A stretch of 64,000 bases of DNA from Planctomycetota bacterium. GTDB lineage: Bacteria > Planctomycetota > Phycisphaerae > Phycisphaerales > SM1A02. The DNA lies in the NCBI GenBank assembly GCA_024230295.1, contig JAAERN010000009.1:124001-188000 (forward strand), read 5' to 3'. Under the pieces are notes generated by a model. It was not told where the DNA came from. It did no database searches and worked only from the letters and a program-made list of their open reading frames with translations. The number at the start of each line of letters is the position of its first letter. The first letter of the stretch is position 1. Positions 1 through 64,000 of this stretch are shown piece by piece. A program made the translations under genes and the position numbers.

Positions 1-2
1 GC

Positions 3-1739
3 TCCGGCGCTGAATTTCTCGCGTTCATGGCGGGGGGGATCGATCGAATCTTCTTTCAGCCCGGCAATCCTGATGCGGGCGGAACCGGATACACGAAGAA
101 TCCAGTGATCACGCCGATTGGCGACGGGACTGGGTTTCAGTACAGCATGGCTCGCCAGGGTGAGATTGCAGAGATTGATATTGAGAATCCAGGAGGGGGC
201 TATGTAGTCGCACCTCGCCTGGGCCTTGATGTCGAGGGGTTCGAGCAGCACATGGAGGCGGTTCTGTGGACCGATCTCGATACGGCGAATCAACTCGTCG
301 GTGACACGACCGGTCGCGTCGTTGTGACGTCCGCGGGGGGACAACCCATGAGGCTCTACACCGACGACTGGCGTGCATTTGTCGGTGATCTGGATGGCGA
401 CCTCGACCTTGACCTGATGTGGCGAAAGCCACTTGGTTCTCGTGGCGACGATCGAATGCGGATCTGGCTGATGGATGGCACGACGGTTGAGAAGGCCATC
501 GAACTCGACAGTCCTGGGCCGAACTGGACCGCATGGCAGATCGCCGACCTGGATGGTGATTACAAGGACGATCTCGTTTGGTGGAATCGTGCGACCGGCG
601 ACATCGCTATTTGGGACTTCGACCCTTCTGTGGATGGCGGTGTTGCAGATGGCTGGATCTCCGACAATGGAATGAATAGCCGCCGCTGGCGACCCTATGT
701 TCCGGTTCCTGCCGTGACTGGCGAGAACGATCGGATTCTCTGGCGGAATGACTCATCGCGGCGACTGGCCGTGGCGGACTACGCCGAATTGGATCCAAGC
801 AGACTCGCGTCATGGCTCGATGTCATCGATTCCGAGGGTGCGGTGGTTGTGCCCGACTCGGGGTTCTATCCGTTACTCATGGGCAATCTCAACGGCGATG
901 GCGACAAGCGAGATCTGCTTGGCTATGACAAGTCGAGCAAGCGGGTCGGTGTTTGGCAGATGTCAGATCGCACCGTGCTGCACGGTGGATACGTCGCCTA
1001 TAGAGGCGATGAGATTTACAGTAGAGAGTGGCCCCGTGGAATGGCGACGCACAGTGAAGAAGGGCAGGTTTCGATCGCCGCCTCGCGGGGTGGATTGATG
1101 TCACTCTCGACTCGAACCTTAACACCGCTAGAACCATCCGCTGCCGATTTCGACTCGCTGTTTGAAATGGTGGCCGAGCTTTCGGAAGCCGAGGCCAGCG
1201 ATCAGCCAGACTTGCTGCAGGACATCCTCGACTTTCTTGGTTCGACCCCGACACTGGTCGAGTACCTCAGCAATCCCGTCCACGCGTGGCACGCCTTCAA
1301 TACATTGACCCCCTACCTTCGTCATACGATCGAGACCCGGGTGGCCGAACTGGTCAGGCGGGAGACTGTGATCGATACGCTCAATACCTACGCACTGTCC
1401 GAATACCGCATTGCCAAGGACGACGGCATCATCGAAGACGCTGTGCCCACGCTCCAGCCCGAAGAAGAAGGCCCGGCAGGCGGCGGCGGCAGCGGTGGCG
1501 GTAGCGGCGGCGATGCTGGTGATGGCAGTGGCTCAGGGGGCAATTCTGGAGGCAGTGGTGGTGCTGGAGACGGCAGCGGTGGTGGTGATGGTGGTGATGA
1601 CGGAGGGTCCACCCCCGGTTCCGGTGGAGGAAGCGGAGGCTTGCCCGACGACTTCGATCCCAATGATCCCACGACATGGCCTGCTGGAGTCGAGACGTTT
1701 GAAGAACTTCTCCAGTGGCTGATCAATAATCCTCAATAG
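3..1739 (+). CDS. Secreted FG-GAP/VCBS-repeat protein with Gly-rich tail (5' partial)
   Basis: The reading frame is open to the left edge, so the true start and any signal peptide lie outside the window; the first ATG inside is at 27 but codons before it also read through. Several segments carry the calcium-binding-like pattern of FG-GAP/VCBS propeller repeats, such as VGDLDGDLDLDLMW, IADLDGDYKDDLVWW and MGNLNGDGDKRDLLGYD, each followed by a short W-rich strand. A helical region follows, then a Gly/Ser/Asp-rich low-complexity stretch at about 1480-1650, then an acidic end containing DPNDPTTWPAG. This is consistent with an exported beta-propeller protein of planctomycetes. The specific function is unknown. 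A strong hairpin terminator follows 37 bases downstream. Confidence 0.75.
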   Translation, partial: SGAEFLAFMAGGIDRIFFQPGNPDAGGTGYTKNPVITPIGDGTGFQYSMARQGEIAEIDIENPGGGYVVAPRLGLDVEGFEQHMEAVLWTDLDTANQLVGDTTGRVVVTSAGGQPMRLYTDDWRAFVGDLDGDLDLDLMWRKPLGSRGDDRMRIWLMDGTTVEKAIELDSPGPNWTAWQIADLDGDYKDDLVWWNRATGDIAIWDFDPSVDGGVADGWISDNGMNSRRWRPYVPVPAVTGENDRILWRNDSSRRLAVADYAELDPSRLASWLDVIDSEGAVVVPDSGFYPLLMGNLNGDGDKRDLLGYDKSSKRVGVWQMSDRTVLHGGYVAYRGDEIYSREWPRGMATHSEEGQVSIAASRGGLMSLSTRTLTPLEPSAADFDSLFEMVAELSEAEASDQPDLLQDILDFLGSTPTLVEYLSNPVHAWHAFNTLTPYLRHTIETRVAELVRRETVIDTLNTYALSEYRIAKDDGIIEDAVPTLQPEEEGPAGGGGSGGGSGGDAGDGSGSGGNSGGSGGAGDGSGGGDGGDDGGSTPGSGGGSGGLPDDFDPNDPTTWPAGVETFEELLQWLINNPQ

Positions 1740-1776
1740 TGCACTGAATCATTTCAACGACTCAGTACACAAAGCC

Positions 1777-1801
1777 AAAAGGCCCGCAAAGCGGGCCTTT
1801 T
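1777..1801 (+). terminator. Intrinsic terminator after the FG-GAP protein
   Basis: Perfect inverted repeat AAAAGGCCCGC - AAA - GCGGGCCTTTT: an 11 bp stem with a 3-base loop, GC-rich core and T-tract on the 3' side. The A-tract on the other arm would also let it work in the opposite direction. It separates the FG-GAP gene from the aminotransferase gene. Confidence 0.85.
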
Positions 1802-1921
1802 GCGGTTAACTGCGCTGCTGCTCTTCTCCACCCCACACCCATGAAGAGCCCGCGACCCACCAGCGGACTTCTGATTCACGCCGCAGGTTCCGGTATGCCG
1901 GCGACTCTGGTCCGGTTAGAA

Positions 1922-1939
1922 TCCACGGTTTCCCGTGGA
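1922..1939 (+). promoter_or_regulatory. Hairpin covering the ribosome-binding site of the DegT gene
   Basis: TCCACGG - TTTC - CCGTGGA is a perfect 7 bp stem with a 4-base loop. Its 3' arm contains the first three bases of the only Shine-Dalgarno candidate, GGAGG at 1937-1941, which sits 9 bases before the ATG at 1951. In mRNA the stem would partly hide the ribosome-binding site. Whether this regulates translation is an inference. Confidence 0.5.
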
Positions 1940-1950
1940 GGTATTCGCAT

Positions 1951-3135
1951 ATGGCCAATCAGCCCGTCCCACTGCTCGACCTCAAGGCTCAATATGATTC
2001 CATCCGTGATGAAATTGAGCCTCTGCTCAAGGAAGTCTCTGAGAGCCAATGGTTCATCGGCGGCCCACAACTTGATTCCTTCGAGTCCGCGATGGCGGAC
2101 TATTGCGGCACGGAGCATGCTGTTGGCTGCGCGAGCGGATCGGACGCGCTCCTTCTGTCACTGATGGCAGCCGGTGTCGGCCAGGGTGACGAGGTCATCT
2201 GCCCGTCCTACACATTCTTCGCGACAGCAGGTTCAATTTGGCGGCTCGGCGCGAGGCCTGTATGGGTTGATATCGATCCTGTGACATACAACTGCACGCC
2301 CGACTTGGTGCGCGCCGCGGCGGCTGAGTGCAACTCACTCAAAGCCATCATGCCAGTGCACCTCTTTGGTCAGACCGTAGATATGGACGGCATGTTGGAA
2401 CTCGCCACCGAACTTGGTGTTCCGATTGTCGAGGACGCTGCACAAGCCATTGGATCGAAAGACAGCACGGGCGCGGCTGCGGGCTCGCGTGGCTGGACAG
2501 GATGCTTCAGTTTCTTCCCGTCTAAGAACCTTGGCGGCTTCGGAGACGGTGGCATGATCACGACGAACGACGCTGAAACGGCGGCTCATCTGCGCAGGCT
2601 GCGCAATCACGGAATGGAGCCGAAGTACTACCACCGCGAGGTTGGTATGAACAGCAGACTCGACGCGATGCAGGCGGCTGTTCTCAATGCCAAGCTTCCT
2701 CATCTCGACAAGTGGTCCGCGGGCCGCGCGGCCAATGCCGATCACTACGACCAAATGTTCAAAGATGCGGGCGGGGCAGACACATCAGCTTCATTGGAAA
2801 CTGCGACGCTTCCGATTCTTGTGCCCGCTCGTCCCGCAGCTCCGGCGAGGCACATCTTCAATCAATACGTCGTCCGTGTTCCAGCTGCGATTCGGGACGA
2901 TCTTCGCGCCCATCTGGTCGAACACAAAGTAGGGCACGATGTCTACTACCCCGTTCCGCTGCACCGACAAGAATGTTTCGCCGATCTTCCCTGCAGTGAT
3001 ATGACATTCAGCGATCAAGCTGCTGCCGAGAGCATCGCAATACCCATTTATGCCGAGTTGATTGAATCGCAGCGAACGTATGTGGCGGAAACGATTGTCT
3101 CGTTCGTACAAACCCACGCGCCCGCCGGTGTCTGA
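1951..3135 (+). CDS. DegT/DnrJ/EryC1/StrS family PLP-dependent sugar aminotransferase
   Basis: 394 residues, the usual length for this fold-type I family, which transfers an amino group from glutamate to a keto-sugar nucleotide. Visible hallmarks are the N-terminal PLLDLKAQY, the PLP-pocket segment EDAAQAIGS (Asp162) and the Schiff-base lysine Lys192 in FFPSKNLGGFGDGG. The family also includes WbpE-type enzymes making 3-amino sugars for surface glycans; the exact substrate cannot be told from sequence. ATG at 1951 is preceded by GGAGG at 1937-1941, part of which lies in a hairpin. The stop overlaps the GTG start of the next gene (GTGTCTGA), so the two are probably translationally coupled. A second DegT enzyme lies in the polysaccharide locus at 52719-53906. 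Confidence 0.9.
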   Translation: MANQPVPLLDLKAQYDSIRDEIEPLLKEVSESQWFIGGPQLDSFESAMADYCGTEHAVGCASGSDALLLSLMAAGVGQGDEVICPSYTFFATAGSIWRLGARPVWVDIDPVTYNCTPDLVRAAAAECNSLKAIMPVHLFGQTVDMDGMLELATELGVPIVEDAAQAIGSKDSTGAAAGSRGWTGCFSFFPSKNLGGFGDGGMITTNDAETAAHLRRLRNHGMEPKYYHREVGMNSRLDAMQAAVLNAKLPHLDKWSAGRAANADHYDQMFKDAGGADTSASLETATLPILVPARPAAPARHIFNQYVVRVPAAIRDDLRAHLVEHKVGHDVYYPVPLHRQECFADLPCSDMTFSDQAAAESIAIPIYAELIESQRTYVAETIVSFVQTHAPAGV

Positions 3136-3952
3136 GCGAATTTGGAACTGGACCCTTCTTCAAGCGGGCTCGCTACGACTCGATGGTGGTGGCATGTTCG
3201 GTGTTGTTCCTCGCGCAATCTGGTCTCGGATGGCGCCACCGGATGAGGCCAATCGCATAGCGCTGCAGACGAACTGCTTGTTGCTCGAATCAGAAGGCCA
3301 TCGTGTGCTCGTGGAGACGGGCTGCGGCGCCAAGTGGTCCGTGAAGCTGCGCGGCATGTTTGCTATCGAAGATCGAACAGTGTGCAACGCGCTGCAGGAG
3401 CAGAACGTGTCGCCATCAGATATCAGTGATGTCATCGTGACACACCTACACTTTGATCACGCGGGAGGTCTGACCCAGTTTGGCGAGGATGGGTCTCCCA
3501 TCCCAGTGTTCGACAATGCAACGGTTCATGTTCAGGGCCGTGAGTGGGAGGACGCACTCGCGAATCGCTCAACGATGACAGGCACCTATCTTCGAACGCA
3601 CCTCGACCCCATTGCAGGGTGTGTGTCGCTGCTGGATGGATCACAACAGATCCTTCCTGGAATTCGCTCATTGCCCATGCCGGGCCACACGTGGGGTCAG
3701 CAGGCTGTACTCATAGAGACGGCCGACGGAACCGTGTGCTTCCCTGGCGATGTCATGCCAACCCGGCATCACGTCGGTGCCCCTTACAGCATGGGCTACG
3801 ACATGTTGCCATACGAGAATATGTTGACGAAGCGCATGCTCTTGGAACAGGCTGCCGAGTTGTCATGGACGCTTGTGTTGGACCACGATCCAGATCAGGC
3901 TGTGCACCGTGTACACGCCGATGGGGACTGGTTCACATTGGAACCCGTCTGA
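3128..3952 (+). CDS. MBL-fold metallo-hydrolase
   Basis: 274 residues from a GTG start that overlaps the end of the aminotransferase gene by 8 bases. Upstream in-frame ATGs lie inside that gene and would add a basic, non-family N-terminus; ATG 3194 would cut the first beta-strand. The metal-binding motif HLHFDH is present (His106, His108, Asp110, His111), followed by later metal ligands in MPGHTWGQQ and LDHDPD. This is the glyoxalase II/lactonase/quorum-quenching-like superfamily, which hydrolyses esters, lactones or thioesters using one or two metal ions. The substrate is not predictable; coupling to a sugar aminotransferase is suggestive but not decisive. Confidence 0.85.
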   Translation: MSERIWNWTLLQAGSLRLDGGGMFGVVPRAIWSRMAPPDEANRIALQTNCLLLESEGHRVLVETGCGAKWSVKLRGMFAIEDRTVCNALQEQNVSPSDISDVIVTHLHFDHAGGLTQFGEDGSPIPVFDNATVHVQGREWEDALANRSTMTGTYLRTHLDPIAGCVSLLDGSQQILPGIRSLPMPGHTWGQQAVLIETADGTVCFPGDVMPTRHHVGAPYSMGYDMLPYENMLTKRMLLEQAAELSWTLVLDHDPDQAVHRVHADGDWFTLEPV

Positions 3953-3956
3953 CAGA

Positions 3957-5297
3957 TCAGACCGTGGGCAAGATGTTTTCGGGTGCTTCTAGCAGACCCC
4001 TGATGGTCGTCAGAAATCTTGCCGCTTCGGCGCCGTCCACGACGCGGTGGTCGCAAGAGAGGCTCATGGGCAGAACCATTCCGGCGTAGAAAGCGCCATT
4101 TTTGGTGAGCACACGCTCCCGCGCGCGACCGATGCCCAGAATGCCGACTTCGGGGTAGTTGATGATTGGGGTTGTGAACATACCCCCGCAGTTTCCAACG
4201 CTTGAGACGGTGAAGGTGCCACCACTCAAGTCCTCTCGGTCGATGGTGCGATCGCGGCATGATTGGGCGAGTTCCGCGATTCGATCGGCCAGTTGTACAA
4301 GACCCAGTTCGTCGGCATTCTTGACGACCGGAACCATGAGCCCATGGTCGGTATCAACGGCGCAGCCGAGATTGACGACACTGCGGAGTTGAATCTCCTC
4401 GACAAAGTCGTCCACCGTGCAGTTTATGCGAGGATGTACGCGAAGCGCCTTGCACACAGCCGTCAATACGAAGGGAAGCGGGCTGATGCGGCGGCCAAGC
4501 AGCGACTCCAGTCCCTTTCTGCGCTGCTCCAACTGTGTGATGTCAGCTTCCTCATTGACCGAGAAGTGGGCTGCTGTATTCAATGAGTGTTGCAGCGCTT
4601 CGGCGATCTTTCTTCTGACTCCACGGAAGGGGATTCGTTCGGAGACGCCTTCGATCGGAACCGCCACACGTGTTGCCAGTGGCAACTCCTCGGCGGGTGC
4701 TGGCGGTGTGTCGACAACCCGCGTTGCCACTGCGGCAGACGACGTTGTCGGCTCGTTTGCATGCGTTTGGACATCTGAAGCGGTGACGCGACCGCCGCGG
4801 CCACTTCCAGCGACAGCATTGATATCGATATTGAGATCGCGGGCAATCCGCCGAACGGCCGGCGTTGCGAGTGAGCGGCTCTCGCAGCAACGTTCCGTGT
4901 CGCACTCATCCTGACGTTGAAAACTGGTGGGCATCGTCAGTGTTTCACTGACATTGCCGACGACCGAGCCAGCATCTTCTCGCTCAGACGACGCCTCTGC
5001 AACGACCTCTACTGGGGGCGTTGCCGATTGCGGTGCTCCACCAATGTCATACGTCACAAGTACCGCGCCAACAAGAATGATGTCGCCCGCGTTGCCGTTG
5101 AGCTCCTTGATGGTTCCGGCCCAAGGGCTGGGGACCTCTACCAAAGCCTTGTCGGTTTCCATCTCAGCGAGCGTCTGGTGTTCTTTGACCGCTTCGCCGG
5201 GACTGACCTTCCAGGTGATAAGTTCAGCTTCTGCGACGCCCTCCCCGAGATCGGGAAGGAGGAAGTGTGAATGGTCTTTTGGTTGCTTCATCGCCAT
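3957..5297 (-). CDS. bkdB: 2-oxoacid dehydrogenase E2 (dihydrolipoyl acyltransferase), branched-chain type by context
   Basis: 446 residues. The N-terminal lipoyl domain has the lipoylated lysine in METDKALVEV (Lys50). A flexible linker follows, then the peripheral-subunit-binding domain (ATPAVRRIARDLNI ... GRGGRVTASDV) and the C-terminal acyltransferase core, with the catalytic motif DHRVVDG (His417, Asp421). It moves the acyl group from E1 to CoA. It is the last gene of an operon after leucine dehydrogenase, E1 alpha and E1 beta, which favours branched-chain 2-oxoacids over pyruvate. The linker just before the binding domain contains an unusual Cys cluster, ECDTERCCES. No E3 gene follows; lipoamide dehydrogenase must be encoded elsewhere. 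Confidence 0.9.
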   Translation of the reverse strand: MAMKQPKDHSHFLLPDLGEGVAEAELITWKVSPGEAVKEHQTLAEMETDKALVEVPSPWAGTIKELNGNAGDIILVGAVLVTYDIGGAPQSATPPVEVVAEASSEREDAGSVVGNVSETLTMPTSFQRQDECDTERCCESRSLATPAVRRIARDLNIDINAVAGSGRGGRVTASDVQTHANEPTTSSAAVATRVVDTPPAPAEELPLATRVAVPIEGVSERIPFRGVRRKIAEALQHSLNTAAHFSVNEEADITQLEQRRKGLESLLGRRISPLPFVLTAVCKALRVHPRINCTVDDFVEEIQLRSVVNLGCAVDTDHGLMVPVVKNADELGLVQLADRIAELAQSCRDRTIDREDLSGGTFTVSSVGNCGGMFTTPIINYPEVGILGIGRARERVLTKNGAFYAGMVLPMSLSCDHRVVDGAEAARFLTTIRGLLEAPENILPTV

Positions 5298-5330
5298 GAG
5301 ACGCGAGGCTCCGTGGGGGTGCTTGGGGGA

Positions 5331-6299
5331 TCAGTACGCCGCCGTTTCGGCAATTGCCTTGCCGATACGTTCAGCGTCCGGGAGATACTCGAGTTCCAGT
5401 TTGTAGTACGGCATGAGCGTATCAAAGCCGGTCACCCGCTGTACAGGGGCTTCCAGATGCAGGAAGCATTGCTCCATGATCCGAGCCGAGAGCTCGGCGC
5501 CGATTCCGCATGTCATTGGCGCTTCGTGCACGATGATGGCGCGGCCGGTTTTTTGAACGGACTTGGCGACCGTCTCCATATCGAATGGATTGATCGTCCG
5601 CAGATCGATGAGTTCAATGTCCTGCCCTGACGCCTCGATGGCGTTCATGCACTGCACCAAAGTCGCGCCCCACGAGACCATCGTCATGTCGTTGCCTTCG
5701 CGAGCAACGCGAGCCTTGCCGATCGGAATCGTGTATTCCTCTTCCGGAACCTCTTCGCGGAAGGCGCGGTAAATCCGCTTCGGCTCGAAGAAGATCACCG
5801 GATCGGGGTCGCGGATGGCGCTGATCAGCAGCCCCTTTGCGTCGTAGGGAGACGATGGCATCACGACCTTCATACCTGGATTGTGGCTGTAGATCGCTTC
5901 GGGACTGTCGCTGTGCAGTTCCGGTGCGTGGATCCCACCACCAACCGGTACGCGGATCGTCAATGGAACCGTGAGTCCGGCGCGAGTTCTGGACCGTATG
6001 CGCGCGGCATGTGTGCAGATCTGGTCATAGGCGGGACCAAGGAACCCTTCGAATTGGATTTCTGGAACGGGACGAAGTCCGCCCATTGCCAGGCCGATGG
6101 CCGTCCCGATGATTCCCGACTCTGCCAAAGGCGTATCAACGACACGATCACCACCAAATCGCTCGTGGAGACCCTCGGTCGCGCGAAAGACACCGCCGTT
6201 GGCGCCAATGTCTTCGCCGAGTAGCAGGACGCGATCGTCCTTCTCCAGCTCCTGGGCTAGGGCGAGATTGATGGCTTGTACGAGTGTGAGTTGTGCCAT
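5331..6299 (-). CDS. bkdA2: 2-oxoacid dehydrogenase E1 beta subunit
   Basis: 322 residues. The frame is open 43 codons further upstream, but that part overlaps the E1 alpha gene. ATG 6299 has an AAGGAA ribosome-binding site and starts MAQLTLVQAI, as the family does. Characteristic transketolase-like segments are LGEDIGANGGVFRAT, DTPLAESGIIGTAIG and the C-terminal region with EAPMTCGIGAE. It forms the alpha2beta2 thiamine-diphosphate heterotetramer with the product of the gene at 6319-7413. The gap to E1 alpha is 19 bases and to E2 33 bases, so these are one transcription unit. Confidence 0.92.
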   Translation of the reverse strand: MAQLTLVQAINLALAQELEKDDRVLLLGEDIGANGGVFRATEGLHERFGGDRVVDTPLAESGIIGTAIGLAMGGLRPVPEIQFEGFLGPAYDQICTHAARIRSRTRAGLTVPLTIRVPVGGGIHAPELHSDSPEAIYSHNPGMKVVMPSSPYDAKGLLISAIRDPDPVIFFEPKRIYRAFREEVPEEEYTIPIGKARVAREGNDMTMVSWGATLVQCMNAIEASGQDIELIDLRTINPFDMETVAKSVQKTGRAIIVHEAPMTCGIGAELSARIMEQCFLHLEAPVQRVTGFDTLMPYYKLELEYLPDAERIGKAIAETAAY

Positions 6300-6318
6300 G
6301 AGTATTCCTTCCCTTCCC

Positions 6319-7413
6319 TCAGGATCCCGAACCGTCGATGCCTTGACCAAGGCTGCTTGTCCGCAGTGTTCGGCGTTGTGCATCGATCGAGGCGGGGATA
6401 TCGGCGTACATCCACTTGAAGATGTCATCCGTTGTCGGCGGTTCGATGCCCTCGGCCCGCTTCACAATTGCGGAAACCGTAGCCTCGTTTTCAAGTTGCT
6501 GCGCATGCTCTTGACTTTCGTCCCACAGGTCGCGATGTTCCAGCCAGTTGCGAAGCCGGATCATCGGATCGCGTCCCACCCAGGCCTCGACTTCGGCTTC
6601 GTCGCGATATCGCCTCGCATCATCGGCGGTCGTGTGATCGCCAAGTCGATACGTCACGGCTTCGATGAAGGTCGGTCGATTGTCGCGGCGAGCCCGCTCA
6701 GCGGCGTCACGGACGACCTTCACCATGGCGAAGATGTCGTTCCCGTCGACCTGCACGCTGTGCATGCCGTAGGCGAGACCTCGCTGCGCGATCGTCGGAG
6801 CGGAACACTGGATTCTGGTCGGAACCGAAATTGCCCACGAGTTGTTCTGGCAGACGAACACAACAGGCAGATCAAGATTCGCGGAAAAGTTCATTGCCTC
6901 GTGAAAGTCACCCTCACTCGTAGCGCCATCTCCGAAGAACGTGCAGGCGATTCCGCCATCCCCGCGGTACTTCGATGCCCAGGCCAGCCCGGCGGCATGC
7001 AACATCTGCGTGCCAATTGGGATTGCCAGAGGCGTAGCTTTGACCGGGATGTTGTTGCCCCGCTCATCACCCATCCAGTGAAGCAGGATCTTTTCGGGAT
7101 CCACGCCTCGCCAGAACAACCCCGCATTCTCTCGGTAGCACGTGACGAGCCAGTCCGAGTCTTCAAGCGCGTAGGCCGCGCCGAGTGAAGTCGCTTCCTG
7201 ACCGCGATTCTCCGGGTATGTCCCCATGCGACCCGATCGCTGCAGTTTGAATGCAATTTGATCGAAGTGCCGGCACATGGTCATGTGCCGATACAACTTC
7301 ACGACGTCGGCATCGGGGATGAGCCCCTCGCCAAGGCTCTCATCGAACACACCGTGCTCGTCAAGGATCGAAACACGTTCGATCGTTGTTTGAAAGGCGC
7401 AATCAACCGGCAT
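6319..7413 (-). CDS. bkdA1: 2-oxoacid dehydrogenase E1 alpha subunit (thiamine-diphosphate dependent)
   Basis: 364 residues. ATG 7413 is preceded by a clear AAGGAG 8 bases upstream and lies inside the last codons of leucine dehydrogenase (11-base overlap). The longer in-frame extension to 7566 is antisense-free but lies within that gene and is not family-like. The thiamine-diphosphate/Mg site is GDGATSEGDFHEAMN followed about 30 residues later by NNSWAIS. The phosphorylation-loop region has GDHTTADDARRY, which resembles the branched-chain form more than pyruvate E1. Decarboxylates 2-oxoacids derived from leucine, valine and isoleucine, in line with the adjacent leucine dehydrogenase. Confidence 0.92.
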   Translation of the reverse strand: MPVDCAFQTTIERVSILDEHGVFDESLGEGLIPDADVVKLYRHMTMCRHFDQIAFKLQRSGRMGTYPENRGQEATSLGAAYALEDSDWLVTCYRENAGLFWRGVDPEKILLHWMGDERGNNIPVKATPLAIPIGTQMLHAAGLAWASKYRGDGGIACTFFGDGATSEGDFHEAMNFSANLDLPVVFVCQNNSWAISVPTRIQCSAPTIAQRGLAYGMHSVQVDGNDIFAMVKVVRDAAERARRDNRPTFIEAVTYRLGDHTTADDARRYRDEAEVEAWVGRDPMIRLRNWLEHRDLWDESQEHAQQLENEATVSAIVKRAEGIEPPTTDDIFKWMYADIPASIDAQRRTLRTSSLGQGIDGSGS

Positions 7414-8476
7414 GGACGGTCTCCTTCCCGCGTGTGGGCCCTTCTTCGAACCGTCGCTCTGCCAGAGCAAGGGCGGCGTGAAACGGCGATGGAAGCAATC
7501 GGGCTTCCTCAAGAATCTCCAGCGTCGTATCTTCGATGGCGTCGTTCCGCCGGTCGAGTTCCTCACGGTTCATCCCGAGCCAGAGTCCCGCCAGCCAGAT
7601 CAGCCCGCCTGCGTTTACTACGAAATCTGGTGCGTAGAGTACGCCCTTCTCGGCCATCGCTGCGGCATCCCGCGAGGGATCTATGAGTATGTTGTTGGAT
7701 GCTCCGCAGACGATTCCCGCGCGGAGGCGGCGAACTTCATCAGGACCAATGACGGCGCCGAGGGCGCAGGGTGCCAAGATGTCGCATTCCGCCTGCAGAA
7801 TCGCCTTGGTATCGACGACCTCAGCTGCGAACGACTCGACCGCTTCCGCGACTCGATCCGGGTTGATGTCCGTGACGGTGAGTTCAGCGCCGGCCGTATG
7901 GAGGATTCGGCACAAGTCCATGCCCACATGGCCGAGGCCCTGTACGGCGACTTGCAGCCCGTGGAAGTCTGGATCCTTGCCTTGAAAGCGAAGGCACGCC
8001 TTCATGCCGTTGTAGGTTCCCTTTGCCGTGAAGGGCGAGGGGTCGCCGCCAGTTGAAACAGTTTTGCCTCCCATGGCATGATTGGTCTCGGCGGACATCC
8101 AGTCAATAAATTGGGTGTCGATGCCCACGTCCTCGGCAGCGATGTAATCGCCCGAGAACGTATCGATGAATCGACCCATTGCCCTGGCCTCCGCTTCGGT
8201 TCGCGGCGATCCCGGCTCCGGGGTCAGGATGACACTCTTGGCACCGCCCATCGGGAGATTCGCACAAGCTGCTTTGCACGACATTCCTTCAGAGAGACGA
8301 AGCACGTCGAACAGTGCTTCTTCTTCGGTTGCGTAGTGCCAACGCCGAGTTCCGCCAAGGGCTGAACCAAGCTTCGTCGAGTGAATCGCAATGATTGCGC
8401 GTAATCCCGTCTCCGCGTCATGGTGGAAACAGACGCGTTCGTGACCTTGCTGCATCATCTGGCCAAATGTGTGCAC
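7403..8476 (-). CDS. Leucine/Glu/Phe/Val-type amino acid dehydrogenase
   Basis: 357 residues, GTG start at 8476 with GAGGAGG seven bases upstream. Family features are GGTRRW, the catalytic-lysine segment LPMGGAKSVI, the second acidic site EDVGID and the dinucleotide-binding loop QGLGHVGMDL. It fits leucine dehydrogenase (Bacillus bcd/ldh type), which oxidatively deaminates branched-chain amino acids to 2-oxoacids using NAD. It is the first gene of the run leading into E1 alpha, E1 beta and E2, so its product would feed that complex directly. It sits 29 bases after the acyl-CoA dehydrogenase gene. Confidence 0.9.
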   Translation of the reverse strand: MHTFGQMMQQGHERVCFHHDAETGLRAIIAIHSTKLGSALGGTRRWHYATEEEALFDVLRLSEGMSCKAACANLPMGGAKSVILTPEPGSPRTEAEARAMGRFIDTFSGDYIAAEDVGIDTQFIDWMSAETNHAMGGKTVSTGGDPSPFTAKGTYNGMKACLRFQGKDPDFHGLQVAVQGLGHVGMDLCRILHTAGAELTVTDINPDRVAEAVESFAAEVVDTKAILQAECDILAPCALGAVIGPDEVRRLRAGIVCGASNNILIDPSRDAAAMAEKGVLYAPDFVVNAGGLIWLAGLWLGMNREELDRRNDAIEDTTLEILEEARLLPSPFHAALALAERRFEEGPTRGKETVHAG

Positions 8477-8505
8477 AGTGTGCCCTCCTCCTGTGTCAAC
8501 AGGCT

Positions 8506-10461
8506 TCAGTTTCCTTGTCCGAAGACCTGCTCAAATTCGGTGGCAATCGATCCACTGCCGAACTGTTGAATATTCTCGGTATCCACAGGCCTTCCCTTGC
8601 CGCGGGCCTCTTCGACCGGCGTTAACTCTGGGATGTGGTAGTCGCCATGCGGCATCGTGGGCAGTTCGCTCCACGCCGCATCGGCGCACCGCTGCATGGT
8701 GGCATCTATATTGTTCCGCAGTGCTCGAATTTCGCTGTGAATCTCATGGGATGCCATCGCGACGCAGTGGTCAACGATGCTTCGATCATGCTCGAGTGAG
8801 GCGCCGTCGAGTCCGTTTCGGATGTCGCGGTCAAACTTCGAGAGCACGCTGGTCAAGGCGAAGAGCCAGATCGAACACCAACTGAGCCGCTGCTGAACCA
8901 TTTGAGCCGTGACGAGGCTCTCGCCGTGATCTTTGAACGCGAGCTTGACCTGGTGGCTAAATTCGCGAGTGAGCGATTCGAGTTCATCAGCATGATGCTG
9001 CATTGACGAGTGAAGTTTTGTGATCTTCGGAGCTGGCGGCCGTACGCCGAGGAAGAGCTGCATCGCAATCTTTATTGCGGGGCCCATGTGCTTTATCGGG
9101 GCGGCCTTCACACCAAGCATATATTCGCCGAGTTGTTTGGAACCATAAGCAAAGATGAACGAGTGCATCACCTCGTTTGCGCCTTCGACAATTCGATTGA
9201 TGCGGGAGTCTCGCCAGAGCCTCTCGACAGTGGCTTCGGTCATGTACCCCTCACCGCCCATGATCTGAAGCGCCCGGTCGCAGGTCTGGTATCCCATCTC
9301 TGAGCAGAAGACCTTGCAGATAGCGGTCTCGACCATGATGTCTTCGTCGCTTCGATCGACGATACCGGTCGTCATGTAGAGCATGGCGTCCATCGAGTAG
9401 CACATGGCGGCCATCTGGGCGAGATGATCACGAACGAGGTCAAACTCACCGATGGGTCGCTCGAATTGGTAGCGAAGTTGCGACCATTTGAGGGCCTGCT
9501 TGTACGCCGAAACACCAGCACCGACCATGCCGGCCGAGAGCGTGCACCGGCCGTAGTTCAGACAGGTCAGAGCGATCTTCAAGCCCTGCCCCTCTTTGTA
9601 CAGGAGGTTGGCCCGCGGCACTTTGACGTTGGTGAACCTGATGCGTGCTTGCCAAGTACCGCGGATGCCACACTTGGATCGATTGGAACTAAAGATGTCG
9701 ACGCCTTCCATGTCGGGCGTCACGATGAGCGCGGTGACCTTGTCTTTTTCCTTGCCAGTGCGAGGGTCGACAAGTCGCTGCTTAGCCATCACGGTAAACA
9801 TGCCGGAGAGTGCGGCAGAGGTGGCCCACTTCTTTTCGCCGTTGATGATGTAGTGCTCGCCGTCCTCGGTGACATCGCAACGGGTCTCAGGGCTACCGGC
9901 ATCACACCCGACGTTTGGCTCGGAGAGGCAGAAGGCGCTGAGCATGTCGTTCGAGATCCGAGGCAGCCAGTATTTCTTCTGTTCCTCGGAACCGAATAGC
10001 GTAATGGCGCCGCACCCGATCGACTGGTGCGCGGAAACGACGACTGCGGTCGAGCCACAGGTGCGGCCGATTCGCTCAAGTACGCGGTTGTAACTCGTGA
10101 CGCCGAATCCACCACCGCCATATTCGGCAGGAACGATCATTCCCATCGCGCCTATTTCAAAGAGCCGCTTGAGCGCCCAGTGGGGGATCTCTTGCGTGCG
10201 GTCGATTTCAAACGCGGGGTGCTCGTTCTTGAGATAGTCGTCGAGCTCGGCGATCACCTGATCGCACCGCGCAGTCTCTTCGGCAGAGGATTCGGGATAC
10301 GGGAAGACGTCTCGCTCCAGAATGTTGCCCCAGAACAGGTTCTTGCAGAAACCCATTTGATCGGGATCTGGGCCGAGCATTTCTTCGGCGGCCTTGATCT
10401 GCTTGATGTCACGGGCATCAACATTCTTGAGACTGTCGGCAAGCGAGGGCTTGGTACTCAT
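8506..10461 (-). CDS. Acyl-CoA dehydrogenase, VLCAD/ACAD9-like long form
   Basis: 651 residues, longer than the ~380-residue short-chain enzymes because of a C-terminal helical extension, as in VLCAD/ACAD9-type proteins. Visible motifs are FAD/substrate segments CLSEPNVGCDAGS and NGEKKWATSA, the C-terminal-domain QIMGGEGYMTE, and the catalytic base Glu426 in RIVEGANEVM. It introduces the alpha-beta double bond in acyl-CoA and passes electrons to ETF. Its place between enoyl-CoA hydratase genes and the leucine dehydrogenase/BCKDH genes suggests a role in degrading branched-chain acyl-CoA or fatty acyl-CoA; the chain-length preference cannot be read from the sequence. Confidence 0.92.
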   Translation of the reverse strand: MSTKPSLADSLKNVDARDIKQIKAAEEMLGPDPDQMGFCKNLFWGNILERDVFPYPESSAEETARCDQVIAELDDYLKNEHPAFEIDRTQEIPHWALKRLFEIGAMGMIVPAEYGGGGFGVTSYNRVLERIGRTCGSTAVVVSAHQSIGCGAITLFGSEEQKKYWLPRISNDMLSAFCLSEPNVGCDAGSPETRCDVTEDGEHYIINGEKKWATSAALSGMFTVMAKQRLVDPRTGKEKDKVTALIVTPDMEGVDIFSSNRSKCGIRGTWQARIRFTNVKVPRANLLYKEGQGLKIALTCLNYGRCTLSAGMVGAGVSAYKQALKWSQLRYQFERPIGEFDLVRDHLAQMAAMCYSMDAMLYMTTGIVDRSDEDIMVETAICKVFCSEMGYQTCDRALQIMGGEGYMTEATVERLWRDSRINRIVEGANEVMHSFIFAYGSKQLGEYMLGVKAAPIKHMGPAIKIAMQLFLGVRPPAPKITKLHSSMQHHADELESLTREFSHQVKLAFKDHGESLVTAQMVQQRLSWCSIWLFALTSVLSKFDRDIRNGLDGASLEHDRSIVDHCVAMASHEIHSEIRALRNNIDATMQRCADAAWSELPTMPHGDYHIPELTPVEEARGKGRPVDTENIQQFGSGSIATEFEQVFGQGN

Positions 10462-10530
10462 CGGTCTGAAACTCCGGGGTATGAATCGGATGGTTGCAAA
10501 GTGAGGGCTGGGCAGAACGAGGGGCGATAT

Positions 10531-11406
10531 CTAAGCGTTTCTCGAGAGGAACTGCTGAAGCTGTGCTTGGGTGTGCTCGGTGTTGCGAAGGGACACGAGC
10601 CCTTCGATTTCCATTTCAAGGCCAGCGGAAATGCCATCCTTGACTCCTGTGGCGATGCAGTGGGCGACGACTCCCGCAGCCTCATCGGAGGCGGGGTCGT
10701 GCCGCACGTGATCAACCGCAGCGAGCACCATTTCCTCATCGCATGAGGCGATGGTTCGGGGCAGGTCGGCGGGCTCAAGCGAACCGGCCAGGGTCGCCGC
10801 CGCTGACATAATCTCAGTCGGCGTGCTGACCGTGACATCAACGAGATCGTCCGGCATGGCATCACTCTTGAAAGATGTGCCGGAGGCAATGGCAGCCACG
10901 CTGATGTCGGGGGCGATGCGAGCGGGAAGAAGTTGTGTTCCACCCCATCCTGGTACGAGTCCGAGCGATGCCTCGGGCAGGCCGATTCGGTAGGGTTTGC
11001 CCCGCATCGATATCGCGCTCGCCACGATTCCGTGGCAGTGCAGTGCCAACTCCAGTCCGCCGCCGAGGGTGGCGCCAGTGATGGCTGCTATGACGGGAAA
11101 GGGGAGCGCCGAGAGGCGAGCAAACGCTGTTTGTCCCTCGGAAAGATACGTCTCGAGTTCTTCATCGCTCAGGCTCTGAATCTCTTTGAGATCGGCGCCA
11201 GCAACCCACACACGCTCGTCGCGACTGCGAATGATGAGAAACGCCGGGGGATCCGACTCGAGCGCATCAATCGAAGCATTCAACCGAGCCAGCATGGTTT
11301 GATCAAACACGACGACGCTTTGGTGGGGCGCTTCCAGCCACAGAACCGCCGAGCCATCTTGATCGCGGTCGATCGGGAAGGTCTTGGTTGCTGAGGTCGT
11401 GGTCAT
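10531..11406 (-). CDS. Enoyl-CoA hydratase/isomerase family protein (FadJ/FadB N-domain-like)
   Basis: 291 residues with an AAGGAG ribosome-binding site 10 bases before ATG 11406. Crotonase-fold features are VWVAGADLKEI (oxyanion hole), GATLGGGLELALHCH and the segment with the second catalytic glutamate, GLPEASLGLVPGWGGTQLLP. The latter strongly resembles the N-terminal hydratase domain of the multifunctional beta-oxidation proteins, but no hydroxyacyl-CoA dehydrogenase domain follows. It hydrates trans-2-enoyl-CoA, the product of the acyl-CoA dehydrogenase 69 bases downstream. The last ~70 residues are helical and Gln-rich. Confidence 0.88.
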   Translation of the reverse strand: MTTTSATKTFPIDRDQDGSAVLWLEAPHQSVVVFDQTMLARLNASIDALESDPPAFLIIRSRDERVWVAGADLKEIQSLSDEELETYLSEGQTAFARLSALPFPVIAAITGATLGGGLELALHCHGIVASAISMRGKPYRIGLPEASLGLVPGWGGTQLLPARIAPDISVAAIASGTSFKSDAMPDDLVDVTVSTPTEIMSAAATLAGSLEPADLPRTIASCDEEMVLAAVDHVRHDPASDEAAGVVAHCIATGVKDGISAGLEMEIEGLVSLRNTEHTQAQLQQFLSRNA

Positions 11407-11705
11407 GGTGGAACTGCTCCTTGGCGGGCTCGCTGGGGATCACACATTTCCATGGGAGCAGCCACGCTCCCGGACCCCGTCGATCTATAAGTTGTATTCG
11501 TCGTTGCAGCGCCTGCAATACGGGCTGCAACGGTCACAAAGAGGCCTGAGCCTCCGTTCCCCGCCATAACCGATACCCAAAGGTCCAACTTTGGCGGTGG
11601 CCCCCTATGGTAGCAAAAACAGCGGTCTGTGGCACAGCCCTTATCCATCCACCTGTGCTCCACGTATGGAGGCCAAAGTAGCCTAAGCCGCCTGTTAAGT
11701 GATAT
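11407..11705. other. Intergenic region between the two enoyl-CoA hydratase genes
   Basis: About 300 bases with no convincing ORF on either strand. It should hold the promoter for the downstream hydratase/acyl-CoA dehydrogenase/BCKDH run and the end of the upstream hydratase transcript. The only feature I can name is the Shine-Dalgarno CAAGGAG just before 11406; no clear terminator hairpin with T-run is visible. Confidence 0.5.
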
Positions 11706-12458
11706 TTATGGTTGTTTTGAGTTGTAGATTGGCGTCAGCCTGGACTGGGCTTCTTCCCCAGCCATGACCTTGGTGGAGAGGTCGGCCCCCTTCAGCAGGG
11801 TTTCGGCCGAGGGAGACGCATCCAGTTCATTGAGCCAATGCTTCGTGACGGCGATCGCCTGCTGGCCGCCGCGGGCGAGTTGGGTGGCCATCGCCGCGAC
11901 TGACGCATCGAGCGATTCTCGGGGCACGAGTTGATCAACCAGCCCAAGACGGAGGGCCTCTTCGCCCGTGCACGTGCCGCCCTGAAGCAGCATCGCTCGG
12001 GCAGGTCCTGCTCCAATTTTGCGAATGAGCCATGGCGCGACAACCGCCGGACAAATGCCGAGTGTGACTTCTGGATACCCGAGTTTCACTTCAGGATGCG
12101 CCACCGTGAGATCGGTGACAGCTGCCAGTCCACATCCACCACCAATGGCGGCGCCGTGCACACGGGCAATCGTTGGGACAGGCAGCGATCGGATTCGTCC
12201 AGTCGCAGTTGCAAGTCCTCTCAGCATGCCGCCCATCGCTTCAGGGTCATGGAGCACGCCTCGCAGGTCCATACCAGCGCAAAACGCCTTGCCGTGCCCA
12301 CCAATTACGAGTACACGCAGCGCGGATTCAGATTCGAGAGCGTCGAGCGTTTCGTGAAGCGACTCGATCAATTCCGGAGAGAGCGCATTGCGTTTCTCCG
12401 GCCGATTCAGTTCTAAGGTGAAGACGCCGCCTTCACTTGTGAGGTCGATGAGCGACAT
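11706..12458 (-). CDS. Enoyl-CoA hydratase/isomerase family protein (methylglutaconyl-CoA hydratase-like)
   Basis: 250 residues from ATG 12458; a TTG six bases further upstream (12464) is an alternative and neither has a strong ribosome-binding site. Crotonase motifs are NRPEKRNALSPEL, GKAFCAGMDLRGV (oxyanion hole), GAAIGGGCGLAAVTD and GYPEVTLGICPAVVAPWL. The A-G-x-D-L pattern and overall shape resemble hydratases of leucine degradation (LiuC/AUH type), which would suit the downstream BCKDH genes, though the crotonase family is too versatile to be sure. It follows trpC by 52 bases on the same strand. Confidence 0.88.
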   Translation of the reverse strand: MSLIDLTSEGGVFTLELNRPEKRNALSPELIESLHETLDALESESALRVLVIGGHGKAFCAGMDLRGVLHDPEAMGGMLRGLATATGRIRSLPVPTIARVHGAAIGGGCGLAAVTDLTVAHPEVKLGYPEVTLGICPAVVAPWLIRKIGAGPARAMLLQGGTCTGEEALRLGLVDQLVPRESLDASVAAMATQLARGGQQAIAVTKHWLNELDASPSAETLLKGADLSTKVMAGEEAQSRLTPIYNSKQP

Positions 12459-12510
12459 GGCCAAGAGAATACGCTTCAGCAGGCATTGCTGCTGAGAAGT
12501 GCACGTTCAC

Positions 12511-13338
12511 TCAATCCCAGGGTGTACCAAGGAGTTCCCGAAGGGCCTGTCCTGGCGAATGCTGCCGTAGGAGGCTCTCGCCGATCAGGAATCGGCGGAT
12601 GCCATGACGCACCATCCGCTCGATATCCGAGGTTGTTCGGATACCGGATTCTGTGACAAGAATGTCGCGGTGATCGTCGACCAGTTCCAGCATTCGAACC
12701 GTGTGGCTGATATCGGTTTTCATCGTCGTCAAGTTTCGATTGTTGATTCCCAGAAGCATGTATCCAGGGTGGGGGAATCCGACGTGCCGACGTACTCGCA
12801 GCAGGTTCTCGATGTCGTGCACCTCGACCAGTGCCGTCATATCGAGTTCATGGGCCAGAATCAGCATGTCCATCATCTGGCCCTCTGAGAGGCATTCGGA
12901 GATGAGCAGAACTGCATCAGCACCAGCCGCGCGTGCCTCCCATACCTGCCACGTGTCGATCAGGAAGTCCTTCCGAAGGACCGGCAGGCTGACGGACGCC
13001 TTGATTGCATCGATCGTATCAATCGAGCCACCGAAGAATTGATCATCTGTGAGGCAAGAGATCGCGACCGCTCCTGCGTTTTCGTACTGTAGAGCGATGT
13101 CTACTGGATCGAAGTCCGCGCGAATCTCACCGGCTGAGGGGCTTCGCTTCTTGACTTCTGCAATGACGTTGACCCCGCCCGGGCCGAGCCCGGTGGCGAC
13201 TGCTGAAAAGAAGTTACGAGGGGGCGGTGCATCGGCGACTCGCGCCTTGAGTTCATCCAAGGATCGTTGCGATCGTTTCTCCGCGACTTCAACGCGTTTG
13301 TGCTCGATTATTTTTGCCAGTGTCGGTGGGGTCGTCAT
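12511..13338 (-). CDS. trpC: Indole-3-glycerol-phosphate synthase
   Basis: 275 residues, a TIM barrel of normal size. It converts CdRP to indole-3-glycerol phosphate in tryptophan synthesis. Recognisable segments are EVKKRSPSAGEI (catalytic lysine), ISCLTDDQFFGGS, PVLRKDFLI, EVHD, LLGINNRNL and VTESGI. ATG 13338 gives the family-typical start MTTPPTLAKIIEHKR; the longer frame adds 19 low-complexity residues. The ATG shares the bases CATG with the ATG of the divergent CPBP protease gene, so the two start codons overlap by 2 bases. No other trp biosynthetic gene is adjacent; trpS lies 1 kb away on the other strand. Confidence 0.95.
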   Translation of the reverse strand: MTTPPTLAKIIEHKRVEVAEKRSQRSLDELKARVADAPPPRNFFSAVATGLGPGGVNVIAEVKKRSPSAGEIRADFDPVDIALQYENAGAVAISCLTDDQFFGGSIDTIDAIKASVSLPVLRKDFLIDTWQVWEARAAGADAVLLISECLSEGQMMDMLILAHELDMTALVEVHDIENLLRVRRHVGFPHPGYMLLGINNRNLTTMKTDISHTVRMLELVDDHRDILVTESGIRTTSDIERMVRHGIRRFLIGESLLRQHSPGQALRELLGTPWD

Positions 13339-14281
13339 GGTGGTCGATTCTGCAGCGGGTAATTCCTGCGCTACTCTAGCCGCAGCGGACGCCACAGCAG
13401 CAACTCAATCGGCGGATGGTTGGATCTCATTCTGGCCCATTCTGGTTGGTGGCTTGGCGGCAGCCATCTTTGCGGGCTCTGGATGGTGGCGGCTTCGCCG
13501 CATACCTGTTCGTCCGTGGCGATTCGGGCCCGGAACTGGCATTCTCACATTCATTTTGGCCATCATCCTTGGAGGTATCGCTGGTGGAGTCGTCATCTCG
13601 GTGACCGACGTAGATATCGAGACGCCGGAGTCGGTTGCCTTGCTGCTGCCTGTCATGCTTGCCGGTTGGATGGCACAGCTGATTGCAGCATCGTGCCTGC
13701 CTTGGGTGCGGCTCTTTGTAGAGGGACGTCGCACGTCGATCGATCGCCGCATGCCTCGCCGCGGGGCTGTCTGCCCCGATCGGAGGCGTTCGCGGTGGTC
13801 AGCGGTTTTGGTTGGCGGGGTTGGACTCGTTTTGTTCTGGCCCATGACACTGGCCGCGTCGGCGATAGCCGGGATTCTCTGGCAGATGCTGACGAACCAC
13901 GCACCGGTTCCAATCGCGCATGATCTGCTGCGACAACTCGCAGAAGCGGGGCCAACAACCGCCGCGATTGCCACGGTAGCCGCGGTCATCGTGCTGCCCG
14001 CAATCGTTGAGGAGACCCTGTACAGGGGACTGTTGCAGGAGTCCTTTCGAAGGGCGAGGCTTTTCAGTTCGGGAGCACCCTGGCAGTCAATCGTCCTCGC
14101 GAGCCTGGTTTTCACCGTCATGCATCTCGGGGCGGTGGATCCGCATGGCTTGGTCGGGCTCTTCGTATTGTCTCTGGGGTTCGGCTGGGCATACGCTCGA
14201 ACCGGGCGATTGACAGCCTCAATCACGATGCACATGGCCTTCAATGCGGGCAACATTCTGTTGGCTGTACCGTGGATCTGA
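13337..14281 (+). CDS. CPBP-family intramembrane metalloprotease
   Basis: 314 residues with several hydrophobic helices. The Abi/Rce1-type motifs are all present in the last third: VEETLYRGLLQ (EExxxR), FTVMHLGAVD (FxxxH) and MHMAFNAGN (HxxxN). Members cleave membrane-anchored substrates or act in prenyl-protein-like processing and bacteriocin immunity; the target here is unknown. ATG 13337 is the only good start before the first membrane helix, with a weak GGTGGGG five bases upstream. The frame runs further upstream only as antisense of trpC. The start overlaps the trpC start codon. The gene ends 22 bases before trpS. Confidence 0.85.
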   Translation: MVVDSAAGNSCATLAAADATAATQSADGWISFWPILVGGLAAAIFAGSGWWRLRRIPVRPWRFGPGTGILTFILAIILGGIAGGVVISVTDVDIETPESVALLLPVMLAGWMAQLIAASCLPWVRLFVEGRRTSIDRRMPRRGAVCPDRRRSRWSAVLVGGVGLVLFWPMTLAASAIAGILWQMLTNHAPVPIAHDLLRQLAEAGPTTAAIATVAAVIVLPAIVEETLYRGLLQESFRRARLFSSGAPWQSIVLASLVFTVMHLGAVDPHGLVGLFVLSLGFGWAYARTGRLTASITMHMAFNAGNILLAVPWI

Positions 14282-14303
14282 GGGAGGGGTATCCTCTCGC
14301 CCC

Positions 14304-15377
14304 ATGTCCACACGGCACCGCATATTGACGGGCGACACGCCCACCGGAAACCTCCACATTGGTCACTGGGTCGGATCGGTGAAGCGCCGGGTTGAGTTGC
14401 AATCAGAGCACGAGTGCTATTTCCTGATTGCCAACCTCCATGCCTACACAACTCGGGCGGATAAGCCACACGATGTCCACAGGGATTGCATCGAAGTTGC
14501 TCGCGATGCGTTGGCGATGGGTGTCGATCCGGAGAAGGCCGCAATCTTCCTGCAGAGTGAGGTGCCGGCGCTCTCTGAACTCACCTACCTGTTTGCGATG
14601 CTGTTGCCATTCAACAGAGTCATGCGCAATCCAACCCTCAAGGACGAGTTGCAGGTCAAGGGATTGGCTGACAACTACTCCTTTGGATTTCCACTCTACA
14701 CCGTTGGGCAGACTGCTGACATTCTGGCGTTTCGTGCGCACAGCGTTCCCGTCGGTGAAGATCAGGTGCCGCATCTCGAACTCACTCGCGAAGTTGCGCG
14801 GCGTTTCAACAAGATGTACTGCGGCGTGGCTGACAAAGCGCCCGACGAGGAACATGAACAACTCGGTGGTATCTTCCCTATTCCAGTTGCGGACGTCGGG
14901 AAGGTCGGCCGGCTTGTTGGAACCGACGGGCAGAACAAGATGAGCAAGTCGCTGGGCAACACGATTCATGTCATCGATACGCCCAAGCAAGTGAAGAAGA
15001 AGATCGGCAAGATTTACACCGGACAGGACAGCCGTCAGCCGACGGACCCGGGCATCATCGACCCCGAGAAAAACCCGCTCTTTCAATATCTGGACGTCTT
15101 CGTCAACGATGAGGACATGAAGTCCGATATTCGTGATCGATACGAGCGCGGAGACAATATCGGTGACGGTGAGGTCAAGATGCTGGTTGCAGATGCGATC
15201 AATGAACTTCTGGAGCCCATGCGAGAGCGACGCAAGGCGTACGAAGACGACGCAGTGGTGCTCAATGTGCTGAGAGCAGGAACCGCGAAAGCAGTAGAAG
15301 CGACCGAAACGACGCTTGCGATGGCCAAAAATGCTTCCGGCACAGGATTTTTCCCACGAACGGTGTCGTTCTGCTGA
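14304..15377 (+). CDS. trpS: Tryptophanyl-tRNA synthetase
   Basis: 357 residues, a class I synthetase that charges tRNA-Trp. The HIGH-equivalent TGNLHIGHWVGS lies near residues 13-24 and the KMSKS loop is exact at residues 212-216. The C-terminal anticodon-binding helices end in a short unusual tail, GTGFFPRTVSFC. ATG 14304 begins MSTRHRILTGDTPTG; the longer frame would overlap the CPBP gene. It lies 22 bases downstream of the CPBP gene and may share its transcript. Confidence 0.95.
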   Translation: MSTRHRILTGDTPTGNLHIGHWVGSVKRRVELQSEHECYFLIANLHAYTTRADKPHDVHRDCIEVARDALAMGVDPEKAAIFLQSEVPALSELTYLFAMLLPFNRVMRNPTLKDELQVKGLADNYSFGFPLYTVGQTADILAFRAHSVPVGEDQVPHLELTREVARRFNKMYCGVADKAPDEEHEQLGGIFPIPVADVGKVGRLVGTDGQNKMSKSLGNTIHVIDTPKQVKKKIGKIYTGQDSRQPTDPGIIDPEKNPLFQYLDVFVNDEDMKSDIRDRYERGDNIGDGEVKMLVADAINELLEPMRERRKAYEDDAVVLNVLRAGTAKAVEATETTLAMAKNASGTGFFPRTVSFC

Positions 15378-15408
15378 CTTGGACCGAATCGGGCCGATAG
15401 CAGTCCCC

Positions 15409-15654
15409 ATGGGCTCGTCCGAGCAAACCTGTTGTCCATACGTCGATCTGGGCCATCCTGCCTGTGGTGACAGGTTCCGTCTCGACAGTCTGGCGGACGT
15501 ACTCGATTACTGTTTCTCTGATGGTCACCGCTGCTGCGAATCGCACGCGGTGATTCAACGCGGCGCCAAGGGTGGGGTTCCCATGCCGCAACCCATCATC
15601 ATCACGGTGTCATGCCATGACCGCTCCGAACAACTTCGACCAACCGGTTCGTGA
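15409..15654 (+). CDS. Small Cys-rich hypothetical protein overlapping xerD
   Basis: 81 residues. I could not assign a known function. The N-terminal 50 residues look structured: TCCPYVDLGHPACGDRF, then LDSLADVLDYCF, then HRCCESHAV, giving seven cysteines if the later SCHD is included. The pattern CPY-x-DL ... C ... RF-x-L resembles short Cys-rich planctomycete proteins I recall but cannot verify. Codon choice is similar to neighbours. The last 38 bases overlap the xerD start in another frame, and the gene follows trpS by 31 bases. No clear Shine-Dalgarno precedes ATG 15409. It may be a small metal-binding protein; this is inference. Confidence 0.5.
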   Translation: MGSSEQTCCPYVDLGHPACGDRFRLDSLADVLDYCFSDGHRCCESHAVIQRGAKGGVPMPQPIIITVSCHDRSEQLRPTGS

Positions 15655-16546
15655 CTTCCTGACGTGGCTCCGAGTCGAGGGTGGCCTCTCCGAGGCCACG
15701 CTTGCTGCGTATCACGCCGACCTGCGAGATATGGTCGAAGACCTTCGTGGTAATGCGATCAGTGATCTTGGCGCGGTTGGTCCACGCGATTTGGCGGCGC
15801 ATGTGCAGATGCTCCACCGTGAGCGAGGGCTTCAACCAAGTAGCATCGCGCGGCACCTCTCCACGATTCGAATGTTGTTTCGCTGGTTGGAGGCGGAGCG
15901 GCGTATTGACAGAAGCCCGGCTGGCCCGCTAGTGCCACCCACTCGATGGAAGCGTTTGCCTGGCGTGCTGACTCCGAAGCAAATGCGAGCATTGATCGAA
16001 GCGGCGGGACCAGGAACCAGTCGCCTCTGGGAACGGGACCGCGCACTGGTTGAGATCATGTATGGGGCAGGCCTTCGCGCCAGTGAAGTGTGCGCGCTTC
16101 GCGTGGGCGACTGGAAACGCGAGCTTGAGGTCGTGCTCGTCACGGGGAAAGGCGACAAGCAGCGGCTTGTACCGATCGGGAAGCCTGCCATCGAAGCATT
16201 GGACCAGTACTGCGGTGATCTGCGAAATCATCTCGCGCGGTTCCCAGACCGACGGTCGGACGATCGACTCTTGCTTTCGCATACAGGACGACCGTTGGAG
16301 CGGGTTGCCGTGTGGCAGATCATTCGTCGGCTCGCTGCGCGTGCAGATCTCGGCCATGTGCATCCGCATATGCTCAGACATAGCTTTGCCACGCACCTTC
16401 TTGCGGGTGGCGCAGACCTCCGTGTTGTGCAGGAACTCCTCGGCCATGCCGATATCGGCACGACGCAGATCTATACGCACATTGATCGATCACGCCTGAG
16501 AGATGTGGTGGAGCAGTACCTGCCCCGGACGAAGAAGGCGGGCTGA
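15617..16546 (+). CDS. xerD: Tyrosine recombinase XerC/XerD family
   Basis: 309 residues, the standard Xer length, with a SAM-like core-binding domain (residues 1-100) and a catalytic domain. The full active-site set is visible: Arg154 (AGLRASEV), Lys178 (TGKGDKQR), His251 and Arg254 (HPHMLRHSF), His277 (LLGHADIG) and the nucleophile Tyr286 (TQIYTHID). Resolves chromosome dimers at dif or acts similarly. ATG 15617 gives a family-like N-terminus; the longer frame to 15572 is not needed. There is no accompanying integrase context such as direct repeats or a tRNA, so it is a housekeeping Xer enzyme rather than a phage integrase. Confidence 0.93.
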   Translation: MTAPNNFDQPVRDFLTWLRVEGGLSEATLAAYHADLRDMVEDLRGNAISDLGAVGPRDLAAHVQMLHRERGLQPSSIARHLSTIRMLFRWLEAERRIDRSPAGPLVPPTRWKRLPGVLTPKQMRALIEAAGPGTSRLWERDRALVEIMYGAGLRASEVCALRVGDWKRELEVVLVTGKGDKQRLVPIGKPAIEALDQYCGDLRNHLARFPDRRSDDRLLLSHTGRPLERVAVWQIIRRLAARADLGHVHPHMLRHSFATHLLAGGADLRVVQELLGHADIGTTQIYTHIDRSRLRDVVEQYLPRTKKAG

Positions 16547-16588
16547 GGAGTCGTTGACTCGCGCTCTGTGGCCGCTACTATCACAGCC

Positions 16589-17755
16589 ATGACCAGATTG
16601 TCCGCTGCCATACTTATTGGCTTTCTTTCGGTACCGGCCTTCGGTGCTCCGTCCGCTTCACCAGAGGATTTTCATCTCGCAGGCATCGAGCCTGTCGTGA
16701 GACCCGTGCAGTTTCGGGCACTTCTTCATGATCTTGAGATGGGTCCCAGCGAGATGGAAGCAGGCGAGATGCTGCTGCGAGATTACGGCGACGGGATGCA
16801 AACCGTGCTGGAGAACCTCAGGTCGAAGCAGGCCAATGATCGAGCACGCCTCGATGCTGCTCTTCGGGGTGAGATTCGGATCAGTGCCGATGAACTCCGA
16901 ACGCTGCGAATTGCACTCCGGACGGCGGCGCGATCTGCATGCGAAACGGCCGACGACCATGTTGGGCGCATGGTGGAATGGTCTACTCTCCTTTCGTCGG
17001 CCGAGCCTACGGTTCAGAAAGAAGCGATCGGGCGGTTCCACCGAAGCGTGTACCTGACGGGCAAGGGTCGCAATGCACTTGTCGACATCGCTGCGATCGC
17101 AGCCGACTCGGACGCCGCAGCTCCGATCAGCGACGAGAAAATTGCAAAGGCGCTTGCCGAATACACATCGAGTCTCGCCCAGCGGGCACGTGACGATGCT
17201 GTTTTCAACAGATCCCACCAATTTGACGACGGAATCGCCGCGATTACGAAGGACTCCGACAAGCGGCGTGATTTGCAATTTGCGAGCAGCACTCGATGGC
17301 GGGATCGTATCGCGATGCACGATCAGGCCGTAGAGGTGATCGCAACCGTACTTGGTGCGTCTGCGGCCCCCGCATGGCGGGCAGTGGCTTCCGCTGCATT
17401 GTTTCCATCGATCTATCGCCGCCCGGAGGCTTATCGGGCCGCCGAATGGGTGCAGTCCAACGTGAGCGAGTCTGCAGCTGTGCATGTCGCCAGTTGCATC
17501 GAGTCGTCTCGGCAGAAGCTCAATAAACTTCGTGAGGAAGCCGTGTCGTTGCTTCGGGAGGGGCGAGAAGCAGGCGCCGACCTTGAGCACGATGCTTCGT
17601 CATTGGTCGAGTCGGCCACGGCGGCGCGGATGAAGTTTCTTCGCAACAGTGGCGAGCGTTCGGTGATTGAGCAGGAGATGCTCGACTGCGTCATGCGCCC
17701 CTTGACCGACGGCCAGCGAGCTGCCGTCCGCCGCGTGCTGCGAACAACCTCCTGA
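16589..17755 (+). CDS. Secreted helical protein of unknown function
   Basis: 388 residues from ATG 16589; a GTG at 16568 is possible. The start has a clear signal peptide (MTRLSAAILIGFLSVPAFG, cleavage after AFG). The mature part is mostly charged helices, for example ENLRSKQANDRARLDAAL and SSRQKLNKLREEAVSLL, with an end LTDGQRAAVRRVL that resembles the LTxxQ motif of Spy/CpxP-like periplasmic proteins. I do not recognise the family. A larger exported protein of similar composition is at 23882-26350. The gene ends 7 bases before the convergent dus gene. Confidence 0.7.
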   Translation: MTRLSAAILIGFLSVPAFGAPSASPEDFHLAGIEPVVRPVQFRALLHDLEMGPSEMEAGEMLLRDYGDGMQTVLENLRSKQANDRARLDAALRGEIRISADELRTLRIALRTAARSACETADDHVGRMVEWSTLLSSAEPTVQKEAIGRFHRSVYLTGKGRNALVDIAAIAADSDAAAPISDEKIAKALAEYTSSLAQRARDDAVFNRSHQFDDGIAAITKDSDKRRDLQFASSTRWRDRIAMHDQAVEVIATVLGASAAPAWRAVASAALFPSIYRRPEAYRAAEWVQSNVSESAAVHVASCIESSRQKLNKLREEAVSLLREGREAGADLEHDASSLVESATAARMKFLRNSGERSVIEQEMLDCVMRPLTDGQRAAVRRVLRTTS

Positions 17756-17762
17756 CGGCGAT

Positions 17763-18884
17763 TCACTGGGATTGGTACCAGCGATCCATTACTTTTTGCC
17801 AGTCACCCTTCGACTTCACTGCGATGAAGTCCTTTCGCACAGCGTCAGCCTGATCGTGATGCACCGAGAATCTGATTCCAAACTTCCGCATCATGCGAGA
17901 CGCGCCACCCTCCCCGTGCAGTGCCATGCACAGTCGAAAGTGATCGAGCAGGGCAGATCGCTGTTCATCGAGTGATGGTGCTTGGGGCGGTGATCCGCTC
18001 ATGATCTGCCGGGCTTGCCGGAAGATCCACGGATTGCCGATGCACCCACGCGCAACGCTGACGGCATGCACGCCTGTTTCCTGAAGCATTCGGAAGATAT
18101 CAGCGACCGCAAAGATGTCACCACTCCCGAAAACGATCCGATCATCAAACCGCTTTGTGAGATCTGCAAGAAACGGCCAATGAGATGGGCCGACATACTT
18201 CTGTCGCACCGTCCGGCAATGCACTGTGGCCCACGCATACCCAAGTTCATAGGCGCCATCGAAAATGCAATCGAAGTTCCGGGCCATCTCTGCGGAATCA
18301 TCCCATGCTCGGCGAAGCTTCAATGTGCAGGGGACGTGCGATGGAACAGACTTCCGCACAGCCCGCAAAACATCCAAAGCCTCGCTCGGCGCTGTAAGAA
18401 AATGACCCCCTCGTTTCTTTCGGGCAATCTTCTTGACCGGGCACGCCAGATTGACGTCCACGACATCGTGTCCAAGCTCGACCAAAATCTCTGCAGCGCG
18501 CCCCATCTCGTCGGGGTCCGTGCCCATGACCTGGCCTGCAACCGGATGATCCTCAAGGCCGGCAAGTCGATTCTCTGACGGGTCGCCCAAACCACATTCT
18601 TCTCGGAGAATGTTCGGATCCTCGCGTGTTCGCCCCTTGCCACCACTGATCAGTGTTCGATCAAGCAGTGCCTCGGTGACTGCGTAAGGGCAACCATGCC
18701 TTCTCGCCACAAGCCGCATGGCGGCGTCGGAGTATCCCGCCAATCCTGCTTGAAAGAAGGGCGCGTCGAAGCCTGGCACCGTTGCCGGGATGCGTGCATC
18801 CACCTGTATGTGCGCAGCCCAATTTGCGAGATTTGGAGGGCAAGTCGCCGAGGGGCGGTCGGCTGAAGGTGTGTGGGTGGACAT
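17763..18884 (-). CDS. dus: tRNA-dihydrouridine synthase family protein
   Basis: 373 residues, FMN-dependent TIM barrel that reduces uridines in tRNA. Features are FFQAGLAGYSDAAMR at the first strand, MGTDPDEMGRAA, the catalytic-cysteine motif VDVNLACPVKK, TLKLRRAWD, and the phosphate-binding FGSGDIFAV and VSVARGCIGNPWIF. The second signature reads HCRTVRQKY where most members have HGRT, a substitution worth noting. About 40 N-terminal residues precede the barrel. ATG 18884 is used. The gene is divergent from the lipoprotein gene at 18962. Confidence 0.88.
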   Translation of the reverse strand: MSTHTPSADRPSATCPPNLANWAAHIQVDARIPATVPGFDAPFFQAGLAGYSDAAMRLVARRHGCPYAVTEALLDRTLISGGKGRTREDPNILREECGLGDPSENRLAGLEDHPVAGQVMGTDPDEMGRAAEILVELGHDVVDVNLACPVKKIARKKRGGHFLTAPSEALDVLRAVRKSVPSHVPCTLKLRRAWDDSAEMARNFDCIFDGAYELGYAWATVHCRTVRQKYVGPSHWPFLADLTKRFDDRIVFGSGDIFAVADIFRMLQETGVHAVSVARGCIGNPWIFRQARQIMSGSPPQAPSLDEQRSALLDHFRLCMALHGEGGASRMMRKFGIRFSVHHDQADAVRKDFIAVKSKGDWQKVMDRWYQSQ

Positions 18885-18961
18885 TGAACCATCATTGTCG
18901 CTTCCAGATGGATTTGGGGCAACGCTGCGATGTTTGGGGTCTCGCGATACGATGCTGGGCG

Positions 18962-19393
18962 ATGCAACGCCCCATACTCATCCTGACGACTCTACTCCTC
19001 GCCAGTGGCCTGATTCAGGGATGCCATCACACCGACTTCGATCCCTCACTCGCCAACGCTGCATATCCGATCGAACTCCATACCACCGACACGATTCCAG
19101 TTGAAGTCTTCCGAGACGGCACGGCTATTTCGATCGTGAATGCCACCGCCTATGGCTGGGAGAATCCAACCATCTGGATCAACCAACGATTCAGCACGAC
19201 CGTGCCGCGGCTCCTCGCAGGCCAGACTCTGTCGATCGATCTCTCGGTATTTCGGGACAACATTGGGGAGTCCTTCCCCGCAGGTGGCTTCCTGGCGACT
19301 CGTCGACCCATGCCAGTCACCCTTGTCGAAGTGCAACCGGCGGCCGATGAGCCACTCGTGGGCTTTGTCGCTGTTCGGCGTGAGACCGACTGA
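18962..19393 (+). CDS. Putative small lipoprotein
   Basis: 143 residues. The start MQRPILILTTLLLASGLIQGC has a charged n-region, hydrophobic core and a lipobox ending in LIQGC, so the product is probably a diacylglycerol-modified lipoprotein. The mature part is beta-rich (IPVEVFRDGTAISIVNATAY, TLSIDLSVFRDN) and may form a small Ig-like or beta-sandwich domain. I do not recognise the family. ATG 18962 is chosen because the longer frame to 18782 lies antisense to the dus gene. It converges on folA with only 3 bases between stops. Confidence 0.7.
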   Translation: MQRPILILTTLLLASGLIQGCHHTDFDPSLANAAYPIELHTTDTIPVEVFRDGTAISIVNATAYGWENPTIWINQRFSTTVPRLLAGQTLSIDLSVFRDNIGESFPAGGFLATRRPMPVTLVEVQPAADEPLVGFVAVRRETD

Positions 19394-19396
19394 CGT

Positions 19397-19891
19397 TTAC
19401 GAGCGGATCCACGTCTCGAAAGTCATGGCGTATGCATGACGTTCATCGACTGCATGCCTTGATGATTCTTGAAGCACCCATCCATCGTCAAGCGATGGAA
19501 ACGTCGTGTCGCCGTCGATTTCGGCGTGGACGCGAGTGATGCGAATTTCATCTGCGACTGGCAGAAGCATTCGATAGATCTCGCCTCCACCAATCACCAT
19601 GATTGTGTCAGCACCGTTTGCATGATGGAGGATCGACGTCATATCGGTTGCCATGCACGCGCCATCGGCTGTGTAGTCACGATTGCGCGTCAGGACGATA
19701 TTGGTGCGACCAGGGAGCGGCTTTCCTATCGATTCCCATGTTCGACGGCCCATCACGATTGGGTGACCCATCGTGACATCCTTGAATCTCTTGAGATCAT
19801 CCGGGAGATGCCAGGGCATGTCTCCGTCCGAACCGATGACCCCGTTCTCGGCGGCGGCAACAAGCATCACGATGCGGTGGCGTTCCAGCAC
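19397..19891 (-). CDS. folA: Dihydrofolate reductase
   Basis: 164 residues from GTG 19891, matching the usual ~160. Reduces dihydrofolate with NADPH, regenerating the cofactor used up by ThyA. Segments seen: AENGVIGSDGDMPWHLPDDL (Asp in the active site, Trp of the Met20-like loop), MGRRTWESIGKPLPGR and VIGGGEIYRM. The longer frame to 19984 lies inside thyA. GTG 19891 is separated from the thyA TGA by one base, so folA is almost certainly coupled to thyA; ATG 19867 is a less likely alternative because it would shorten the first strand. Confidence 0.93.
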   Translation of the reverse strand: MLERHRIVMLVAAAENGVIGSDGDMPWHLPDDLKRFKDVTMGHPIVMGRRTWESIGKPLPGRTNIVLTRNRDYTADGACMATDMTSILHHANGADTIMVIGGGEIYRMLLPVADEIRITRVHAEIDGDTTFPSLDDGWVLQESSRHAVDERHAYAMTFETWIRS

Positions 19892-19892
19892 G

Positions 19893-20687
19893 TCAGACTG
19901 CAACGGGAGCCGAAATGCGAGGAAGGGGGTCGTAGTCCACGACTTCGATGTCGTCCATAGTGAACGCGAAGAGATCCTGGACATCTGGATTGAGTTTCAG
20001 ACTCGGCAGGGGGCGGGGCGACCGCGACAGTTGTTCGTCCACCTGTTCGAGATGATTGCTGTAAATATGGGCGTCCCCGAAGGTGTGCACAAAATCACCC
20101 GGTTGCAGGCCGGTGACCTGGGCGATCATGTGGGTAAGTAGAGCATATGAGGCGATGTTGAAGGGGACACCCAGAAAGAGGTCGGCGCTGCGCTGATAGA
20201 GCTGGCAAGAGAGCTTTCCATCCGCGACATGAAACTGAAAGAGTGCGTGGCAGGGCGCGAGCGCCATATGTTCGATCTCACCGACGTTCCATGCCGAAAC
20301 GATCAAGCGTCGGCTGAATGGATCTTCTTGAATGCCCTTGAGCACACCGCCGATCTGATCGTGCGTGTGGCCATCGGCGCCTTGCCAAGATCGCCACTGC
20401 GCGCCGTAGACGGGCCCGAGATCGCCCTGCTGGTCGGCCCACTCATCCCAGATGCTGACCCGGTGTTCGTGGAGCCAAGCAACATTGGTGTCACCTCGGA
20501 GGAACCACAGAAGTTCCGCGACGATTGATCGAATGTGGACCTTCTTCGTAGTGACGAGTGGAAATCCAGTCGCCAGATTGAATCGAAGCTGCCGCCCGAA
20601 GACTCCAAGCGTGCCAGTTCCGGTTCGGTCGGCGCGCTCACAGCCATTTGTTCGGACGTCTCGGAGCAGGTCGAGGTACTGCTGCAT
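19893..20687 (-). CDS. thyA: Thymidylate synthase
   Basis: 264 residues, exactly the length of the Escherichia coli enzyme. Converts dUMP to dTMP with methylenetetrahydrofolate. The catalytic Cys146 is in [14 protein letters not shown], the phosphate-binding arginines in [10 protein letters not shown] and [16 protein letters not shown], and C-terminal [11 protein letters not shown] is intact. It forms an operon with folA immediately downstream, so the cell uses the classical ThyA route rather than relying on ThyX alone. Confidence 0.97.
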
Positions 20688-20780
20688 CGGTGGTGCAGTT
20701 TAGCAGGCTGCTCAGAAACCTCGACGGGCTGATAGGGCGAAAGATCGCTCGGCACTGGCTGCTCCGGAGACCCCCAAGGT

Positions 20781-21545
20781 TCACCCCGCTGCGGCGACCA
20801 GTTCTCGCGTCACGGAGTGTGCCGGGGCATCGAGCACGGCGTCGGTGTCTCCAGACTCGACAATTTTGCCACCGTCCATGACTGCGATGCGATTGCAGAG
20901 GTAGCGGGCAACGGCCAGATCGTGCGTGATAAAGAGCATCGCCAGCCCGTGTTCGTCCCGGAGGCGATTGAGAAGGTTGAGAATCTTGGCTTGAATGGAA
21001 ACGTCCAGCGAGGATGTGGGCTCATCGCAGACCAGCAGGCTGGGGCGGCAGGCGAGGGCTCGCGCGATACAGATCCGTTGGCGTTGGCCCCCCGAGAACT
21101 GGTGTGGCCAGCGGTCGGCTGCATCGGGCGTGAGCCCAACAGTCTCCGTGAGTTCCCGAACGCGGTCATCGACCTCACGATCCGAGAGATGTTCGTGAAC
21201 ACGGATGGGTTCGGCAATGAGTTCGCCCACTCGCATTCTGCCGTTCAAGGCTCCAGCAGGGTCCTGGAACACCATCTGCATGTGCCGCCTGAACTTTCGA
21301 AGTGCCTGACCTCGAAGAGTCGCCAGATCGATTCCGTTGACCTTCACGACTCCGCTGGTCGGTAGGACCAGCCGGAGCGCCGCTCGGGCGAACGTCGTTT
21401 TGCCGCATCCGGAACTTCCGACAAGCCCAACGGCTTCTCCTGGCGCAACGTGCAATGTGATGCCGTGCAGGATCCGCCGCCGCCGGCCAGAGCGGGCCTC
21501 GGCGAGATCCACGACGAGGTCCTGAATATCAAGTGCTGAGGTCAC
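20781..21545 (-). CDS. ABC transporter ATP-binding protein, oligopeptide/nickel (DppF/OppF) type
   Basis: 254 residues. Walker A is GSSGCGKTT, the Q-loop lies in MVFQDPAGALNGRM, the signature is FSGGQRQRICIARAL, Walker B is LLVCDEPTSSLD and the H-loop is FITHDLAVA. The combination resembles the DppF/OppF subfamily. The usual C-terminal oligopeptide-binding extension is short, and there is no permease or binding protein beside it, so it is an orphan ATPase. ATG 21545 overlaps the stop of the HtrA-like gene (ATGA), placing it third in an operon with panB and that protease. Confidence 0.88.
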   Translation of the reverse strand: MTSALDIQDLVVDLAEARSGRRRRILHGITLHVAPGEAVGLVGSSGCGKTTFARAALRLVLPTSGVVKVNGIDLATLRGQALRKFRRHMQMVFQDPAGALNGRMRVGELIAEPIRVHEHLSDREVDDRVRELTETVGLTPDAADRWPHQFSGGQRQRICIARALACRPSLLVCDEPTSSLDVSIQAKILNLLNRLRDEHGLAMLFITHDLAVARYLCNRIAVMDGGKIVESGDTDAVLDAPAHSVTRELVAAAG

Positions 21546-22972
21546 CGTGTTCGTTGCCCGAGGCGGACACCAATTGATTGATGCGAGCCGGATGCCCCGT
21601 CCTTGCCTGATCGCCAGATTTCCAGATCAACATCAGAGTTTGGACTCAATGCTGAAATCGTAGAGTGCAATTGGTCCACCGAGTTGATGTCTTGCCCAGC
21701 AATGGACAGAATGACATCGCCCTGAAGGAGTCCAGCGGAGTGAGCCGCCGTGCCGGGTACGACCGAATCAATGACGACTCCTTGCGTGGGTCCGCCCATG
21801 GATGAGAGCAGCCGATGAAGCGGCTCCCGCATGGACAGCGTTTCTGGCGTAGGCATTCCCGCTGCCGCCGCGACGAGTCGCTCTACTGGGGCGTCAGGAT
21901 CACCATTAAAGATATGTGAGGTCTGCAGCGTCGTCTCTCCGCCACCGGCGAGAAAGCGCCGCAGGCGTTTCTCTGTGACGGTCTCTCCGTTATCGATGGT
22001 CCACACGATGTCCCCCGGGATACATCCCGCTGCCCGCAGTGGTGATTTTTCCTCCAACTCGGCGAGTAGTACGCCCTCCCGCATCGCGTGCCGGCCGAGG
22101 AATCTGGCGATGGGTGTACTTCGGTCGAGGGCGACGACGCCGAGAAAACCTCGTACCACGATCCCATCCTCGATCAGTTGCGGAACAATCGTCTCGATCA
22201 TGCCCAGCGGCACGGCTAGCGCCACTCCAGTAAACCGATCATCAACGCGCCTACTGCCAGCATCAGCGGCAATGGCTGTGCTCATTCCGATGACATGACC
22301 GAGGTGATTCGTCACTGGGCCGCCACTACTTCCCGGATTGATCGGCGCGTCGATCTGAATGAAGTTGCCGTATCCAAGTCCACCGGTACTTCTTCCGAGC
22401 CCCGAGACGACTCCACAGGTGACTGAGAATCTAAAATCGAGCGGAGACCCGAAGGCAAACACCATGTCTCCCTGGCTCGTGGCGTCTGGATCGCTTCGTG
22501 TAGCCGCAATCGTTCGATCTGGAGAGATCTTGAGTACGGCGATGTCGGTCATTTGATCGCCCGCGAGTAGGTGTGCGCGGCGGACTGTCCCATCATGGAG
22601 ATGCACATCAATATCGTTGAGCCCCCGCACGACATGCCAAGCGGTTACGACATGGCCGTCGTCATCCCACGCCCACCCGCTCCCGGTCGTATGAGAGAGA
22701 CCGTGGTGTCCCTGCTGCTTGCCGTCAATGTGCACGACCGAGGGCTGGACAAAGGTGGCAATGTCCCGTTGGGCCCGGCTCAGGCTGGCGAGTATGGCAG
22801 CATCGCCGTTCGGCGACTGCAGTCGCAGGCCGGCTTCGTGGACTCGCGACTGCGTGTGCTGAAAGTCAATCTCGCGCTGGCCCCACCTGACGACGACCAC
22901 TACGACCACAGCGCTGACCAACAGCAGGAGGGTCGGCAGAAACGTGCGAACAGGGCGGTGATGCTGAGTCAC
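21542..22972 (-). CDS. HtrA/Deg-like serine protease with PDZ domains
   Basis: 476 residues. A single N-terminal membrane anchor (FLPTLLLLVSAVVVVVVV) is followed by a trypsin-fold domain with the full triad: His113 (TAWHVVRG), Asp143 (DIAVLKI) and Ser216 (NPGSSGGPV). Two PDZ-like regions follow, around residues 270-340 and 390-460 (GLLQGDVILSIAGQDINS). It is a periplasmic-facing quality-control or regulatory protease. The end overlaps the ABC gene by 4 bases and the start overlaps panB by 4 bases, an unusual partner set whose logic is unclear. Confidence 0.88.
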   Translation of the reverse strand: MTQHHRPVRTFLPTLLLLVSAVVVVVVVRWGQREIDFQHTQSRVHEAGLRLQSPNGDAAILASLSRAQRDIATFVQPSVVHIDGKQQGHHGLSHTTGSGWAWDDDGHVVTAWHVVRGLNDIDVHLHDGTVRRAHLLAGDQMTDIAVLKISPDRTIAATRSDPDATSQGDMVFAFGSPLDFRFSVTCGVVSGLGRSTGGLGYGNFIQIDAPINPGSSGGPVTNHLGHVIGMSTAIAADAGSRRVDDRFTGVALAVPLGMIETIVPQLIEDGIVVRGFLGVVALDRSTPIARFLGRHAMREGVLLAELEEKSPLRAAGCIPGDIVWTIDNGETVTEKRLRRFLAGGGETTLQTSHIFNGDPDAPVERLVAAAAGMPTPETLSMREPLHRLLSSMGGPTQGVVIDSVVPGTAAHSAGLLQGDVILSIAGQDINSVDQLHSTISALSPNSDVDLEIWRSGKDGASGSHQSIGVRLGQRTR

Positions 22973-23802
22973 GACGTCGTGGCCGGCCCGTCAATCATCG
23001 TGTAGGGGTGCTTGCCAAGGTTGCCGCTGGCGACCTTGGACTTCCACTCGGTGGCTGCGGCATGCACTTCCGCAGCAAGATCGGTAACGGGCTTGGCGAA
23101 GGCGGGCTGCCAGTCGGTGAGTCCGAAGATGTCCTGCGTGACGACGATCTGGCCGTGGCACGCGGGACCCGCACCGCATCCGATGACGGGCACGCTGGTG
23201 CGTTCCACGATCTGCTGGGCGACTTCGGCGGGCGTTGCTTCGATTAGCAACATACAAGCGCCCGCGTCTTCGAGTCGGACTGCGTCTTCCACGACGCGGG
23301 CCGCTTCGGCGACGGTTCGTCCCGCAGCCCGGTAGCCCCCGTCGTGTTTGGCTCGCTGGGGTCGAGAGCCAACATGTGCGCAGACGGGAATGCCAGCGCG
23401 GTTCATCTGAGATACCAGACCGGTGAACGTACCGTCCACTTCGACCTTGACGGCATCGGCGGTGCCGTCGGTAAGAAATCGTCCGGCATTGCGAACACCC
23501 TCAGCCTCATCGGCTTGATAGGACATAAAGGGCATGTCGCCCATGACAAAGGTGTTCGGGGCGCCTCGTTTGACTGCTGCGGTCAGCGTGATCATAAAAT
23601 CAAGCGGCGCGTGAATCGTGCCGGGCAGGCCAAGCACCATCTCAGCGGCGGTGTCACCAACGAGAAGTAATGGAATGCCCGCTCGCTCCAGATGACGCGC
23701 CGTTGTGGCGTCGTATGCGGTTAGACATGCGAACCGCTCGCCCTCTGCAGTCATCCGCTGCAGCGTGCGAAGCGTGACGGGTTTCGGATCTTGGTTGGCC
23801 AT
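22969..23802 (-). CDS. panB: 3-methyl-2-oxobutanoate hydroxymethyltransferase
   Basis: 277 residues. Transfers a hydroxymethyl group to 2-oxoisovalerate to make ketopantoate, the first step of pantothenate and CoA synthesis. Motifs include LTAYDATTARHLERAG, LLVGDTAAEMVLG, MGDMPFMSY, VKVEVDG, HVGSRPQRA and VIGCGAGPACHGQ. The reaction uses the valine-derived 2-oxoacid that the BCKDH locus also uses. First gene of the panB / HtrA-like / ABC operon, with ATGA overlaps throughout. Confidence 0.95.
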   Translation of the reverse strand: MANQDPKPVTLRTLQRMTAEGERFACLTAYDATTARHLERAGIPLLLVGDTAAEMVLGLPGTIHAPLDFMITLTAAVKRGAPNTFVMGDMPFMSYQADEAEGVRNAGRFLTDGTADAVKVEVDGTFTGLVSQMNRAGIPVCAHVGSRPQRAKHDGGYRAAGRTVAEAARVVEDAVRLEDAGACMLLIEATPAEVAQQIVERTSVPVIGCGAGPACHGQIVVTQDIFGLTDWQPAFAKPVTDLAAEVHAAATEWKSKVASGNLGKHPYTMIDGPATTS

Positions 23803-23881
23803 CGGGAGAGTATCGCTTGCAATCAGGTATGGTTCAAGCGTGGCCTTTGGGGGCCATGCGAGGCTTGAGTGTCAGGGTGAG

Positions 23882-26350
23882 TCAGAATGGGACCCCGGCT
23901 GTTCGCGGTGCGGCAGGATCAGGAAGACCCGCTGCCACGGCAAGTTGTTCCTCGGTGAGCAGACTTCGTACTTGCTCAAGGCGTTTGAGTGCCGATTCTC
24001 GTCGGGCGAACGCCTGCTGCTGGATGTTCTGCCGGACCCGCTGGGCGGCGAAGAAAGCCTCTTGTTGATTGGCGGGTGTGTTCTGTGGCGTCTCAATGGT
24101 GGCAATGGCCTCTTCGGTCGCAGTCCACCACGCATCATTGTGTTCGATTCGCATGGCGGCGATCGTGGCCCGTTGGTCATCCGTCAGAGAGTCGATTTTG
24201 AGCACTCGATCGTACATATCTATAAATGGATCCTGGCTTGCAACTTCGGGATGCGCTTCAAGCAACCACATTCTGTGGAAGTCGTCTGTATTGCTTAGCA
24301 CAGACTCAATCGTCTGGACGGTCTCTTGAGCGAGGGCCGAAAGTTCGGCTCGCTGCGTTGCGACGGCCGTTTGCATCTGATCAATTTCCATAGCAGCTGT
24401 AAGATCGATTGACATGCTGCCGCCGCTTTGTTCCTGCGACATCATGGCCCTCATGGCCTCATCCAGTTTGACTGTCTTGCTCTGAATGTCTTCCATGAGA
24501 GCGGTCGCTGGACCGTGCCATCGTGAGAGGGCCTCTCTGGCAGCGGCGTACTCCCGATCATTGAGCGATGCATTGCTAACGAGGTTCAACAAGTCAACGT
24601 TGGCTCGATTGTCCGGCACGCCGATGAGCCGCAGGGTCCGAGATATACCCCCAACGCCCACGAGCATTTCTCTGACGCGGGAGAGTCGCCAGGGCTCGAT
24701 TGCCTCTGAATTTCCGATCGTTGCAACACCCTCGAAGAATGCATCGTCGAGTTCACTCAACCCTTCCTGTGAAATAGGTGTCATCATCTCGATGGCGAAG
24801 GCCATTTGATCTGCCTCAGTCATGTCGGCGATACGATCGCTGAACTCATCCTTCTTTGCATTCTTCTTGGCGAGGCGCATCGCCTCCAGTTCGGCGCGTG
24901 CGGTGTCGTGGGTCTCAAAGAGTTCGTCGAGCGTCCGTCTATCAGCCTCGGTCAGGGCGAGGTCGCGGGCAAGCCCATCGATAAGCGACTGCCGTAAGGC
25001 GGGCAGCACGTTCAGATCATCGAACAGGCCTCCATACTCGCCGCCAGGCGACGTTTCGGTGGCTACGACGACAGTTTCGTCGGAATCGGATCCACCACCA
25101 GACGATATGACGACGGCCGTGCTTGTGGTAACAACCGACTGCTCCTCCTCTGTATCACCATCCTGCTGCAGCGCATCGGCCAATTCTTCCGGCACCAACG
25201 CGGAGATTGCATCCATCGCTTCGGCGCTGCGACTGTTCCATGCCTTCATGGCGGCAATGCTGTTCTCGGATCCCGGAATGTCGAAGGTCATATTGCCCTC
25301 TTCGTCGACCTCGGTGACCGCGTTCTGCTGTTCACGGATGTCCCGCCAGTTGGCTTCAAGAGCGTCAATGAGCAGGAGTGTCGCGTCGTCATACCACACG
25401 TCGAGAATGACTCCGATTTCTGCGTGAACGTCCTTCGGCAAATCCATGCGTCTGGTACGTCCTGCCATAGGCGTGACTTGGTCATTGAGCCCGGTATTAC
25501 CGCTGGACAGTCGAATGACTTTGATCCGTTGCGACGAAGGAATCAGAGGGGCCAACTCACGCAATCCTTTGACAACGTGGCGCTGCAGGGCGATCTTGGT
25601 GGGTTCGGTCAACTCTTGGGCGTTTCGCTGCGCATCACGAAAGAGGTTGATCAGTCGTGACATCTCGGCTGGGCCGGGTGGGGTGTTGCCAAACTCGGCC
25701 TGCGCGGCGTTTAGGACGGCGAGCGTCTTGGAGAATTCGATGAGCGCTTTGGATCGAGCTGTACTGAGCGTCTTGAGTTGACCGGTGTACCGATCCTCCC
25801 ACGGGGTCAGTATGGACTCGATTTCGGCCCGCTCGCTGTCGCTCAGGGACCGCCAGTCGATGGCGAATCGTGGCTCTGTCTTTGGGAGGGGCGATCCGCC
25901 AATGAGGTCCATCGGGCGGTGGCAAAGACGCTCGCGGGATCGATGCTCGCGGATCCGCTCGAGTGGGGCCTGCTGGGTGTCGCCCAAGACACTGGCAATC
26001 TGATCCATGAGCAATGATTCCTGCTCAGCGACCAGCCTGTGAATCTTCTCTGTTTTGGCGATCCCGCGGCGGGCCTCATCCGGGTCCGTCGCAGTGATGG
26101 AGCCCATTCCCTTCGTTTCATTCAGGAACGGGTCGATGTGTTCGGTCCGCAGCAATTTCATGCTCGCGAGGTACTGATTGTGAATTTGGGCAATGTCTTC
26201 CAACTGTGCAGGGGACGGGGCCGCCAACCCCAACCGCTCACGAAGGATCTTCCATCCCAGATCTCCCATAAATGGTCCGGACATCATCTGAGCTTGGGCT
26301 AGACCGGCGCTGGCAAGCATGAGACACGCGGCAATCAGTCGAGTCGGCAT
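23882..26350 (-). CDS. Large secreted protein with repeated LTxxQ-like helical units
   Basis: 822 residues from ATG 26350 (AAAGGA upstream); the longer frame to 26845 is antisense to the glutamine synthetase gene. The signal peptide is MPTRLIAACLMLASAGLAQAQ. At least six segments share a pattern of a short polar turn, then D/E-x-x-R/H-A-x-x-x-x-hydrophobic, then an aromatic/His and acidic stretch: around residues 45, 170, 305, 460, 600 and 730, for example SLTDDQRATIAAMRIEHND and ALTEADRRTLDELFETHD. The protein ends near LLTEEQLAVAAG. The LTxxQ motif is known from Spy/CpxP periplasmic chaperones, so this may be a multi-domain relative; that is an inference. No cysteine-rich or catalytic motif is visible. 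Confidence 0.75.
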   Translation of the reverse strand: MPTRLIAACLMLASAGLAQAQMMSGPFMGDLGWKILRERLGLAAPSPAQLEDIAQIHNQYLASMKLLRTEHIDPFLNETKGMGSITATDPDEARRGIAKTEKIHRLVAEQESLLMDQIASVLGDTQQAPLERIREHRSRERLCHRPMDLIGGSPLPKTEPRFAIDWRSLSDSERAEIESILTPWEDRYTGQLKTLSTARSKALIEFSKTLAVLNAAQAEFGNTPPGPAEMSRLINLFRDAQRNAQELTEPTKIALQRHVVKGLRELAPLIPSSQRIKVIRLSSGNTGLNDQVTPMAGRTRRMDLPKDVHAEIGVILDVWYDDATLLLIDALEANWRDIREQQNAVTEVDEEGNMTFDIPGSENSIAAMKAWNSRSAEAMDAISALVPEELADALQQDGDTEEEQSVVTTSTAVVISSGGGSDSDETVVVATETSPGGEYGGLFDDLNVLPALRQSLIDGLARDLALTEADRRTLDELFETHDTARAELEAMRLAKKNAKKDEFSDRIADMTEADQMAFAIEMMTPISQEGLSELDDAFFEGVATIGNSEAIEPWRLSRVREMLVGVGGISRTLRLIGVPDNRANVDLLNLVSNASLNDREYAAAREALSRWHGPATALMEDIQSKTVKLDEAMRAMMSQEQSGGSMSIDLTAAMEIDQMQTAVATQRAELSALAQETVQTIESVLSNTDDFHRMWLLEAHPEVASQDPFIDMYDRVLKIDSLTDDQRATIAAMRIEHNDAWWTATEEAIATIETPQNTPANQQEAFFAAQRVRQNIQQQAFARRESALKRLEQVRSLLTEEQLAVAAGLPDPAAPRTAGVPF

Positions 26351-26500
26351 GGGCAAGTGTCCTTTCGGGGCAGGAGTGCGTAAGCACAGCACATCATCTT
26401 GGCCGAAGCCAAGCCCAGTGTCCAGCAGCCCCACAAAACAGGCGGTTTCCGACCCAATCACCGGCTCAACGTGCGGGATGTGATTGGTATCCTTCCAGCC

Positions 26501-28717
26501 ATGAGCAGACTCGCCAATCGCCCGTTGTCGTTCATCGAAACTCTCTCGCAACACATGGAGCCCACCAGCATGCCCGACGCTCACGCGGATTCGTGGATTC
26601 GTGATGCCGCAAGCCAGTTCGGTGATCGATATGGCATTCTTACATTTGCCGGTGAAAATGTTCGCCGCCGCCTCTCGCCCTCCGCGCTTGAGCGGCTTGA
26701 ACGGACGACAACGCGGCGCGAGCCGCTCGATCCCCGTATCGCCGACGAGATTGCAACAGCCATGAAGGATTGGGCGATCGAAAACGGATGTACACACTAT
26801 TGCCACTGGTTCCAACCGTTGACCGGCTCGACAGCTGAGAAACACGATTCGTTCCTGAGTATCGACAGCAACGGTCAGCCCATCACCGAGTTCTCAGGCA
26901 ACCAACTTATCCAAGCTGAACCAGATGCCAGTTCATTCCCAAGTGGTGGTATTCGTGATACATGGGAAGCGCGTGGATACACAGCATGGGACCCGACGAG
27001 CCCCGCGTTCATTGTTCGAAATGGCGGCGAACGGACGCTATGCATTCCAACCTGCTTCGTGTCATGGACCGGCGAGTCACTCGATCAGAAGACACCACTG
27101 CTGCGAAGCGATGAAGCCATCAGCAAACAGGCCATGCGGGTGCTGCGTCTCTTTGGGAATTCGGACGGTGTAGATCATGTGACGACGACGCTCGGTATCG
27201 AGCAGGAGTATTTCCTCATCGACGAGGACCTCGCCGCCATGCGTGCGGACATCATTCTTTGCGGTCGCACCATCATGGGCGCCGATTCGCCGAAGGGTCA
27301 TCAACTCGATGACCACTACTTTGGCGCGATTCCCCGCGACGTACAGGCCTACATGGCGGATGTCGAAGCGCGACTCTTTGAGTTGGGTATTCCTGCCAAG
27401 ACGCGCCACAATGAAGTGGCGCCTCGGCAGTTCGAGTTGGCCCCGCTGTTTGAGCGATCAAATCTTGCCAGTGATCACCAGATGCTCACAATGAGCGTGT
27501 TGCAGAAAGTCGCGCGGCTTCATGGCTTGCGGTGTCTCATTCACGAGAAGCCATTTAAAGGAATCAACGGGACGGGTAAGCACAATAACTGGGCGATCAG
27601 CACAGATACTGGCCACAACCTGCTCAGTCCAGGCAAGGCGGGGCAAAGCAATCTGCAGTTCCTGACCTTTGTGTGCGCGGTGGTGCGGGCCTTGGATCTG
27701 CACGCCGACATCCTCCGCGCGTCGGTTGCAAATGCTGGGAACGACCATCGGCTCGGTGCGAATGAGGCGCCTCCGGCCATCCTGAGTATCTACACGGGCG
27801 AGGAACTCGGTCGTGTTCTGGAGAATCTTGCAACAGGCGAGACGTCCGACTTCCGCGCGGATTCGTCGATGGATCTCGGCACGGCCGCCGTTCCGAAACT
27901 TCAGCGGCATTCTGGTGATCGAAACCGCACGAGTCCGTTTGCCTTCATCGGGAACCGGTTTGAGTTCCGCGCGGTTGGTGGAACAGCCAGCGTCGCCTGG
28001 CCCAACGCCGTACTCAATACGATCATCACTGAATCGATTGACTGGATCGTGACCGAGATGGAGAAGCACATTGATGGAAACGGATCGGTCGAGGCCGCCG
28101 CGATCGATATTCTTGGTGGTGTCATGAGAGATCATCATCGTGTGATCTTCAACGGTGACAACTACAACACCGAGTGGCACGAAGAGGCCGCGCGCCGAGG
28201 ATTGCCGATACTGCGTGGCACGGCCGATGCCCTTCCAGCATTGCGAAACGACTCGGTTCGCGAGATGTTCAATACGTACGGGGTCATGAGTCCAACCGAA
28301 GTCGATGCTCGAGTGGATGTGCTGTTTGAAACCTACGTACACACAATGGGTATCGAAGCCCGGACGATGTTGCAGATGGCCGAGACCATGGTGCTTCCCG
28401 CCGCGACTCGCTATCAGACCGATCTTGCAACAGCCATTTCGACCACCGAGGCGGCGGGCGTGAATTGTCCTGCAAGCGGGGGCCGGTTGCACGATCTGGT
28501 TGAGCATGTGACCGAACTCGAGGCGGCGCTTACTGAGATCAGAACTACGCTTGAATACACCGGGGAATCATGTGATGCCCACGCTAGGGCAGTACAGGAT
28601 CGACTCGTTCCCGCTATGGACAATGCCCGAGCTCACTGCGACGCCATTGAAAGCACTGTGCCAGCAGACCTCTGGCCTATGCCGACATATACCGATCTGC
28701 TATTCGGCGGCGAATGA
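26501..28717 (+). CDS. glnN: Glutamine synthetase type III
   Basis: 738 residues from ATG 26501, the large GSIII size rather than the ~470 of GSI. Signatures: FQPLTGSTAEKHDSF, IEQEYFLID, the metal/glutamate motif ARPRQFELAP-type NEVAPRQFELAPLFE, HEKPFKGINGTGKHNNWAI, and NRFEFRAVGGTASVAWPNAV. Makes glutamine from glutamate and ammonia. The long frame upstream to 26399 is in the region shared with the divergent LTxxQ gene; ATG 26555 is also possible. About 150 bases separate the two divergent starts and should hold both promoters. Confidence 0.93.
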   Translation: MSRLANRPLSFIETLSQHMEPTSMPDAHADSWIRDAASQFGDRYGILTFAGENVRRRLSPSALERLERTTTRREPLDPRIADEIATAMKDWAIENGCTHYCHWFQPLTGSTAEKHDSFLSIDSNGQPITEFSGNQLIQAEPDASSFPSGGIRDTWEARGYTAWDPTSPAFIVRNGGERTLCIPTCFVSWTGESLDQKTPLLRSDEAISKQAMRVLRLFGNSDGVDHVTTTLGIEQEYFLIDEDLAAMRADIILCGRTIMGADSPKGHQLDDHYFGAIPRDVQAYMADVEARLFELGIPAKTRHNEVAPRQFELAPLFERSNLASDHQMLTMSVLQKVARLHGLRCLIHEKPFKGINGTGKHNNWAISTDTGHNLLSPGKAGQSNLQFLTFVCAVVRALDLHADILRASVANAGNDHRLGANEAPPAILSIYTGEELGRVLENLATGETSDFRADSSMDLGTAAVPKLQRHSGDRNRTSPFAFIGNRFEFRAVGGTASVAWPNAVLNTIITESIDWIVTEMEKHIDGNGSVEAAAIDILGGVMRDHHRVIFNGDNYNTEWHEEAARRGLPILRGTADALPALRNDSVREMFNTYGVMSPTEVDARVDVLFETYVHTMGIEARTMLQMAETMVLPAATRYQTDLATAISTTEAAGVNCPASGGRLHDLVEHVTELEAALTEIRTTLEYTGESCDAHARAVQDRLVPAMDNARAHCDAIESTVPADLWPMPTYTDLLFGGE

Positions 28718-28742
28718 GACGAGCGGTGTTGTTGGGGGCCAT

Positions 28743-29495
28743 TTACCCTTGCTCGGATTTACCCTGTGCTGCGACGGCCAATTCGGCCGCTGCGATGGCG
28801 TCGCTGTCGCCGAGGTATCGTCGGCCGAGGACATTCATTGAGTCATCGAAGTCGTAGACCATCGGGACGCCCGTTGGAATGTTCAGCCCAGTGATGTCCT
28901 CATCCGAGATGCCGTCAAGGTGCTTGACCAGCGCCCGGAGCGAGTTCCCGTGCGCAGCGATGATCAAACGGGTTCCGGCGGCAACTTGTGGTCTGATGAA
29001 TTCGTTCCAATATGGGATGACCCTGTCGACCGTGTTTTTGAGGCACTCGCCAACCGGAAGTTGGTCGGTAGGAATGCTGGCATAACGAGCGTCATTGCCG
29101 GGGAACATGGGGTCTTCTCTGGCCAGTGGCGGCGGCGGCGTGTTATATGAGCGTCGCCAAATGTGTACCTGCTCATCGCCGTGCTTTGCCGCAGTCTCAG
29201 TCTTGCTGAGACCCTGGAGTGCGCCGTAATGGCGTTCGTTCAGTTGCCACGCTTTGGTTGTCGGGACCCAACATTGGTCAAGTTCGTGCAGCACAAACCA
29301 CAGGGTGCGTACTGCGCGGGTGAGCACACTCGTATAGGCGGTATCGAAGGCGAATTCCTCATCTCGAAGAAGCCGCCCAGCATTCATTGCCTCGGCGACT
29401 CCTCGATCGGAAAGGTCGGAATCGACCCATCCTGTAAATCTGTTTTCCAGATTCCATTGACTTTGCCCATGACGAATACAGACGAGGGTTGGCAT
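28743..29495 (-). CDS. gpmA: 2,3-bisphosphoglycerate-dependent phosphoglycerate mutase
   Basis: 250 residues, the normal GpmA length. The phosphorylated histidine is in IRHGQSQWN (His9), followed by [29 protein letters not shown] and the second active-site histidine in [10 protein letters not shown]. Interconverts 3- and 2-phosphoglycerate. ATG 29495 gives the family start [10 protein letters not shown]; the longer frame to 29639 lies over the dockerin fragment. Convergent with glnN (25 bases between stops). Confidence 0.96.
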
Positions 29496-29539
29496 GGAGG
29501 AATCATAATCGTCGGCCGTGTGAGATTGCACGCCGTTGT

Positions 29540-29857
29540 CTACGGACAACTGCCCCATTGACCCAGAATGGCCAGAAGATCCCGTACATCGACCGAACCA
29601 TCGCCGTTGAGATCTCCGGCGGCGGTTTCGCCGTCCCACAGCGTGAGGAACGTGATAATGTCGCTTCCGTCGCGATCTGAATCGAAGTCAAGGTCGCCGG
29701 GGCATATGCAGCGATCGAGCTGCGAGTTGGCATTGCCATCAGCACCAGGCATGAGTATCTCACAGATGTCGGCACGCCCCGTGTCATCACAATCCTCAAA
29801 CGGAAGAATCCAAGCAACTCGTTCGGTCGCCAGTGATCCACCGTCCATCGCGACCAT
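29540..29857 (-). pseudogene. Dockerin-type C-terminal fragment, probably a gene remnant
   Basis: 105 residues that read as the far C-terminus of a secreted Phycisphaerae protein: DCDDTGRADICEI and ADGNANSQLDRC (calcium-binding-like repeats), then [19 protein letters not shown] and [15 protein letters not shown] (two dockerin-like loops). There is no signal peptide or N-terminal domain. The frame is open another 15 codons upstream and then stops at 29902. Either a truncated remnant or a small secreted protein with a frameshifted start. It lies 44 bases before gpmA. The whole interval from the exonuclease gene to gpmA appears to be residual coding DNA. Confidence 0.5.
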
Positions 29858-29967
29858 CCCCTGATCAATCGCGGCGACGTACCGCGGCCGGTCGACCTCT
29901 CATGGGTATCCAGATGCGACCACTATGGAAATGGGTAGCCGCCCACGTGACTCCATTTAGCATAATC

Positions 29968-30735
29968 TCAGTCGAGATTGACGGTTATAGGGGCGTGGTC
30001 TGATATCGCCAGACCCGCCTCGCGATGGACCCGTGGCGGCCCTGCGATCTGAGCCGCCCTGGTATTGCCAAGCATGTAGTCGATCCGCCATCCGCGATCG
30101 AGTTGGCGGGCTTGCCCTCGGTTCGACCACCATGTGTACGGGCCGTCGATGTCGCCGCTGTGCTGTCTGACGAGGTCGTGCCAACCCGAGTTGATCAGGG
30201 CCTCCATCCAGGCCCGCTCGTGGGGCAGAAAGCCGCTGGTATTGAGGTTGGACTTCCAATGGAAGATGTCTCGTTCGCTTCGCGCGATATTGAGATCGCC
30301 TCCGACCAGCACGGGCCGCCGCCGCCGTTTGATCGAAGCCATCCACGGCGCGTATTCGGCCATCCATGCGTTCTTTTTGCGAGAGGCCTCTTCGCTCGAT
30401 GACCCGCTTGGCAGGTACGTGCTGACGAGATCGACGCCGCCAACGTCAATACGAAGAACGCGTCCTTCGGGGTCTGGGTTGCCGTCGATGCCGGTATGAA
30501 GAACCTTGAATGGTTGTCTGGAGAACACGGCCGTTCCGGCGTATCCAGGGCGCTGCGCAGGGTTCCATGCGGCATGCCAATCTTGAAACGGAAAGGTCGA
30601 GATGTCGATCTGATCCGGTCTGCATCGAATCTCTTGCAGTATGACGACATCGGGCGCGATCTCATCGATCCAATGATCGATTCCTTTCCGGATGGCGGCT
30701 CGCAATCCATTAACATTCCATGTGAGCACTTTCAT
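29968..30735 (-). CDS. xthA: Exodeoxyribonuclease III
   Basis: 255 residues of the EEP/exonuclease III family, which removes abasic sites and 3' blocks from DNA. Catalytic residues are visible in order: Asn7 (WNVNGLR), Glu35 (LQEIRC), GGDLNIA (Asp and Asn), and the final His in SDHAPITVNLD. A basic run, KRRRRPVLVGGD, precedes the catalytic Asp. ATG 30735 is followed by the typical KVLTWNVNG. Divergent from the oligopeptidase gene with 56 bases between the starts. Confidence 0.95.
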   Translation of the reverse strand: MKVLTWNVNGLRAAIRKGIDHWIDEIAPDVVILQEIRCRPDQIDISTFPFQDWHAAWNPAQRPGYAGTAVFSRQPFKVLHTGIDGNPDPEGRVLRIDVGGVDLVSTYLPSGSSSEEASRKKNAWMAEYAPWMASIKRRRRPVLVGGDLNIARSERDIFHWKSNLNTSGFLPHERAWMEALINSGWHDLVRQHSGDIDGPYTWWSNRGQARQLDRGWRIDYMLGNTRAAQIAGPPRVHREAGLAISDHAPITVNLD

Positions 30736-30791
30736 TGGTTCGTAATGCTACCGACCTCCTGATTGACACGGCGAGGTTCAGGAGGATGGTC

Positions 30792-32885
30792 ATGATTCAC
30801 GCACTCCTTGTCGCTGCCGTTTCTGCCGTCCCGGCTCCACCCGAAGCCCGAATCGCGCCGAAGGTGACGATCGAGCACGGCATTACCCGAGTAGATCCCT
30901 ATGCATGGATGCGGGATCGGGACAATCCAGAGGTCATCTCACATCTCAACGCCGAGAATCAATACGCCGACGTGATGACTGCTCATCTGGCTCCGCTTCG
31001 CGAACAGCTCTACGAAGAGTTTCTTGGCAGGCTGGTCGAAGATGATGAGTCAGTTCCATGGGTAGGCGAAGATGGCTGGACGTATTGGTCCGTGACCGAG
31101 AAAGGGAAGGACTATCCGATCCTGATGCGCAGGCTGAATGACACGGAGCAGGTCGTTCTGGATGAGAACGTGCTTGCGGCCGGGCATGACTTTCTAAACG
31201 TCACCAACGTAGCCGTGAGCCCGAATGGAGCGATTGTCGCGTGGTTGCAGGACACATCAGGCGCGGAACATGCCACGCTGACGATCAAGAACATCGCTTC
31301 TGGCGAGCAGGTCGATGAAGTGATTGATGAAGTCGCCGCTTTTGATCTGGCATGGCTGAACAACAACACACTGTTCTACACGCGGTTTGACCACGCAAAC
31401 CGACCCGATCGTGTGTATCGGCACACGCTTGGAACGAAGTCGTCTGAGGATGTACTGGTTGTGAAGGAACCCGACGAGCGGTTTTGGATCAACGTCAAAC
31501 GCCTGACCGACGGGGCGGGCGTCATCATCGGGATGGGATCGTCGTTGACCAGCGAAGTTCGCTTTGTTTCAGCGAGTGATCCATCGGGCGATTTGGTTTC
31601 CATCCTCCCCCGAGTTGATGGCATCGAGTATGACGTCGATCACCATGGGAACCGTTTTGTGGTGCGCATCAATGACGAAGGTGACAACTTCCGTCTTGTT
31701 GAAGTGGCGGACGATGCGATGGGCACTGTTGGACGCGAAATTGTTCCGCACGACGCAGATGTCTATCTCACTGGTGTGTCTGCATTCGAGGATGCAATCG
31801 TTCTGAGCGAGCGGCGGGGCGGGTATACGGCTCTGGAGTTTATGAATCCGGAAACACTGGGCCGCCGGCACATCCCGCTGCCCGAGCAAGTGTCCACGGT
31901 ACATGTGTCTGGGGACAACGAGGTATTCAATCCAAAAACCGTGCGAATCAGTTACATGTCGCCGGTCACACCGACACAGACGGTTGATGTAGACATCGAT
32001 GACTTGGAGTGGCATGTGCGCAAGCAGCGCGAGGTACCCGGCTGGGACGCATCCAAGTATGCAGTGACCCGTGTCATGATTCCGGCCCGCGACGGCACGC
32101 CTGTTCCGGTGTCGATTGTGCACCTTGCCGACACCAAGTTGGATGGGTCGAGTCCAATGCTCCTCTATGGGTACGGTTCCTACGGCGCGTCGATGGATCC
32201 ATACTTCTCCACAACCCGCCCGTCGCTTATTGATCGCGGAGTTGTGTACGCCGTGGCACATGTGCGCGGCGGCGGGGAAATGGGTAGGTATTGGTACGAC
32301 ACCGGGAAGTTCCATGACAAGCCAAACACGTTTACCGACTTCATCGATGTGGCAGAAGGGCTGATCGATCAAGGTTGGGTCGATCCAGATCGCATTGCGA
32401 TCGAAGGCGGATCTGCGGGTGGATTGTTGGTCGGAGCGGTTCTCAACACGCGGCCGGATCTCTGGCGCGTTGCGAACGCGTCGGTTCCGTTTGTCGATGT
32501 CGTCAACACCATGCTTGACCCGACGATTCCGCTGACCGTGGGCGAATATGAAGAGTGGGGCAATCCGTCAGATCCGGCCTTTTACAAGACGATGTTGTCC
32601 TACTCGCCCTACGACAACGTCGGACCAAAGCCCTATCCCGCCATTCTTGTCACGGCTGGTCTGAACGACCCTCGGGTGCAGTACTGGGAGCCAACGAAGT
32701 GGGTTGCCAAACTTCGCGACCACACAACCTCAAGCCCAACCACCGCGCCGATCATCCAACGAACAAACATGGGTGCCGGCCATGGCGGCGCTAGCGGCCG
32801 TTACGGCCGCTACCGCGAGATTGCTTGGGAGGTCGCCTTCCTGCTTGACCAATTAGGAATCCAGCTCGAGCGGCCCGAAGGTTGA
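30792..32885 (+). CDS. Oligopeptidase B / prolyl oligopeptidase (S9 family)
   Basis: 697 residues. AGGAGG at 30780-30785 sits six bases before ATG 30792, deciding the start over the ATG at 30786 and the long frame to 30735. A short signal-like N-terminus (IHALLVAAVSAVPA) suggests export. The beta-propeller half has DPYAWMRDRDNPE near the start, and the alpha/beta hydrolase half has the Ser nucleophile in EGGSAGGLLVG, the Asp in GLNDPRVQYW and the His in GAGHGGASGRY. The last matches oligopeptidase B more than prolyl oligopeptidase, so Arg/Lys peptides are likely substrates. Confidence 0.92.
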   Translation: MIHALLVAAVSAVPAPPEARIAPKVTIEHGITRVDPYAWMRDRDNPEVISHLNAENQYADVMTAHLAPLREQLYEEFLGRLVEDDESVPWVGEDGWTYWSVTEKGKDYPILMRRLNDTEQVVLDENVLAAGHDFLNVTNVAVSPNGAIVAWLQDTSGAEHATLTIKNIASGEQVDEVIDEVAAFDLAWLNNNTLFYTRFDHANRPDRVYRHTLGTKSSEDVLVVKEPDERFWINVKRLTDGAGVIIGMGSSLTSEVRFVSASDPSGDLVSILPRVDGIEYDVDHHGNRFVVRINDEGDNFRLVEVADDAMGTVGREIVPHDADVYLTGVSAFEDAIVLSERRGGYTALEFMNPETLGRRHIPLPEQVSTVHVSGDNEVFNPKTVRISYMSPVTPTQTVDVDIDDLEWHVRKQREVPGWDASKYAVTRVMIPARDGTPVPVSIVHLADTKLDGSSPMLLYGYGSYGASMDPYFSTTRPSLIDRGVVYAVAHVRGGGEMGRYWYDTGKFHDKPNTFTDFIDVAEGLIDQGWVDPDRIAIEGGSAGGLLVGAVLNTRPDLWRVANASVPFVDVVNTMLDPTIPLTVGEYEEWGNPSDPAFYKTMLSYSPYDNVGPKPYPAILVTAGLNDPRVQYWEPTKWVAKLRDHTTSSPTTAPIIQRTNMGAGHGGASGRYGRYREIAWEVAFLLDQLGIQLERPEG

Positions 32886-33207
32886 GCCATTCAGTTCGCC
32901 AGTGACGTAATACTTGAATCCATCAGAAGCCGGAACATCGCAACCCTTTCGGTGGTATTTCATGTCGATATCACCGCATAATGGAAAGGGATCATTGAGA
33001 TGAGTCGGTTGCGAATTGGTTCTTATGCCCGTCAAACGGATTTCCTTTGAGCTGGCTTGCTGGCGTCGGTCGCCCCACGCGGGCAAAGCGTTATCCAAAT
33101 AAAAACAGAACGCACTGACAGAAAACCGCTGCAAACCCGGATGCCTTGTGAAGGTCGGCCATATACGAGGGAAATTGGCCGCCCGTAGCATCTGAAGGAC
33201 CATCATC
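32886..33207. other. Intergenic region before the PEP-CTERM gene
   Basis: 322 bases between the oligopeptidase stop and the PEP-CTERM gene start. A minus-strand frame of 134 residues covers 32853-33257. Its C-terminal half (for example DMKYHRKGCDVPASDG and YYVTGELNGS) looks protein-like, but the N-terminal half does not, and it overlaps coding DNA at both ends. I do not call it a gene. No terminator or clear sigma-70 boxes are evident. Confidence 0.4.
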
Positions 33208-33888
33208 ATGCAACGTACGAACGGTCTTCTTGTGGCTCTGAGCACGATTACTGCCATGACTTCATTCGCCTCTGCTGCGACCGTAGACCTGGCATACAGC
33301 CCCTATGACGCCGATCAGGATGGCTGGCAAGTGCGGGACAGGCTCAACAATGTCATTACCTACTATCAGCCCGACTGGAACCCGTCCGGCGGCATGCCCA
33401 ATGGCCATCTTGAGTTCGCTGATATCACCGCGGGCGGCTACGTTTTTGAAGCCCCCACGCAGTTCACGGGCGACTTTTCCGCTGCATACAACAATGGTGG
33501 CGTGTCGTTTGATTGGATGGCGGACATGGTGCAGATGGGCAAACGTGCCAGTGTGATTTTATGGAGTGGCAACACCCGCATCTGGGCAAGTAGCAATCCA
33601 GATCCAGCAGCCAACATTTGGCATTCGTTTGATTTCACATTCGACACGAGCGTTAGTTGGATGGTCAACTACGGGCAAGGCGGCGCATCACAACTTGCCT
33701 CGATGAGCGATATCAGCAGCGTGCTCGGCAATGTCACGGGCATGGACATCACAGGCGAGACGTGGACGGGCATTAGCGAGACCACCTGGTTGGACAACCC
33801 ACGGATCTACATGCAGGTCCCAGCCCCTGGCGGTCTGGCACTGCTGGGCATGGCCGCTATCGCCGGGATACGTCGCCGCAGGCATTGA
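33208..33888 (+). CDS. PEP-CTERM-like exported protein with laminin-B-like domain
   Basis: 226 residues. A signal peptide (cleavage after ITAMTSFASA) is followed by a beta-rich domain starting LAYSPYDADQDGWQV. That shape, an aspartate-rich turn, then W, then a Gly-rich strand, recalls the laminin-B-like domains of planctomycete PEP-CTERM proteins. The C-terminus VPAPGGLALLGMAAIAGI followed by RRRRH is a variant sorting tail: a proline motif, a hydrophobic helix and an arginine cluster that would hold it for processing and surface attachment. A terminator follows 32 bases downstream. The function of the mature protein is unknown. Confidence 0.8.
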   Translation: MQRTNGLLVALSTITAMTSFASAATVDLAYSPYDADQDGWQVRDRLNNVITYYQPDWNPSGGMPNGHLEFADITAGGYVFEAPTQFTGDFSAAYNNGGVSFDWMADMVQMGKRASVILWSGNTRIWASSNPDPAANIWHSFDFTFDTSVSWMVNYGQGGASQLASMSDISSVLGNVTGMDITGETWTGISETTWLDNPRIYMQVPAPGGLALLGMAAIAGIRRRRH

Positions 33889-33920
33889 TGTGTTTCGAGA
33901 ACTCCCATCATGAAGAAACG

Positions 33921-33949
33921 AGCCAGGCACGCAAGTGCCTGGCTTTTTC
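33921..33949 (+). terminator. Intrinsic terminator after the PEP-CTERM gene
   Basis: AGCCAGGCAC - GCAA - GTGCCTGGCT, a perfect 10 bp stem with a GNRA-like GCAA loop, followed by TTTTT. It marks the 3' end of the PEP-CTERM transcript. Confidence 0.88.
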
Positions 33950-34317
33950 TACAAGAGTCGTGGCAAAAACCGCAGAGGCATGCGAATACCCATTGATCGC
34001 AGGCTCGCGGGTGTTGTTTCGGTGCGTTACCGCCCAAGGATGGCTGTTCAAGGTCGTACCTGACGCGTTCTCAATTCGCGTGTGTACAAATATTTGGATG
34101 CCGCTGAATGTTCTTGGTGTTGGTACACCGCAGCTGTTATGTTTGGAGAACAATAGTGGGTGGGTCCAGCGGTCTGATCTTTGGCGAATTAAATTGCCAA
34201 AAGAATCATTTGACAGATTGCAAGGTCGCCCACGTAGAGATGACCACGCTTGGCAATTGGACACTTTGACGACCCCGGGCTCCGATGCCCACAGAACGAC
34301 ACTCTGGGATTCAAGCA
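33950..34317. other. Leader/intergenic region before the dockerin-ended protein
   Basis: 368 bases with no supported gene. It has an imperfect palindrome at 34180-34201 (TTTGGC - 8 bases with AATTAAATT - GCCAAA), and the half-sequence TTGGCAATT recurs at 34250-34258. It could be an operator, or a long 5' leader for the gene at 34318. A TTGACA at 34210-34215 could be a -35 box but lacks a good -10. The frames running through it have no protein-like character. Confidence 0.4.
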
Positions 34318-36369
34318 ATGAACATACGTCCTACACGAGCAGCATCGCTCCAATATGTTTTGACAACCCTCGTTGTGATGATTCTCTCGACCGCAGCAAC
34401 CGCGGACCAACCGGGCGCCTGCTGCTGGGAAGATGTCAATGGTACGTGGACCTGCGCGTACATCTCCGACGATGACTGTCTAGCTATTGGCGGCACGTGG
34501 GGCGGGGGTGGGATTCCCTGCGATGCGATTGATTGCCCACCGCTGGGCGAAGTCGTCGGGGCGTGCTGCTACATCACCGAAGGCTATGGCTTGTACTGCG
34601 CTGAAATCAATTACTTGGACTGCATGGCCAATTCTGGGACGTACTGGGGAGACAATGTTGTCTGCAACGATCCATCGGTTGAACTGTGTGGTCCGTGTGT
34701 GTATTCGTACGGTGCCCTGTGCGCGGGTAAGCCACAGTATCAAGATGCCGCCTACACAAACTTCTTGGGCGCCATCGCTGTCCAGACAGCCTCGCCACAG
34801 ATTTCTGGAGGGCAGGTTCTCACCGTGTATGACTTGTCCATGGTGAATGCGAGCCCCGCTGGAACACTCTTGAATGCGCCGCGGTATTCACATCCATCAT
34901 GGAATGCCACCAACCTGGGAAGCATCTTCGGACTCGCCCTCGATGGCGACGGCAATGTGTACGTGTCGGCCAGCAGGACATGGAACTCCAGCCTGACCTC
35001 GGGACCTGCTGGCTGGGGCGCGGTGTATTCGATTGACACCGTGACGAGCGCCGTGAGCGTCTTCGCGGTACTGCCCAACGCCTCAACTGAGGGCCTTGGA
35101 TCGATCACCTTTGACTGCGATCATCAACAATTCTTCGTGTCCAACTTTGGTGACGGCAAGATCTACAGACTGGACATGGCCGGGGCCATACTTGACACCT
35201 ATGACCATGGAATCCCATGGGACGGTTCGGCAGGACCAGTTGGTGTGGGGGATCGCCCATGGGCCGTAGAGGTTCATCATGAACGCTTGTTCTACAGCAT
35301 GTGGAACGAGGACATGTTCAACGGCAATGCCAGTGTTGACAACACAATCTGGTCTGTGCCACTTGATGCTGCGGGCAAACCAATTGTCAGCGATGCGCGT
35401 TTGGAAATTATTCTCCCCCAGTTCTTGTCGGATAAGTCCTCCCCCGTTTCGGACATCCGCTTCTCACCAAACAAGGGTGGTTCAATGTTCTTGGCGGAAC
35501 GTACGCAAAACGGGTACTACGATTTGACTTTGGACCAAGCCCGGATTCTGGAATATGCGTGCGCTGTTGGTGACCATCCTTCTTCAGCAGGCCTCTGGGT
35601 TGAGACGACCACTAACTGGGTGCTTGGTCCTGGTGGCACGGCGCGGCACGCAACGGGCGGAGTCGACGTCACCATGGATCGTGTATGGGCCGGATGCGAT
35701 GACATGCGCTATTCAGCAGCCCAAGTCGACGAAATCGGCGGCCTTCAGGGCATCCCTATCAACACTGGTGGCGGCATCCCCCAGAGCATTCTGGTTGACT
35801 ATCAGGGCGACCTCTCGAACGTCGATTGGCCCTTTCTTGGCGACGTGGTGTACGCGGACGAGGTTGATTGTCCGTTGGTTCAAATAATGAGTGTTAACTG
35901 TCTAACGCTGTTTCCCCCATATAACAAACGGCTAGTCAGAATAGCTGTAACCAATCGCGATGCTGCAACCGCCATTGCGGGCATCTCATTGGATGTTCCA
36001 AGTGGCATGACGATTACGCCCGGGAGTTTCAGTATTCCCATTGCGCCTCTTGGCGTAGACATATTCCAAACGGAGTTGGTGGGCGGATATCCAGGAGGCA
36101 GCGTGTGTATTGACGTGCTGGTCGAGTTCGTATCGGGCGACATTTGCGGGCAACGCGTGTGTATCGAATCACTCAATACGTGCGGTTGGATTCGCGGCGA
36201 TTTTGATTTTGATGCGATGGTAGGCGTCGACGATCTAATGTCACTGATCGGCCGTTGGGCTGAAGTCTGCGACGGCGTGGATCAAGACTGCAACTTCCAT
36301 GACATCGATGACAGTGGACTCATCGATATGGGAGATCTTCTGATGCTGCTGGATAATTGGACGGTGTAA
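34318..36369 (+). CDS. Secreted protein with GACC modules, beta-propeller-like region and dockerin end
   Basis: 683 residues from ATG 34318 (signal peptide ending ILSTAATA). Two N-terminal Cys-rich modules begin GACCWEDVNG and GACCYITEGYG, each with DDCLAIGGTW or LDCMANSGTYW, a type common in Phycisphaerae secretomes. A long central region with repeated LDGDGNVYVS, FDCDHQQFFVSNFGDG and DGSAGPVGVGDRPWA segments looks like a beta-propeller. The end has IRGDFDFDAMVGVDDLMS and HDIDDSGLIDMGDLLMLLD, a dockerin-like calcium-binding pair. Probably exported and bound to a surface or cohesin-like partner; the ligand is unknown. Confidence 0.82.
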   Translation: MNIRPTRAASLQYVLTTLVVMILSTAATADQPGACCWEDVNGTWTCAYISDDDCLAIGGTWGGGGIPCDAIDCPPLGEVVGACCYITEGYGLYCAEINYLDCMANSGTYWGDNVVCNDPSVELCGPCVYSYGALCAGKPQYQDAAYTNFLGAIAVQTASPQISGGQVLTVYDLSMVNASPAGTLLNAPRYSHPSWNATNLGSIFGLALDGDGNVYVSASRTWNSSLTSGPAGWGAVYSIDTVTSAVSVFAVLPNASTEGLGSITFDCDHQQFFVSNFGDGKIYRLDMAGAILDTYDHGIPWDGSAGPVGVGDRPWAVEVHHERLFYSMWNEDMFNGNASVDNTIWSVPLDAAGKPIVSDARLEIILPQFLSDKSSPVSDIRFSPNKGGSMFLAERTQNGYYDLTLDQARILEYACAVGDHPSSAGLWVETTTNWVLGPGGTARHATGGVDVTMDRVWAGCDDMRYSAAQVDEIGGLQGIPINTGGGIPQSILVDYQGDLSNVDWPFLGDVVYADEVDCPLVQIMSVNCLTLFPPYNKRLVRIAVTNRDAATAIAGISLDVPSGMTITPGSFSIPIAPLGVDIFQTELVGGYPGGSVCIDVLVEFVSGDICGQRVCIESLNTCGWIRGDFDFDAMVGVDDLMSLIGRWAEVCDGVDQDCNFHDIDDSGLIDMGDLLMLLDNWTV

Positions 36370-36502
36370 TCACGCAACGTCCACTCCACCTTGTCCATAA
36401 AGTGCTCAAGATCTTCAGGCCACAGCTTGGTCATCACAGGTCGGTCACCCATCAATCGAGCCGTCATAACGGTATTTGAGAGCCCGCGACACGGACCGGT
36501 GG

Positions 36503-39500
36503 TCACTTTCCGGGTTCGGGAGGGGTCTTGCCGAAGCCGAATTTGTGGCGGAGTGATTCGACGACGACGTACAGGGTCGGGACGATCAGGAGTGTGATGA
36601 TAGTTGCAGCGAAGATGCCACCGAAGACGGTGGTGCCGATGGAACGACGGCTCATGGCACCGGCCCCCGAGGCGACGACGAGCGGAAGTACACCGATGCC
36701 GAAGGCGAGGGCCGTCATCAGAATGGGCCGCAGGCGAAGTGTGGCGCCAGCGATTGCAGACTCCACGATGCCGCCGCCTGCCTCACGGTGTTCCTTTGCG
36801 AACTCGACGAGAAGGATTGAGTTCTTGGCGGCCAAACCAATCAGCATGACGAGCCCAATTTGGCCGTACACATCGAGCGGATAGCCGCGGAGCATCAGGA
36901 ATCCGAGAGCGCCGAGGATGCCAGGCGGCACGGCCATGAGAATGAGGATCGGCAGCGTCCAGCTCTCGTACTGTGCGGCGAGGAAGAGGAAGACTGCAAT
37001 CAGCGCCAGTGAGAACACGACCGGTGCGAGATTGCCCGCCTTGATCTCCTGATATGTCAGGCCGGACCACGAATAGTCAACGCCGTCTGGAAGAACCTTG
37101 TCACAGATGCCTTCCATGACTTTGATGGCTGTGCCGCTGCTATAGCCCGCGGCAGCACTCCCGTTGATCGGAATCGAATCATAGATGTTGTAGTGCGGCA
37201 CATTGTTGGAGCCGGTAACCAAATTGATGGAGGCAAAAGACTCAAGGGGAACCATGACGCCATCTCTGGTGGGAACGCGGACATTCAAGATGTCCTCTGG
37301 CTCCATTCGGTATTCCGCCTTGGCCTGAATCATGACTCGGTAGACGCGGCCAAACCGGTTGAAGTCATTGATGTAGTACGAACCGAGGGCTGCTTGCATA
37401 GCCGTAAACAGCGATCCAATGCTCACGTTGGAGGCTTCCACTTTGGTTCGGTCAATGTCGAGCCAGAGTTGCGGAACATCCTTGCGAAATGTTGTATAGA
37501 CCCGAGATAGATACGGGCTCTTGTTGGCTGCATACATCACTTTCATCGCAGCAGCCGTCAGTTCATCAAGACCAACATTGTTGATGTCCTGCAATTGGAG
37601 ATCGAACCCGCCAACCGTGCCAAGGCCTTGAATCGCTGGCGGGTTCACCGCGAGGACGATGGCACCTGGTATTGCTGAAAACTTTTCTTGCAACGATTGC
37701 TCAATGGCGGACGCGCTTTGATCCGCTCCGGTTCGTTCGTCCCACGGTGTCAGAACGGCAGACATGAAGCCCGCATTCGACTGAGTCGTGCCGGAGATGA
37801 AGTCATAACCGGCGATCTCAACAACATCCGAAATCTCCGGATAGTCGTTGCAGATTTCCAAGATCTGGGCCTCAACTTCTTTGGTGCGATCAAGTACCGC
37901 GCCCGATGGCAACTGCACCGTAATGAAGAGGTATCCCTGATCTTCGTTTGGAACAAATGACGTCGACGTCATCGTGAGCAGACCGAATGTTCCAACAAGA
38001 ATGGCTATAAGCACAATAACCGCCAGCCATGCCACCCGACTGAACCCGCGAACGAGGACTGCATACGTGCTTGTGCTCCACGCGATGGCAACGTTGAATG
38101 GTCGAAAGATGGTGCGAAGGGCTTTGTTTTCCATCTTCTTCTTCAGGAACAAGGCGCACATGGCAGGTGTCATGGAGAGCGACACAATGGATGAGATGAC
38201 GACCGAGAACACGATCGTGAGTGCAAACTGGTTGTAGAGTTGCCCGGTTATTCCGGGCATGACTGCTGCCGGTACGAAAACGGCGAGGAGAACGAGGGTT
38301 GTGGCAACGATTGGGCCACGAACTTGTCGCATCGACTTCGACACAATGTCTGCGATCGAAGTGTCGTCATCGTTACCCTCAAGTTCACGCTCTACATTCT
38401 CTACAACGACGATGGCATCATCAACAACAAGGCCGACCGCCAACACGAGTCCAAGGAGTGTCAGCATGTTGATACTGAAGCCGAATGCGAGCATGGCGGC
38501 AAATGCGCCGATAATCGACACAGGGATGGCGATGATCGGGATGATTGTTGCGCGGAATGACTGGAGGAATATGAAAATCACCAACACAACAAGGCCAACC
38601 GCTTCGAGAATAGTCCACAAGAGGTCGGTGATCGAGGCGGTGATGAACTCGGTGAAGTCGAAGGTCATCTTCCAAGAAATGCCCTCTGGAAAGTTCTTGG
38701 CGAGACGTTCCATCGTCGACTGAATGCCGGCTGAGACGTCCAACGCGTTCGCGTTATTGAGTTGGAAGATTCCGAGCTGGGCGGCGGGCTTGCCGCTCTG
38801 CATGCTGTCACTCGAATAACTTGCAGCAGCGAGTTCAACTCGGGCAACATCCTTGAGGCGAACTACCTGCCCCGGCTGGGCGCGGAGAATAATGTCGCCG
38901 AATTGTTCTGCTGTTACAAGCCGACCGAGCGTGTTGATTTGAAGGTTGAAGGCAGGAGTTCCATCAAGTGGTGGTAGGCCGACCGATCCCGCTGCAACCT
39001 GCTGGTTCTGGTCAGAGATGGCCGACACAATGTCTTCGGTTGAGATCTGATAGGTTGCCATCAGATCCAAATCCATCCAGATGCGCATGGCATACTGGCG
39101 AAGACCGAAGTTTGTCACTTGCCCCACGCCCGCCACACGAGAAAGAGAATCAGTGACGTGAATGTCGGCGTAGTTGCTGAGGTAGGCACTGTCGAATCGG
39201 CCATCAGGCGACAATAGGGCTACGACCGCAGTCATTTGCGTCGACTGCTTCGTCACGGTTACGCCCGATCGCTGCACTTCACTCGGGAGCCGGGCCTCCG
39301 CTTGTTGCATGCGATTCTGAACGTCAACAGCGGCGATATTTTGGTCGTAGTCAACATCGAACGTGACCTGAATAGAGGACACGCCGTTGTTTGTACTGGA
39401 CGAAGACATGTAGATCATGCCCTCAACGCCATTGATCTGCTCTTCGATGAGCCGCGTAATTACATTCGAGACCGTTTCTGCCGAAGCCCCCGTGTAGTTT

Positions 39501-39640
39501 GAGGTCACCGACACCATCGGCGGCGCAACCTGTGGATACAACGTAATCGGAAGCACACCCACGGAGACCAGACCGGTCAACAGGATGACAAGCGATATGA
39601 CCGTTGCAAAAATCGGTCGCTTGATGAAGAAGTCAATCAT
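36503..39640 (-). CDS. RND efflux transporter permease (AcrB/HAE1 family)
   Basis: 1045 residues, the standard size, with twelve expected membrane helices. The N-terminus [18 protein letters not shown], the periplasmic porter loop with [18 protein letters not shown], and TM4 with the proton-relay pair in [16 protein letters not shown] are typical, as is the C-terminal [12 protein letters not shown]-type end ([13 protein letters not shown]). Proton-driven export of drugs, dyes or solvents through the tripartite complex. ATG 39640 overlaps the adaptor gene by 4 bases. No adjacent regulator is present. Confidence 0.95.
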
Positions 39641-40800
39641 CCATCAGCCTTCTTTGCGCCGTTGGATTTGGGCGAAGGGGGCGGCGTTCCCGGTGGTGGC
39701 GGTGGGGTGGCCTCGGAGATGAGCGTCCCGTTCGTCCGAAGCTTCGACATGCCCTCGATAACGATTCGATCTCCAGCTCGGAGCCCCGACTTTAATACAG
39801 CAGTGCCGTCCTGTTGAGAGCTAACGACGACCTTGGTCTCGGTGACTTTGGAATCGGACCCCACAACCCAGACATACTGCTCTGACGCAATTTGAACGAG
39901 TGCCGTTGATGGAATCGTCACGACATTCTTCAGTACTTGCATCGTGACCGTCGCCTCACAGTACTGCCCTGGGAGTAGATCGTGGCCATTGTTATCGACA
40001 TCGGTCCACATGCGGATCAGACTCGTATTCGGGTTGGCTGCGTTGTCTACAAATGTGATAACGCCTTCACGTTTCCACTTCGACTGCTGCGGGATGACAA
40101 CCTCCGCGTGCAGCGGCTGATTTTTCGTCCAGTTGGCGAGATACTCGGGGAACTCATTCGCAGATGGTGCAAAGTTGATGCGGATGGGATCGACCATGAT
40201 GATGGTGCAGATCGTTGCGCTTTTTGTTCCCGGTTGCAGCAGTGTTCCCGGATCGATCGATGTGGCGCCAATACGACCCTTGATGGGAGCCCGTATTTCT
40301 GTATACGAGAGATTGAGTTCCGCCTGCACAATCCGTGCTTCGGCCGACAAGACCTGTGATTTGGCAACAGCGAGGTTGGCTTCGTACTGGTCAAAGTCTT
40401 CGGCTGCAATAGCGCCGGATGCCACGAGTGGCGCATTGCGATCGTAAACAATTTGCGCCAGCAGTTCCTGAGCCTCCGCCTCACTCAGCGAGGCTTCTGC
40501 GGACAGAAGATCGGCCTCGAATGGTGCCTTTTGGAGGGTAAAAAGCAGTTCACCCTGTTCGACAAGGGACCCTTGCCGGACGTTGCGAGTTTCAAGCCAC
40601 CCTTCGACACGCGCGATGACGTCGACTTCCCAGACCGGCGATGCAATGGCCGGATATGTTCGCTTGACCGGGAAGTCACCGGACGTTGCCTTGGCGGTTG
40701 TGACAGGAATCGCCGGAGCTGCTTTGGGTGTCTTGGCTTCTTCAGTGCATCCGGCTGCCATTATGCAAAGCACCCCACACTGGAGCGTTCGATACATCAT
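39637..40800 (-). CDS. RND efflux periplasmic adaptor (AcrA-type) lipoprotein
   Basis: 387 residues. A lipobox ([11 protein letters not shown]) gives a lipid-anchored adaptor. The HlyD-type hairpin, lipoyl-like and beta-barrel parts follow ([35 protein letters not shown] region, [13 protein letters not shown]). It joins the RND pump to the outer-membrane channel. Translationally coupled by ATGA to both neighbours: the stop overlaps the pump start and the start overlaps the channel gene's stop. The C-terminus is a proline-rich tail. Confidence 0.92.
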
Positions 40801-42251
40801 GAGGACGATTCCTTTGATTCAGAAGCGAGCGTAGGCAGTGATCCCGTGGCCCAGCCGCCTCCAAGTGCGCGGTACAACTCGACCATGGTCTGGGCACACA
40901 GGCCCCGTGCTTGCGCCAGCGAGTCTTCTGCTTCGAGGAGATTCTGCTGCACGGTGATGACCGTCAAGAAGTCGGTAACCCCGTGTTCGTATTGCTGCAG
41001 CGACAACTCATAGGCCAGCCGAGCTTCGGAAGCGGCCTCGGCGAAACTTTCTCGCTGGCGTGCGCTGAGCGTGAAGCCGACAAGACTGCTTTCGACTTCG
41101 CCAATGGCTTGAATGACCGTTTTTTCGTAGCCAAGGAGGGCCTGTCGCGTTATGGCTTCTTGTTGGTTGACGACCGATCGAAGCCTGCCCCCGTTGAACA
41201 AGTCCCATGTGAGTGTCGGCCCGGCGGTATAGGAGCGGCTGGCCCACTGAAAGAGGTCGCTGAAACTGGAGGCTCCGAATCCAAACTGCCCGGAGAGCGA
41301 GAGTTTTGGATACAGGTTGGCGGTCGCTTGCCCGATGCGGGCTGTGGCAGCAGCGAGGGTGCGCTCTGCTGCGCGGACATCGGGCCGCCGCCTGAGAAGA
41401 TCAGCTGGAATTCCAACTGCGAGCGAATCCGGTACGTTTGGAATGCCACCCTGTTCCGGGATCTCTTCGCTGAGCGGTCCCGATGTTGTGCCCAGAAGTG
41501 TCGCCAGATTCGCCAACTCGGTTGCCATGGTTGAGCCGAGTTGGGGGATGAGCGATTCGGTGGCAGCAAGTTGTGCTTTCGCTTGCGCAAGTTTCGATTC
41601 AGTTTCTGTTCCTGCGTCGACCTGACTCTGAACAAGCGAGACAAATCGCTTCTGCGAGGCGATGTCCTTGTCGGCGACTGCAAGGCGCGCCTGTAGCGTT
41701 CGGATAGTGATGTAGGACGAAGCGACTTCGGCTCGCAGGGTCACGATGGCGTATCGCCAATCTTCGATCGAAGCCTGAAAATCGCCTGTGGCCGCTTCAA
41801 TCGCCCGCGAGATTCTGCCGAACAGATCGATTTCCCATGATGAATCCAAGCCCACCTGCCACGAGTTGTAAGGACCTCCGCCGAGTGCAGATCCAGGGTT
41901 GGTGAAGTCGGTGCCGGGAACACGATTCCGGGTGTACCCAGCCAAAGCTCCGATATCGGGATAGAGATCGGCCGAGGCGATGCCGTACTGGGCTCGGTAT
42001 TGATCGATTCGTTCAACAGCGATTCTAAGATCGAAGTTGTTGAGTGTGGCCTGGGCCACCAGTGTGTCCAGCACCGGGTCGTTGAAAATCGCCCACCAGA
42101 GAGCGGGCTCTTGTGGAGCCGAATCCTCAGTGGAATCGGTCCATGCATACCGGTCGGGCAGCGGCATGTGCGGCGGCTCGTAGTCGGGCCCGACTTTGCA
42201 TCCGCCTGCAGCAAACAGAATTGTTGTGGTGTAAATCAGCTTCGATCGCAT
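40797..42251 (-). CDS. Outer-membrane efflux channel (TolC/NodT/OprM family) lipoprotein
   Basis: 484 residues from ATG 42251, with a possible upstream TTG at 42293. The N-terminus is a weak lipobox (LFAAGGCKVGPDYEPP), typical of OprM/NodT channels. Two alpha-helical hairpin repeats with coiled-coil patterns follow (for example VRAAERTLAAATARIGQATANLYPKLSL). It completes the efflux tripartite system as the first gene. The order OMF-MFP-RND is the reverse of the common acrAB arrangement. Confidence 0.9.
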   Translation of the reverse strand: MRSKLIYTTTILFAAGGCKVGPDYEPPHMPLPDRYAWTDSTEDSAPQEPALWWAIFNDPVLDTLVAQATLNNFDLRIAVERIDQYRAQYGIASADLYPDIGALAGYTRNRVPGTDFTNPGSALGGGPYNSWQVGLDSSWEIDLFGRISRAIEAATGDFQASIEDWRYAIVTLRAEVASSYITIRTLQARLAVADKDIASQKRFVSLVQSQVDAGTETESKLAQAKAQLAATESLIPQLGSTMATELANLATLLGTTSGPLSEEIPEQGGIPNVPDSLAVGIPADLLRRRPDVRAAERTLAAATARIGQATANLYPKLSLSGQFGFGASSFSDLFQWASRSYTAGPTLTWDLFNGGRLRSVVNQQEAITRQALLGYEKTVIQAIGEVESSLVGFTLSARQRESFAEAASEARLAYELSLQQYEHGVTDFLTVITVQQNLLEAEDSLAQARGLCAQTMVELYRALGGGWATGSLPTLASESKESSS

Positions 42252-42308
42252 GGGGAGCATGAGAACAGAATCGATGGCCTGAGACAACCCCAACCTAGAG
42301 GTAGGGAT

Positions 42309-43028
42309 TCAATCCAGAAAAGCCACGAGGTCTGTTCCGGGATCGACTTCGACGGCATCCTCACCGGATCGAAAGATCCTTGCTGCTGAGCCGATCAACT
42401 CAACCGACGAGTCGTCGCACCGCAAAAACGAGCCTTCTCGAAGGCCAACAACCGGGATGTCATTCAGCTCGTGGTATTCACGCAGTCGGTCGTTCCGTGT
42501 CTCGCCGAAGTGTTCCGCGAAGGTGCCGTCTTCGAGTCGTACCCAAGTCGATCCGCCGAAGTAATGAGCATTCACTTGAAAATGAACAAGACCTAACGTG
42601 GCAAATGACTCCGGGCGCGCAATGGGCATGTCGTTGGTTGTCTGCATGGTTGGGCACGCAACATTCGTGCCGGCGCTGACGCCCATGTACGGAATGCCAT
42701 CATCAAGAACGCGAGATCGAATAATGTTCATGGCGCCAGAGCGTTGGAGTTCCCATGTCAGCCGGAACGTGTTGCCGCCGCCAACCGAAATTGCCTCGGC
42801 ATTCTTGATTGCTGCAATTGGATCATCGAACGTATGGATGCCGACAAGTTCATAGCCGGCGTCGAGGCCACGCTCGTTCATGAGCGAAACGTATGCATCA
42901 TGGTTATCGAGCGCCCACGGAATGAAGAGCACTTGGTTGACCTCGCCAAAGTGACGGCGCGTCTCATCGATGTACAACGCCTTGCGTTCATCGGTCCGGA
43001 TACCGCCGCTACCAAGGAGTGCTCGCAT
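42309..43028 (-). CDS. pepE: Peptidase E (alpha-aspartyl dipeptidase, S51 family)
   Basis: 239 residues. The Ser118 nucleophile is in MGVSAGTNVACP and the catalytic His155 in VNAHYF, at positions close to the Salmonella enzyme. Also GGGNTFRLTW and FIPWALDNH. Cleaves Asp-X dipeptides and is not secreted (no signal). ATG 43028. Preceded by a possible small membrane ORF; followed by 57 bases and then the efflux channel gene on the same strand. Confidence 0.9.
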   Translation of the reverse strand: MRALLGSGGIRTDERKALYIDETRRHFGEVNQVLFIPWALDNHDAYVSLMNERGLDAGYELVGIHTFDDPIAAIKNAEAISVGGGNTFRLTWELQRSGAMNIIRSRVLDDGIPYMGVSAGTNVACPTMQTTNDMPIARPESFATLGLVHFQVNAHYFGGSTWVRLEDGTFAEHFGETRNDRLREYHELNDIPVVGLREGSFLRCDDSSVELIGSAARIFRSGEDAVEVDPGTDLVAFLD

Positions 43029-43048
43029 GGCTACAGGCTACGAGATTA

Positions 43049-43219
43049 TCAAAAATCGCGTCGTACCAGATGGCGATCGAAAAAGTGAAGCATGATCATT
43101 GAGGCGGCGACAACCCCAGCAGCGGTCCACCACGCAGCACCTGTGTTTCGCCGAAGGACTTCCGGAGTGTGTGAATAGCCAGCATGGGTGGTCGGCGTAG
43201 CGTGATTGGTGAGATACAA
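43049..43219 (-). CDS. Possible small single-helix membrane protein (unverified)
   Basis: A 56-residue frame from a TTG at 43219 that stops 20 bases before pepE. The core AAWWTAAGVVAASMIMLHFF is a plausible membrane helix, flanked by basic residues (RRN before, DRHLVRRDF after), which is typical of small membrane proteins. No Shine-Dalgarno is clear and the start is only 9 bases from the divergent tag ATG. It is below the length at which ORF prediction is safe and may be chance. Confidence 0.3.
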   Translation of the reverse strand: MYLTNHATPTTHAGYSHTPEVLRRNTGAAWWTAAGVVAASMIMLHFFDRHLVRRDF

Positions 43220-43228
43220 TCGAATCCC

Positions 43229-43807
43229 ATGTCTTTACAGCCTCAGATAACGAGGTGTCTTTGGTGCGGCACGGATCCCCAGTATGTTGCCTACCACGAC
43301 GAGGAGTGGGGAGTCCCGGTTCGGGATGATGTGGCGCTCTTCGAGAAGTTGACGCTGGACACCTTCCAATCCGGATTGTCATGGCTGGTTGTGCTTCGCA
43401 AGCGTGCGGCAATGGTCAGGCGACTTCATCTTCGTGAGCCTGGCAAGTTGGCACGGTGGACACTGGCGAGGAGAGAGCGTGTACTTCAGGATCCCGGCAT
43501 CATCCGGAACCGTTCCAAGGTTGAAGCTGCAGTCAACAATGCCAAATTATTCGTGGAGTTGCAATCACAGGGGCAATCGTTCTCGGAATTGTTGTGGTCA
43601 CATGTGAATGGCAAGACCATCGTGAATCAATGGAAACGCGACGATCAAATTCCTGCGCGCACCCCACAGGGCGATGCTATGGCAAAGCAACTCAAGTCGC
43701 TGGGCTTCAAATGGACGGGTCCGACTGTCTGCTACGCCTTCATGCAGGCGGTTGGCATGGTGAACGATCATCTCGTTTCGTGTCCACGGCATCGGGCGTG
43801 TGGATGA
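43229..43807 (+). CDS. tag: DNA-3-methyladenine glycosylase I
   Basis: 192 residues. Removes 3-methyladenine from DNA. The zinc site is intact: an N-terminal RCLWCG, the histidine of AYHDEEWGVP, and NDHLVSCPRH near the C-terminus (HxxxC). The substrate-pocket segment reads LFEKLTLDTFQSGLSW, with Asp where the Escherichia coli enzyme has the base-contacting Glu38. I believe this substitution occurs in a subset of homologs, but it is worth checking. ATG 43229. Confidence 0.9.
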   Translation: MSLQPQITRCLWCGTDPQYVAYHDEEWGVPVRDDVALFEKLTLDTFQSGLSWLVVLRKRAAMVRRLHLREPGKLARWTLARRERVLQDPGIIRNRSKVEAAVNNAKLFVELQSQGQSFSELLWSHVNGKTIVNQWKRDDQIPARTPQGDAMAKQLKSLGFKWTGPTVCYAFMQAVGMVNDHLVSCPRHRACG

Positions 43808-43879
43808 AAAGGTGAGGCCGATCTGATGTGTGTTGTAATCCCATACAGTCCACTACGTTGGGTGCAGTATGGTGCAGCA

Positions 43880-44872
43880 ATGCTTACTTCGGCTTACATA
43901 AAACCGTTGTGTGTGCCCCTGACCCTGATCGCGGTCGGTGTTGGTGGCTGTGGTCCGTCGCTTTCTCAGAACTTCAAGTCCACGTTGCCGGGCGGGGATA
44001 CGTTTGGTCGGAAGGTCTTTGGTGTGGAGTATGCCGATGCGGCCAAAGTGGTTGTGTTGGATACGACCGGGATTGATTCCGGGGATGTTTTTGATGCCCA
44101 AAGAGAGCGGTTCGATGGGTACTTGAACGAAGGTTTGGTGCCGGTTGGGAAGTCAATATCGCGGGACAAGGGACAAGGGAGGCGGCAGGCGGTGCTGTTG
44201 GCCGCAGTTCATGGAGCGAGTCTTGCGGAGGTGGAAATCAAGGATCCTCTTCCGTATGAGAAGACGATAGAGACGCATGTGCCGACACTCGTCACCGAAT
44301 CAGTTCACATCGACGGCACGACGGACTTTCGGGGCAACATCACTCGCATTGGCTGGGGCCCCGGCACAACCAATGTATGGGTTGATCCGTACTTCATCGA
44401 GTGCCGCCTGTGGGCGAAGCGAGCGTGGCCGCCACTGTTAGGCGTGTACTTCACCGAGGAGATGCGAGCATTTAATGGTTTTCTGACGGTGAGTTCCTGG
44501 TCGACGATGAAGTCGGCTGCAGATCGCTGGCGGCTCCGCCATCCAGATGAGCCAGTTCCGCCCCGAGGTGCCGAGGTGAAACGCATCATTCCAGGAAGCG
44601 CCGCCAAGCGGTATGGACTTCATCGCCGAGACATTCTGGTGATGATCGATGGTCAGCCGATTGCTGATGAGGCGGCGGCGAGAATCGCCATCACCGCGGG
44701 GGCGGGTCGTGAAGTGGAGATCGTGGTCATGCGTCAGTTTGCAAGGGACGCGGACGCCACTGCGTCGGGCTGGGATGTGTCGACACCCAAGAACCCGCTC
44801 TTTCAGGACGGTTCGCCCACTCCTTGGCGTCGATTGGCTCGCCGGATAATTTATCCCATTGTGTCACAATAA
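43880..44872 (+). CDS. Lipoprotein with C-terminal PDZ domain, function unknown
   Basis: 330 residues from ATG 43880 (longer frame to 43826). The N-terminus is a lipobox ending LIAVGVGGC. A middle domain of unknown type is followed by a PDZ-like segment (AEVKRIIPGSAAKRYGLHRRDILVMIDGQ) and then AITAGAGREVEIVVMRQ. No protease triad is visible, so it is a scaffold-type PDZ protein rather than an HtrA enzyme. The central region holds WGPGTTNVWVDPYFIECR, which I do not recognise. Confidence 0.75.
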   Translation: MLTSAYIKPLCVPLTLIAVGVGGCGPSLSQNFKSTLPGGDTFGRKVFGVEYADAAKVVVLDTTGIDSGDVFDAQRERFDGYLNEGLVPVGKSISRDKGQGRRQAVLLAAVHGASLAEVEIKDPLPYEKTIETHVPTLVTESVHIDGTTDFRGNITRIGWGPGTTNVWVDPYFIECRLWAKRAWPPLLGVYFTEEMRAFNGFLTVSSWSTMKSAADRWRLRHPDEPVPPRGAEVKRIIPGSAAKRYGLHRRDILVMIDGQPIADEAAARIAITAGAGREVEIVVMRQFARDADATASGWDVSTPKNPLFQDGSPTPWRRLARRIIYPIVSQ

Positions 44873-44946
44873 GTTGCGAACCCACGGGGCCATAACCTCC
44901 TGTTGGGGCAGCAGATAAATTATCCATCAAGTCGATAGAGGACCGT

Positions 44947-45840
44947 ATGGGCTGGGCGATTGCGATTCACGGCGGTGCGGGGGCGATTCTGGAGTCGCTT
45001 ACGGATTCGCACCGCGCCGCGGTCGAGGAGGCCTTGCCGAAACTCACCGAGGTGGGTGCTGCAATGTTGAAGGCTGGAGCCTGCGCATTGGATGTGGTTG
45101 AGCAGGCCACCGTGGCACTTGAGGAGTGTGAACTTTTCCAGGCGGGACGCGGCTCGGTTCTTTCTGCGGCGGGGACGCACGAACTTGAGGCATCAATCAT
45201 GGACGGCCTCACGGGTAGTGCAGGGGCTGCCTGTGGCCTACGCACCGTTCGAAACCCGGTGTGTCTGGCCCGACAGATACTTGAGCGAACAACGCATGTG
45301 TTCATTGCCGGCCGCGGCGCGGAAGATCTTGCGAAGGCGTGGGATCTTGAACGCGTGCCCAATGAGTGGTTTACGACCGATCGCCGACTCAACCAACTAC
45401 GCCGGCATTTGGCGACGCCGGAGCGCAGTCGTCCGTATCCGGAAACTGTCGGTGCGGTTGCGTGTGATATGGAGGGGCGGGTCGCTGCGGCGACATCGAC
45501 TGGTGGAACGACCGGAAAACTTCCAGGCCGAATCGGCGATGCGCCACTGATCAATGCTGGCACTTGGGCTGACGAGCGAGTTGCAGTTTCGTGTACCGGC
45601 ATCGGTGAAAACTTCGTACGTGCTGGCACCGCTCGCATGGTGGCCGCCCGGGTGGAATTGCTTGGTGAGTCGATTGAACAGGCTTCGGTGGCATGTGTGC
45701 AGTCGATGCCTCCGGAATCGGGAGGTTTGATCGCTGTTGACTGCCATGGCAATGTGAGCCTGCCCTTTACATCTCAGGGCATGTATCGTGGATGGGAGAC
45801 ACAGGCGGGCACTCGCGGCATCGGGATTGGTGCGATATGA
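44947..45840 (+). CDS. iaaA: Isoaspartyl peptidase / L-asparaginase (Ntn hydrolase)
   Basis: 297 residues. Begins AIAIHGGAGAI as the IaaA family does. The autocleavage and nucleophile site is Thr183 in VAAATSTGGTTGK, a direct match to the conserved pattern; the precursor would split into alpha and beta subunits there. Also CTGIGENFVRAGTA. Hydrolyses isoaspartyl dipeptides and asparagine. ATG 44947 follows a 74-base gap after the PDZ lipoprotein gene. Confidence 0.92.
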   Translation: MGWAIAIHGGAGAILESLTDSHRAAVEEALPKLTEVGAAMLKAGACALDVVEQATVALEECELFQAGRGSVLSAAGTHELEASIMDGLTGSAGAACGLRTVRNPVCLARQILERTTHVFIAGRGAEDLAKAWDLERVPNEWFTTDRRLNQLRRHLATPERSRPYPETVGAVACDMEGRVAAATSTGGTTGKLPGRIGDAPLINAGTWADERVAVSCTGIGENFVRAGTARMVAARVELLGESIEQASVACVQSMPPESGGLIAVDCHGNVSLPFTSQGMYRGWETQAGTRGIGIGAI

Positions 45841-45948
45841 CTATTCATGCGTATCATGTGCGTGTTCACTTGCCGGTGGAATGCATTTTGCCATTGTTAT
45901 TATGCTTGCCGAGCAAGGTGTAGTGAGTGATGAGTGAAAGGATTCTGG

Positions 45949-46545
45949 GTGCACCAACCGGGAAAAGGCATTGGCAAGCGAGGATCTCAAACACGTCAGC
46001 GGCTCATCGATTCGATGCTCAGCCTTGTCAATGAGGGGGGTATACCTGCCGCTGCGAGTGTGCGAGCGATTGCGCGCCGCGCGGGTGTTACCGAAGCAGT
46101 GTTGTACCGCTACTTCCCGAACAAAGAGGCAATGTTCCGAGAGGTATGGGATACGGTGCTCGTTCCAATGGTCGACGAGAAGCGACGACTCCTAGAGTGT
46201 GCCACCGGTGATCCGCGAGCGATCCTGCGAGACTGGATCCGCATCACATATGAGCACTTTGATCGCGATCCGGCCGCATTCCACTACGTCTTCTTGAGTG
46301 AAGGAACCGCTGCATGGCGGCAAGATCCGGCCTACGGCGTGCAGGGTGAAATCTTTGGCGAGTGGCTCTCTGGCGTAGTTCAACGAGATGCGTTGGGACC
46401 TCTGCAATACACCCGAGCCAGAGATTACTTTGTTTCATTGCTGCTCTCGGTACCACGTCATGCTCGTGCGGGCGATTTGGATGATCCCGCAGTGGCCCAT
46501 GTTGACGAAACACTCTTCGCAGCATGCCGTTTGTTTGGGTTGTAG
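45949..46545 (+). CDS. TetR/AcrR family transcriptional regulator
   Basis: 198 residues from GTG 45949, preceded by AAAGGA with 6-base spacing; a GTG at 45934 is a weaker alternative. The helix-turn-helix is ASVRAIARRAGVTEAVLYRYF followed by PNKEAMF, the canonical TetR DNA-binding region (residues ~15-60). The ligand domain is unremarkable, with CHCR-free sequence. Whether it controls the RND operon 3.7 kb away, a natural guess for a TetR protein, cannot be read here. Confidence 0.88.
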   Translation: MHQPGKGIGKRGSQTRQRLIDSMLSLVNEGGIPAAASVRAIARRAGVTEAVLYRYFPNKEAMFREVWDTVLVPMVDEKRRLLECATGDPRAILRDWIRITYEHFDRDPAAFHYVFLSEGTAAWRQDPAYGVQGEIFGEWLSGVVQRDALGPLQYTRARDYFVSLLLSVPRHARAGDLDDPAVAHVDETLFAACRLFGL

Positions 46546-46599
46546 TTACCGTATCCCGTGAGCTAGCAGCCTAATGTGTGCTACGGAGGAGGATGCCCT

Positions 46600-47097
46600 G
46601 TGAGTCGAACGCTCCTCTTGATGCGCCATGCCACGCCAATGCTGGCCAGTGGGCTCGCTGATCATGAGCGACCACTCAATCCGCAGGGCGAAGCGACTGC
46701 TCCACGGATGGGGCGATGGCTGGTGGCGCAGCGAGAACAGCCCGACGCGATTATTGCCTCGACGGCCACTCGCGCTCGCCGCACAGCCGAGTTGGTGTCC
46801 GCAGAACTGAATCACGCGCCGGCGGTCACGACCGTCGATTCGTTGTATCTGCCGTCTGTGGAGGAGATTATCGAGGTCGTTGCCTGCCAGGGAGGAGCTG
46901 CGGGCCGTTTGCTCGTGGTGTGCCACAACCCCGGGATATCAGAGGCAGTTCATGCACTTGCGGGCATGGACGAATACATGTCGACCGCAACGGTCGCTGT
47001 GCTCGACTTCGAAATCGATGTGTGGTCAGATCTGCTCGTGTCTCCCCGCGGCCTACTTCGGCATGTGTGGCGAGCAGGGGAGCTCCCTGCGGAGTGA
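46600..47097 (+). CDS. Histidine phosphatase family protein (SixA-like)
   Basis: 165 residues from GTG 46600 with GGAGGAGG seven bases upstream. The RHG motif is LLLMRHATP (His10), then ASTATRARRTAEL and the second histidine in VVCHNPGISEAVHAL. This is the short SixA form of the phosphoglycerate-mutase superfamily, which dephosphorylates phosphohistidine or small phosphates; the target is unknown. It is 54 bases after the TetR gene and may share its transcript. Confidence 0.87.
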   Translation: MSRTLLLMRHATPMLASGLADHERPLNPQGEATAPRMGRWLVAQREQPDAIIASTATRARRTAELVSAELNHAPAVTTVDSLYLPSVEEIIEVVACQGGAAGRLLVVCHNPGISEAVHALAGMDEYMSTATVAVLDFEIDVWSDLLVSPRGLLRHVWRAGELPAE

Positions 47098-47123
47098 CGG
47101 CGAAAATCGGAGTATCACCGACT

Positions 47124-48137
47124 TTACTTGTAGTACTTGAGATACCAGTCAACGAAGTTGGAGACACCGGTTTCGATTGACGTGCTTGGCTTGTAACCGA
47201 GATCGTGTTCGAGATCGGTCGTGTCGGCCCAGGTTGCCAGAACGTCACCAGGCTGCATCGGCAGCATGTTCTTCTCGGCGGTTCGGCCGAGCTTCTCCTC
47301 GAGCACTTCAATAAATTGCATGAGCTTGACCGGCAATCCGTTTCCGATGTTGTAGACCTTCCACGGGACGTTGCTGGTGCATGGATCGGGTGACTCGGTG
47401 TCGTATGTGGAGTCCGAAGTGGGGACCCGGTCGGTGGCGCGGATGACACCTTCGACGATGTCATCGATGTACGTAAAGTCGCGCTCGTGGTTGCCGTGGT
47501 TATAGATGTCGATGGGCCGACCTTCGAGTATTGCCTTCGTGAATTTGAAAAGGGCCATGTCTGGCCGACCCATGGGTCCATAGACCGTGAAAAACCGTAG
47601 CCCCGTACAGGGAAGCCCGAACAGATTGGAATAGGAGTGCGCCATCAATTCGTTGGCGCGTTTCGATGCCGCATAGAACGTCATCGGGTGATCGCCCCCA
47701 CGGTGTGTGGAGAATGGCATTGCTGTATCGCTTCCAAAGACCGATGAGGTCGAGGCATACACGAGATGTTCTATTTCGTTGTGCCGGCATCCCTCAAGCA
47801 CGTTGAGTGTGCCAACCAGATTGGACTGGCAGTAGGTGTGGGGATCTTCAATGGAATAGCGAACGCCGGCTTGCGCACCAAGATGAATTACTCGGTCAAT
47901 CTCATTGTCCGCGAAGAGCCGCTCCATGGCGGCTCGATCGGACAGATCCGCCTTGATGAAAGTGAACTGCTCATCGGGGGCGTGCTCGCCGATGAAGTCC
48001 AAGCGAGCTTGCTTGAGCGCGGGGTCGTAGTAGGCGTTCAGATTGTCCAGACCCAGCACCGTGTCTCCTCGCTCAAGAAGGCGAAGGGCGGTGAAGGAAC
48101 CAATGAATCCGGCAGCACCGGTGACAAGGACATGCAT
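47124..48137 (-). CDS. NAD-dependent epimerase, UDP-glucuronate 4-epimerase type
   Basis: 337 residues of the extended SDR family. The NAD motif is GAAGFIG at the start, then GLDNLNAYYDPALKQ, a signature of UDP-glucuronate C4-epimerases. The catalytic YxxxK is in FYAASKRAN, with the Ser in YASTSSVFG. Makes UDP-galacturonate, a precursor of acidic glycans, if the type call holds. ATG 48137; the longer frame to 48656 is antisense to the glycosyltransferase gene. Divergent from that gene, which starts the locus of three GT4 genes. Confidence 0.9.
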   Translation of the reverse strand: MHVLVTGAAGFIGSFTALRLLERGDTVLGLDNLNAYYDPALKQARLDFIGEHAPDEQFTFIKADLSDRAAMERLFADNEIDRVIHLGAQAGVRYSIEDPHTYCQSNLVGTLNVLEGCRHNEIEHLVYASTSSVFGSDTAMPFSTHRGGDHPMTFYAASKRANELMAHSYSNLFGLPCTGLRFFTVYGPMGRPDMALFKFTKAILEGRPIDIYNHGNHERDFTYIDDIVEGVIRATDRVPTSDSTYDTESPDPCTSNVPWKVYNIGNGLPVKLMQFIEVLEEKLGRTAEKNMLPMQPGDVLATWADTTDLEHDLGYKPSTSIETGVSNFVDWYLKYYK

Positions 48138-48223
48138 AGCGGTCTCCAGATACAGGATCCTACCGGCTCCAAGTCGGTTCAGTATCGGGGACTGGACGGG
48201 GCGGCCTGTTAGGATCGTCGCTT

Positions 48224-49327
48224 GTGAGGGTTGCCTTTCTGACAGGTTCATTGCGGACTGGTGGTGCCGAGCGGATGCACGCGCTTCTGGCTCGCAGTTT
48301 CCTTGAACACGGCCACGATCCGCTGTTCTGGACGATTGACGCCGCTGGAGACACGCACCAGAACCTTGAGATTTTGAACGGGATTCCCCGAAACTCGATT
48401 CTTCGGCAAAGACTCCCTGGCCCGGCCCGGCTGGCTCAATTGCTGCGTGCATGGCGACCTCTTCGCCGATTGATCGGCGAACTGCAGCCGGATGTGGTGT
48501 ATGCATCGCTTGACTGGGCGAATTGGCTGGCTGTCCGGGCGTCCGTCGGAATGGCGGTGCCGGTTGTGATCGGTATTCCGGGCGGAGTGGGACCCATTGG
48601 ATGGAAGCGCCGCATTCCCGATCGGCTCTTGGCTCGAGAATCGCCACCGGCCGCAATGGCTGCCTATTCTCGCGATGGGTTGAAGGCGATGCGGAGCAAG
48701 GGGATTGGGGCCGGCATCGAGCGAATCATCCCGCCAGGGATTGACTGTGACCGATTCACATCTTGCGCCGAGAAGTCGGCGTGCATTCGCGCAGAACTCA
48801 ACATCCCTTCTGGCGGTGTGTTGGTAGGGCATGTTGGTCGGTTGCATCCAGTCAAGGATCATCCACTGTTGCTGCACGCCTTCTCAAAGCTGCCCGGACA
48901 GGCATACCTGCTCTGTGTTGGTCATGGCGATCAAAAGTACGCGACATTCCTCCGCAAACTTGCGGAGCAACTTGGCGTAGCAGACCGTGTTCAATGGTGG
49001 CCACATCGCGACGACATGCCCTCCATCTATAGTGCTCTGGACATCCTTGTGATGCCCAGCATCTCGGAGGGTGGACCGCTTGTGGTCGCCGAAGCGATGG
49101 CTTGCGGTACGCCATGTATCACATCAGCGGTTGGGGCCGGTCCGGAATTCGTGGGCGATCTCGGCATCGTTCTGAATCGGCGGACCGAGGATGCCATCGC
49201 CGAGGCCATTTTGAGTCTCCTGGAGTCACCGCCTCCCACCAGAGCTTGCAGGCAGAGAATGCTCGAACACTTCACCCTCTCGCATATGACCAACGCAACT
49301 ATCGGGCTTCTCGAACAGATTGTCTGA
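48224..49327 (+). CDS. Glycosyltransferase family 4 (GT-B) protein
   Basis: 367 residues, GTG start with AGGATCG upstream. GT4 features are an N-terminal TGSLRTGGAER, GRLHPVKDHPLLLHA in the C-terminal Rossmann half, and the E-x7-E nucleotide-sugar motif PSISEGGPLVVAEAMACG. Adds a sugar from a nucleotide donor to the growing surface glycan, likely in the cytoplasm. First of three adjacent GT4 genes. Confidence 0.88.
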   Translation: MRVAFLTGSLRTGGAERMHALLARSFLEHGHDPLFWTIDAAGDTHQNLEILNGIPRNSILRQRLPGPARLAQLLRAWRPLRRLIGELQPDVVYASLDWANWLAVRASVGMAVPVVIGIPGGVGPIGWKRRIPDRLLARESPPAAMAAYSRDGLKAMRSKGIGAGIERIIPPGIDCDRFTSCAEKSACIRAELNIPSGGVLVGHVGRLHPVKDHPLLLHAFSKLPGQAYLLCVGHGDQKYATFLRKLAEQLGVADRVQWWPHRDDMPSIYSALDILVMPSISEGGPLVVAEAMACGTPCITSAVGAGPEFVGDLGIVLNRRTEDAIAEAILSLLESPPPTRACRQRMLEHFTLSHMTNATIGLLEQIV

Positions 49328-49350
49328 TACGCGGGTATGCTCATCCAATC

Positions 49351-50490
49351 ATGATCCGCGTCCTGCATGTCATCACCGAACTTCGCAGGGGCGGGGCGGA
49401 GCTATCGCTACTCGGACTTCTTGAGTCGCAAGACTCTGCTGCGTTCGAACACCAAGTCGTTGCCATCGGTGAAGATGGGCCTGTGGGCGACCAGATTCGC
49501 GCACTTGGGATCAAGGTTGCAGCCCTTGGCGTCAAGGCACCGTTTGGCGGAGTTCGAGGCATCATGAGGCTCCGGCGCATGGTCAGCCAGTGGAATCCTG
49601 ACGTTGTTCAGGGATGGATGTACCACGGCAACCTCGCTACGCGACTTGCGTTGATCGGCAAGGCCGCTCCGCCACCGATTGTTTGGAATGTGCGGCATTC
49701 TTTGTCCGACATCAAACGCGAGAAGTGGCTGACACGCCGGGTCATCCGAGCAGGGGCGAGATTCTCTAGCGGAGTGTCGGCCACCATCTGGAACTCGGCA
49801 ATGAGTCGAACGCAACACGAGGCAATCGGATTTCACGCACAGCGGCACGTTGTTGTGCACAATGGCATCGACACTGATCGAGTGCAATCAGGTGTGGAGG
49901 CAAGAGCACGTACTCGTAGCGCATGGGGCATCTCTGAGAAGTCTCGGGTCGTTGGGTCGATTGCGAGATTCCATCCAATGAAGGGACATCGTTCGTTGGC
50001 CGAAGCGGTGGGACAACTCAGCGATCGAGGTATGGACGTGTACTTGGCATTGGCCGGGCGTGGGTGCGAGCCCGGAGGCCCGGCCGAGTCGGCGATCTGT
50101 GACGTGCCTAGCGTGATGGACAAAGTGCGGTTTTTAGGTGAATTGGAGAATCCAAGCAACGCCTACTCGGGATTCGACGTCTTTGTCACACCATCTGGTT
50201 GGGGTGAGTCATTTCCCAATGCGCTCGTTGAAGCGATGGCCAGTGGCGTGCCGTGTGTTGCCACGCGGCTGGGTGCTGTACCCGAGATCATTGATGACGA
50301 CGGGTTCATTGTTCCCCCAGATGATCCCGGTGCGCTGGCACCAGTGATAGAGCAAGTACTCTCGCTCTCAGAGCCGCAGAGGCAGTCCATGGTGGCAAGG
50401 GGCCGTGATCGCGTGCTTCGGGAGTACTGCCGGAAAAAATGCACCGAGCAGTACGAGCGGATGTGGAGTGATCTTGGAGCGAAGCACTGA
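49351..50490 (+). CDS. Glycosyltransferase family 4 (GT-B) protein
   Basis: 379 residues from ATG 49351 (the longer frame lies in the previous gene). HVITELRRGGAELSL near the start and PSGWGESFPNALVEAMASG in the E-x7-E region mark GT4. Donor and acceptor cannot be predicted. It overlaps the next gene by one base (TGATG). Confidence 0.88.
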   Translation: MIRVLHVITELRRGGAELSLLGLLESQDSAAFEHQVVAIGEDGPVGDQIRALGIKVAALGVKAPFGGVRGIMRLRRMVSQWNPDVVQGWMYHGNLATRLALIGKAAPPPIVWNVRHSLSDIKREKWLTRRVIRAGARFSSGVSATIWNSAMSRTQHEAIGFHAQRHVVVHNGIDTDRVQSGVEARARTRSAWGISEKSRVVGSIARFHPMKGHRSLAEAVGQLSDRGMDVYLALAGRGCEPGGPAESAICDVPSVMDKVRFLGELENPSNAYSGFDVFVTPSGWGESFPNALVEAMASGVPCVATRLGAVPEIIDDDGFIVPPDDPGALAPVIEQVLSLSEPQRQSMVARGRDRVLREYCRKKCTEQYERMWSDLGAKH

Positions 50491-51587
50491 TGGGCAAGAT
50501 TGTTCTGCTGTCAGGGTTTGCTTCGGGCCTTCTCTACTTTCGGTTGCCGCTGCTCCGTGGCCTGGTTGCTGCCGGGCATGAGGTGATCGCGGCTGCCCCG
50601 GAAGAAGATGCTCGTGTTGCTCCAGTACTGAAAGAGATCGGTGTTGGATGGCGACCGATCGAGTTTGATCGAAACCGTGTTCGCCCAATTCGCGATTTGC
50701 GGTTTCTCCGGGACATACGAAATCTCATCCAGGAGACGGCGCCGGACCGACTTCTTTGTGCCATGTTGAAGCCGAACATCTACGGTGGCTGGGCTGCAAG
50801 GTCGGAAGGAGTTCCCTCGGCAGCCATGGTGACTGGGCTCGGCACGGTATTTATGAATCCGGGTTGGCGCCGATCCGTGGCTGCTCGAATGTTGCGGCGA
50901 GCATGCAGACATCATGACATCGTTTTCGTTCAGAACCCCGAAGATCGGCGAGACCTCCTGGACGGGAGGGTTGTTGAGGATGCCTCTAAGATCGTGCAGA
51001 CAGCAGGAGAGGGAATCGATCTAAACGCATTTCCGTTGGCGCCGCTCCCTGACCGCCCCGTGTTTCTCATGTTGTCACGACTTTTGGAGGCCAAGGGTGT
51101 GCGTGAGTACCTTGCTGCCGCCGCGAAGTTACGCCAGAGCTGCCCCGACGCGACAGTGCAACTGGCTGGCATCGAAGATCCGGCAAGCGGCGGTGTTCCG
51201 GTTGCAGAGGTGCGGGCTGCAGAAGCCCGCGGCGAGGTCGAGTACCTCGGATTCGTCGAAGATGTTCAGGCGGCAATCGCCGCCTGCAGCGTGTGTGTAC
51301 TTCCAAGTTGGTACGAAGGGACGCCGCACAGTCTGTTAGAGGGAATGGCGATGGGGCGTCCGATCATTGCAACGGATGTGCGAGGATGTCGCGAGACAGT
51401 TGTGGATCAAGAGACGGGATTGCTCGTGCCGGTGCGTGATCCGGATGCGCTTGCTGGTGCGATGGAACGACTCGCGCTCGATGCGGAGCTGCGGGCGTCG
51501 ATGGGATCCGCGGGGAGGAGGTTGGCCGAGGGTCGATTTTCTGCTGAAGTCGTGGTGCGGGAGATGCTCAGCGCTCTTCAGTTATGA
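50490..51587 (+). CDS. Glycosyltransferase family 4 (GT-B) protein
   Basis: 365 residues. Begins GKIVLLSGFASGLLYFRLPLL and has the donor motif PSWYEGTPHSLLEGMAMG. Similar to WcaI/WbuB-type or PssF-like transferases adding a sugar early in assembly, but the subgroup is not certain. The ATG overlaps the TGA of the previous gene; the end overlaps the convergent CapD gene by 20 bases. Confidence 0.86.
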   Translation: MGKIVLLSGFASGLLYFRLPLLRGLVAAGHEVIAAAPEEDARVAPVLKEIGVGWRPIEFDRNRVRPIRDLRFLRDIRNLIQETAPDRLLCAMLKPNIYGGWAARSEGVPSAAMVTGLGTVFMNPGWRRSVAARMLRRACRHHDIVFVQNPEDRRDLLDGRVVEDASKIVQTAGEGIDLNAFPLAPLPDRPVFLMLSRLLEAKGVREYLAAAAKLRQSCPDATVQLAGIEDPASGGVPVAEVRAAEARGEVEYLGFVEDVQAAIAACSVCVLPSWYEGTPHSLLEGMAMGRPIIATDVRGCRETVVDQETGLLVPVRDPDALAGAMERLALDAELRASMGSAGRRLAEGRFSAEVVVREMLSALQL

Positions 51588-52722
51588 CGGCGCCCATTGG
51601 ATCTTGCGGAGCGTGATAGTCCTCAACGGCACAGGCAAGGACACGGTAGGCGGCGTCTACATTACACGTGTTACACGCGTGCTCTAATTCATCGAGCCAA
51701 CCGTCAATCTGCTGACGTGGTGGTGTTGTTTCAATCGTCTGCATGATTCGGGGGTGCGATGTGGCGGAAGTGATCCCGTCGATGCAGAGTTCCTCGTGCA
51801 TTTTCTCTCCTGGCCGGAGCCCGACAGAGGCGATCTCGCCCGGGGTATCGTCACACTGATCGCCGCGAGAGAGAAGGAGCATGCGCCTCGCCAGATCGAG
51901 GATGCGAACAGGTTCACCCATATCAAGGACAAAGGTCTCGCCGCCGCGGGCCATCGCGCCTGCTTGAATGACCAACTGGGCTGCTTCTTCGGAGGTCATG
52001 AAGAAGCGGGTAGCTTCGGCGTGTGTGAGCGTGAGTGGAGCACCGGCGAGAATCTGCTTGTGGAAAATGGGCACGACGCTGCCACTGGAACCGAGCACAT
52101 TTCCGAACCTTACAATCGCGAACGCTGTGTCATGTGTGTTTCCGCGATCAAGGGAGATCGAATGGACGGCCAACTCGGCCATGCGTTTGGAAGCGCCCAT
52201 GACACCAGCAGGCCGAACTGCCTTGTCGGTGGAGATCAATACGAAGGCATGCACTCCAGCCTTGGCTGAAGATCTCGCGATGGTGCGCGTACCCAGGGTG
52301 TTGTTGGTGAGACCTTCGATCGGCGTCGCTTCAACAAGCGGCACATGTTTATCAGCGGCTGCGTGGTACACGATGTCAACTGGATGTGCTGTGAAAGCCC
52401 GGTCAAGAGTTGGTTGATCGCCTGCCGAGCCGACGATTGTGGAAATCTTGGCGGCTTGGCCTTTGAGTTCATGCGCCGATTCATCAAGCGTCTGTCGACA
52501 GCGGTCCAGCAGTATCAGGGCCCTTGGCTCGTACGGCACAAGTTGGCGACCAAGTTCACGTCCGATTGATCCGCCAGCGCCCGTAATCAGAATGGTGCGG
52601 CCGGTCGTGCTTTGTCGGAGCAGGTCGTCAAGCGGCGGAATTGGATCACGGTCAAGCAGATGAGCCATCCATGGTGGCCGCTGACTGGACGCACTCGTCT
52701 TGGGATGGTTGGTATCACTCAC
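51568..52722 (-). CDS. CapD/FlaA1-type nucleotide-sugar 4,6-dehydratase, soluble form
   Basis: 384 residues. It corresponds to the catalytic half of WbpM/CapD proteins: the NAD motif GAGGSIG (residues 48-54), VYHAAADKHVP, then the active site ISTDKAVRPAGVMGASKRMAE, where the usual Tyr of YxxxK is replaced by Met as in the CapD/FlaA1 group. The membrane-spanning N-terminal half of WbpM is missing; only a short Pro-rich lead remains. Converts UDP-GlcNAc to a 4-keto-6-deoxy sugar for the aminotransferase encoded next to it. Overlaps both neighbours: 20 bases with a convergent glycosyltransferase gene and 4 bases with the DegT gene. Confidence 0.88.
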   Translation of the reverse strand: MSDTNHPKTSASSQRPPWMAHLLDRDPIPPLDDLLRQSTTGRTILITGAGGSIGRELGRQLVPYEPRALILLDRCRQTLDESAHELKGQAAKISTIVGSAGDQPTLDRAFTAHPVDIVYHAAADKHVPLVEATPIEGLTNNTLGTRTIARSSAKAGVHAFVLISTDKAVRPAGVMGASKRMAELAVHSISLDRGNTHDTAFAIVRFGNVLGSSGSVVPIFHKQILAGAPLTLTHAEATRFFMTSEEAAQLVIQAGAMARGGETFVLDMGEPVRILDLARRMLLLSRGDQCDDTPGEIASVGLRPGEKMHEELCIDGITSATSHPRIMQTIETTPPRQQIDGWLDELEHACNTCNVDAAYRVLACAVEDYHAPQDPMGAVITEER

Positions 52723-53906
52723 GCGTACTGCGCCGCACCAATAGCATTCGTCGCAATCGCGCCAGAAATACCCCCCGCGTACCTGCGCATCGTCTCTTCA
52801 TCAATTGTGGGATGCACCAGAAACGTTATGGAGGAGTGACCGAGTGATTTTGCCGTTGGGGCCACAATCGGTTTCAAACCCAACGCCTGAAAGAATGGCT
52901 CGCGGTAAATCTCAGGGCAGGATCCAGAGTTGGCTGGCCATCCATCGTTAGTAATAGCGGCCAAGAGCTGGCTGCGATACGAAGGAATGTCGGGCGTTCC
53001 CTCCTGAACATACACCGCGTACCGATACCCGGCATGTCCATCTGGGGGCTTCGGAGCGCGAATACATTTGATCGACTCGAACTGGTTGTGAAGTATCGTC
53101 ATATTGGCGCGTCGTTTGCCAAGATCATCAGAGAGTCGTTCAAGATGACAGCGGCCGATCGCAGCCTGCATTTCTGTCATGCGCATGTTTGTGCCCTCGT
53201 GTTCAACAAGCCACTGGAAGGCAGCCCCTGGAACGCTGCGCATCGCCGCGTCATAGTCCTTCCCGTGTTCCCCGAATGACCATGCGAGTTTCCAGATTTC
53301 TTTGTCGCGCGAAGCGAACATTCCACCCTCACCGCCAGTCGTCAGAATCTTGTCGTTGCAGAACGACCAGACTGCAGCGTCTCCGAACGTGCCAACGTGG
53401 CGACCGTTGATCGAAGCACCGTGGGCTTGGGCGCAGTCTTCAACAATAAGAATAGAGTGCTGTGCAGCCCAGGCCATGATGGCGGGCATGTCACAGGGCC
53501 ATCCTCCGAGATGTACGACGATGGCAGCCCGCGTACGCGGAGTTCGAGCCGCTTCCAAAGTGTCAACAGTGACACACCCGCTGACCGAGTCAACATCTGC
53601 GAATACAGGCACACCGTTGGCTCGGACGATGCACATTGCAGTTGCGGCGAAACTCCGTGCTGGACACAGAACTTCACAACTGGGTCCGATGCCAATTCCG
53701 TGCATGGCCGCTTCCAGCGCTGCGGTTCCACTGCTCATGCAGATGGCGTGCTTGAGCGACGGCGAATGCCATGCGGCGAACTCATCTTCAAAGGAGTCAC
53801 ATTCACCCCCGTGCCGCCTGTTGATGCGTCCGGAGGCCAACACACGATCGACGGCTGCGCGGGCCTGCGGATTGGTGGTGGGCCATGGGGGAAGCGGGGC
53901 GGTCAT
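52719..53906 (-). CDS. DegT/DnrJ/EryC1 family aminotransferase
   Basis: 395 residues from ATG 53906; the longer frame lies inside wecB. PLP-pocket VEDCAQAHG and Schiff-base lysine in SFCNDKILTTGGEGG are clear. With the CapD-type dehydratase whose gene it overlaps by ATGA, it would make a 4-amino or 3-amino sugar (for example a PseC-like step). The substrate is not determined. Upstream is wecB with a 40-base gap. Confidence 0.88.
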   Translation of the reverse strand: MTAPLPPWPTTNPQARAAVDRVLASGRINRRHGGECDSFEDEFAAWHSPSLKHAICMSSGTAALEAAMHGIGIGPSCEVLCPARSFAATAMCIVRANGVPVFADVDSVSGCVTVDTLEAARTPRTRAAIVVHLGGWPCDMPAIMAWAAQHSILIVEDCAQAHGASINGRHVGTFGDAAVWSFCNDKILTTGGEGGMFASRDKEIWKLAWSFGEHGKDYDAAMRSVPGAAFQWLVEHEGTNMRMTEMQAAIGRCHLERLSDDLGKRRANMTILHNQFESIKCIRAPKPPDGHAGYRYAVYVQEGTPDIPSYRSQLLAAITNDGWPANSGSCPEIYREPFFQALGLKPIVAPTAKSLGHSSITFLVHPTIDEETMRRYAGGISGAIATNAIGAAQYA

Positions 53907-53946
53907 TGGATCTGCAGTATGGCGAGTGGCCGTGCGGCCCGCCAGT

Positions 53947-55053
53947 TCAACAGAGATCCATTTCCAACTGGTTGACGATTCGCATGGAGGCGTTTCCGTC
54001 GCCGTATGGATTCGCCAAAGCAGCCCGGCGATTGTATTCAACCTCGTTGTCCAATAGTTCGCGGCATGAATCAAGAATGCGATCTGGACAAGTGCCTACG
54101 AGCGTACACGTGCCTGCATCAACGCCCTCTGGCCGTTCAGTGGTCTCGCGCATGACGAGTACCGGCTTGCCGAGACTTGGCGCCTCTTCCTGAACGCCCC
54201 CTGAATCGGTGAGCAGGAAGTGGGATCGATCCATGAGCTTGACGAACTCTTCGTAGCCGACCGGTTCACATAAATCGATGCGATCGTGTTGACCAAGCAG
54301 TTCGTGCACGGGGCCACGGACATTTGGGTTCAGGTGGACCGGATAGACGATCCGGACATCATGCCGTTCCTCGGCCAAGGTTCGAATGGCATGGCAGATG
54401 TTTCGGAAGCCGTCGCCGAAGGATTCTCGTCTGTGACCCGTGACCAATATCTCCCGATATGGAGAATCAAATGCTTCGTCGGTTTCCGCCTGACGGGAGC
54501 GCAGTTGCAAGAGTGCATCAATCACGGTATTCCCGGTGACTTGGATTGCATCGCCGGGGATACCTTCTCGCAGCAGGTTCTGACGCGAAAGTTCGGTGGG
54601 CGCAAAGCACCATCGGCAGATCGGGTCGATGAGTCGGCGATTCATTTCTTCGGGCCACGGGTGGTCGAAGTCGTACGTGCGAAGGCCAGCTTCAACATGC
54701 CCAATCGGGATGCGTTGGTAGAAGCACGCCAACGCCGAGGTCATCGCCGTCGTGGTGTCGCCGTGTACCAGTGCTGCGTCAAGATTCAGATCGGGCAGAA
54801 TGCCATCCAGTCGGTCAATAATCTTTGCTGTCAAGGATGCCAAACTTTGCCCAGGTTGCATGACATCAAGATCAATGTGGGGTGTGATGTCGAATGAGGC
54901 CAATGCCTGCGCAGCCAACTCTCGTTGTTGGCCTGAGCAAACGACAAGCGGTTCAATCGCGGCGGATTGTTCCAATGCATCGATGACCGGAGCCATTTTG
55001 ATGACTTCGGGCCGTGTTCCGACAATGACGCCAACGCGGACTTTCGTACTCAT
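53947..55053 (-). CDS. wecB: UDP-N-acetylglucosamine 2-epimerase (non-hydrolysing)
   Basis: 368 residues. Interconverts UDP-GlcNAc and UDP-ManNAc. Characteristic segments are GTRPEVIKMAPVIDAL, VHGDTTTAM, GHVEAGLRTYD, NRRLIDPICRW, and LLTDSGGVQEEAP. Feeds the WecC/WbpA-type dehydrogenase gene divergently placed at 55248. A 194-base space between them should contain both promoters. Confidence 0.94.
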   Translation of the reverse strand: MSTKVRVGVIVGTRPEVIKMAPVIDALEQSAAIEPLVVCSGQQRELAAQALASFDITPHIDLDVMQPGQSLASLTAKIIDRLDGILPDLNLDAALVHGDTTTAMTSALACFYQRIPIGHVEAGLRTYDFDHPWPEEMNRRLIDPICRWCFAPTELSRQNLLREGIPGDAIQVTGNTVIDALLQLRSRQAETDEAFDSPYREILVTGHRRESFGDGFRNICHAIRTLAEERHDVRIVYPVHLNPNVRGPVHELLGQHDRIDLCEPVGYEEFVKLMDRSHFLLTDSGGVQEEAPSLGKPVLVMRETTERPEGVDAGTCTLVGTCPDRILDSCRELLDNEVEYNRRAALANPYGDGNASMRIVNQLEMDLC

Positions 55054-55247
55054 TCTGGCGATCCTCCCCTTATTGGCCCGTGGTGGCTCTCGTGGTGTGG
55101 GTACTGCAAACTCGTTCCAGAGCGGCCATTCTATCAGAGGTTGTTGCTGTCGAAACAGGGTAGGTTTCTTCGGGTGGCCACGGCTGCGTTGCGATTACCA
55201 TCCCAGAATCAATGGCGGAATTATCAGGACATGGAGAGCAAGCGACG

Positions 55248-56573
55248 ATGAGCGGCTCGGCTGAGCGCGAACTACGAGGCAGAATCGACGACCACTCTGC
55301 AAGGGTCGGCGTTGTTGGCATGGGATATGTCGGTTTTCCGGTTGCTGCTGCAGTTCTTCAATCCGGTTTTACGGTGGTGGGGTTCGAGGTCGACCCAGGC
55401 AAGGTTGCCGACCTCAATGCCGGTCGCAGTTATCTCGGCCACATTGCTTCCACAAAATTTGAGTCTTTGGCGGCCTCGAAGCGGTTTTCGGCAACATCCA
55501 GTCCAGAAGCCTTGGCGGAGTGCGACATCGTCATTCTATGTGTCCCGACACCACTTGCCAACGATCGCACGCCCGATCTCTCATACGTCACCAGTTCAAC
55601 TGAAATGGTTGCAGCGGCGCTGCACGCCGGAATGCTCGTTGTGTTGGAGTCGACTACGTTTCCGGGAACGACCCGCGATGTGATGTTGCCGATTCTTGAG
55701 CGGGGCGGTCTTCGATGTGGATCGGACTTCTTTGTGGCCTATAGCCCGGAGCGAGAGAATCCGGCGGACCCAATCTTCGACATGAAGTCGATCCCCAAAG
55801 TGGTTGGCGGTGTGGACGATGCGTCGGCAGACCTGGCGTGTCGGTTCTATGGCAGTCTTGTCGATGAAGTTGTTCCAGTTGCGAGCACAGAGATCGCCGA
55901 GGCGTCGAAGATTCTTGAGAACGTCTATCGGTGTGTGAATATCGCGTTGGTGAACGAGCTCAAGATTGCATTTGAAAAAATGGGTGTCGACATCTGGCAG
56001 GTCTTGGAAGCGTCGGCGACCAAGCCGTTCGGTTTTCAGGCATTCTGGCCAGGGCCAGGACTTGGCGGCCACTGCATCCCCATCGATCCGTTCTATCTCG
56101 CTTGGCGAGCAAAGCAGGCGGGAGGCGAGACCAAGTTCATCGAACTTGCTGGCGAAATCAACACAACGATGCCGCACGTCGTTGGAGAGAGCGTCTGCCG
56201 CGAGTTGGAACGCGACGGTATTTCGACGCAAGGCGCGACGGTGCTTGTGATCGGTGTGACCTACAAGCCGAACGTGTCGGACACCCGAGAGACACCAGCA
56301 GCGCCGATTATCGAGTTGCTGCAAGGCCGCGGGTGCACAGTGCAGTATCACGACCCACACTGCCCAATGTTTTCCGTCTTGTCTCAGAACCCGATCGACT
56401 TGAACTCAGTACCGCTCGACAAGGCGGTGATTGAGGGCTCTGACGCCGTCGTGATCATCACGGATCACGACGCGATCGAGTGGGGGCAGATTGGCGAGTA
56501 TGCCTCGCTGATCATCGATACTAGAAACACGATGGCTGGCATTGAAGTCAAAGGACGGCTTGCCAAAGCTTGA
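55248..56573 (+). CDS. UDP-N-acetyl-hexosamine 6-dehydrogenase (WbpA/WecC type)
   Basis: 441 residues from ATG 55248 with GGAGAG 9 bases upstream; ATG 55212 is less favoured. The NAD motif is GVVGMGYVG, followed by CVPTPLANDRTPDLSYV and YSPERENPADPIFDMKSIPK, typical of the WbpA/Vi-type branch. The catalytic Cys is in GPGLGGHCIPIDPFY. Oxidises the C6 of UDP-GlcNAc or UDP-ManNAc to the uronate. Given WecB next door, UDP-ManNAcA is possible; GlcNAcA is equally so. Its TGA directly abuts the TGA of the convergent MFS gene. Confidence 0.9.
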   Translation: MSGSAERELRGRIDDHSARVGVVGMGYVGFPVAAAVLQSGFTVVGFEVDPGKVADLNAGRSYLGHIASTKFESLAASKRFSATSSPEALAECDIVILCVPTPLANDRTPDLSYVTSSTEMVAAALHAGMLVVLESTTFPGTTRDVMLPILERGGLRCGSDFFVAYSPERENPADPIFDMKSIPKVVGGVDDASADLACRFYGSLVDEVVPVASTEIAEASKILENVYRCVNIALVNELKIAFEKMGVDIWQVLEASATKPFGFQAFWPGPGLGGHCIPIDPFYLAWRAKQAGGETKFIELAGEINTTMPHVVGESVCRELERDGISTQGATVLVIGVTYKPNVSDTRETPAAPIIELLQGRGCTVQYHDPHCPMFSVLSQNPIDLNSVPLDKAVIEGSDAVVIITDHDAIEWGQIGEYASLIIDTRNTMAGIEVKGRLAKA

Positions 56574-57902
56574 TCATGTTCCCCGCCCGTGAGCATTGCT
56601 CCCCGGTGCTGTTTCTGGAAGTACAAAGCAGAGTATGAGCGAAACCACGAAGAACGCGGGAATGATCGCCATGGCTAAGCGGAACTGTTCGGGAGTAGCA
56701 TCGCGGAGCAAGTTGGCATTGTTGACCACATGGCCGGATGTTCGTTGAATGTTTGGCGACACGACCTCGGCGGTCAAAATCCATCCGATGGTAATCTGAA
56801 AGCCAGCCGCCATCATCATCGTGATGAAGTTGCAGCAGGCCGTCGCTGTTCCGCGAAGTGACTTCGGACAAATTTCCATAGCGACGGCAAAGCAGACAAC
56901 CTGTGTGCTCGTGAGTAAGCCACCAATCAACATGATTGCGAGCAGTCCGTAGTAGCCGAACATGCTAGGCCACAAGAAGAGCGTCATTGCAATCCCGCCG
57001 CCGATACTGCCGACGATGAGCGGCCATCGCCGCGATTCCATTCGATCAGAGATAATTCCTGCCAATGGGCATCCAATGAGCCAACCGACCGCCAACATGA
57101 TGGTCGCAAACGAGGCTTCTTCGGCGGTGTAACCGCCGGCGGTTTCCATAAAGGTGTTGCCCCAGAGCGCGGCGACTACGCTGAGCGGAAGGTAGATGGT
57201 GGCGCTGATGACGCCAATGACCCACAGTCTCCAATTGAGGAGAACCTTGGCGATGCCGCGGAAGAAACCGACAACCACTTCATCGTCGGCCGAGAAGCGA
57301 TCGTGAAACCAAGTCGGCCTCATGGGAACAATGAGCAGCAGGCCAACGGCTACCACCAAGCCGGCCCAGCCTCCGAACATGACGACGGGTCGCCATCCCC
57401 ACGTATCAACTGCGGCCACCATCGGGGTTTGGCCGATGACTTCGCCGAGCATGCCGACAGCAGTGGTGATACCCGCGATTAGTGCCAGTCTGCTTGGCGA
57501 GAACCAGACGGTGGCGACGTATACCGCTCCCACGAATGCAAACGCAGATCCAAACCCTGCCATGCCACGGGCGATACTGATAGTTTCGAGTTCATGGGTT
57601 TGGGAGAAGATTAGTGTCCCCACCCCGACGATGGCTGCAGCACCGACGAGCAGGAACTTTGCTCCGAACCGATCAAAGAGTCCACCCACGACAAGTTGTA
57701 GTGGTGCATACACCCACAAGTACACCGAGAGTGAACTACCGAGGTCGACCGGAGACGCGTCGAGTTCGGAAGACAGTGCAGGAAGAAAAACACTCGGCAT
57801 TACCCGGATAAAGAATTCATATAAAAAAAAGCTGGCCGCAACACCCCAGAAGAGCCAACCGTACCAATGTCCCCGGTGCAGCCGGGATCCGAATCTGCTC
57901 AT
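56574..57902 (-). CDS. MFS transporter
   Basis: 442 residues with about twelve hydrophobic helices. The A-motif region reads GGLFDRFGAKFLL between helices 2 and 3, and the second half has GIISDRMESRRWP, the repeat of the same motif. N-terminus WYGWLFWGVAASFFLYEFFIR. Resembles the D-galactonate/glucarate-type anion:cation symporter branch. Substrate unknown. Convergent with the dehydrogenase gene, stops adjacent; divergent from the porin gene. Confidence 0.88.
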   Translation of the reverse strand: MSRFGSRLHRGHWYGWLFWGVAASFFLYEFFIRVMPSVFLPALSSELDASPVDLGSSLSVYLWVYAPLQLVVGGLFDRFGAKFLLVGAAAIVGVGTLIFSQTHELETISIARGMAGFGSAFAFVGAVYVATVWFSPSRLALIAGITTAVGMLGEVIGQTPMVAAVDTWGWRPVVMFGGWAGLVVAVGLLLIVPMRPTWFHDRFSADDEVVVGFFRGIAKVLLNWRLWVIGVISATIYLPLSVVAALWGNTFMETAGGYTAEEASFATIMLAVGWLIGCPLAGIISDRMESRRWPLIVGSIGGGIAMTLFLWPSMFGYYGLLAIMLIGGLLTSTQVVCFAVAMEICPKSLRGTATACCNFITMMMAAGFQITIGWILTAEVVSPNIQRTSGHVVNNANLLRDATPEQFRLAMAIIPAFFVVSLILCFVLPETAPGSNAHGRGT

Positions 57903-58007
57903 ATATCAACCCTCATACATCGCCGGGCCGGAGCTGGCGAGTGGTAGTAGTACGGTATCAGGATGCAGCGATATATCCGGATGTCGAGGGGGTGGTAACA
58001 TCGTGAC

Positions 58008-59453
58008 ATGATGGAATACCTTTGTATTGCGGTATTGACGATGACAAGTATGGTTGTGGCGCAGTCCGACCCGGGAATGGGTGCCGATGATCCTGCAACC
58101 ATTGCGGTTGAGCGGATGAGAATAATGAATACTCCGCCGACTGGATTGCTGATGTCAGAATCAGATGTGCACGAGCAACTGAGCGGCAACCGCTTTCCGG
58201 CTCCGACCGGACGATTTCCAGTGGTCGATCAGCCCTACCATCAGGTGCCGCTTTTTGACACGGACCCAGCCCAACCCATTTCGGACATTATTGCGGAACT
58301 TCGCAAGAAGCTGACCGATCCTGTTTCCTTCGAGTGGCAACCAATGGCGGCATGGACCTATCAGCATGCGACCAAGGTCAAGCCAGGTGCGCCCCATGCA
58401 AAGTCACTGTTGTGGGAGGCGGTTTCCGCGACGCTGACACTCTGGGAGAACTCCGGCGACTACGGCCAAGTGTCGTTCCTACTGCAGAATAATGTCGGAG
58501 TTGGAACGCCGCTAAAACCTTACCTGGGACCGCAGGTTGGAAATCCCGGGGGTATCAACAACATACTTGTCGCTCCCGGTGCGGTAGTGAGTTTGTACTG
58601 GCAACAATCTTTCTTCGATGACACCGTGCGGTGGCGAATCGGCAAGATCAGTGATGCGAGTTTCTTCGATCGAAACGTGGTCGCCTATAACCCGATCAAA
58701 GGCTTCATGGCGCTTGACTTCAACCAGAGTCTGACGAACCCGTTTCCTGCTCGCGGAGTCGGAACGACCTTGTCGGTTGACTTCTCAGACAACACGACGC
58801 TTCGTGCAGGAACGCTCAACTCCGCCAGTACCGGTCTAACGAGTGGTTTCGACGGGCTTGCGTTGTCACATCTCTTTACGATCTGCGAACTCGACATGCG
58901 TATCTTTCCAGAGATCAACGGACGGCCTCGTGAGGGTCATCTTCGATTCATGGGCTGGTACAACGCAATCAAAAATCCTTTTGGAGAAGGTAATATCGGT
59001 GGCCCGGGTGCCACCTTCAACATGGATCAGTCGGTGGCTGATCATGTGGCGGTATTCGCCCGGATTGGATGGGGTAGTCAGGATGTGACGGTTTCAAACT
59101 TCGCCGCATCGTGCGGAGTCGCTATTACGGCCCCATTCGGACTCGCCAGTAGCCAGACCGGAATCGCCATTGAGTATGCTCATATCACACCCGCAGGCCG
59201 CGCGCGGGCTGGGTTCTTTGAGTCAACTCCGGGGATGCTTTCGGCAACACCATCTGGTGTGCAGGGTCTCGGTTCCACCGCATTTGCAGGAGATCCTCTG
59301 CCAGGCGGTGAGCAGTTGATGCTGGAGTGGTATTGGCGTGTTCGCATGACTGAGTCGACAAACACCGGCCCGGTTATTCAAGTGGTGCGTGATCCCGGAG
59401 TGGGAATCGATACATCGGTGATCTGGGGCTGGCGGACCACAATCACATTCTGA
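58008..59453 (+). CDS. Carbohydrate-selective porin, OprB family
   Basis: 481 residues with a signal peptide (EYLCIAVLTMTSMVVAQ). OprB-like segments include YLGPQVGNPGGINNIL, WQQSFFDDTVRWRIGKI, FSDNTTLRAG and a terminal aromatic WRTTITF typical of outer-membrane barrels. Passive uptake of sugars through the outer membrane. Start has GAGGGGGTGG about 13 bases upstream; ATG 58011 could also be used. It precedes the PVC-type oxidation genes and may be functionally linked. Confidence 0.85.
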   Translation: MMEYLCIAVLTMTSMVVAQSDPGMGADDPATIAVERMRIMNTPPTGLLMSESDVHEQLSGNRFPAPTGRFPVVDQPYHQVPLFDTDPAQPISDIIAELRKKLTDPVSFEWQPMAAWTYQHATKVKPGAPHAKSLLWEAVSATLTLWENSGDYGQVSFLLQNNVGVGTPLKPYLGPQVGNPGGINNILVAPGAVVSLYWQQSFFDDTVRWRIGKISDASFFDRNVVAYNPIKGFMALDFNQSLTNPFPARGVGTTLSVDFSDNTTLRAGTLNSASTGLTSGFDGLALSHLFTICELDMRIFPEINGRPREGHLRFMGWYNAIKNPFGEGNIGGPGATFNMDQSVADHVAVFARIGWGSQDVTVSNFAASCGVAITAPFGLASSQTGIAIEYAHITPAGRARAGFFESTPGMLSATPSGVQGLGSTAFAGDPLPGGEQLMLEWYWRVRMTESTNTGPVIQVVRDPGVGIDTSVIWGWRTTITF

Positions 59454-59630
59454 ACCCCACGTTGACTACTAACTTCTTGATGTTGCGGTAGGATGGCCGC
59501 CACAAGCAGCGGGCATTGCGCAGTCTGCTTGTATGCAAGTAGATAGGGCGACTCCAAGCCACAGCAATTCCACTGGGGTGCGATTCGTATTATCTAGAAT
59601 CCCACTGGTAAGTTGAGAAGGAGTGAATGC

Positions 59631-62600
59631 ATGTTGATCATCACTGCCGTCGCCGTGGTTGCCGTCGCCGATCCGATTGTTCCCGATGGCTACTCCATCG
59701 GGATCATTGCAGAGCATCCGATGGTCCTTGATACGGCGGCTTTCTGTTTTGATGATGACGGCGCGATGTACGTCGCAGAAACGCAGCGGCAGGACCGCGG
59801 TGTGGAAGACAACCGAAATTCACCTTTCTGGCTGATTGACGATCTCGCTTCTCGCACCATCGAGGACCGCTATCGCGTATTTGAAAAGTGGGCGCACAAG
59901 CGAGAAAATGGGATCGACTTCTACCGCAAGTGGGCAGACGACATCATTCGCCTGCGCGATACCGATGCCGATGGCATCTATGATGAGCGGACGCATTTTG
60001 CCGGCCCCTTCAACGACGTGCTCGATGGCGGTGGCGCGGGGCTTCTTGCACTGAATGGTGACATTTGGTACACGAACATCCCCAATCTCTGGCGGCTGCG
60101 CGACGCCGACCAAGACGGACACGCGGAGACGCGGGACTCTCTCTACCGCGGCTTTGGCGTTCGAGTTGCGCTTCGCGGTCACGACATGCACGGGCTCGTA
60201 ATGGGACCGGACGGTCGAGTGTATTGGTCGATTGGGGATCGGGGATATCACCTTGAACTCCAGAACGGTCGAATTCTGGAGGATCCGCACAGCGGCGCCG
60301 TCTTCCGATGTGAGCCCGATGGATCAAACATCGAGGTGTTCCATACAGGCTTGCGAAACCCTCAGGAACTCGCGTTTGATCGATGGGGCAATCTCTTCAC
60401 TGGTGACAACAACTCCGATAGTGAAGACCGTGCCCGCGTCGTGTATGTCGCTGAAGGTGGTGAAACCGGATGGGACATGGCCTACCAAACGCTTGGCGGC
60501 GACAATGAGCGTGGCCCTTGGGTACAGGAAGGTATTTGGAAAACTGATCATCCGGGCCGGCCAGCATGGGTGCTTCCGCCGCTGTCCTATATCGGAAGTG
60601 GCCCGTCGGGTCTGACGTACCTGCCCGGTCCCGGGCACGCCGATCAATATGACAATCGTTTCCTGTTGTGCGACTTCCGAGGGAGTCCCGAGCACAGCAG
60701 CGTACTTGCATTTGGTGTTGAGCCTTCGGGCGCTGGCTTTGAGGTCGTCGATATCCACCCATTTGTCAAAGGTGTGTTGTGTACCGATGTCGACATGGGT
60801 TGGGATGGCGGCGTGTATGTGACGGATTGGGTGCAGGGGTGGGGAAGCAGCGAAACCGGTCGAATATGGCGTGTGTCGCATGACGAACGAGCTGCGTATC
60901 CGGTCATCCATGATGTAGCGAAGATCGTCCGCGATGGCTTCAAACACCGTTCATCCGAGGAACTGGCAACGTTGCTCTCGCACGAAGACATGCGGGTGCG
61001 ACTTCGCGCCGAGTGGGAATTGGCTGCGCGCGGGACCGCCGCGATTGAGTTTTTGAGCAAAGTGGTGGATGGTGAGGATCAACTGGCGCGGCTGCATGCG
61101 GTTTGGGGTCTGGGCATCGTCGCTCGCCGGCATGGTGGTGGCGAGGCGGCACTTCGCCCAGTGCAGGAACAGCTTTGGCATGAGGACCCAGAGACGCGTG
61201 CTCAGGCGGCGAAAGTTCTGGGCGATGTGTCATGGAAACCGGCCAAAGATGATCTGCGCTCACTCGCATTCGATGAGTCGTTACGCGTTACCTATCACGC
61301 CATCATGGCACTTGGCCAATTGGCAGACCCAGATTCAATCGATGCGATCGCCGAGGTGTTGTGGACCAATGACAATGAGGACAAGTGGATTCGTCACGCC
61401 TGTGTCGTAGCATTGGCTGGAATTGGCGATCGCACACGCCTGATTGAATTGCTCGGAGATGCGCAGCCATCGGTGCGGCTTGGCGCGGTACTCGCGCTGC
61501 GAAAGTTGCGTGATGCCAGCGTGGCTCTGGCTCTTCGCGACCCAGATCCGTTCATTGCAGCCGAGGCGGCGCGGGCCATCCACGATGCTGAAATCGAGCT
61601 CGCGATGCCGGCGCTTGCCGATGTAGCTGCGAGTATTCCGCCGGGAGACTCACGCGAGGCGAGGTCCATCGGCCGCCGCGCTATCGAAGCAGCGCAGCGA
61701 CGCGGGTTGCCGATCGATGCAGCGGCGATGGTCAATGCCGCCGCCGACGATGCCATAGCGCCGATCGTTCGGCTGGAAGCGGCGAGAGCCCTCGCCGACT
61801 GGAAAGCCCCGGGGCCGCGTGACAGGGTGACCGGTCGATACCGTTCGGTCCATCCACGGGATCCTGCCGAAGCAAGGGATGGGGTTCGGGCAATCCTGCC
61901 GGCACTCGCTGGCACGGATGGTGAAATAGGGGAGCAGGGCCGCCAGGCCGCCGAGACGTTCGGCGCGTCACTCGAGCCAGAGGCAATGCTCGCGATGCTT
62001 GCGAATTCATCGCTGCCAACTGCGACCCGAGTCGACTGTGTGCGCTACTTGGCCAGCAAAGAGCCGATGCGGGAAGCGACCATCGACCTGAGTATTCAGA
62101 GCGGGAACGATCGACTTCATGCAGAGGCGATTCGATGGGCCTCCCCGGTTCGAGCGGTCACACTTGCGAATGCGGGACTCCAAACCGATTCACCCCACGT
62201 ACACCGAGCGGCATTCGAAGTGCTGGCTCGGTATGGCGGCGCCGATGCTGTTGGCGAAGTGCGGCACCGTGTCACGCCAAGCACATTGCTCGACATGTTG
62301 GAAGCGCAGACGCCAAATGAAGCCAGCGAAGCGAAGTGGGCTGCCGCGCTCGATGGTGGCGATCCGGCTCGCGGCCGGCAACTCGTCGAGCACCACGCCT
62401 CGGCTGCCTGTGTTCGTTGTCATATTGTTGAAGGCCGCGGCGGCATTGCCGGGCCATCGTTGATGGGGGTCGGCGAGAGGCTCTCACGCCGGGAGTTGCT
62501 GCAGTCAATCATCGATCCGCAGACGGTTGTAGCCGAGGGGTACGGAACGATGTCCGCCATGCCGGAAATGCGTGATGTCCTGACGCCCTTTGAAGCGCGC

Positions 62601-62645
62601 GACATCGTCGCCTACTTAGCAACATGCGGGGAGCCATCCCAATGA
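59631..62645 (+). CDS. PVC-type dehydrogenase/HEAT-repeat/cytochrome c protein
   Basis: 1004 residues from ATG 59631 with AAGGAG eight bases upstream (a TTG at 59613 is open). A short signal-like N-terminus is followed by a membrane-bound-dehydrogenase beta-propeller (DGYSIGIIAEHP, DTDADGIYDERTHFAG, GFGVRVALRGHDMHG, FHTGLRNPQELAFDRWGN, DVDMGWDGGVYVTDW). A helical HEAT-repeat region covers roughly residues 420-880. The heme-binding CVRCH is at residues 927-931, near the end. This three-part architecture is characteristic of planctomycetes and is thought to oxidise sugars or polyols in the periplasm. ATGA overlap with the next gene. Confidence 0.9.
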   Translation: MLIITAVAVVAVADPIVPDGYSIGIIAEHPMVLDTAAFCFDDDGAMYVAETQRQDRGVEDNRNSPFWLIDDLASRTIEDRYRVFEKWAHKRENGIDFYRKWADDIIRLRDTDADGIYDERTHFAGPFNDVLDGGGAGLLALNGDIWYTNIPNLWRLRDADQDGHAETRDSLYRGFGVRVALRGHDMHGLVMGPDGRVYWSIGDRGYHLELQNGRILEDPHSGAVFRCEPDGSNIEVFHTGLRNPQELAFDRWGNLFTGDNNSDSEDRARVVYVAEGGETGWDMAYQTLGGDNERGPWVQEGIWKTDHPGRPAWVLPPLSYIGSGPSGLTYLPGPGHADQYDNRFLLCDFRGSPEHSSVLAFGVEPSGAGFEVVDIHPFVKGVLCTDVDMGWDGGVYVTDWVQGWGSSETGRIWRVSHDERAAYPVIHDVAKIVRDGFKHRSSEELATLLSHEDMRVRLRAEWELAARGTAAIEFLSKVVDGEDQLARLHAVWGLGIVARRHGGGEAALRPVQEQLWHEDPETRAQAAKVLGDVSWKPAKDDLRSLAFDESLRVTYHAIMALGQLADPDSIDAIAEVLWTNDNEDKWIRHACVVALAGIGDRTRLIELLGDAQPSVRLGAVLALRKLRDASVALALRDPDPFIAAEAARAIHDAEIELAMPALADVAASIPPGDSREARSIGRRAIEAAQRRGLPIDAAAMVNAAADDAIAPIVRLEAARALADWKAPGPRDRVTGRYRSVHPRDPAEARDGVRAILPALAGTDGEIGEQGRQAAETFGASLEPEAMLAMLANSSLPTATRVDCVRYLASKEPMREATIDLSIQSGNDRLHAEAIRWASPVRAVTLANAGLQTDSPHVHRAAFEVLARYGGADAVGEVRHRVTPSTLLDMLEAQTPNEASEAKWAAALDGGDPARGRQLVEHHASAACVRCHIVEGRGGIAGPSLMGVGERLSRRELLQSIIDPQTVVAEGYGTMSAMPEMRDVLTPFEARDIVAYLATCGEPSQ

Positions 62646-64000
62646 TGGGCATCACCATAGCCCTGGCTATGTGTTGTTCGGTCGACTCGTCACTTCTGCA
62701 ACTCGAAGACGGGGACACAATTGCCATCATTGGAAACACGTTCGCCGAGCGCATGCAGCACTACCCGTACTTCGAAGCGGGACTGCGCGCTGCGTATCCA
62801 GAGACCGAGTTGCATGTTCGCAATCTTGCCTGGAGCGGCGACGAGGTGGCATTGCAGCCTCGCCCACTCAACTTCGCCGGGATGGCGGCGCATCTGGATC
62901 GGGTTGACGCTGACACCATCATCGCCTGCTTTGGAATGAACGAGTCGTATCAAGGCGACGGGGGGCTGCTCCAATTCCGTAGGGATCTCGGAGCCTGGCT
63001 CGACGCGAACCAAGGTCGACGTGTCGTGTTGGTGTCACCGGTAGCTCACGAATCGCTTGGCGGCCGAATGCCGGACGGATCGATCCATACTTTCGATCTC
63101 GGCAGATACACACAGGTCATGCGAGAGGAAGCGGCGAGGCGGGAGGTCGTGTTCGTGGACCTGCACTATCCCTCGCAGCGTTGGATGGCTGGTGGTGACG
63201 ACCTTACGATCAATGGCATTCACCTCAACGATGCTGGATACCGACTCGCCGCCGCGGAGTTGCTTGTTCGGCTTGGCATCGACTCCGAAGGCACCGATGC
63301 GCCACCCGACCGGCTCGACGCGATCCGCGAGAAGAACAGGTTTGTGTTCGAGCGGTTCCGCCCCATCAACACCGAGTACGTCTATGGACGCCGGCACAAC
63401 CCATTTGGTGATGACAACTTCCCAGCCGAAATGACGCGGCTGGAAGACCTCGCTGCTGCCGCCGACGCATCGCTGCTTCTCGGCGAGCCATTCGACGCCA
63501 GCACACTCGCCCTTCAGTTGAAGCCGCTTCCATCACCAAGTATTCCCGAACCAGCATGGGATGCCGTCGCGACGCCGCCGGAAGAGCGTCCGGTGCCATC
63601 CGTGTCCGAACAACTCGGCAACTTCGAGCTGCCCAATGGCTGGTCTATCAACTGTTTTGCGAGCGAAGAGCGGTTCCCGGAACTCGCCAACCCAATCGCC
63701 ATGAACTTTGATGGTGATGGTCGACTCTGGGTTGTCGTGGCCCCGACCTATCCGCATGTTCTGCCTGGCGAGGCGCCCCAAGACAAACTGATCGTGCTCG
63801 AAGACACCAACCGTGATGGTCGGGCCGACACACTGACCGTCTTTGCGGATGACCTTTACATCCCAACCGGGTTCGCAACGAATGGCGATGAAGCATGGGT
63901 TGTGAGTCAGCCCAATCTCCTGCATGTCGCCGATACGGACGGCGATGGCGTATCCGATACTCGGCAGATTGTGCTTCATGGGTTCGGTCCCGAGGACGGC
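62642..64000 (+). CDS. SGNH-hydrolase-like and PVC-type dehydrogenase fusion (3' partial)
   Basis: 453 codons to the right edge, no stop reached. ATG 62642 overlaps the previous TGA, with GGGGAG nine bases upstream; ATG 62645 is next. Residues 1-240 have an SGNH/GDSL shape: IIGNTFAERMQ (block I, where the catalytic Ser position reads Thr), NLAWSGDEV (block II), FGMNES (block III) and NGIHLNDAGYR (block V). After a linker the PVC dehydrogenase propeller begins with GWSINCFASEERFPELANP and DGDGRLWVVVAPTYPH. The remainder, expected to hold HEAT repeats and a heme site, is outside the window. Confidence 0.85.
   Translation, partial: MMGITIALAMCCSVDSSLLQLEDGDTIAIIGNTFAERMQHYPYFEAGLRAAYPETELHVRNLAWSGDEVALQPRPLNFAGMAAHLDRVDADTIIACFGMNESYQGDGGLLQFRRDLGAWLDANQGRRVVLVSPVAHESLGGRMPDGSIHTFDLGRYTQVMREEAARREVVFVDLHYPSQRWMAGGDDLTINGIHLNDAGYRLAAAELLVRLGIDSEGTDAPPDRLDAIREKNRFVFERFRPINTEYVYGRRHNPFGDDNFPAEMTRLEDLAAAADASLLLGEPFDASTLALQLKPLPSPSIPEPAWDAVATPPEERPVPSVSEQLGNFELPNGWSINCFASEERFPELANPIAMNFDGDGRLWVVVAPTYPHVLPGEAPQDKLIVLEDTNRDGRADTLTVFADDLYIPTGFATNGDEAWVVSQPNLLHVADTDGDGVSDTRQIVLHGFGPEDG

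Follow-up and report, generated by a model that had tools for sequence, protein, structure and literature searches.

Spy is a small dimer described as a model of ATP-independent chaperoning; its two chains together form a positively charged cradle that holds the clients (PMC8144458). Spy is reported to carry two LTxxQ motifs (PMC4791398). It consists of a single unit, in which one LTxxQ opens the first long helix and the second follows the second helix. CnrX, which we take to belong to Metal_resist (PF13801), and STV are single-domain proteins as well. Among the literature matches listed, no title or abstract opening described a tandem LTxxQ protein. The window analyzed here is a stretch of 64,000 nucleotides from a Planctomycetota bacterium, in which an earlier note had pointed to an exported protein of 822 residues built from at least six repeated LTxxQ-like segments.

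The locus and its gene product

The 822-residue frame was recovered exactly where it had been placed, on the minus strand with an ATG at 26350 and a stop at 23882 (Table 1). Residues 1 through 20 are presumably a signal peptide, judged by eye from the usual motif rule; the putative peptide ends in AQA before Q21, a residue that is invariant in 24/24 members of the family. Export of the product (herein P0001) is strongly suggested, with a predicted location in the periplasm.

Table 1. Position of P0001, its units and its neighbors in the window
Feature	Position	Strand	Remarks
Six-unit protein P0001, CDS	23882..26350	-	822 aa open frame
Probable Sec signal peptide, residues 1-20	26291..26350	-	Read by eye
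Unit A1, residues 24-155	25886..26281	-	Best LTXXQ match; Q49 and Q126 (motif glutamines) both kept
Unit B1, residues 156-285	25496..25885	-	Degenerate LTxxQ unit, basic, pI 9.8
Unit C1, residues 286-400	25151..25495	-	Profile matches
Inter-half linker, residues 401-443	25022..25150	-	Low model confidence; Ser/Thr/Val rich
Unit A2, residues 444-585	24596..25021	-	Profile matches, C-half model
Unit B2, residues 586-705	24236..24595	-	Whole-chain structural match to CnrX
Unit C2, residues 706-812	23915..24235	-	Canonical LTDDQ (722) and LTEEQ (798), 76 apart
panB, next gene downstream	22969..23802	-	Pfam PF02548 E 4.3e-84
HtrA-type protease, overlaps panB end	21542..22972	-	Trypsin_2 and PDZ (Pfam)
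ABC-transporter ATPase, overlaps protease gene	20781..21545	-	Pfam
Type III glutamine synthetase, divergent neighbor	26399..28717, start approximate	+	Pfam GSIII_N E 2.6e-71

Downstream of P0001, the same strand carries panB, the genes for an HtrA-type protease and an ABC ATPase, thyA and folA, in this order. A scan of the locus found one promoter-like site (2.2 expected) and six terminator-like sites (4.3 expected), nothing in it deciding the operon structure. The divergent pairing with a type III glutamine synthetase, which had also been claimed, is present. It was rejected as a functional hint because the synthetase adjoins the gene in near relatives of the same genus (L036, L038, and L151) and was not found beside L040, L048, L056, and L144, where 2.7 to 6.5 kb of upstream sequence was examined. 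These four loci retain the panB-HtrA order.

Internal repeats and the relation of the units to LTXXQ domains

Five ways of writing the motif were counted in P0001. The pattern [SA]L[TSN]xx[QE]R has two matches (residues 168 and 721), a number equalled in 1/1000 residue shuffles; the strict L[TS]xxQ also occurs twice (722 and 798), a count matched by 122/1000 shuffles, and so does L[TSN]xx[QER]R (15/1000). Looser patterns are more frequent: [LP][TSN]xx[QE] is found seven times (matched by 19/1000 shuffles) and L[TSN]xx[QEDRH] 12 times against 4.2 (2/1000). Taken alone, such counts are too weak as proof of six repeats. A Smith-Waterman comparison of the two halves of P0001 gives a marginal score of 59, which 15/500 shuffles reach. 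Some of 200 shuffles reach the half-versus-half score in 8/24 family members, P0001 included; in the other 16 none does.

The family alignment comprises 24 of 37 frames, with fragments, short frames and two frames of 650 to 720 residues left out. All P-values from hhalign given here are single-pair and uncorrected, and were calibrated by shuffled, reversed and unrelated-family controls. Compared as 24-sequence profiles, the N half (residues 22 through 430) and the C half (residues 431 through 815) match over 365 columns with P 3e-39 and a score of 298.6; the maximum among 20 column-shuffled profiles was 18.5. Self-comparison thus reveals an internal repeat that is significant at the level of the family.

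The profiles of single units were compared in the same way. Units of like type match clearly (A1-A2, 3.8e-22; B1-B2, 2.8e-12; C1-C2, 5.2e-15), and long matches of 86 to 107 columns across types were obtained for A1-B1, A1-C1, A1-C2 (3.8e-10), B1-C1, B1-C2, and C1-B2, with P between 9e-7 and 4e-10. The matches A1-B2, A2-B2, and A2-C2 are short (34 to 41 columns) and carry little weight, and B1-A2 and C1-A2 are weak (4e-4 to 8e-4); by these profiles, A2 is joined to the other units mainly via A1. All six units are connected, directly or via a partner unit. A further match, B2-C2, was discarded as an artefact of overlapping cuts, residues 700 through 715 being present in both. Because the family profiles match half to half and link unit to unit, P0001 almost certainly has the plan (A-B-C)x2, with six homologous units. 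The six repeated segments of the earlier note therefore stand, as units defined by family profiles; its literal motif pattern was overstated for P0001.

To relate the units to known domains, we used an alignment of 21 planctomycete LTXXQ domains and Escherichia coli Spy (A6). Against PDB sequences its profile recovers Spy, CpxP, STV (E 3e-11), and ZraP (1.6e-5), with CnrX at E ~0.01, outscored by several designed helical proteins. Three units match A6 clearly over 97 to 99 columns each (A1, P 7.3e-9; C2, 2.5e-8; C1, 9.3e-6), and three weakly (A2, 1.6e-4 over 43 columns; B2, 2.7e-4; B1, 8.8e-4). With a Metal_resist profile the units give matches of much the same quality as with LTXXQ, the two sets being non-independent (5/13 Metal_resist rows are loci also in A6). 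Pfam LTXXQ (PF07813) scores P0001 at 12.5 bits (E 0.26), below the curated cut-off of 24.3, and reaches E ≤1 in 9/24 members (best 4.8e-5). An NCBIfam scan of P0001 gave no match, and neither P0001 nor unit A1 retrieved a meaningful match from PDB sequences.

Both motif glutamines are kept in A1 (22/24 and 23/24 members) and in C2 (22/24 and 24/24), and the first is mostly lost from the inner units (B1, 2/24; C1, 8/24; A2, 3/24; B2, 3/24); both canonical glutamines are kept, in this alignment, only in the outer units, as counted at the first position for the inner ones. The two LTxxQ motifs of C2 lie 76 residues apart; those of E. coli Spy are separated by 73. As Spy carries two such motifs, one unit of P0001 would correspond to one Spy monomer.

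We considered whether the resemblance could be convergent, the LTxxQ likeness of a helical repeat protein arising from composition and helix heptads. The weak matches of B1, A2, and B2 to LTXXQ, the Pfam score below cut-off and structural Z-scores in the helical noise range (see below) are in line with this reading. Against it, the units score 25.7 to 54.8 with the LTXXQ profile (A1, C1, and C2 over 97 to 99 columns), whereas OmpH/Skp, reversed and column-shuffled controls score at most 16.8 and a chemoreceptor (MCP) profile at most 19.0; the profile of OmpH/Skp, an unrelated family of periplasmic helical chaperones, showed no resemblance to the units. A separately aligned set of 17 three-unit relatives (A7) gives a like result (unit A, 9.6e-9; C, 1.9e-5; B only 5.3e-4), and each of the two motif glutamines of A1 and of C2 persists in 22 to 24 of 24 members. 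Convergence is already disfavoured on these comparisons, and we consider it very improbable. Homology of the units to the Spy/CpxP superfamily is supported by profile comparison, and with it the reading of P0001 as a tandem of Spy/CpxP-type domains, for which all controls stay at noise.

P0001 resembles Spy in the profile match of its units, in the placing of the two motifs of unit C2 and in its probable export. Unlike Spy it has six units instead of one, covalently joined and arranged as two homologous halves; it keeps both motifs in the end units only, its pI is 4.7 (9.5 in Spy), and it falls under the Pfam cut-off. The expectation that a tandem LTxxQ protein would be new must be qualified in one respect: in other planctomycetes, two loci (L127 and L128) have two LTxxQ-type units per open frame, both supported by profile in L127, the second weak in L128 (iE 0.93 and 0.036). 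These proteins have two units, not six, and no A-B-C halves. The L128 frame continues into a long part beyond its LTxxQ units.

The predicted structures are almost all helical, both for full P0001 (pLDDT 73.6, pTM 0.51, 8 alignment rows) and for the C half alone (pLDDT 86.5, pTM 0.81, 7 alignment rows); pLDDT falls below 50 at residues 397 through 443 of the full model. Foldseek returned no match below E 0.001 for either model. With VIA, the full model matches CnrX first (107/111 residues, Z 8.6, rmsd 2.6, at unit B2) and STV (5ihf) fourth (99/105 residues, Z 8.1, at unit A1), and the C half has five CnrX entries in the top 15 rows (Z 7.9 to 8.3), behind unrelated chains at ranks 1 to 3, and STV at rank 40 (Z 7.0); Z-scores of 7.0 to 8.6 lie within this tool's noise range for helical bundles, in which unrelated helical chains tie. 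These whole-chain matches of single-domain proteins to single units of P0001 agree with the profile results and are not proof of them. The model of P0001 does not read as one unrelated fold, the outcome that structure prediction had been proposed to check for.

That CnrX, a metal sensor by its PDB title, is the top whole-chain match of the full model also raises a different reading: like CnrX or CpxP, P0001 would be sensory or regulatory, not a holdase, and would signal across the inner membrane on binding misfolded protein or a ligand. The window's genome encodes a further multi-unit relative, and divergent from it lies the gene of an ECF-type sigma factor; one gene past the latter comes a gene for an exported LTXXQ-like/EF-hand protein (23.0 bits for LTXXQ and 21.3 for Metal_resist, neither reaching the cut-off). 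Yet a Pfam scan of the window neighbors revealed no regulator, and the 822 residues of P0001 include 2 Cys and 12 His. We regard a sensory role as improbable.

Distribution, ancestry and three-unit relatives

Among 61 related genomes, counting that of the window, 22 have a match to P0001 (E ≤0.001). Within the genus, 6/8 other genomes have a match and two lack one, one of these being 96% complete. The family profile finds matches at E 1e-6 in 102/201 genomes of an order-wide sample and in 5/246 of a phylum-wide sample, all five in the same order; both samples count the window's genome, and three to four candidates were scored per genome. In the window's genome itself, seven places match the family profile at E 1e-4. 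Named near relatives are metagenome-assembled genomes labelled Phycisphaerales or Phycisphaerae, and isolate names among them (ALOHA and Arabian, for example) suggest sea water; the host planctomycetes are probably marine.

The N halves and the C halves of 42 six-unit proteins were placed in one tree with nine three-unit proteins. Six-unit rows are frames with two non-overlapping half matches of >280 residues; three-unit rows are complete frames of <720 residues with one half match of >280 residues, and come from four genomes of one genus, set A7 being left out. Each group falls on one side of a branch, with bootstrap/SH-aLRT supports of 98/90, 95/91, and 100/99, respectively. With the root not fixed, the simplest account of this tree is that a three-unit protein was duplicated once, in an ancestor. 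An origin of the six-unit protein in two steps is strongly supported by the sequence comparisons: one LTxxQ domain would have given rise to a three-domain A-B-C protein, which would later have been duplicated and fused into (A-B-C)x2.

Three-unit relatives also occur in a second setting. In the window's genome, one lies directly before gspE, gspF, and gspK (Pfam), in a cluster that also contains a gspJ-like gene below cut-off as well as a gspD-like frame and others named by eye. This protein or a paralogue is present in 33 of the 41 genomes searched. At all 20 loci among the matches listed, a gspE match is next downstream on the same strand, at a distance of at most about 420 bp; these are 20 genomes, all of the window genome's family. 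Half-size, three-unit proteins are carried by a sister family (f2) as well, where five loci (L138 through L141 and L150) hold arrays of three neighboring genes followed by gspE, F, I, J, and K matches (5/5). The five were chosen for their clustered matches, gsp neighbors not being a criterion, and Pfam supports GspF, GspG, GspJ, and GspK in these clusters. Among the literature matches listed, no title or abstract opening described a link of a Spy-type domain to type II secretion.

The type II secretion (T2SS)-linked relatives are homologous to P0001 across a whole A-B-C half. The A7 profile matches the N half at 4.9e-21 and the C half at 1.2e-28 (for the latter, no shuffle scores above 19.0), and the best unit matches to P0001 are A-A, B-B, and C-C, in the same order. 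They differ in comprising one half, with frames of ~400 to 510 aa (a few longer), and in preceding gspE, whereas the six-unit form is fused and located elsewhere: P0001 is not directly upstream of gspE, its neighbors being panB/HtrA and the glutamine synthetase.

Both the homology and the two sets of gsp-linked loci would fit an origin of the family in secretion, as a periplasmic T2SS component or substrate adaptor, with the six-unit form doing a related, client-specific job in the envelope; P0001 would then be a factor of a secretion pathway and not a general chaperone. However, gsp matches were found at 0/19 six-unit or similar long-gene loci, and gene order is no proof of a physical role. 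For P0001, we judge this account unlikely.

Proposed function

The reading we lean towards, by a modest degree of confidence, is that P0001 is a tandem, covalently linked, Spy-type ATP-independent holdase for exported proteins. Each unit would offer a Spy-like helical surface, and the covalent linkage of six units would supply avidity in place of Spy's dimerization. P0001 would then keep proteins in solution, whether fresh from export or damaged, until they are folded, secreted or handed on; the HtrA-type protease, product of the second gene downstream, may be what takes over such clients. Both holdase activity and hand-over are suggested by homology and gene order.

The protease gene accompanies some of the relatives. 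Among 29 further loci whose gene is of the six-unit or a similar long type, 12 have it downstream in the same orientation and no more than 4.5 kb away, panB being nearer in each, and 17 lack it; with the window counted, it is downstream in 13/30. Of 31 loci inspected for this count, two were dropped for having <3 kb downstream, and several genomes contribute more than one. Among the loci are a C-terminal fragment (L034), a gapped locus (L035) and one with partial matches only (L143). The loci that lack the protease count against the proposed reading, and so does panB, a biosynthetic gene, which in the window stands between P0001 and the HtrA gene.

Charge bears on the mechanism. The pI is 4.68 for P0001 and 4.56 to 5.64 across 24/24 members (with rough signal cuts), versus 9.45 for Spy; unit B1 alone has a pI of 9.77. 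Set against the positive cradle of Spy, the acidity of P0001 and of the family makes a different client preference or mechanism likely, and argues against a plain copy of the Spy mechanism.

On a wider scale, we tentatively propose, at less than even confidence, that a distinct class of Spy-type chaperones with several domains arose in the Phycisphaerales. One member would be a three-unit form built into the T2SS operon as a dedicated substrate handler of the periplasm, which in one family exists as three separate genes; the other, in a different family, would be a fused, six-unit, HtrA-coupled form, with covalent multivalency replacing the dimeric Spy cradle. A natural six-domain chain with degenerate inner and canonical outer units lets the effects of avidity and covalent linkage on holdase action be asked. 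The most interesting part is the type II secretion link of the three-unit relatives: their association with gspE, at 20/20 loci among the matches listed, offers a link of type II secretion to a Spy-type domain that can be put to the test.

Three-unit genes beside type II secretion

Relatives with three units, equivalent to one A-B-C half of the six-unit plan, have the type II secretion gene gspE directly downstream in all 20 of the loci returned (L218 and L222-L241 cited). In a sister family, three-gene arrays of the three-unit type lie directly upstream of gspE (5/5 loci); this was a chosen sample, fetched for clustered matches, and gsp neighbors played no part in the choice.

Multi-unit LTxxQ-type relatives in the window's own genome (G000)
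Feature	Locus and coordinates	Place in G000
Three-unit LTxxQ-type gene and gspE region	L218:7894-10961	C92
Further multi-unit relative and neighbors	L219:7353-11163	C84

Copies and neighbors of six-unit genes, and paired units

Two copies of the six-unit gene stand side by side on the same strand at eight loci (L039, L040, L046, L051, L056, L144, L147, and L152); the second copy at L039 is broken across frames. Six-unit genes in other genomes (L046, L051, L152, L043, and L153) adjoin a putative ThiF/MoeB-like gene or putative glycerol kinase-like genes, labels read by eye off the N termini.

In other planctomycetes, LTxxQ units are paired within a single frame (L127 and L128), the second unit of L128 being a weak match. 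The L128 frame has a long additional part beyond the pair.

A relative beside a sigma factor gene

At L219, the multi-unit relative is divergent from a group comprising an ECF-type sigma factor gene, a gene that, judged by position, is possibly an anti-sigma factor, and an exported LTXXQ-like/EF-hand gene.
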